The translations under genes were made by a program, and so were the position numbers. This document shows positions 1 through 13,602 of a DNA stretch of 13,602 nt, in pieces. The stretch comes from Acidimicrobiales bacterium (GTDB lineage Bacteria; Actinomycetota; Acidimicrobiia; Acidimicrobiales; Palsa-688), in the NCBI GenBank assembly GCA_030039575.1, contig JASHVH010000181.1, positions 1 through 13,602 of the forward strand. The letters are read 5' to 3'. A model generated the notes under the pieces. The model did not search any database. It had not been told where the DNA came from and worked only from the letters and a program-made list of their open reading frames with translations. Every line of letters begins with the position of its first letter. Positions within the stretch are counted from its first letter, which is position 1.

Positions 1-660
1 CCGGGCCCCCCGGCCGCCGGCCCGCGACCGGGCCGCCGTAGCCACGGCTCCCGTCGCCTCCGCCTCACCGGGTGGCGCGCCGGCGTCGCCGCCATCGAAG
101 TCGGGACCGTCCGGGGCGTCTGTTCTGCGCCGGCGCGAGCGCCGGTCCCGGGCCTCCGTGGCACTATCACCCGGCCCGGAGGCCGTCTGTGCGGACCGGT
201 CGCTACCAGCCGGGCGGCCTTCCGACGTCGCGTCCGGTCCGCCCGCAACCACAAGGTCCTTGCGCACCCTGCGCTTGACTACCGGGGGAGACCCTGGACG
301 GGTGTCGCCGATCTTCGGTTTGGACGGGGCTGGCGCCGGCGGCCCCTCGGTCAATACTTGCGTCACCAGAGGCGCCTCTTCGGCACCTTCGCCGTCGGGC
401 GGCCCGACCACCGAGATCGCCGCGTGGCGGCCGCGACCTCCGCGTGAACCCCGCCGGCGACGCCGGGAGACCTTCGCTACCGAACCGTCCGCCCCGGTAT
501 CGCCACCAGGGTCGCCGGTGGCGTCCGTTGAGTTATCAGGTGCGGCGGGCGACCAATCTCGTCCCCGGTCGTCCATCGCAGGCTTCTCTTCCCCGTCCTG
601 GCCGTAGTCGGCCGGACCGGAGCTGGCGTTGCCTGCTGCGCCAAGCACTGGATCCGACAT
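1..660 (-). CDS. Probable ribonuclease E/G, disordered N-terminal region (partial, runs off left edge)
   Basis: Open from an ATG at 660 to the window edge: 220 codons with no stop, so only the N-terminus is present. The start has a purine-rich Shine-Dalgarno stretch (GGAAGGGAAAG on the minus strand) just upstream. The visible part is low-complexity, rich in Gly, Asp, Pro, Ala and Arg, with basic blocks at residues 65-79 (SRRRRRGSRGGRGRH), 129-134 (KRRVRK) and 173-179 (RRSRRRR), separated by acidic stretches. No catalytic domain is visible. Actinobacterial RNase E/G proteins often carry a long disordered, Arg-rich extension before the S1 and catalytic domains, and in this phylum the gene commonly lies downstream of rodA and upstream of rplU-rpmA-obg. 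The identification therefore rests on composition and gene order, not on a domain. Arg-rich blocks of this kind usually bind RNA. Another protein with a disordered N-terminus is possible. Confidence 0.5.
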   Translation of the reverse strand, partial: MSDPVLGAAGNASSGPADYGQDGEEKPAMDDRGRDWSPAAPDNSTDATGDPGGDTGADGSVAKVSRRRRRGSRGGRGRHAAISVVGPPDGEGAEEAPLVTQVLTEGPPAPAPSKPKIGDTRPGSPPVVKRRVRKDLVVAGGPDATSEGRPAGSDRSAQTASGPGDSATEARDRRSRRRRTDAPDGPDFDGGDAGAPPGEAEATGAVATAARSRAGGRGAR

Positions 661-776
661 TGAAACTTTCCCTTCCAAGCAGGCGCGCTCTGGAGCACGC
701 CGTGCGCACGTCGCGAACGGAACGCCTGGTGACGTCCCCGGCCGGGCAGCGGGAGCCCAGCCGCGCGCCGTCGCGC

Positions 777-782
777 CTTATC
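777..782 (-). promoter_or_regulatory. Possible -10 box for the RNase E-like gene
   Basis: GATAAG on the minus strand matches four of six positions of TATAAT and lies in the only AT-rich patch of an otherwise very GC-rich spacer, next to the palindrome CAAATTTG. No good -35 element is present at 16-18 nt. Transcription from here would give a leader of about 110 nt. This is a weak prediction. Confidence 0.22.
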
Positions 783-936
783 GTTGAACAAATTTGCTGG
801 CCCACGCCATGACCCGGCCGCGCCCCTGATGAAGGCTCCGCCTGCGCGGAGCTCACCCCAAGAGGCCTGACCGGACTGCACGAGCTGCTCGCCACGACAG
901 CTCCCCGCATTTCTCGTCCTCTCGCAAGACTTCTGC

Positions 937-970
937 AAAAGCGGGACCAGAGCCGGCTCATCGGTCCCGC
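937..970 (-). terminator. Intrinsic terminator ending the mre-mrdA-rodA operon
   Basis: On the minus strand GCGGGACC (970-963) pairs perfectly with GGTCCCGC (948-941), followed directly by TTTT (940-937). The 14-nt loop contains the self-complementary GAGCCGGCTC. A perfect GC-rich stem of eight pairs followed by a U run is the classic Rho-independent design, and it lies about 150 nt after the rodA stop codon with no gene between. The U run is short, so read-through into the RNase E-like gene remains possible. Confidence 0.6.
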
Positions 971-1123
971 CCCGAGGGCCTTAGAGCCGCTTGTCCCGAA
1001 CGAGGTCATCTCATCATCGAGTGTAGCGAGCGAGCACCGAGAAACCTGGGGACTGGCTGAGAGTGACCTGAGCGTAAGGTAAGGACGGCACGAAAACCGC
1101 CACCGGCCAGGTCACCTCGAGGG

Positions 1124-2323
1124 TCAGCTCAAACGCCGCATCCCCACGTTCACCACCAACCCGATCGCCACCCAGTCGACGACCAGGGAGGATCCTCCGT
1201 AGCTCATAAACGGCAGGGTGATACCGGCCACCGGCATGATGCCCATGGTCATGCCGACGTTCTCGAACACCTGGAACATGAGCATGGCCAGCACGCCGAC
1301 GCAGATGAGGGTCCCGGCCAGGTCGCGTGAGACGATGGACGCCCTCCATGACCGCCAGACCACGATCCCGAACAGGGCCAGCAGCAACGCCGAGCCGACG
1401 AAGCCGAACTGTTCGGCCATGGCGGTGAAGATGAAGTCCGTGTCCTGGTTGGGCACGTAGGACAGGTTCGTCTCGGGCCCCTTGAACAGGCCCTTGCCGC
1501 TGATACCCCCGTCGGCGATGGCCGCTTTGGACTGGTCGAGGTTGTACTCGATCGAGGCGGCATACGGGTTACTGGCGTTGTCCGTGGTCGCCACCCCGCT
1601 GGGCGCCTCCAGGAACGTGATCAGGCGGTCCTTCTGGTACTGCTTCAGGATGCCGGTCTCCGACACCCCCCCAATGGCGACGACGGCCAGGACGGCCAGG
1701 ACGACCATATGCCGGCCTTTGGTGCCGGCCATCAGGAGCATGCCGATGAGCACGACGGCCAGCACCATGGCGCTGCCGAGGGCGTCCTGCTTGTAAATGA
1801 GGAGGAAGGGGACTACAGAAAGGGCCAGCACCAGCGCCACGACGCGGCCGGTCACGTTGCCCTTCCGGCTGGCCAGCAGCGCGGCCAGCGAGATGATGAA
1901 CGTGACCTTGACCAGTTCGGCCGGTTCGACCTCGATGCTCCCGACCTGGATCCATGAGGTGGCGCCGAGCGTCGTCCGCCCAATGGCCAGCGTGGCCAGC
2001 AGGAGCAGGATGCTCCCGATGTAGAGGACCGGGGCCCAAGAAAGGTAACGCTTGTAGTCGAAGAGGATGGTGAGCAGGAAGGCCCCGAAAGCGACGACGG
2101 CGTACGTCAATTGCTTGGTCATCTCGGCCTCCGGGTTCGAGCCGGCGGCGGCCAGGGGGACCCGGGTGGTCGAGTAGATCATGAGCACCCCGAGCGCGGT
2201 CAACCCGGCCCCGGCGGCAATAAGCAAGACATCCACGTGCCGCCACGCCGGCGACGCCACTGGGCGCCTCGGCACAGCCGCGGTGGCGCTCGGCGAGGCC
2301 GGCGGGAGGGTCGTAAGCGCCAT
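1124..2323 (-). CDS. rodA: RodA, SEDS-family peptidoglycan glycosyltransferase
   Basis: A 399-residue multi-pass membrane protein that polymerises lipid II into glycan strands during elongation, working as a pair with the class B PBP encoded just upstream. Recognisable SEDS elements are the GATSWIQVG loop (120-128), the periplasmic stretch NLDQSKAAI (261-269) and TDFIF (295-299), whose Asp296 corresponds to the catalytic aspartate, and the C-terminal ITLPFMSYGGSS (368-379) that marks this family. The start chosen is the ATG at 2323: it overlaps the PBP2 stop codon as TGATG, implying translational coupling. An upstream in-frame start would extend the protein 19 residues back into the PBP2 gene without adding conserved sequence. 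The usual QPSE after the WI motif reads EPAE here, and the usual QPDLGT reads QDALGS (179-184), both noted under findings. FtsW is the paralogue alternative, but the mre neighbourhood favours RodA. Confidence 0.95.
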   Translation of the reverse strand: MALTTLPPASPSATAAVPRRPVASPAWRHVDVLLIAAGAGLTALGVLMIYSTTRVPLAAAGSNPEAEMTKQLTYAVVAFGAFLLTILFDYKRYLSWAPVLYIGSILLLLATLAIGRTTLGATSWIQVGSIEVEPAELVKVTFIISLAALLASRKGNVTGRVVALVLALSVVPFLLIYKQDALGSAMVLAVVLIGMLLMAGTKGRHMVVLAVLAVVAIGGVSETGILKQYQKDRLITFLEAPSGVATTDNASNPYAASIEYNLDQSKAAIADGGISGKGLFKGPETNLSYVPNQDTDFIFTAMAEQFGFVGSALLLALFGIVVWRSWRASIVSRDLAGTLICVGVLAMLMFQVFENVGMTMGIMPVAGITLPFMSYGGSSLVVDWVAIGLVVNVGMRRLS

Positions 2324-4515
2324 CAGCCGTTCGCCCCGCCCGCTGCATAGGTCGTGGTCGTAGTGGACGGGTTGGCGCACGGCGCGCCCGGCGCTGTTGT
2401 GCTGGTCGTGGAACTGGCCGAGCCGTACGCAGTTGACGTCGTGGACGACGTGGACGACGTGGACGACGGCGGGGAACAGGCTGCCTGCTTCGCCGGTTGG
2501 TTGAGGCCGAAGAGCGTCTCGTACTCCTGCTCTACGGCAGGGGCGGCTACGTCCGCCCCGTAGCCCGATTGCTCGAAAACGGCGTCAACGGTGAACCGGG
2601 GGTCGGTGGCCGGGGCGAAACTGGTGAACACCGACGTGTCCTGCTTATAAGCCGGCCAGGTGACGGAGCCGGGTGCACATATCGTGTACGGGGCGCAGTA
2701 ATCGTCCACCTGGGCGGTGCCCGTCTTGCCCGCTATCGGGTACTGGCTGAGGGGGAAGCTCTTAAAGGCATCGTAAGCGGTGCCCCCGGGGGCGGCGGTG
2801 ACTCCTTCGAAACCCTGCAGCATGGCGTCACGCTCATAACCCGTAGGGACCGGCGGGTGGTTCTTCACTTGTGGGTAGTACAGCTTGATTATCTTGCCGT
2901 TCGGCCTGTCGGCCCGGCCGGGAGCCTCGACGGCCAGCGCGATATCAGGAACGTACAGAGTGCCGCCGTTGGCAAAGGCGGAGTAGGCGTCGGCCAACTG
3001 GAGCGGCGTCACGGAGTCCTGGCCCTCGCCGATCGCTTCTTGCACCTCGAAGCCCGGTTCCCACACGCTATCGGGGTAGTCCTTCGGGTACTGCGAGTGT
3101 TCTTTGGCCACGACCAGGGCGTCGGGGACAATGCCCGGATCCTCGCCAGGCAAGGCGATGCCGCTGAAGTGGCCGAGGCCGTACTCGGAGGCGACGGTCT
3201 GGAGCGGGTCAGGCCCCTTTAGGTCGCGGCCGGCATCGTACATCTGCCAGAACTGCCCGCCGAGGCTGTAGAAGTACGTGTCGCTCGACTCGGTTAGAGC
3301 GGTTTGGAGATCTATTGGGCCAAGCGGGATGTTGTCGTCGTCATGGAAGTTCTGGCCGCCGATCGAATAGGTGCCCACGTCGTCGTAATAGGCATACGGC
3401 GAGCGCAGGCCGTACTTCAGCATGGCTGTGGCCGTAATCAGCTTCCAGGTCGAACCGGGCGCGTACCCCGTTGAAATGGCCCGGTCGATGAGGGGGTAAT
3501 TGTTGGCCGGGTTGTTGTAGTACTTCCACCTCGCCTCGCTGATGCCGCCGAGGAAGTCGTCGGGGTTGTAGTCGGGGTAAGTGGCCAGGGCCAGGATCTG
3601 GCCGTTCCGCGGGTCCTCGACCACCATGGACGCCGCCGGGGCCCGGAAATATTGGCCGCTCACGCTGTCCGTCATCCCCCGGGCCTTTATCACCCAGTCG
3701 TTCAGGGCCTGCACGGCCGCCCGTTGGTCGTTGAGCGAGATCGACAGGACGAGGTTGTCACCCGGGACCGGGGGCCGGTAGCTGAGCAGCCCGAGCACCT
3801 GGCCCTGGGAGTCCACCTGCACCTTTTCCACTCCTGGCGTGCCCCGGAGGTAATCCTCGAAGCTGGCCTCGACCCCGGCCTGGCCGATCAACGAGGTCGT
3901 CTGGTAGCAGGGGATACCCGGCCCGCACTGTTCGTTTTTGACCTGTGCGTACTCGGAGCCGGTAATTCCGCTGATATAACCGACGATATTGGCCGTTGTC
4001 TCGCCCTGCGGGTAATACCGGACCGGTTCCGCCTGGACGCTTACGCCCGGCAAGAGGGACTGGTTCTCGTCTATGGCGAGCACGACCGCGTTGCTCACCC
4101 CTTCCTTCACGGGCACGGACTGGTAGGGGCTGTACTGGACGTTGTTGATGGCCGCTTTTACCTCGGCGGTGGGCTCACCGAGCAAAGCCGAAAGTTCGCC
4201 CACGATGCCGGGGTGGGCGGCCTCCGCCCCGGGGGCGACGGTCACCACCTGCTCGATCTTGTTCCCGGCAAGCAATACCCCATCGCGGTCGAATATTTCT
4301 CCTCGCGGGGCCGGGATGTACACCGTCTCGATCCCCTGGCCGGCCACCGATTTGACTGCGACGGTGTTGGCCTCGACGCCCTGGAGGTACCAGAGCCTCC
4401 CGAACAAAGCGGCGAAAAGGCACACCACCACGACCAGCACGGCCGTGGCCCGCAGCCGGGGCGAGTACTTGGGCGCGTTTGGTTCGGACGGAGGTGGGGA
4501 CGGCGGTTGCGCCAC
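2323..4515 (-). CDS. mrdA: Penicillin-binding protein 2, class B transpeptidase of the elongasome
   Basis: A 730-residue bitopic protein that cross-links peptidoglycan during side-wall growth; partner of RodA. One membrane helix at about residues 22-40 follows a short Pro-rich cytoplasmic tail. The dimerisation (pedestal) domain begins near PAPRGEIFDRDG (68-79). The transpeptidase domain from about 290 holds the three active-site motifs: STWK (355-358, nucleophile Ser355), SSD (410-412) and KTGTAQ (597-602). The extracytoplasmic part contains three cysteine pairs (197/203, 607/613, 680/713). After the fold ends near residue 672 comes a tail of about 58 residues made mostly of Ser, Thr, Ala and Pro, partly encoded by a 9-bp tandem repeat. 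The start is GTG at 4515, four nt after the mreD stop, with AGGGTGA inside the end of mreD as ribosome binding site. It overlaps rodA by one base. MrdA rather than FtsI is inferred from the mreD-rodA context. Confidence 0.95.
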   Translation of the reverse strand: MAQPPSPPPSEPNAPKYSPRLRATAVLVVVVCLFAALFGRLWYLQGVEANTVAVKSVAGQGIETVYIPAPRGEIFDRDGVLLAGNKIEQVVTVAPGAEAAHPGIVGELSALLGEPTAEVKAAINNVQYSPYQSVPVKEGVSNAVVLAIDENQSLLPGVSVQAEPVRYYPQGETTANIVGYISGITGSEYAQVKNEQCGPGIPCYQTTSLIGQAGVEASFEDYLRGTPGVEKVQVDSQGQVLGLLSYRPPVPGDNLVLSISLNDQRAAVQALNDWVIKARGMTDSVSGQYFRAPAASMVVEDPRNGQILALATYPDYNPDDFLGGISEARWKYYNNPANNYPLIDRAISTGYAPGSTWKLITATAMLKYGLRSPYAYYDDVGTYSIGGQNFHDDDNIPLGPIDLQTALTESSDTYFYSLGGQFWQMYDAGRDLKGPDPLQTVASEYGLGHFSGIALPGEDPGIVPDALVVAKEHSQYPKDYPDSVWEPGFEVQEAIGEGQDSVTPLQLADAYSAFANGGTLYVPDIALAVEAPGRADRPNGKIIKLYYPQVKNHPPVPTGYERDAMLQGFEGVTAAPGGTAYDAFKSFPLSQYPIAGKTGTAQVDDYCAPYTICAPGSVTWPAYKQDTSVFTSFAPATDPRFTVDAVFEQSGYGADVAAPAVEQEYETLFGLNQPAKQAACSPPSSTSSTSSTTSTAYGSASSTTSTTAPGAPCANPSTTTTTYAAGGANG
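2441..2467 (-). repeat. Three perfect 9-bp tandem copies inside the PBP2 gene
   Basis: The plus strand reads GTGGACGAC three times without change (2441-2449, 2450-2458, 2459-2467). The repeat is in frame, so changes in copy number would add or remove Ser-Ser-Thr triplets in the PBP2 tail without breaking the reading frame. Confidence 0.9.
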
Positions 4516-4519
4516 CGGA

Positions 4520-5146
4520 TCACCCTACCTTGGCCCGGACGCGCCGGCGCCTACGGCTGCGCGCCGCGGCGCGCCGCCGGTTGGGCAGGTCGGAGCCCGT
4601 CCCCGGCGGGCCGGCCGTCATCACGGGCGGGGCTGCACTACGCGCCCCCAGCGCCCAGTACATCAGGCCCACCGCCGGCAGCGAAAACAACGCCGCATAA
4701 GTGGCTTCGATCACGACCACCTCGACAAGCCATCTCTTCCCGGGGGCGATCAGCTGCGCCTGCCCGACGAGGTAGCCGATAACGACGAACAGCACGACTC
4801 CGAGCGCCGTGCCTGCCGCGGCGATGGCGGGGACGATCCACAAGCGCAGGCGCAAGAAGTTCGTCCTGGCCCAGCCGGCTGCGAAGCCGGCCAGGCAAAA
4901 GGCCAGCGCAGACAACCCGAACGGTGTGTCCTGCAAGAAAAGGTCGCTCAGGAGGCCCGCCGCGAACCCCACGACGGCGCCCTCGTCCGGGCCCCCCACG
5001 TACCCGGCGCACACTGCCAGGAGCAGCATGAAGTCGGGGGCCACGGTGTCGACGCGAAAGTCCGCACCGAAGGTCGTCTGGACCAGGATGCCCAACAGGA
5101 GCACGATCAAGACCTTGAGCCCGGTCTTGACCCATCGCCCGCTCAC
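4520..5146 (-). CDS. mreD: MreD, membrane protein of the elongasome
   Basis: A small integral membrane protein of 208 residues from the chosen start. It has about five or six hydrophobic segments, beginning at residues 9-25, and acts with MreC to couple cytoplasmic MreB to PBP2 and RodA. The signature-like stretch DTPFGLSALAFCLAGFAAG in the middle is typical of MreD. The start is GTG at 5146, preceded by GGGTGA seven nt upstream; the helix then begins within ten residues, as is normal for the family. A longer frame from an ATG at 5257 would add 37 residues without membrane or family character and would run through the structured element upstream, so I reject it. The last 35 or so residues form a Pro/Gly linker followed by an Arg cluster (RSRRRRRVRAKVG), a basic tail probably on the cytoplasmic side. 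Sequence conservation in MreD is low; identity rests on topology and position between mreC and mrdA. Confidence 0.9.
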   Translation of the reverse strand: MSGRWVKTGLKVLIVLLLGILVQTTFGADFRVDTVAPDFMLLLAVCAGYVGGPDEGAVVGFAAGLLSDLFLQDTPFGLSALAFCLAGFAAGWARTNFLRLRLWIVPAIAAAGTALGVVLFVVIGYLVGQAQLIAPGKRWLVEVVVIEATYAALFSLPAVGLMYWALGARSAAPPVMTAGPPGTGSDLPNRRRAAARSRRRRRVRAKVG

Positions 5147-5175
5147 GGCGCCGTCACCCGGCCGTGCGTAGCTAT

Positions 5176-5314
5176 AGGCGTTCCGGGAACATGGTGAAGG
5201 AGAGACGGCGGCGGTTCGCTCCACGAGGTCCGGGAACGTGCCTGTCTTGCACGGCATTTGTAGTTATGACAGGAGCTAGTCGCCGCCATCTCTCTCACGT
5301 AGTTCCCGAAGCCT
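5176..5314 (-). other. Long imperfect inverted repeat in the mreC-mreD gap (candidate structured RNA or palindromic element)
   Basis: The arms are 5176-5213 and 5281-5314 on the plus strand. AGGC pairs with GCCT, TTCCGGGAAC with GTTCCCGAA (one bulge), a shorter GTGA/TCAC patch follows, then GAGAGACGGCGGCG with CGCCGCCATCTCTC, where the single exception becomes a G-U pair in minus-strand RNA. That is about 30 pairs around a 67-nt loop. Inside the loop, GAGC/GCTC (5273-5276 with 5218-5221) and GACAG/CTGTC (5268-5272 with 5242-5246) can continue the fold. The element lies between two co-directional genes otherwise expected to be almost contiguous. It may be an RNA regulator, a processing site or a MITE/REP-like insertion; I do not recognise a known family. 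Confidence 0.6.
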
Positions 5315-5363
5315 CTGTACGTCCGGCTCCGCAGCGCCCTCGAAAAACCAGCCCCACAGGCAC

Positions 5364-6200
5364 TCAACCTGTTTGCGGGGACCACAGCAGGACTCGCACG
5401 AACTGCACGTTGACCAGGTCGGCGTACGGTTTGGCCGACATGGTCAGCTGGAGCCCACCAGCCGGGGCGTAGACCGAAGCGACGGAGCCGACGGGTATCC
5501 CGGGTGGGAACCGCTCGCCCTGGAGCCCACTGGTAACCAGGGCCTGGCCCTTCTTGACTTGCGCGCCGACCTCGACGTTCTCCACCTGTAGGAGGTTGCC
5601 CTCTCCCTCGCCCGCCGCCGCGCCGACTATCCCGCTGCTCACTACCCGTACGCCCACAGTGAAGCTGGGGTCGTCGATCAGGGTAATGGTGGCCAAACGA
5701 GACGACACAGACGTGACACTGCCTAAGAGGCCACCCGCCGATACGACGGGTTGCCCGACGACGATGCCCGAGGTGGCGCCCCGGTTTATCTCCAGTGATT
5801 GCTCGAAATTGGCGCTCCCGACGTCGATGACCTGGGCGGCCACGCTAGGGATATTACCCAGGTAGGTCAAGTGTTCTTGGGCCAGCACCTGCTGCGACTG
5901 CTCCAGTTGGCTCTCGGCCTGGACGTACATATTTTGCTCCGCAGCCAGATCCTGGCGAAGCGTCTCATTTTCTTTTTGCAGGGTGCCGTAGTTGGCTGCG
6001 CCGTATAAAAAATTGCCTATTGGTTCGAGGGCGGAATGGACATCTGATTGGAAAGGGTTGGCCACGTCGCGTGCGTACTGGCGGATCTTGGTGAAGATCT
6101 GCTGGCTACTGGTGCGGTCGGACAGCGTTATCAGGGTCACGCCGAGGAGCACTAGCACCAGCAATAAGAACCGGCCGCGCGGGCGCCGGGGGGCAGCCAC
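5364..6200 (-). CDS. mreC: MreC, periplasm-side scaffold of the elongasome
   Basis: A 278-residue bitopic protein that bridges MreB/MreD to PBP2. A basic N-terminus (AAPRRPRGR) is followed by one membrane helix at about 11-26. Residues 74-112 are rich in Glu, Gln and Leu with heptad-like spacing, the coiled coil by which MreC dimerises. The twin beta-barrel domain covers about 120-270 and contains the family hallmark FPPGIPVGSV (231-240), along with INRGATSGIVVGQPVV (139-154). The length is in the usual MreC range. The start is GTG at 6200, 12 nt after the mreB stop, with AAGG overlapping the end of mreB as a likely ribosome binding site. Unlike the other junctions of this cluster, 217 nt separate its stop codon from mreD. 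Confidence 0.95.
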   Translation of the reverse strand: MAAPRRPRGRFLLLVLVLLGVTLITLSDRTSSQQIFTKIRQYARDVANPFQSDVHSALEPIGNFLYGAANYGTLQKENETLRQDLAAEQNMYVQAESQLEQSQQVLAQEHLTYLGNIPSVAAQVIDVGSANFEQSLEINRGATSGIVVGQPVVSAGGLLGSVTSVSSRLATITLIDDPSFTVGVRVVSSGIVGAAAGEGEGNLLQVENVEVGAQVKKGQALVTSGLQGERFPPGIPVGSVASVYAPAGGLQLTMSAKPYADLVNVQFVRVLLWSPQTG

Positions 6201-6212
6201 TGCTGCGACAGC

Positions 6213-7241
6213 CTACCTTGAGCTAGTCATGAGCACGTCGGATAGTACGCCGAGTTGCTCCAGGCACTGCCCGCTCCCGAAGGCGACCGAGTGCAGCGGG
6301 TTGTCGGCGATCACTATCGGCATGCCCGTCTCAGCAGCCAGCCTGGCGTCCAGCCCATGCAACAGGGCACCTCCACCGGTGAGGACTATGCCCTGCTCCA
6401 TGATGTCGGCCGCCACCTCGGGCGGCGTCTTGTCGAGCGTTACCTTGACGGCATCGACGATGGCGGCCACGGGTTCTTCGATGGCTTCCCGGATCTCCTC
6501 CGTCGTGGTGACGATCGTCTTGGGCAGCCCCGAGATGAGGTCCCGGCCGCGGATCTCGGCGCTCACCTCGTCCTGGAGGGGGCAGGCCGACCCCAAGGCG
6601 ATCTTGATCTCTTCCGCCGTGCGCTCTCCCAGCGCCAAGCTGTACTCCTTCTTGATGAAGGCGATGATGGCTTCGTCCAGCTCGTCCCCGGCGATGCGCA
6701 CGGACTGGCTGGTAACGATCCCCCCCATCGAGATCACCGCCACCTCCGTCGTGCCGCCGCCTATGTCGACGACCATGTTGCCGGTCGGCTCGTGGACCGG
6801 GAGGCCGGCCCCGATCGCCGCTGCCATCGGCTCTTCGATGATCCATGCCTGACGGGCACCGGCCGCCTCGGCCGCGTCCATCACGGCCCGTTTCTCGACC
6901 CCCGTAACCCCGGATGGCACGCAGATCACCATTTCCGGCTTCGACAAGCGGCTCGGGTGCACCCGCCGGATGAAGTAAGCCAGCATCTTCTCGCAGATCT
7001 CGAAGTTGGCGATGACGCCGTCGCGCAGCGGCCGGACGGCCTGGATGTGGGCCGGCGTGCGGCCGATCATCCTCTTGGCCTCGAGGCCTACCGCAAGCGG
7101 GCGGGCGTCGCGCGCGTCGATGGCCACCACCGATGGCTCGTTAAGGACGATGCCGCGCCCCTGCAGGTAGACAAGGGTGTTGGCGGTGCCCAGGTCCACT
7201 GCAAGGCCCCGCCTAAATGATGAGAAAAGTCTGTCGCGCAC
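6213..7241 (-). CDS. mreB: MreB, bacterial actin homologue
   Basis: A 342-residue actin-fold ATPase that forms membrane-bound filaments and positions the elongation machinery. The nucleotide-binding signatures are all present: phosphate 1 loop DLGTANT (16-22), catalytic-Glu region EEP (136-138), phosphate 2 loop DIGGGTTE (159-166) and adenosine motif LTGGGALLHG (287-296). The N-terminus (RDRLFSSFRRG) is short and amphipathic, as expected for membrane binding. Length matches the family. The start is GTG at 7241, with TAGGAGG 12 nt upstream, slightly long spacing but the only good site. It leads the mreBCD-mrdA-rodA cluster and is separated from ndk by 123 nt containing a nested hairpin. Mbl-type paralogues look alike, but the adjacent mreCD favours MreB. 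Confidence 0.97.
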   Translation of the reverse strand: MRDRLFSSFRRGLAVDLGTANTLVYLQGRGIVLNEPSVVAIDARDARPLAVGLEAKRMIGRTPAHIQAVRPLRDGVIANFEICEKMLAYFIRRVHPSRLSKPEMVICVPSGVTGVEKRAVMDAAEAAGARQAWIIEEPMAAAIGAGLPVHEPTGNMVVDIGGGTTEVAVISMGGIVTSQSVRIAGDELDEAIIAFIKKEYSLALGERTAEEIKIALGSACPLQDEVSAEIRGRDLISGLPKTIVTTTEEIREAIEEPVAAIVDAVKVTLDKTPPEVAADIMEQGIVLTGGGALLHGLDARLAAETGMPIVIADNPLHSVAFGSGQCLEQLGVLSDVLMTSSR

Positions 7242-7305
7242 GATTGTGTGGTGCCTCCTAGGGCGCCGCAGGTCGGCTCAAGGCTAACGCGGCAGTCGGG
7301 TCGGC

Positions 7306-7342
7306 GCCAACGCAGCCCGGGGCCCGGGCAAGCACGGTTGGC
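7306..7342 (-). other. Nested stem-loop between ndk and mreB
   Basis: GCCAAC (7306-7311) pairs with GTTGGC (7337-7342), and within it GCCCGG (7315-7320) with CCGGGC (7324-7329), both perfectly. No U run follows on either strand. It may be a terminator without a U tract separating ndk from mreB, or a structured part of the mreB leader. Confidence 0.4.
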
Positions 7343-7364
7343 AGGGAGCTCGGGCCCGCCCGGC

Positions 7365-7808
7365 TCAAAGTTCGGGGAAGAACAGTGCCACCTCTCGTTG
7401 GGCCGACTCCGCGCTATCAGACCCGTGTACCAGGTTCTCCTCGGTCGTCAGGGCCAGGTCCCCCCTGATCGTCCCCGGTCCCGCTTCGGCCGGGTTGGTC
7501 GCCCCGATGGTGCGCCTCACCACCTGCACGGTGCCAACCGGGCCCCCTACGGCCAGCAGGAGGACGGGGCTCCTGGTGATGTACTCGATCAAGCCTTCGT
7601 AGAACGGCTTGCCCGCGTGCTCACGATAATGCGTAGCCGCCGTCTCTTTGTCCATCTGGCGCATTTCTGCCCGCGCCAGGTGCAGGCCGCGACGCTCCAA
7701 GCGGCCGATGATCTCGCCGACGAGGCCTCTTTCGACCGCGTCGGGCTTGCAGATGACCAGAGTTAGCTCGGCGTCGCGGCCGATGGTGGGGTTGTTGGGC
7801 TGGCTCAC
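7365..7808 (-). CDS. ndk: Nucleoside diphosphate kinase
   Basis: Transfers the terminal phosphate from ATP to other (d)NDPs through a phosphohistidine intermediate, keeping NTP and dNTP pools balanced in the cytoplasm. At 147 residues it is the usual size. The active-site motif NLVHGSDS is intact with the phosphorylated histidine at 128; the conserved TLVICKPDAVERGLVGEII (16-34) and GATNPAEAGPGTIRGDLA stretches are also present. The Cys before KPDAV replaces the more common Ile, Val or Leu. The start is GTG at 7808: there is no Shine-Dalgarno sequence, but TAGTCT ends nine nt before it, so translation may be leaderless or coupled to folC, whose stop is 35 nt upstream. Confidence 0.96.
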   Translation of the reverse strand: MSQPNNPTIGRDAELTLVICKPDAVERGLVGEIIGRLERRGLHLARAEMRQMDKETAATHYREHAGKPFYEGLIEYITRSPVLLLAVGGPVGTVQVVRRTIGATNPAEAGPGTIRGDLALTTEENLVHGSDSAESAQREVALFFPEL

Positions 7809-7817
7809 CAGGGAGCG

Positions 7818-7823
7818 AGACTA
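7818..7823 (-). promoter_or_regulatory. Possible -10 box giving a near-leaderless ndk transcript
   Basis: TAGTCT on the minus strand fits the actinobacterial TAnnnT pattern and ends nine nt before the ndk GTG. With the usual 6-7 nt to the start point, transcription would begin two or three bases before the codon. A -35 element is not evident. It matters because ndk lacks a ribosome binding site. Confidence 0.3.
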
Positions 7824-7843
7824 GCGCGCCTCGGTACGCGAGC

Positions 7844-9175
7844 TCAGCTGAACCGGCCGCTCGGCTCCAGGCCCGGCGCTCCTGTCAACAGGGCCCGGGC
7901 GGAACCGACGACGTACAGCGAGCCGGTAACGAGCACCAGGTCCTCGGCGCTCGCCTCCCCCAGCGCCACCTCCAGCGCCTCCAACACCGAGCCGGCGGCA
8001 ATAGCGCGGCACCCAAGCGAACGGGCGGCCTCGGCCACCGCCTCGGCCGCTTGAGCGCGCGGCGACGGAGGAGGGCAGGTCACCACCAGCCGCGCCTTCG
8101 CCGCGCCAAGCGCGATCAGCATCTCGAGCGGGTCCTTCCCGCCGAGCATGCCGACGACCATCACGGGGGAGCGTTCGGCGCCAAACTCTTCGTTTATGGC
8201 AGCCGCCGATGCCTCCGCCCCGGCTATGTTCTTGGCCCCGTCGAGCACGACCAGGGGCCGCTGGGCGACGACCTCGAGCCGTCCCGGGGAGCTGACGCGG
8301 GCCGCCGCCTCGGCCACGACCTCGTGTTCCAACGGTCTCCCGAAGAACGCCTCCGCCCCCACCAGGGCGTCGAGGAAGTTGTCGGCCTGGTAACGGCCGT
8401 GAAGGTGGAGGTACACCCCTTCGTAGCGGTCACCCGGGGTGCGCAGGTCCAGTAACCGGCCTCCGACCGCCACCACGTTGGACTCGACCGCAAAGTCGCG
8501 CCCGGCCAGCCAGGTCGTCGCCGGGCCTTCCGATTCGAAGATGCCGTACAGGGCCGGGTCGGTCTCGCCCAGTACGAGGGTGGCACCTGGTTTGACGATG
8601 CCCGCTTTTTCGCCCGCAATGTGCTCGCGTGTCGGCCCGAGCAGTTCGGTGTGGTCCAACGCAACATTGGTCACTATGGACACGACGCCGTCGGCAATGT
8701 TCGTCGCGTCCCATCGTCCGCCCATGCCCACTTCGACCACGGCTACGTCGACCGGGCGGTCGGCGAAGTAACGGAAGCCGGCCGCCGTCAGGAGCTCGAA
8801 CCACGTGGGCCGTTCAGCCTCGTCCAAAAGCGTCTCCAGGTTGGCCAAATCCGTCAATACTTCGGCCAGATCTTCGTCACTGATCGGTTCGAGGTCGACC
8901 ATGATGCGTTCGTTGATCTTCTCGAGGTGCGGGCTCGTGAAAGTGCCGACAGTCAGGCCCATCGACATAAACAGCTGGCTCAGCGCCCGCGCCGTCGAGG
9001 TTTTGCCGTTGGTACCGGTCAAGTGGACCACTGGTTGAGAGCCCTGAGGGTCGCCGATGAGATGGGCCAGGCGCCGCATCCTTTCCGGGTTGGGGGCCTG
9101 CAGCCGCCGGTCGGCCAGGATGCGCTCGAGATTTTGATGGCGGTCGAGCCACGCCAATGCATCGCCGAGGTTCAT
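7844..9175 (-). CDS. folC: FolC, bifunctional dihydrofolate/folylpolyglutamate synthase
   Basis: A 443-residue Mur-ligase-family enzyme that joins glutamate to dihydropteroate and extends the gamma-glutamyl tail of folates, using ATP, in the cytoplasm. Motifs in order: P-loop LTGTNGKTST (52-61), the omega-loop region FTSPHLEKINERI (79-91), VEVGMGGRWDATN (147-159), the Lys expected to be carbamylated in GEKAGIVKPG (Lys190) and SSPGRLEVV (295-303). The C-terminal domain motif normally written DGAHN(P) reads DGAKN (312-316) here, with Lys in place of His. The C-terminal Rossmann-like domain is otherwise complete. The start is ATG at 9175; the ribosome binding site is weak, while TAGGAT ends nine nt upstream, suggesting a leaderless or nearly leaderless mRNA. 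In many Actinobacteria valS precedes folC; here a repeat-bearing spacer and clpX do. Confidence 0.95.
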   Translation of the reverse strand: MNLGDALAWLDRHQNLERILADRRLQAPNPERMRRLAHLIGDPQGSQPVVHLTGTNGKTSTARALSQLFMSMGLTVGTFTSPHLEKINERIMVDLEPISDEDLAEVLTDLANLETLLDEAERPTWFELLTAAGFRYFADRPVDVAVVEVGMGGRWDATNIADGVVSIVTNVALDHTELLGPTREHIAGEKAGIVKPGATLVLGETDPALYGIFESEGPATTWLAGRDFAVESNVVAVGGRLLDLRTPGDRYEGVYLHLHGRYQADNFLDALVGAEAFFGRPLEHEVVAEAAARVSSPGRLEVVAQRPLVVLDGAKNIAGAEASAAAINEEFGAERSPVMVVGMLGGKDPLEMLIALGAAKARLVVTCPPPSPRAQAAEAVAEAARSLGCRAIAAGSVLEALEVALGEASAEDLVLVTGSLYVVGSARALLTGAPGLEPSGRFS

Positions 9176-9184
9176 TTCCGGCCC

Positions 9185-9190
9185 ATCCTA
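9185..9190 (-). promoter_or_regulatory. Likely -10 box for folC (near-leaderless)
   Basis: TAGGAT on the minus strand is a good actinobacterial -10 element (four of six to TATAAT, correct T, A and T positions). It ends nine nt before the folC ATG and follows a terminator-like hairpin after clpX, where a new promoter is expected. No clear -35 is seen. Confidence 0.42.
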
Positions 9191-9225
9191 CCAAGGGTCA
9201 GGCAGCCCACCTCCTGGCCCCTGGC

Positions 9226-9285
9226 CTGTCCCCCTGGCGCCTGTCCCCCTGGCGCCTGTCCCGCTGGCGCCTGGCGCGCTGGCGC
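9226..9285. repeat. 15-bp tandem repeat, four copies, in the clpX-folC spacer
   Basis: The unit CTGTCCCCCTGGCGC occurs at 9226-9240 and 9241-9255 exactly, at 9256-9270 with one change and at 9271-9285 with more. Degenerate CTGGC-containing pieces flank both sides (about 9211-9225 and 9286-9300). The repeat is noncoding as far as I can judge: a minus-strand frame across it gives only Arg/Gln/Asp repeats and starts inside clpX. The recurring GGCGCC cores could form many alternative short hairpins. Confidence 0.9.
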
Positions 9286-9408
9286 CTGGCGCGGCGCCCT
9301 GCCTCAGTTTTTGGCCCCTGACCGTCGGCCCGTACGGACCGTCTGGGCCAGCCGGCTGGCCTTTGCGTCCGAAGCCGGACGCGCACGTCTGCCCGGCACT
9401 CGCGGGTC

Positions 9409-9451
9409 CTGGGGCTGAAAAATGTCGTTAGCGCTACCTTTTCGGCCCCAG
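9409..9451 (-). terminator. Terminator-like hairpin after clpX
   Basis: CTGGGGCTGAAAA (9409-9421) faces TTTTCGGCCCCAG (9439-9451); 12 of 13 positions pair. The 17-nt loop contains the perfect palindrome TAGCGCTA (9429-9436). It begins 11 nt past the clpX stop codon. The A and U runs lie inside the stem, not after it, so this is not a textbook terminator, but position and strength suggest it ends the tig-clpP-clpX transcript. Confidence 0.45.
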
Positions 9452-9462
9452 AAGGCCTACGG

Positions 9463-10740
9463 TCAGCTGGCCGCTCGGCGCGCCCTCGGCTCCTTGTGGG
9501 AAACGTCGGTGCGGGGCACAAGCGTGGGTGCCACCCGCTCCAACACGACCGAACGGTCGATAACGCACTTGCCGATGTCCGAACGGCTCGGCAGGTCGTA
9601 CATGACCTCCAGCAGTACCTCTTCGAGGATGGCCCGCAGCCCCCTCGCCCCGGTCCCGCGGAGCATGGCTTGCTCCGCCACAGCTTCCAGCGCGTCCGGA
9701 GTGAACTCCAGCTCGACGCTGTCGAGCTCGAACACCTTCCGGTATTGCTTCAACAGCGCGTTCTTGGGCTCGGTCAGGATCCGGATAAGGGCTTGCTTGT
9801 CGAGGGTGGCAACCGTCCCGATCACGGGGAGGCGGCCGACGAACTCGGGGATCAGCCCGAACTTCAAGAGGTCTTCGGGCAGGACGTGGGCGAGCAGCTC
9901 GTCCTCGTCGGCTTCGTGGGCCCGGCGTATCTCGGCCCGGAAACCGATGCCCTGCCGACCGAGACGGCTCTGGACGATCCTGTCCAGGCCGGCGAAAGCG
10001 CCGCCACAAATGAAAAGGACGTTGGTCGTGTCGATCTGGATGAACTCTTGATGAGGGTGCTTGCGGCCGCCTTGAGGGGGCACCGAAGCGGTCGTGCCTT
10101 CCAGGATCTTGAGCAGCGCCTGCTGGACACCCTCGCCCGATACGTCGCGGGTGATCGACGGGTTCTCGCTCTTGCGGGCGATCTTATCGATCTCGTCGAT
10201 GTAAATAATGCCCGTCTCGGCCTTCTTGATGTCGTAGTCCGCAGCCTGGATGAGCTTCAGGAGAATGTTCTCGACATCCTCACCCACATATCCGGCCTCG
10301 GTCAGAGCAGTGGCGTCGGCGATGGCAAAGGGGACGTTAAGCATTTTGGCCAGCGTCTGGGCCAAGAAAGTCTTCCCGCACCCAGTCGGGCCAAGCAGCA
10401 AGATATTGGACTTCTGCAACTCGACGTCGCCGTCGGCGTAACCACCGGCCTGCACCCTCTTGTAGTGGTTGTAGACCGCCACCGAGAGGATTTTCTTGGC
10501 CCGCTCCTGACCGATCACATAGTCATTGAGGAAATTGAAAATCTCCGCCGGTTTGGGGAGCTCGTCGAACCGCACTTCCGCCGGCTCTGAGAGCTCCTCC
10601 TCGATGATGTCATTACAGAGGTCAATACATTCGTCGCAGATGTAGACACCCGGCCCGGCTATGAGCTTTTTGACCTGCTTTTGCGATTTTCCGCAAAAAG
10701 AGCATTTGACAAGCTCGCTCGATTCGCCGAACTTGGCCAT
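9463..10740 (-). CDS. clpX: ClpX, ATP-dependent unfoldase subunit of ClpXP
   Basis: A 425-residue AAA+ protein that recognises, unfolds and threads substrates into ClpP. The N-terminal zinc-binding domain has four cysteines (13, 16, 35, 38). The ATPase core carries Walker A GPTGCGKT (117-124), the pore loop GYVG (150-153), Walker B IIYIDEID (178-185), the RKH pore motif (226-228), the IGF loop that docks on ClpP (265-267) and sensor-2 GARG (364-367). Length and motif order match the family; the last 20 residues are a short basic tail. The start is ATG at 10740 with AGGAG five nt upstream. It follows clpP by 16 nt, so the two subunits are almost certainly co-transcribed. Confidence 0.98.
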
Positions 10741-10756
10741 CCCTGCTCCTCGCTGC

Positions 10757-11389
10757 TCAGGCTACGCCGGCGGCCTGGGGTACACCGGCCAGCTCGCGGG
10801 TCGTTATCACTTCGTCAATAATGCCGTAGTCTTGCGCCTCAGCGGCGCTCATGATGAAGTCCCGATCTGTATCAGATGCCACTTTATCCAGCGTCTGGCC
10901 GGTATCGAGAGCGATCATCTCGTTGAGCAAGTCCCGCATCCGGACGATCTCCTTGGCCTGGATCTCGATGTCCGCCGCCTGGCCGGCGGCGCCCCCGTAG
11001 GGCTGGTGGAGAAGGATCCGGGCATGCGGCAGGGCGTAGCGCTTGCCCTTGGCGCCCCCAGCCAGGATCACCGCGGCGGCGGAAGCAGCTTGCCCATAGC
11101 AGAAGGTGGAGATGTCGTTGCGGACGAACTTCATCGTGTCGTACACCGCGAACAAGGCCGTGATGTCGCCGCCGGGCGAGTTGATGTAAATGCTGATGTC
11201 CTTGTCCGGGTTCTTGTACTCCAGGTAGAGCAACTGAGCACAGACGGCATTGGCCACGTAATCGTCGATCGGGGTCCCGAGGAACACAATGTTCTCCTCG
11301 AGCATCCGCGAGAACAGGTCGTAGCCCCGCTCGCCCCGGTTGGTCTGCTCAAAGATGCCAGGTACGTGGTACTGGCTTACTACTCTCAC
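10757..11389 (-). CDS. clpP: ClpP, serine protease subunit of ClpXP
   Basis: A 210-residue protease subunit that assembles as two heptameric rings and degrades polypeptides delivered by ClpX. The catalytic triad is Ser103 in GQAASAAAV, His128 in RILLHQP and Asp177 in DTDRD. The handle region [13 protein letters not shown] and the C-terminal DYGIIDEVI are typical. The start chosen is GTG at 11389, with GGAGG six nt upstream inside the tig-clpP gap. A longer in-frame start at 11521 would add 44 residues from inside tig that resemble no ClpP and would bury the Shine-Dalgarno sequence, so I reject it. The gene lies 16 nt after tig and 16 nt before clpX. Many Actinobacteria have two adjacent clpP genes; only one is here. 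Confidence 0.97.
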
Positions 11390-11405
11390 CTGGCACCTCC
11401 ACTTG

Positions 11406-12842
11406 TCACGTGTTACCTCCGGCCTGGCTTTCTGGGTCGGCGGCGGCCGCCAGTGAGGCACCGAGCTCCGTGCCGGTACCCTCCGAAACCGCACCAAGAG
11501 CCGTCTGACCAGGTAGGTCATCCCCGGCCGCCGTCTGGCTATCTCGTTGTAGCAGTGCCCGGTCCACCGGGTTGCCCTCCTCGTCGATTATCTCGGCGTG
11601 TTCGACTAGCCAGTCGAAGGCCTTGCTCTTCTTCAGATCCGAGCGTACCGCGAGACGCTGCCCTCTGCGCTCGACCTCTTGCTTGAAAGTGGCCGGGGGC
11701 ACTCCGGCCTGAGCGGCGAGGCGGTCCATGAAGTCCTCTAGTTCGGACTCCGTCGGTTCGATGCCGACCGAGTCCGCCACCGCCCTCAAGGCCAGGTCGC
11801 TCTTGACATTGGGGACAGCCTGCTCGCGTAGCTGTGCGATGACCTCCTCCGTCGTGCGACCAACGGCTTCGAGGTAGCGCTGCAGGGGTATGCCCTGGCT
11901 GTCCAGCCGGCGGCCCAGCTCCTCGGCGCTGCGCCGGACCTCGGCGTCCACCAGCACCGCGGGCGGCTCCTCATCGACCAGGGCCACCAGGGCTTCGAGC
12001 GTCCCGTTGCGGAGCGCGAACCCCGACTGCAGCCGTTTCGTCTCTGTGAGCCGTGTTTCGATGTCGGCGCGGAGCTCGGCCAGAGAGGAAAACTCGGACG
12101 CCTCCGAGGCCCACTCGTCGTTCGCTTCCGGCAGGATCTTCTCTTGGACCTGCTTGACCACGACTTCCACTTGTACCGGGCTGTCCCCGATCTGGGCCTC
12201 GAAGTTGACGGTGTCCCCGGCCTTCGCCCCGGGTAGGTGCTCGTCCAGCTCGGGCAAGTCGTTGCCGGAACCCAGCTCGACCGAGTAGTCCGTATAGGAC
12301 ATCCCGGGCACCGGCGTGCCGTCCCGGGTGGCCGTCATGTCGATGACGACGCTGTCGCCGTTGCGCGCTTCGCGCTCGACCGGTGCCAGCTCGGCGAAGT
12401 TGCCCCTTAACCGGTCAAGTTGCGCCTGGATCTCCTCTTCAGTCACGACCGGGCTCGGCACGGTCACCTGTAGCGAGTCGTAGCCGACCAGCTTGAGCTG
12501 GGGCCTGACCTCGACCACCGCGTCGAATGCCAGTGGCCCCGCATCCTGGCCCGAAGTAACCTCGATCTCGGCTTCGTTGATGATGTCCACGGCCTTGTCC
12601 CGGACGGCCCGCCCGTACCAGACAGGGATGTGGTCCTCAAGTGCCTGCTGGCGTACGGCCGGCTTGCCGATCCTCGCTTCGAGCACTGGGCGGGGCGTCT
12701 TGCCCGGCCGGAAGCCGGGCACGCGCAGCTCCTTGGCGAACTTGGTGAACGTCTCGTCGATGGCCTTTTCGACCTCGGTTTCGTCCACTTCGACCGAGAG
12801 CTTGACCTTGTTGCCCTCTAGCGGAGCCACTTCGGTCTTCAT
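11406..12842 (-). CDS. tig: Trigger factor, ribosome-associated chaperone
   Basis: A 478-residue chaperone and peptidyl-prolyl isomerase that binds the ribosome near the exit tunnel and shields nascent chains. The ribosome-binding signature GFRPGKTP sits at residues 43-50. An FKBP-type domain follows at about 150-245 ([15 protein letters not shown] and nearby), then the helical chaperone arms to about 430. The final 45 or so residues form an Ala/Gly/Ser/acidic low-complexity tail that makes the protein longer than the 432-residue E. coli form. The start is ATG at 12842; no close Shine-Dalgarno is seen (GAGG lies 17 nt away), so a short or absent leader is possible. It is the first gene of a tig-clpP-clpX operon. 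Confidence 0.97.
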
Positions 12843-12853
12843 ATGAGATGCGG

Positions 12854-12859
12854 AGCCTA
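12854..12859 (-). promoter_or_regulatory. Alternative -10 box close to the tig start
   Basis: TAGGCT on the minus strand fits TAnnnT and ends 11 nt before the tig ATG, which would give a leader of only about four nt. No matching -35 is present. It competes with the site at 12891-12920. Confidence 0.22.
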
Positions 12860-12890
12860 CCTCGCCGCAGCGGCTTGGCGGGCCACGGCG

Positions 12891-12920
12891 GGTATCGAAC
12901 CCGGACGATTAGACCGTCAA
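12891..12920 (-). promoter_or_regulatory. Candidate promoter of the tig-clpP-clpX operon
   Basis: TTGACG (12920-12915, minus strand) matches five of six bases of the -35 consensus. GATACC (12896-12891) lies 18 nt downstream as a weak -10, matching three of six. A start point near 12884 would give a leader of about 42 nt. The -35 is the best on this strand in the gap, but the -10 is poor. Confidence 0.33.
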
Positions 12921-13301
12921 CGAAAGTAGGGGGGCCGGCCGCCGGCCGTCGCGAAGACGGCCTCGTAGCCCCATTTGGCCGGCAGCCGCTCCGTTTTGCG
13001 CCGCGCCGCCGAGGTCGGTCTCCCCAATTGCCCGTGGGCGGGCGGGCACACGGCGCGGCTGCAGGCCCTCGGGGCCTGAAATGCACGCGGCGTAATTTCA
13101 TCGGCGGTACCCGGTCGAAGGCCATTTTCCACCCGTCGTCTAGACCGTGCGGGACGAAAGATCGGGACAGTAGCCGGACTGGCCGCCAGCGGGGCAAAAT
13201 TGGGGCGAAGCGAGACGGGAAGCGGCGGCCGCACCCAGCGTGGGGCCCGGGATGGTGACAGCCGAGGAGCATCTGACCGCTGCTCCCCGGGCTGCGCTGG
13301 C

Positions 13302-13327
13302 TGAGCGCGGTACGTGAGCGCGGTACG
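13302..13327 (+). repeat. Perfect 13-bp tandem duplication upstream of tRNA-Pro
   Basis: TGAGCGCGGTACG occurs twice in succession (13302-13314, 13315-13327). The second copy runs into TACGAT (13324-13329), a plausible -10 box about 30 nt before the tRNA, with CTGAGC (13301-13306) as a weak -35. The duplication thus falls on the likely promoter of the tRNA gene. Confidence 0.75.
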
Positions 13328-13361
13328 ATCTTGGTTCGGTCGCCCGGGTACCCCGGGGCGC

Positions 13362-13434
13362 CGGGGAGTAGCGCAGTTGGTAGCGCACCTGCTTTGGGAG
13401 CAGGAGGCCGCGGGTTCAAGTCCCGCCTCCCCGA
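13362..13434 (+). tRNA. tRNA-Pro (anticodon UGG)
   Basis: A complete cloverleaf. The acceptor CGGGGAG (13362-13368) pairs with CTCCCCG (13427-13433), with discriminator A at 13434. The D-arm region is TAGCGCAGTTGGTAGCGCA. The anticodon stem CCTGC/GCAGG encloses the loop TTTGGGA, giving anticodon TGG (13395-13397). The variable loop has five nt, and the T-arm is GCGGG-TTCAAGT-CCCGC (13410-13426). CCA is not encoded, so it must be added enzymatically. The gene reads CCA and, by wobble, other proline codons. Confidence 0.97.
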
Positions 13435-13602
13435 CGAAACGAAACTCCAGGCGCACCCACACCTGAGGTCACCCTTCCGGGCGACACCCGGTACTGCTGT
13501 CACCCGGGGCCATTCTTTCCTGGGCAGGGGACTGTACGGCGCTCGACCGCTCAGCGTCACCAGCCGTTGGCGCCAGCAGGATCACCCGTTCACCGGCTCG
13601 CA
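13435..13602. other. Right-edge sequence after tRNA-Pro, no supported gene
   Basis: 168 nt. A weak hairpin CCGGG-CGACA-CCCGG (13477-13491) has no U run. One minus-strand frame is open from the edge to a TGA at 13471-13469 (43 codons, including ERVILLAPTAGDAE) and could be the end of a gene lying outside the window, but the length is not significant at this GC content. Confidence 0.4.

Follow-up and report, generated by a model that had tools for sequence, protein, structure and literature searches.

The window, a contig of 13,602 nucleotides (C348) from a genome of 3.83 Mb that is spread over 565 contigs and is 68% complete, carries mreB-mreC-mreD-mrdA-rodA as open reading frames of an operon on the minus strand. 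The gene names came from an earlier note and from reading of the sequence, and those of mreC and mreD were backed by homologue searches. The closest matches to MreB were found in Actinobacteria, Actinomycetes and Acidimicrobiaceae MAGs, at 96-97%. The upstream gene mreC (5364..6200, minus strand) was found in 27 of the 30 family relatives searched, and the downstream gene mreD (4520..5146, minus strand, likely GTG start at 5146) gave tblastn matches 3' of mreC at all 27 of these relatives' loci. A gap of 217 nt lies between the mreC stop at 5364 and the likely mreD start. The preliminary description of this DNA had called such a gap out of character, and the ORF coordinates of the adjoining junctions agree with this: 12 nt for mreB-mreC, 4 nt for mreD-mrdA and an overlap for mrdA-rodA.

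Most of the gap is occupied by a strong, imperfect inverted repeat. The arms located by an inverted-repeat search (5200-5222 and 5272-5294) showed a complementarity of 83%, and the minus-strand RNA of 5150-5340 was predicted to fold at -86.4 kcal/mol (z = -3.42), a value matched or surpassed by two of 200 shuffled sequences. The hairpin claimed from first reading is thus real, and the one exception in its core, A-C in the sequence, indeed turns into a U-G pair in the minus-strand RNA. A pattern scan of 5100-5420 returned no promoter and no terminator. At the mreC stop, a stem followed by five T (5335-5395, minus strand) resembled a terminator, but it was rejected since its fold was no better than that of its shuffles (z = -0.57). 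At the gathering threshold, Rfam had no family for the mreC-mreD element; its sole match in the whole window was a tRNA gene at 13362-13434 on the plus strand. The few papers found on mreC/mreD intergenic regions or terminators describe no RNA at mreC-mreD, as judged by titles and the beginnings of abstracts.

Alignment of copies from elsewhere in the genome set the boundaries of the element at 5173..5319 (minus strand), a unit of 147 nt including a TA at each end. The true unit is slightly larger than the 5176-5314 given in the preliminary description; its arms measure about 48 nt each and its loop about 50 nt. A covariance model matched the window copy over positions 1-147 at 162.4 bits; the model was built from five copies with the window copy among them, and the sense orientation is that of the family alignment. 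The left terminal inverted repeat, beginning TACAGAGGCTTCGGGAACTACGTGAGAGAG, lies at 5272..5319 (minus strand, alignment columns 1-48) and the right one, ending CTCTCCTTCACCATGTTCCCGGAACGCCTATA, at 5173..5222 (minus strand, alignment columns 99-149). Between the arms lies the loop (5223..5271, minus strand), the least conserved part among the copies with a pairwise identity of 52-82%, compared to 83-94% for the left arm and 75-86% for the right arm. This combination of conserved tips and a drifting middle is the pattern that would be expected of ends recognised by a transposase. The mreD frame stays open 5' through the right arm as far as an ATG at 5257 in the loop (5146-5257, minus strand), and a 37-codon N-terminal extension of MreD from this ATG would be possible on paper. 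The element itself is too short for a transposase gene, and the ORFs of at least 80 aa that cross it, the mreD read-through included, extend into the flanks.

When the gap was searched by blastn in the genome from which it comes, four further near full-length copies were identified, on contigs C438, C560, C394 and C304, at 75-84% identity, together with short one-arm matches at other places. The five full copies, the one in the window included, are 72-84% identical to each other, measure 146-148 nt, and their homology begins and ends at common points in the alignment. The left end follows the consensus TA-nAGAGGCTTYGGGAACT, and the complemented right end reads TA-nAGATGTTYCGGGAACA in most copies. 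All five copies have TA at the left tip; the right tip is TA in four of them and CA in C304. Both ends thus carry TA in four of five copies, and the junctions in the relatives are too diverged for an empty site to be read base by base; the TA may belong to the repeat itself rather than to a target duplication.

The covariance model recovered all five full copies (141-175 bits) as well as weaker places. A full-length, older copy on C44 scored 51 bits; many of its positions are unpaired and its fold is little above that of its shuffles (z = -0.88). About ten truncated or degenerate copies are also present in the genome. Contigs C278 and C9 terminate inside a copy, as is expected of repeats, and single-arm or degenerate copies were seen on C299, C228, C414, C153, C485, C543, C258 and at a second place in C9; a copy on C298 is doubtful (E 0.013). 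Profile searches of the contigs or 3-kb loci of the single-ended copies revealed no clear second end, and the E-values for partial copies in these searches are lenient because the contigs were preselected. Weak extra profile matches were noted on C414 (E 0.036 and higher). On C228 (locus 2831-2930) a partly complementary sequence and a T run come after a single arm, an arrangement that on inspection resembles an intrinsic terminator built partly from the repeat. Structure was one of the grounds on which weak model matches on C25, C238, C470 and at another place in C560 were picked, and their good pairing is in part a product of this choice. The second C560 place (locus 1365-1504, 23.4 bits) is a full-length match that lies where the permease gene next to the full C560 copy begins, and each of its tips is TA.

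The pattern of the ends gave 22 matches in this genome versus two for a reversed control, and in two congeners it stayed at background (one versus four and two versus six). Exact pattern scans of genome-contig and viral-contig collections, in which records very near the genome of the window may be missing, gave no matches, and neither did blastn against plasmids and phages.

The neighbours of the copies were compared. The copy on C438 is flanked by an ABC ATPase and a permease, that on C560 by a permease and an enolase-superfamily gene, and that on C394 by a DHDPS-family gene and RNase J. A SIS-domain gene flanks the C304 copy and a PIG-L gene that on C278, and the C299 copy has a MerR regulator and a gene for glycine-cleavage T as its neighbours. 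These genes are unrelated, and no common regulatory theme was seen. In the window the element has the same sense as its operon; in C438, C560 and C394 it is antisense to the genes on its flanks, and in C304 to the downstream gene. In C560 (locus 1462-2526) the ORF of the ABC permease enters the element and has its stop codon supplied by the terminal repeat, which places that insertion at the gene's 3' end or within that end. The full copy in C394 (locus 7509-7655) lies in the dapA-rnj junction, 5' of the gene for RNase J.

In all 27 relatives whose mreC could be read, the gap to mreD lay between -4 (an overlap) and 97 nt, and in the two congeners it was 16 and 22 nt. These gaps were measured to the nearest in-frame mreD start, the start codons being the choice of the analyst. 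A comparison with relatives had been proposed as a check on the gap, and no gap of the size seen in the window was encountered in any of the 27. The dapA-RNase J junction, which holds a copy here, measures 266 nt; in congener G001 only 31 nt separate DapA residue 296 from RNase J residue 5, leaving no room for the element, and in congener G002 RNase J had no match at the threshold used. No match to the covariance model was obtained in the two congeners at an E-value of 0.1, with 150 candidates scored in each. By blastn against 60 relatives (the two congeners, 29 genomes of the family and 29 of the order), the family was not found beyond two short, weak one-arm matches taken as chance, in G042 (23 bases, E 0.0012) and G022 (27 bases, E 0.0086). 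A shallower search of 297 genomes of the order did not find it either; these negatives are weaker, since only two candidates were scored per genome and no more than two of the five full copies were listed in the own genome.

The preliminary description had suggested that the structure could be a dedicated cis-acting RNA which sets the ratio of MreC to MreD/PBP2/RodA through RNase processing or attenuation. The strong hairpin in the transcript and the long gap within an otherwise tight operon speak for such a function, but copies of the same family adjoin unrelated genes in both orientations, and the relatives have no comparable gap. If the RNA stem were important, the arms of each copy should match each other better than the arms of other copies. 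Arm pairing was 36.4 of 40 within a copy and 35.75 of 40 when arms were crossed between the five copies; own-copy pairing was hardly above cross-copy pairing, so selection at the RNA level is not shown by these few copies. In the outer helix 98.5% of the cells are paired over the five copies and nine of 13 pairs are invariant, while 87.4% are paired in the inner helix. A covariation check, recommended earlier for related genomes, was run on the five genomic copies and gave a weak to absent signal. The covariation term of RNAalifold was unfavourable (+2.72, five sequences), and the observed count of doubly changed pairs was reached in 216 of 500 shuffles, that of pair types in 310. The covariation score, the cells paired and the doubly changed cells were reached by 26, 40 and 52 of 500 shuffles, respectively; these three measures lean slightly toward kept pairing, a weak lean given five related sequences. 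The comparisons with relatives and between copies, and the lack of an Rfam family for the element, make a dedicated regulator of the MreC:MreD/PBP2/RodA ratio very unlikely, and that part of the preliminary description was abandoned. A copy that has been co-opted after insertion is a refinement of the MITE explanation and no alternative to it. RNase III would then cut the hairpin and tune the downstream genes as in the Correia elements of Neisseria, whose binding or cleavage by RNase III in mRNA is published (PMC2649163, PMC10969869), and the window copy folded alone does reach -70.0 kcal/mol. It forms 36 of 40 arm pairs, inside the range of 35-39 spanned by the other full copies, and together with the small excess of within-copy over between-copy pairing this makes co-option unlikely.

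The genome contains further palindromes. At C25:3948-4088, a place singled out by a structure model, lies a near-perfect hairpin of 141 nt (-69.6 kcal/mol, z = -8.77). It is akin to the window family in its form and in some stretches of sequence, and both of its arms have changed. Decay without compensation therefore fails as an account of the whole group, and the joint change of both C25 ends could reflect either pairing that was kept or the matching ends that a transposon requires. Blastn with the C25 element gave matches in its own genome on C475, C289, C28, C26, C214, C488 and C101 (E 3e-6 to 0.02) and two weak matches in 31 relatives, G018 (E 0.0068) and G011 (E 0.0146), the latter with one arm-like piece visible. 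Its end pattern occurred six times here versus one for the reversed control, and at background in the 31 relatives (14 matches versus 29 for the control). The genome thus holds a wider group of palindromic repeats that is, as far as seen, its own. That such genome-restricted repeats uncouple the two halves of an operon through cutting of double-stranded RNA in junctions like mreC-mreD and dapA-RNase J is quite unlikely. Short palindromes of about 50-60 nt (C214, C289, C70) and the several single-arm copies could also recall REP-like palindromes, spread by a RAYT-type (Y1) transposase rather than as a terminal-repeat MITE. The two long arms, the defined length of 146-148 nt and the TA tips of the window family do not fit this picture. 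Y1_Tnp (PF01797) was without a match in this genome (G000) and in G002, with one match in G001 and matches in six of 14 control genomes; its absence here counts for little since the genome is incomplete. Altogether, an origin as REP-like palindromes is very unlikely.

The explanation preferred here, a MITE-like repeat, follows from the dispersal of the copies, their shared ends, the absence of a comparable gap in relatives, the unrelated neighbours and the mixed orientation. The mreC-mreD hairpin is very probably one copy of a dispersed repeat, a mobile-element relic and not a dedicated switch. The element has a unit of 147 nt, terminal inverted repeats of about 48 nt and five dispersed full copies besides partial ones. 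The possibility of a mobile relic had been raised beforehand, and the four further full-length and many partial copies scattered over the genome favour it. The element most likely entered the mreC-mreD junction after the lineage had split from the two known congeners. The TA tips point toward a transposase of the IS630/Tc1 type, and a TA-targeting enzyme of this kind probably moved the element. Most copies are now probably decaying; the five full ones have already diverged from each other by 16-28%, a distance that does not document recent movement. An incidental effect of the element on the transcript is possible. Where the hairpin is transcribed together with the operon, it might be a target of RNase III or have a slight side effect on mreD-mrdA-rodA.

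A search for an autonomous partner found none: DDE_3 (PF13358) had no match in this 68%-complete genome, although it is present in 15 of 32 genomes of the family. At 16 of 30 DDE_3 loci in family relatives a TA-bounded repeat pair was detected; none of those listed starts like the window family, and 11 of the 16 loci list a pair starting with TAGTG. Because the genome is 68% complete, the element was not filed under the IS630/Tc1-mariner MITEs, to which it may still belong.

The element agrees in size, TA tips and long stem-loop with the class of bacterial MITEs outlined in PMC2229807, which are about 100-200 bp long with inverted ends, a terminal TA and stem-loop transcripts. The Correia/NEMIS elements (CREE) of Neisseria are similar in length (153-157 or 104-108 bp), inverted ends, terminal TA and a stem-loop in the transcript (PMC2649163, PMC2229807), and their hairpins can be substrates of RNase III (PMC2649163, PMC10969869). 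They differ in number, with about 120 to 250 per Neisseria genome (PMC2649163) versus a handful of full copies here. RNase III action, promoters and an IHF site are features of Correia elements; the likeness here is one of form, and no sequence relation is claimed. RUP of Streptococcus pneumoniae is likewise a short MITE with inverted ends and TA insertion, for which mobilisation by IS630-Spn1 was proposed (PMC2229807). In contrast to the present family, RUP is 107 bp long, has 108 copies and is accompanied by an IS with similar ends (PMC2229807); no such IS was found here. ERIC of enterobacteria, 127 bp, is also intergenic and co-transcribed with its neighbours (PMC2229807), but belongs to a different host, and the likeness drawn here is one of description.

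The structure is genuine but unremarkable: the family is new and small, and the kind of mobile repeat to which it belongs is known. At mreC-mreD it is most likely a transposon-derived repeat and no new regulator of cell-shape genes. A single full-text search of one literature collection found no paper on miniature inverted repeats in Acidimicrobiales, and the family described here adds a small MITE-like group to this order. If the organism can be cultured, the hairpins of one family lying in several operons would provide a natural test of RNase III processing.
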